This document shows, one piece after another, positions 1-7,888 of a stretch of 7,888 bases of DNA. Source of the DNA: Candidatus Fermentibacterota bacterium (lineage in GTDB: Bacteria > JAFGKV01); contig JAUXFG010000165.1 of assembly GCA_030620115.1 (NCBI GenBank), positions 1 through 7,888 on the forward strand. Reading direction: 5' to 3'. The translations under genes and the position numbers were made by a program. Each line of letters begins with the position of its first letter. Positions within the stretch are counted from its first letter, which is position 1. Below the pieces are notes generated by a model. The model saw only the letters and a list, made by a program, of their open reading frames with translations, did not search any database and had not been told where the DNA came from.

Positions 1-42
1 CATAAATCCCCACTAAATCTATAGATTTAGTGGGGATTTATG
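1..42. repeat. Perfect 42-bp palindrome
   Basis: The first 42 bases are an uninterrupted perfect inverted repeat. The left 21-base arm (CATAAATCCCCACTAAATCTA) is the exact reverse complement of the right arm, with CTATAG at the centre. As single strand it would form a stem of about 19 bp with a minimal loop. It lies 74 bases beyond the stop of the leftward peptidase gene, where a terminator would be expected. However, no T-run follows on the plus side, and the minus side is cut by the window edge. Alternatives are a transposon or MITE foldback end or a dimeric-protein site. The palindrome is certain; its role is not. Confidence 0.9.
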
Positions 43-116
43 ATGATACCGATGTCGATAGCGACCCCGATTCCGATGAAGAATGAATAGACATCCTATG
101 TGTCTGAATGATAGCC

Positions 117-2852
117 TCACTTGGCCCGAGAGGAAATGCCCGCATAATCGAATTCGCCCACGGCGTTTGATAATGCGGATGAATCCGCAGGGGCATAGGC
201 ACGGACATGATAATAGATGTTCCTGCCCGGATCACCGACTCCGTACGCGCTGGTGAAACTCTGGTCGGCTGTGGTGGTGACCAGAACGGGATCAAGACTG
301 CTTCCCATCTCTCCCCGAAAGATGCCGTAGTAGATGGCTCCATTCACCACAGCCCATGAGAATGTGAGCGCACCAGAATGCACTGCAACGCTTCCTGGAT
401 CGATGACAGGCGGCGCCGGAATTCCCACATCTCGAACAAGAATAGACAGCGCGATGGCGCTGTCTGGAGGCCCCATCTGGTTCGAGTCGCCGAACCAGCA
501 GAATCCTGCCTGCTCAAAGCCAAGATATTCTGCAAGAATCGTATCTGCCGCTACGCAGGGGGCCTGCACCGCAAAGGACAAAACGTGTGTCTGATAAGGA
601 AGTACATGAACACCGACCGCAGCGATGGTTGACGAATCGATCCACCCCTGCGCCGCGAACAAGCTGCTCCTTTCTCGAGGAACAGTGGTCCGGAGCAGGG
701 TCGATTCGTCCCAACTGCAGCATCCTGTGTTGGAGATCTGCAGGGTGCATAGCCTGGTTTCCTGTTCGTTCAGCTCACATGGGTAGGAAAGAGAGATAAC
801 CCCAGCTCCGTACCCATCTTTGGGACCACCGGCCTCCACGTCTAGGTCGAGCCCCGATGCCCCCGTCCATACCCAACCCGTCTCATGGCCAGGGATATTG
901 GCTATCTGAAGTTCATACCACTGCCCTGCGCTCCCAAGGATGGCAAACTGCTGCCCCTCGCTCACCGTGGTCACATATGCGTAGCCCATGCCGGGGCCTA
1001 CGCGTGCATTGAGGGCTTGAGCGACAATATAGGCAATTGGGGTCTCCTGGCTTCCTTCGAGGGAGGCGGTCGCGCTCATCGTATCGCCATAGACCCATCC
1101 TCCATACGTACCAGTTCCTGTTGGAACATGGAAGTGATACCACCCGTGGTGGTGACACGTACTCACGAATTGCCCGGCAGGAGCGATATTGGTGATGACG
1201 GATTCCTCCGTCGAGGGCCCCCGCCTGACAGGAAGGACCTGGCTCGAGTCCTTTACCCTGATCGCGAACGGCCCAATGGGGTCTTCCTCTATTACCTGGT
1301 CGAAACGTATGGGCACATAGGAAGTGAGGCTGGTGAGTTTGAGGGCATGATAGCTTACTCTCCAATCTCCTCCGGCCTCCATGGTGAGCACCATTCCTGG
1401 TGGATTGTCCTCTGCACAGAGTCGAATATGGTGATGTGGCTTGTTCAACGCGTCTCCCCTGCGCATGTCCTGGAACGAAGGGAGCTCGCTGGAGATCAGA
1501 TGCATCGTGGCGCTCTTGTACTTCGTTTCCGTGCCCCAACACCTGCTCACCAAGCCGGAACAGTCAACGCCGATGCAGTACAGATCAGTGGTACCCATTG
1601 ATTGCGTGTAGTCATCGCCACATTTCTTCCCGGCGAGGACGCCGTCCGCGAATTCCGAGAGACTCGTGAATCCTCCCCATTTGTACGGAACTTTCTGCTT
1701 CGGTCCAACCGTCACCCACGATGGAGTACGGACATAAGTCCCATCAGGCATTCGCTCAATCCCCTCGGTGATGTTCTCCAGGCTCGCAGTCCACAAGAGA
1801 TCAACATAACCCCTGGCAGTAGCCATCATCTCGCTCCTCGAGACAGGATCCTCCTGCATCATGCCTCCTTCCCACTTTTTGGGTGGCGCCTGGGGAACAT
1901 GATAGTTGTAATGATAGGGTTCTTCCGGGAAGAAAGGGAAGGAGAGATCGCCCGAGGCAAGTCTCTGGGGATCGGCAACAAGAAGATGCAGGCCGCGCGG
2001 TGAGGAGACGAAGCAGAAAAGAGAATCACCGAATACACCGAAGCTTCTTGGGAACAGGGAGTAGTAAACAAATGGAACGGGAACCACATTCCGCAGCAAG
2101 CCATCCCCAGTGAATACAAAAAGAAGCTCTCTCGCTTCGATTGGAGAGCCCGAAAGCACTTCTTCGGTGAGCACAAGGTGGAGTCCGGCAACAGCCCCGA
2201 GGTATTCCACGGCGCCCAGTTCCGAATCGTGCGTGGTGTCACAAAGATGTTCTCCCCCTGCAGTCACGGCGAATGAGTTTCTTCCGGATCTGGTCACGCA
2301 TGGTTGCGGAGTTTCAATTCGGCGCACTGTTTCTGGATCAAGTGGGTTCTCACCCAAGATCACTTCAAAGCACCTCCCGCTCTCATCAAAGACCACCACG
2401 TGGTCTTGGTGCCAGCCCAGGCGCTCTGCGACCCGGAAAGGGTAGATCCCGGGTTGGGCGCATCGGAACGCTTCTCCCCACTTGCTTACGTGAATCCAGG
2501 TCCCATCCCACACGACAATCCGGTCATCTTTGAGCGCCAGGCGCTCACTGCCCCGAGGAATCGGCGAAGCACTCATAAAGCTCTTTGACACGAGATCAAA
2601 AACCTGCACGAGATCCTGCTCACTATCGAGAAGAGAGAGATATGTGCCTTGCCCGCGCTCGGGTGAGCTGTGACTGACCTCGAAATCAGTAGGACCATAG
2701 CTCCCGGATGGCTCCCATCGCTGAGCGACTCGACCGTCTCCGGAACCCCAGGGAATGAGCAGTACCTCGTCAAAGGCATCTGAATCTGAGGAAAAGAGAA
2801 GGAGGACAGCTGCCATCAGAAGCATGATCAAGGATCGGCTTGATGATCCCAT
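117..2852 (-). CDS. Exported NlpC/P60-family cysteine peptidase with SH3, Ig-like and FN3-like domains
   Basis: The 911-aa product starts with a Sec signal peptide (hydrophobic core about residues 8-20, cleavage probably after SDSDA at 26). Residues 30-300 are beta-rich with repeated VVVFD- and LLFVF-type strands, possibly a beta-propeller; no family is recognised there. Residues 388-495 are an NlpC/P60 domain: YKWGG (390-394), the catalytic-Cys motif GVDCSG (Cys431), RRGD (464-467) and HHHI with His475 as the likely general base. These enzymes usually cleave gamma-D-Glu/diamino-acid bonds in peptidoglycan peptides, but the substrate here is inferred. Two SH3-like domains follow (about 528-592 and 606-670; LPVRRGPS and LNARVGPG, each with a GW[VW]-type strand). 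Next come a Cys-containing Ig-like segment resembling NBR1-type domains (about 684-808) and an FN3-like domain (about 812-900). Start choice: GAGGGG lies 6 bases before ATG and the signal peptide begins at once. No sorting tail of the type seen in the metallopeptidase gene is present, so it is probably periplasmic or released. Confidence 0.9.
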   Translation of the reverse strand: MGSSSRSLIMLLMAAVLLLFSSDSDAFDEVLLIPWGSGDGRVAQRWEPSGSYGPTDFEVSHSSPERGQGTYLSLLDSEQDLVQVFDLVSKSFMSASPIPRGSERLALKDDRIVVWDGTWIHVSKWGEAFRCAQPGIYPFRVAERLGWHQDHVVVFDESGRCFEVILGENPLDPETVRRIETPQPCVTRSGRNSFAVTAGGEHLCDTTHDSELGAVEYLGAVAGLHLVLTEEVLSGSPIEARELLFVFTGDGLLRNVVPVPFVYYSLFPRSFGVFGDSLFCFVSSPRGLHLLVADPQRLASGDLSFPFFPEEPYHYNYHVPQAPPKKWEGGMMQEDPVSRSEMMATARGYVDLLWTASLENITEGIERMPDGTYVRTPSWVTVGPKQKVPYKWGGFTSLSEFADGVLAGKKCGDDYTQSMGTTDLYCIGVDCSGLVSRCWGTETKYKSATMHLISSELPSFQDMRRGDALNKPHHHIRLCAEDNPPGMVLTMEAGGDWRVSYHALKLTSLTSYVPIRFDQVIEEDPIGPFAIRVKDSSQVLPVRRGPSTEESVITNIAPAGQFVSTCHHHGWYHFHVPTGTGTYGGWVYGDTMSATASLEGSQETPIAYIVAQALNARVGPGMGYAYVTTVSEGQQFAILGSAGQWYELQIANIPGHETGWVWTGASGLDLDVEAGGPKDGYGAGVISLSYPCELNEQETRLCTLQISNTGCCSWDESTLLRTTVPRERSSLFAAQGWIDSSTIAAVGVHVLPYQTHVLSFAVQAPCVAADTILAEYLGFEQAGFCWFGDSNQMGPPDSAIALSILVRDVGIPAPPVIDPGSVAVHSGALTFSWAVVNGAIYYGIFRGEMGSSLDPVLVTTTADQSFTSAYGVGDPGRNIYYHVRAYAPADSSALSNAVGEFDYAGISSRAK

Positions 2853-2915
2853 GTCGTTCCCCTCACGAGCTCCGAGTTGCTACTGCATCAAACAGCATTC
2901 GAAATTCCCCTCATT

Positions 2916-2959
2916 CCCCACCCAGATTCTTCGATCACTCCGCTCCCTCAGAATGACAC
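2916..2959 (-). repeat. Dispersed repeat family A, copy 1
   Basis: This 44-base unit matches 3080-3123 at 43 of 44 positions, differing only as CGATC against CGGTC. Read on the minus strand it begins GTGTCATTCTGAGGG and continues to CGAAGAATCTGGG. The inner pentamers ATTCT and AGAAT are complementary, so the unit can fold as a short stem with a loop of about 19 bases. From memory, repeats of the GTCATTCTGAG...GAAGAATCT type are scattered through intergenic DNA of many environmental bacteria. Confidence 0.85.
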
Positions 2960-3079
2960 CTGTTGTCACATCCAATATAAGCTATGAGCTATCAGTTTCC
3001 CTCCCCTCATTCGACGTTGGATGCTTCCGCCAGCTGCCGGATTCAATTCCTCAATCCTTCAGTTCGAAATCCGCCCAGA

Positions 3080-3123
3080 CCCCACCCAGATTCTTCGGTC
3101 ACTCCGCTCCCTCAGAATGACAC
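3080..3123 (-). repeat. Dispersed repeat family A, copy 2
   Basis: This is the second near-identical 44-base copy, in the same orientation as the one at 2916-2959. It starts CCCCACCCAGATTCTTCGG and ends CTCAGAATGACAC. The flanks outside the 44 bases differ between the copies, which marks the unit's ends. It faces the inverted copy at 3157-3190, so the two together make a large imperfect inverted repeat from about 3088 to 3190. Confidence 0.85.
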
Positions 3124-3156
3124 TCATAGTACCACACCCTTCTGCACACTATCCCT

Positions 3157-3190
3157 GTCATTCTGAGCGACTGCAAGAAGCGAAGAATCT
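3157..3190 (+). repeat. Dispersed repeat family A, copy 3 (inverted)
   Basis: This copy reads GTCATTCTGAG, then a divergent 13-base middle, then CGAAGAATCT on the plus strand, opposite to the copies at 2916 and 3080. ATTCT (3160-3164) is complementary to AGAAT (3184-3188). The conserved ends with a variable middle indicate an older, diverged member. Confidence 0.75.
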
Positions 3191-3235
3191 CTATCCACTT
3201 CAGCATTTCTTCCCAATCTCATAATCTCCTCTCCC

Positions 3236-3252
3236 AATCTGTGCAATCTGTG
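3236..3252. repeat. Tandem AATCTGTG octamer
   Basis: AATCTGTG occurs at 3236-3243 and again at 3245-3252, separated by one C, and is followed by GTTCCCATTCC. This resembles another short intergenic repeat style (AATCTGTG-x-AATCTGTGGTT) common in metagenomic sequence, but that comparison is from memory. Confidence 0.5.
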
Positions 3253-3290
3253 GTTCCCATTCCATCTCCCTTGATCCCCTGAACGCTCAC

Positions 3291-3306
3291 ACCACAATTT
3301 TGTGGT
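3291..3306. promoter_or_regulatory. 16-bp dyad upstream of the polymerase gene
   Basis: ACCACAA and TTGTGGT form perfect 7-bp arms around a TT centre, about 88 bases before the polymerase start. The size and symmetry suit a dimeric repressor operator. It does not match the LexA boxes I know (CTGT-N8-ACAG or the GAAC/GTTC type). The operator role is a guess from position and symmetry. Confidence 0.35.
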
Positions 3307-3393
3307 CCATGAAACGATTGCCTCTCCTCCCCCTCCATGCATCTTGGGCAGCAAAGAGAAGGCGCGGACATTGCGGCGAAGGGCAAAAGTCAT

Positions 3394-4596
3394 ATGCGAG
3401 GGGCCCCATTGGCTGTTGCACGCACTATTCTTCATCTCGATCTGGATGCGTTTTTCTGCGCGGTGGAGGAACTGCGTAACCCCTCTTTGCGGGGAAAACC
3501 CTTTGCCGTGGGCGGTCGCCCCGAGTCACGCGGTGTCGTGGCATCCTGTTCCTATCCGGCGCGTTTTCTGGGCATACATTCGGCCATGCCCATGGCCCGG
3601 GCACTGAGACTGTGTCCGTCATTGATGATTGTCGCGACGCATTATGCTTCCTATGAAGAAATCTCTGACCAGGTAATGGAACGCCTGCGACGGCTGACTC
3701 CACTGGCCGAGCAGATCTCTATTGATGAAGCCTTTCTGGATGTGACCCACCTCACTCAGTCGGGTGAATCAATCGCTCGACAGTTGCAGGCCATGGTCAG
3801 AGATGAGCTGGGTCTTCCGTGTTCCATCGGTGTGGCAAGCAACAAACTGGTTGCCAAGATGGCCACGGACGTAGGGAAATCCTCCGCCCAAGCGGGTGAG
3901 CCGCCCAATGCTATCGTGGTGGTTCCTCCTGGAAAGGAGGCCTCCTTCATTGCGCCATTGCCGATTCGCATGCTATGGGGTGTGGGCCCCAAGACTGCGC
4001 AGCGACTGGCGGACCTCGGGATCACCACTATTGGCGATATCGCACGACGGTCAGAGGGAGACCTTGGGCATCATTTTGGTCAGATGGGTCCCCAGTTCGT
4101 GCGTTACGCTCGTGGTCTCGACACGCGGCCCGTGATTACCACCCACGAGGTCAAGTCTATCAGTCAGGAGGTGACATTTGCCCGCGATGTGGCTGATGGG
4201 GAAGAACTTCGGCGCACACTGCGTGATCTTGCGGACCGAGTTGGGCGTCGTGCAAGGAAGGCGCATCTGGCCGGGACCACGGTCAGGCTCAAACTACGTT
4301 GGTCTGACTTCACTACTCTGTCGCGCCAGATTAGACTCCCACACTCTACGGATCAGGATGCCTCCATCAGCGCAGCAGTGATTGGCCTTTTTGACAAAAC
4401 ATGGAAATCCGGGCGCGCAGTACGACTGTTGGGTGTGGGTCTGAGCGGCCTAGGCCCACCACGACCCGCACAGCTCTCTCTCTGGGATGATAGTTCAGAG
4501 AAAAGCCTCGCCCTGCAAGAAGCACTCGATACGGTACGGGATCGCTTTGGCGACCAGGCGGTTCGCCGTGGGGGCAGTGTCAAGAATACAGAGTGA
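3394..4596 (+). CDS. dinB: DNA polymerase IV (Y-family translesion polymerase)
   Basis: Template-directed, error-prone DNA synthesis past lesions, in the cytoplasm. With the chosen start the protein is 400 aa, somewhat longer than the typical 350-aa enzyme. The palm/catalytic motifs are HLDLDAFFCAVEE (Asp16; Phe21 at the steric-gate position) and SIDEAFLDVT (Asp111, Glu112). The fingers contain SYPARFLGIHSAM (53-65). SIGVASNKLVAKMATD (144-159) is the conserved palm segment, and the thumb helix-hairpin-helix is LWGVGPKTAQRLADLG (194-209). The little-finger domain spans about 250-350. QLSLW (360-364) near the C-terminus fits a beta-clamp-binding motif, followed by about 36 extra residues. An in-frame ATG exists at 3337, but it has no ribosome binding site and adds a non-conserved 19-aa tail. 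The ATG at 3394 has GAAGGG 10 bases upstream and places the first motif near the usual position. All key residues are present, so it should be active. Both neighbours are on the opposite strand, so it is probably monocistronic. Confidence 0.96.
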   Translation: MRGAPLAVARTILHLDLDAFFCAVEELRNPSLRGKPFAVGGRPESRGVVASCSYPARFLGIHSAMPMARALRLCPSLMIVATHYASYEEISDQVMERLRRLTPLAEQISIDEAFLDVTHLTQSGESIARQLQAMVRDELGLPCSIGVASNKLVAKMATDVGKSSAQAGEPPNAIVVVPPGKEASFIAPLPIRMLWGVGPKTAQRLADLGITTIGDIARRSEGDLGHHFGQMGPQFVRYARGLDTRPVITTHEVKSISQEVTFARDVADGEELRRTLRDLADRVGRRARKAHLAGTTVRLKLRWSDFTTLSRQIRLPHSTDQDASISAAVIGLFDKTWKSGRAVRLLGVGLSGLGPPRPAQLSLWDDSSEKSLALQEALDTVRDRFGDQAVRRGGSVKNTE

Positions 4597-4656
4597 TTGG
4601 TCCGGATTTCGAGATATTTCAGGTCAGGCCGCGAAGTGCTTTACCCTTTCGGAACC

Positions 4657-4682
4657 CTCCTCGCAATGACAGGTGGAGGAGC
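4657..4682 (-). repeat. Dispersed repeat family B, partial copy
   Basis: The 26 bases from CTCCTCGCAATGACAGG to GGAGC match 4745-4770 at 25 of 26 positions. Only one end (GTCATTGCGAGGAG, minus strand) is clear; the sequence where the partner end should be (AAGTGCTTT, about 4634-4642) is degraded. It is a truncated or decayed copy beside the foldback element. Confidence 0.7.
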
Positions 4683-4684
4683 CG

Positions 4685-4758
4685 GTCATCGCGAGCGACA
4701 GCGCGGCGATCTCGATGGGCGGATGAGATTGCTTCGTCGCTAGTCTCCTCGCAATGAC
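4685..4758. repeat. Dispersed repeat family B foldback element
   Basis: Two family B units lie head to head. The left unit (4685-4713) reads GTCATCGCGAG...GGCGATCTC on the plus strand. The right unit (4725-4758) is its inverted, diverged partner, running GAGATTGCTTCG...CTCGCAATGAC. Each unit has its own complementary pentamers: ATCGC (4688-4692) with GCGAT (4706-4710) on the left, and ATTGC (4728-4732) with GCAAT (4751-4755) on the right. The whole 74 bases can also fold as one long imperfect hairpin around an 11-base spacer. The position between convergent genes suits a bidirectional transcription barrier, but there is no U-run. Confidence 0.8.
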
Positions 4759-4915
4759 AGGTGGTGGAGCTACGGTTCCGGGATTTCTCTACGGGATTCT
4801 GTATCCCTAATCTTTGGCCATAGCGTTGGGCCGAGACCGTAAAACGAGAGAATGAAACATCCCCGGATTCCTCACCGGTTGTGGTGGCGAGAATCGCGAT
4901 TATCCGGGATCAGTC

Positions 4916-4929
4916 CCACTTGCCAGTGG
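4916..4929 (-). other. Short hairpin just after the small DinB-like gene
   Basis: CCACT and AGTGG pair around a four-base loop, beginning 5 bases after the TAA stop on the minus strand. It might contribute to termination or mRNA 3'-end protection. The stem is only 5 bp and no T-run follows, so it is weak. Confidence 0.3.
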
Positions 4930-4934
4930 CGGGG

Positions 4935-5459
4935 TTACATGCCCCAGAGATGACCGGTGTGAACCGGTTTCCCTTGCAGTTTCAGGTAGTAGAACAACTG
5001 GCCCTTATGCTGATTGAGATGACCGATCATCTGGAGGAGACGAAGGCCCAGTATCACCTCGGATTGGTCCCATGGCGCGGAGACGGCTTTGGTGGCAAGG
5101 CTGTGCTCATCGGTCTCTCCCAGCATGGCAAGTGCCACTTGCTTGTCTTTTGCCAAAAGCTCCTTTGCCTCTCCAACACTCCCCACCGTCGGAAGCTTTT
5201 CGGCTGAGGGCATCATATCTTCGGGCGATAAATCGCCTGCGTCAGCGCCTCCAGGCATTGCCCAATCGCCAGTGACAAAGCCATGGAAACAGGCGCCGCA
5301 GGATGTCGTGATGTGCTTCAATAGCTTGCCAGTGGTCATCCAATTGCTGCCTGAAGACGGCTTCCAATCGAGCTTGTTATCATCCACTAAATCCAAGAGA
5401 TCTTCTGTCACCTTGTACGTATACTCGACTTCGTGCCTAAGTAACTCCGTCCAGTTCAT
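4935..5459 (-). CDS. DinB/YfiT-like four-helix-bundle metalloprotein
   Basis: The 174-aa cytoplasmic protein has no signal peptide. It shows the layout of the DinB-like superfamily (DinB_2/DfsB type): helix 1 with ELLRHEVEYTYKVTEDLL, helix 2 with GKLLKHITTS, and a C-terminal helix with GHLNQHKGQLFYYLK. His49, His147 and His151 form the expected three-His metal site (H...HxxxH). Members are divalent-metal proteins, some using low-molecular-weight thiols such as bacillithiol or mycothiol in detoxification; most are uncharacterised. No reaction can be assigned here. It is not related to polymerase IV next door; the names coincide only because the family was named after a different DNA-damage-induced gene. 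The start is well supported: AAAGGAG lies just 5 bases before ATG. The gene follows the metallopeptidase gene in the same direction after a 203-base gap containing two hairpins, so independent transcription is likely. Confidence 0.87.
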   Translation of the reverse strand: MNWTELLRHEVEYTYKVTEDLLDLVDDNKLDWKPSSGSNWMTTGKLLKHITTSCGACFHGFVTGDWAMPGGADAGDLSPEDMMPSAEKLPTVGSVGEAKELLAKDKQVALAMLGETDEHSLATKAVSAPWDQSEVILGLRLLQMIGHLNQHKGQLFYYLKLQGKPVHTGHLWGM

Positions 5460-5478
5460 GTTGACTCCTTTTTCAAGC

Positions 5479-5510
5479 TGGGGGAAATGGAGGTTCTTCT
5501 CCTTCCCCCA
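5479..5510 (-). promoter_or_regulatory. Leader hairpin just upstream of the DinB-like gene
   Basis: TGGGGGAA (5479-5486) pairs with TTCCCCCA (5503-5510). After a two-base bulge, GGAG (5489-5492) pairs with CTCC (5499-5502) around a six-base loop. That gives a 12-bp stem, with its base about 20 bases from the ATG and about 8 bases from the Shine-Dalgarno sequence. It could be a terminator lacking a U-run, an mRNA-stabilising leader, or a translational control element. In the minus-strand RNA the stem contains an AAGGAGAAG segment resembling a second ribosome binding site. Confidence 0.5.
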
Positions 5511-5634
5511 CTATCTATTCATTGCCGGCCTCACATGCCATTTCCGCCAGAGCTGTCGATCTATCGAATGATTTGCAATTCTTGAGCATAGGACGCACCG
5601 CCGCTGATGCGACAGCACAGCCATGTTGCGCCTC

Positions 5635-5649
5635 TTCCAGCCCCTGGAA
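5635..5649 (-). other. Short hairpin after the metallopeptidase gene
   Basis: TTCCAG and CTGGAA form perfect 6-bp arms with a 3-base loop, 13 bases after the TAG stop of the leftward metallopeptidase gene. The position fits a terminator or 3'-end stabiliser. No U-run follows, so a factor-independent terminator is not supported. Confidence 0.3.
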
Positions 5650-5662
5650 TACGCTTCGCACT

Positions 5663-7432
5663 CTACCGGAGCAGTACCACATTTTCGTCGGAGACGATGC
5701 TTCCCACGCGGGCACGTACGCAGTAAACCCCAGCCGGCACTGGGCGACCTCCGTTGTCGTGCCCATCCCAGATCAGTGTTGTTCCCCCCATGGCTGAGGC
5801 AAGGGATAGCTGACGAACCAAACGTCCATGAATATCATAGATACTCACATGCGGCGTTGCCGCTCTATGCTGTTCCCACGTCAATTGCAAACGCACCTGG
5901 CCCGTGGAGGGATTGGGCCCAGCGGAAAGCGTAAGTAGAGGGCTGCCCCATGGTCCGATCCGTTCCTCGTCAGTGCCTACTACCGGATATGCCTCCGCGT
6001 TGAACAGATAGCCCGTGGAGCCTGAGCTCGATGTGCCCGCTACCACGAGGATCATCTCATCCTCCGGATTGCCGAGCCCGCCGATCTCCAACATCCCGCT
6101 TTGCTCCTCGGGATCGAGTACCATGCGTCGCACCTCGGTGGGCAGCTGGTCGTGGAGCACAAGCCCCCAAACCGCGAACACATTATCATCCGAGCCATCA
6201 AAGCCCACCTGGAGGATGGCAATGCTGTCCAGGTTGTCGAAGCGATAGTAGTCAGTGGCCCAATGCCGCACAGAGCGGGACTCATCGGGTACCGGGTAGC
6301 TTCCATAGGTGCCTGAGGTGCTGAAGGTGGGTAGATCCTCGCCCAGATAACCGAAGCGCCCGTCTGCAATGGTTGTATCATCCAAGAAATTCGCCACCGC
6401 CCAGTCCGCGAAGATATCCGCACAGCTCTCTTCATAGCCCATGCTGTCTAACACGGCTTCATACCCCGGCATGGAGTTGAGGGGCTCGTGAACAAGCGTG
6501 TAGACCGCAGCATCTCCTCCGTAGCGCTCATAGTAGTAAAGAGACCATAGATAGGTCTGGATATAGTCGGCCCAGTTCCCGTCCCACTGGATGAGCGAGT
6601 TGTCCGGGTTCGAGTTGAAAGATGAGATAACGTCCGGTCGGCCATAGAACCACATCGCAAGCTCCGCCATTCCCTCATCGACCCACGTAACCTCATCCTC
6701 GTCGTACTTCCAGTGGATCAAATGCTCAAACTCGTGTGCTACTACCGAGATCATGTAATCTACGCTGGGGCTCTGACTGCCGGCCGAGTTCAGATATATC
6801 GTTTCACACTCATTGCTGCGGAATCCCGAGAATGTCCCGTCCGGGTACTCGTCGAAATAGAAAAAGAAACCGTCTCCCGCGGAACCGATATCGAACCACA
6901 TGATGTAGATGCGTGGATCCCCGTCAAGCTCGTCCGGCGGCTCACCAAAATAGAGTGAATTGATATCGTAGATCCCCATGTCGCTATGGATTCCCAGAGA
7001 GCTGTTTTCCCACCGTTCCAGGATCATATCCACGTCATTCTGGAACATGTTCACTTCCCATTCGGAATCCTCCACCACGACATATCCATGGTCTGTCTTT
7101 CCGCGCACCGTACACATCTTCTGGGCGAAGTGGGGCGGCATGGGATAATGGTAGAAGAGCCACCATAGCCAGGAATCTCCCACCTCAGGATTTGGCGGCG
7201 GCGTTGAAAGCAAACTCGGGTCAGCGGGCCGCTCGGGACCAAGAAGTTCCGCGCGCGGCAGGGGAACATCGCGTATTGGATACTCCCCCGGGACGGACAC
7301 CCGGGCAGTTTCTCCATTGATGCCGGAAGGGACCGCACCAGCAGAGAATGGATAGATAATCGCCAACAGAAAACCTGCGAGAGCAAGCATATGCATGGTC
7401 TGCTTGCCGGAAGCACTGGATGTTCGTCGCAT
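5663..7432 (-). CDS. Secreted HEFEH zinc metallopeptidase with FlgD/T9SS-like C-terminal domain
   Basis: The 589-aa product (from the ATG at 7432) has a signal peptide with a basic n-region, a hydrophobic MLALAGFLLAIIYPF core, and an AGA cleavage site near residue 33. A pro-region of about 34-110 follows. The catalytic core has VVAHEFEHLIHW, with zinc ligands His233 and His237 and catalytic Glu234, then WVDEGMAELAMW, where Glu253 is the likely third ligand 16 residues later. The pattern recalls gluzincins near the M30 (hyicolysin-like) group; the exact family is uncertain. Many Asp/Glu and aromatic residues around 180-300 suit an extracellular, perhaps calcium-binding, enzyme. Residues about 500-589 form a FlgD-Ig/type IX-secretion-like module: GPNPSTG (505-511), SIYDIHGRLVRQL (530-542), and PAGVYCVRARV with the ending VVLLR. 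This module implies outer-membrane export and surface attachment or release. An upstream in-frame GTG at 7477 lacks a ribosome binding site, whereas the 7432 ATG has AGGAGG 10 bases upstream and a clean signal peptide. Confidence 0.92.
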   Translation of the reverse strand: MRRTSSASGKQTMHMLALAGFLLAIIYPFSAGAVPSGINGETARVSVPGEYPIRDVPLPRAELLGPERPADPSLLSTPPPNPEVGDSWLWWLFYHYPMPPHFAQKMCTVRGKTDHGYVVVEDSEWEVNMFQNDVDMILERWENSSLGIHSDMGIYDINSLYFGEPPDELDGDPRIYIMWFDIGSAGDGFFFYFDEYPDGTFSGFRSNECETIYLNSAGSQSPSVDYMISVVAHEFEHLIHWKYDEDEVTWVDEGMAELAMWFYGRPDVISSFNSNPDNSLIQWDGNWADYIQTYLWSLYYYERYGGDAAVYTLVHEPLNSMPGYEAVLDSMGYEESCADIFADWAVANFLDDTTIADGRFGYLGEDLPTFSTSGTYGSYPVPDESRSVRHWATDYYRFDNLDSIAILQVGFDGSDDNVFAVWGLVLHDQLPTEVRRMVLDPEEQSGMLEIGGLGNPEDEMILVVAGTSSSGSTGYLFNAEAYPVVGTDEERIGPWGSPLLTLSAGPNPSTGQVRLQLTWEQHRAATPHVSIYDIHGRLVRQLSLASAMGGTTLIWDGHDNGGRPVPAGVYCVRARVGSIVSDENVVLLR

Positions 7433-7491
7433 CTCTGATGATCCTCCTAGTCTCGGGGCCAAAATCAGCGGAATCACTCAAACCGCGTCCT

Positions 7492-7521
7492 ATCTTAGAA
7501 CATCCCATACGCTGCCGTCAA
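7492..7521 (-). promoter_or_regulatory. Candidate sigma70-type promoter of the metallopeptidase gene
   Basis: On the minus strand TTGACG (7516-7521, 5 of 6 consensus bases) is followed by an 18-base spacer and TAAGAT (7492-7497, 4 of 6). Transcription would start near 7485, giving a leader of about 50 bases to the ATG at 7432. The placement in the divergent gap is good. The -10 box is mediocre, and the sigma consensus of this organism is unknown. Confidence 0.5.
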
Positions 7522-7749
7522 CCCAGCTATGGCTGAACTTGCGCGGCAGGCCTAGATCGATTAATATTTGAGGCACGTCTGGAGGATTGTGCTATGGCAT
7601 CTATTCAAACCAAAGTTGCCAAGGATGATGGGTAGACGCAGGCTGCGAATTAGGCACTTCACTCTTTTCCACAAATCCTATTGGTCCCTCATTGATGAGA
7701 CTGCACGAAGTATGGTCGTCACCCACCGTATTGTGAAGGAGGTGTTCGT

Positions 7750-7888
7750 ATGAAAGCGAAGAATGCATTCCTCTTATGCCTGATCGCGACCGGGCTCCTG
7801 GTCGCGAGTCCTCTGCTGGCGGAGGAAACGGACGTTGAGGAAAGCAGGGATCATCCATTACTCTCCCGTTACCCTGGCTCCGCCATCG
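7750..7888 (+). CDS. 5' end of an exported OmpA-family-like protein (partial)
   Basis: Only the first 46 codons are in the window. The ATG at 7750 has an excellent ribosome binding site (AAGGAGGTG, 5-6 bases upstream). The peptide MKAKNAFLLCLIATGLLVAS is a Sec signal sequence, with cleavage probably after SPLLA (residue 24). The mature start is acidic and leads into DHPLLSRYPGSAI (residues 35-47; the codon for residue 47 is cut by the window end). A DHPLLSRYPGS-like segment near the mature N-terminus is, from memory, typical of exported OmpA-family/DUF4892-like proteins that carry a C-terminal OmpA peptidoglycan-binding domain. That domain would lie beyond the window, so the family call rests on this one motif. 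The gene diverges from the metallopeptidase gene across a 317-base gap (7433-7749) in which no clear plus-strand promoter was found. A short open frame ending at 7753 overlaps the start by ATGA but is probably chance. Confidence 0.75.
   Translation, partial: MKAKNAFLLCLIATGLLVASPLLAEETDVEESRDHPLLSRYPGSAI

Follow-up and report, generated by a model that had tools for sequence, protein, structure and literature searches.

Two families of palindromic repeats, A and B, on a contig of a Candidatus Fermentibacterota bacterium appear, judging from their sequences and those of foreign relatives, to form two structural classes within a single superfamily of REP-like elements, whose stem covaries in genomes of many phyla. 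We propose that each unit would be a strand-specific hairpin whose head, (T/C)GTC, stays unpaired and whose foot is CT(C). Between them, the AT-NNN stem may carry any triplet provided that its partner pairs with it; a conserved step of non-Watson-Crick type follows, with GA facing either GA or one of GAA, GCG and GTG, and the inner hairpin is often capped by a GNA triloop. Such a hairpin would be recognised in single-stranded DNA by an enzyme that would rely on its GTC head, on the mismatch step and on the CT foot, and that would copy the units, usually as inverted pairs. In many carriers this enzyme would be something other than a Y1 transposase that can be recognised as such, and in some lineages the pairs probably serve in addition as 3' ends of transcription. 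Taken together, a REP/REPIN-like element that is recognised while single-stranded and folded into a hairpin, with local reuse at RNA 3' ends, is the reading that we favour, with the balance of the evidence leaning somewhat towards it.

Units in the window and in the source genome

The window, that is the whole stretch of DNA analysed, is an entire contig of 7888 bases; the source genome amounts to 4.10 Mb (98% complete) and its phylum is represented by three genomes in the set searched. We found in the window five full units (three of family A and two of family B) and one half unit (Table 1). The pentamers that follow GTC and precede CT pair as described in the original prediction (ATTCT/AGAAT, ATTGC/GCAAT and ATCGC/GCGAT), and the complete units were all confirmed, but the first two family A intervals proposed there (2916-2959 and 3080-3123) include a few flanking bases of a longer direct repeat (2903-2959 / 3067-3123). 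The partial B unit is a half unit at about 4657-4670. The second and third family A units are paired in inverted orientation, their heads facing inwards across a spacer of 35 nt, and the third carries, besides the GA step within its stem, a second possible GA step further in. Separately, a perfect inverted repeat of 21+21 nt lies right at the contig start (window 1-42), either as an assembly edge or as a true hairpin.

Table 1. Repeat units in the window and their neighbouring genes (bits and E values from the covariance model built on foreign genomes)
Feature	Position	Strand	Description
Long ORF with SH3 domain	117-2852	-	Left neighbour of the family A cluster
Family A unit, type A2	2924-2957	-	GTC-ATTCT-GA-GG-GA-GC-GGA-GT-GA-TC-GA-AGAAT-CT; 28.5 bits, E 1.5e-07
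Family A unit, type A2	3088-3121	-	28.8 bits; left partner of the inverted pair
Family A unit, type A1	3157-3190	+	GTC-ATTCT-GA-GC-GA...GA-GC-GA-AGAAT-CT; 34.9 bits; right partner of the pair
DNA polymerase IV-like gene	3337-4596	+	Between the family A and family B clusters
Half unit, family B2	about 4657-4670	-	GTCATTGCGAGGAG on the - strand; right arm lost; repeat D2, spacing 88
Family B1 unit	4685-4713	+	GTC-ATCGC-GA-GC-GACA-GC-GCG-GCGAT-CTC; 17.0 bits, E 0.0009
Family B2 unit	4725-4758	-	GTC-ATTGC-GA-G-GA-GACTAGC-GA-C-GAA-GCAAT-CTC; 16.2 bits, E 0.0017
DinB_2 gene	4935-5459	-	Right neighbour of the family B cluster

The repeats exceed chance in the source genome. When copies were collected by pattern, as the original prediction had suggested, a generic pattern matched 319+335 times (654) genome-wide versus 1+2 times (3) for the reversed pattern, and exact matches to family A (366) and matches to family B2 (82) both compare with 0 for their reversed patterns. 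Leaving the triplet free, we counted 304 GTCATNNNGAG heads in 1.02 Mb of this genome, and the only enriched triplets were TCT, TGC and CGC, which make up 262/304 heads. The first right-hand triplet before ATCT was the exact complement in 121/132 cases for TCT, 58/77 for TGC and 46/53 for CGC (225/262 overall), with the remainder mostly having no foot in range. By a stem-blind scan, 1324/1370 stem cells (97%) were wild type; ACTGC/GCAGT was seen in four copies, and in a few more cases both arms had changed with pairing preserved. Within the source genome the stem is conserved at the level of sequence, and few independent events lie behind the three variants. Since each family is nearly invariant there, the claim of covariation needed other genomes.

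Covariation and anatomy of the superfamily

We surveyed foreign genomes with a single contig scan that left the two triplets unconstrained; it gave at least 118 stretches following the pattern (Y)GTC-AT-NNN-GAG…-N'N'N'-AT-CT. Among the matches listed, carriers belong to Acidobacteriota, Bacteroidota, Chloroflexota, Omnitrophota, Campylobacterota, Clostridia and Cyanobacteria, and further to Nitrospirota, Planctomycetota, Armatimonadota, Kiritimatiellae, Proteobacteria and others. The 99 matches in the first 80 loci carry CCT/AGG, TGC/GCA, TCT/AGA, TCC/GGA, GCT/AGC, GTT/AAC, TTC/GAA and other triplets, mostly full complements.

To quantify pairing, we used 46 distinct 26-mers from many genomes, with the whole core free. 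First, they contain 38 double-changed cells versus 10.5 in shuffles, and their covariation score is 0.303 versus 0.116, with 0/500 shuffles reaching the true value. Second, slid controls all fell far below the true score. Third, pairing holds within single genomes: an Acidobacteriota genome (G013) has 76/78 triplets fully paired over five main triplet types (shuffles: mean 18.7, maximum 33), and a Helicobacter genome has 31/39 units fully paired versus 15.8 in shuffles. As the shuffles retain relatedness, all these figures overstate significance. Pairing is far from being broken as often as it is kept. Because the units occur in many phyla and different triplets are mixed within one genome, shared ancestry alone is an insufficient account of it. 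The real evidence for the covariation announced in the original prediction lies in other genomes.

A mutational origin of this signal, in which template switching between the hairpin arms (quasipalindrome correction) would yield covariation in place of selection, agrees with the rarity of one-arm-changed intermediates (2/78 in G013). However, it should also have removed the mismatches (GA/GA) and the asymmetric loops (GA/GAA) that are conserved across phyla, and it leaves the fixed GTC and CT and the high copy number unexplained. We regard it as the least credible of the explanations considered here.

A covariance model, the check proposed at the outset, was trained solely on the 46 foreign sequences. 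It found exactly the five full units in the window and nothing further up to E = 1, with scores of 28-35 bits for family A and 16-17 bits for family B; in 475 kb of the source genome, its matches at E 0.01 number 81. As a model built only on foreign sequences recovers the units of both families, A and B are best taken, on this sequence evidence, as one superfamily in which B stands more distant from the model. This bears out the initial proposal of a superfamily with a covarying stem and fixed GTC, GAG and CT. Blind 20-kb stretches of carrier genomes showed few elements, probably due to clustering and to classes with an A.A mismatch. In a Hymenobacter genome (G005), a recurrent GCA...AGC class has A facing A at the third position of the triplet.

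From 5' to 3', a unit reads (T/C)GTC, AT, NNN, GA, inner hairpin, GA, N'N'N', AT and CT(C). By anchoring on the inner part only, at 118 or more foreign loci, we found GTC in 203/209 units, preceded by T in 130 or C in 58, and a CT or CC foot in 201/209 (CC in just 20/209). The source-genome head is similar (G 188/194, T 183/194, C 188/194, with a preceding T in 155). The first two stem pairs are AT in every unit examined, AT being built into all search patterns used.

Contiguous pairing ends after 5 bp at GA/GA or GA/GAA. The right-hand GA, which was absent from the search requirement, was present in 78/78 units of the Acidobacteriota genome and 34/39 of the Helicobacter genome, and the fixed GAG...CGA would place GA opposite GA, possibly as a tandem sheared G.A step, followed by a G-C pair. 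Across the source genome and 103 other loci, nearly all units with pyrimidine-centred triplets have the right-hand GA, whereas the purine-centred triplets TGC and CGC go with GAA, GCG or GTG and not with plain GA. These two structural classes, with a symmetric versus an asymmetric internal loop, coincide with families A and B, respectively.

Inside the step, the commonest core of foreign units is GAGCGNAGCGA, that is the GCGNAGC mini-hairpin with a GNA triloop; 58/60 triloops in G013 are GNA and, less uniformly, 18/36 in the source genome. GNA or GNNA loops closed by two G-C pairs form extraordinarily stable DNA mini-hairpins, with a Tm of 78 C for GCGAAGC (PMC4686876). Nearest-neighbour folding predicts weak hairpins, mostly non-significant with z near 0. 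For the B1 unit, the DNA and RNA minimum free energy (MFE) structures both pair the ATCGC/GCGAT stem, and the RNA MFE structure of the A1 unit has the stem and internal loops as proposed, again with z near 0.

TnpA-REP, for its part, depends on GTAG, on CT as the site of cleavage and, in group 2, on a stem bulge of two mismatches (PMC8266576). From this analogy, together with the head (GTC) and foot (CT), the fixed mismatch step and a loop of the DNA type, we infer that the units are recognised and copied as single-stranded DNA.

Arrangement, genomic placement and search for a mobiliser

Adjacent units are inverted in 113/118 pairs of the source genome. Family A pairs there mostly have their heads inside with spacers of 32-34 nt, and family B forms alternating units with spacers of 13-14 nt, which accounts for the 88-nt period in the window. 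On a Hymenobacter contig, 45/45 adjacent pairs are inverted with heads outside and 90/95 units are paired, the triplets mostly agreeing within a pair; no signal of target-site duplication was seen around these pairs. An apparent one-stranded bias on this contig was rejected as a listing artefact, the pairs being inverted and balanced. Two clusters may be mentioned: a dense one in Helicobacter (G007:C4:30335-30932) with GTT-class and related units, and one in a genome of the same family as the source (G001:C280:22916-23164, L204-L214), whose units, 46 nt in length and of the form GTCATCGCGAG...GGCGATCT, have a long inner stem.

We then considered whether the units could be host RNA elements (terminators, stabilisers of mRNA 3' ends or binding sites) under selection on transcripts and multiplied by duplication or gene conversion without transposition. 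Their placement suits this: by a crude ORF heuristic, 69/103 placed clusters are intergenic versus about 15% of random points, and convergent gaps hold 22/69 clusters versus 83/391. However, the family A cluster of the window sits between divergent ORFs, no terminator-like site coincides with the window units, and the covariance models of Rfam 15 gave no match in the window up to E = 1. Besides, the RNA MFE is no better than that of shuffles for most units, the frequent GNA triloop is a stable loop of the DNA type, and the number of copies per Mb varies very widely among carriers. As a general explanation we find the RNA role improbable, although it deserves more credit than either template switching or the Y1 transposase discussed below.

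In Hymenobacter, the pairs bear A-run/T-run ends, and after guaA a pair occupies the place of a terminator-like hairpin; because of both features, reuse of these pairs as a transcription end is likely. The same ends and the same position at a terminator site suit an RNA role equally well. The locus in question (L431, near 1383-1471, 3' of guaA) has an inverted pair where congeners carry unrelated terminator-like hairpins.

Copying by a RAYT, a transposase of the Y1 (HUH) type, from the carrier genome itself, the copier put forward in the original prediction, was examined through the Y1 genes. Both the REP-like build of the units (unpaired head, stem, CT foot and inverted pairs) and the gene content speak for it: the source genome has four Y1 genes (L009, L010, L011 and L012), as the search proposed at the start did find, and at least one Y1 gene occurs in 36/50 carriers. 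However, no A or B head lies within about 1.5 kb of any of the four. L011 is a clear RAYT (194.8 bits versus a cut-off of 80), but it is linked to another family, being flanked by GTAG-headed REPs (GTAGGTCGGGTTA...TAACCCGACAT), of which the genome has 31 exact copies, including eight on the L011 contig; this locus (G000:C200:12475-17723) is in itself a classic REPtron. L009 and L010 have a C-terminal helix-turn-helix domain of the DnaA type, by which they resemble Y1 subclass 2.1.2, a group without known REPs (PMC6006769), and L012 is a weak, short Y1 match.

The carriers tell the same story. A Y1_Tnp match is absent in 14/50 carrier genomes, including the two densest, both Helicobacter, with 392 and 419 pattern matches (231 and 210 per Mb), and a Campylobacter with 201 (126 per Mb), all counts in which one head may be counted more than once. 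Copy density does not differ between carriers with and without Y1 (Mann-Whitney p = 0.75; 50 carriers), and units lie within about 1.5 kb of just two of 30 carrier Y1 loci, roughly what average density predicts. A Y1 gene could have gone after the units had spread, or sit in assembly gaps, as many carrier assemblies are incomplete; Helicobacter marmotae is a named strain. On these grounds the proposed Y1 copier does not hold up, and we give it little chance of accounting for the units.

Among the clusters listed, we saw no recurrent mobile gene beside the units, only ordinary cellular genes. An IS110-type transposase (PF02371) was also tried as a mobiliser and rejected, with no match in 12/16 carriers, the source genome included. 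Coming back to the single-stranded hairpin that we favour, a bolder form of it would be an ancient superfamily of DNA elements, made of a mini-hairpin with a fixed non-Watson-Crick step and spread across phyla by a single-strand DNA enzyme other than Y1; we hold this to be conceivable but rather unlikely. With a structural definition, a model that recovers the units and dense carriers in which no Y1 match was found, the search for a mobiliser, or the proof that none is needed, becomes directly testable in small genomes.

Relation to known palindromic repeats

Searching the literature with the repeat sequences themselves gave no bacterial description among the papers listed. The units resemble the GTAG-headed REPs and REPINs of RAYTs in having a head, a hairpin and a CT foot, inverted pairs and a mismatch step in the stem (as in the E. 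coli type). They differ by their (T/C)GTC head in place of GTAG or GTGG, by the absence of RAYT linkage and by several dense carriers without a Y1 match. The CT foot is present as at the TnpA-REP cleavage site and makes for a putative cleavage site here. As to the loop, d(GCGNAGC) is known as a synthetic and structural motif (PMC4686876), whereas here exactly GCGNAGC, with N free, is the commonest inner hairpin outside the source genome and caps a natural repeat superfamily, suggesting that the very stable GNA mini-hairpin has a natural and widespread use. A further relation, through ATGAC (the complement of GTCAT), exists with the rickettsial RPE-4, RPE-6 and RPE-7, which share this sequence and are inserted inside ORFs (PMC3767692).

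The closest known kind are the CGTC-tagged palindromic repeats of Di Nocera, De Gregorio and Rocco (2013; PMC3733652), which include Neisseria dRS3 and Rickettsia RPE-4/RPE-6. According to that paper, these have an unpaired CGTC head (or TGTC/CCTC), AT as the first two stem pairs, a stem of 8-9 bp, a loop of 4-5 nt and an unpaired tail of three nucleotides, mostly CCA (Table 1 of that paper). They have no associated transposase gene, and the authors found no CGTC unit beside a tyrosine transposase gene, a further argument against a RAYT; they left open what moves repeats of this type. Our units share with them the unpaired CGTC/TGTC head, dimers, high copy number, intergenic location, presence in several phyla and the lack of an associated transposase gene; they may also share AT as the first two stem pairs, which every search pattern used here contained. 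They differ from the published description by a contiguous stem of 5 bp plus a fixed non-Watson-Crick step instead of 8-9 bp, although in the 2013 figure the stem may have been drawn to include positions with mismatches. Compared with the same description, they also have a 3-nt GNA loop or longer inner hairpins instead of loops of 4-5 nt, a CT(C) foot instead of a mostly CCA tail, and an occurrence in more phyla. Since the head and the absence of a transposase fit whereas the published stem, loop and tail do not, we file the units as a variant of the CGTC kind, with which an overlap at CGTC-3/4 is likely. To this kind our analysis offers a structural definition, consisting of a triplet that is free but paired, a mismatch step of two classes and a frequent GNA cap, with a model that recovers units across phyla.
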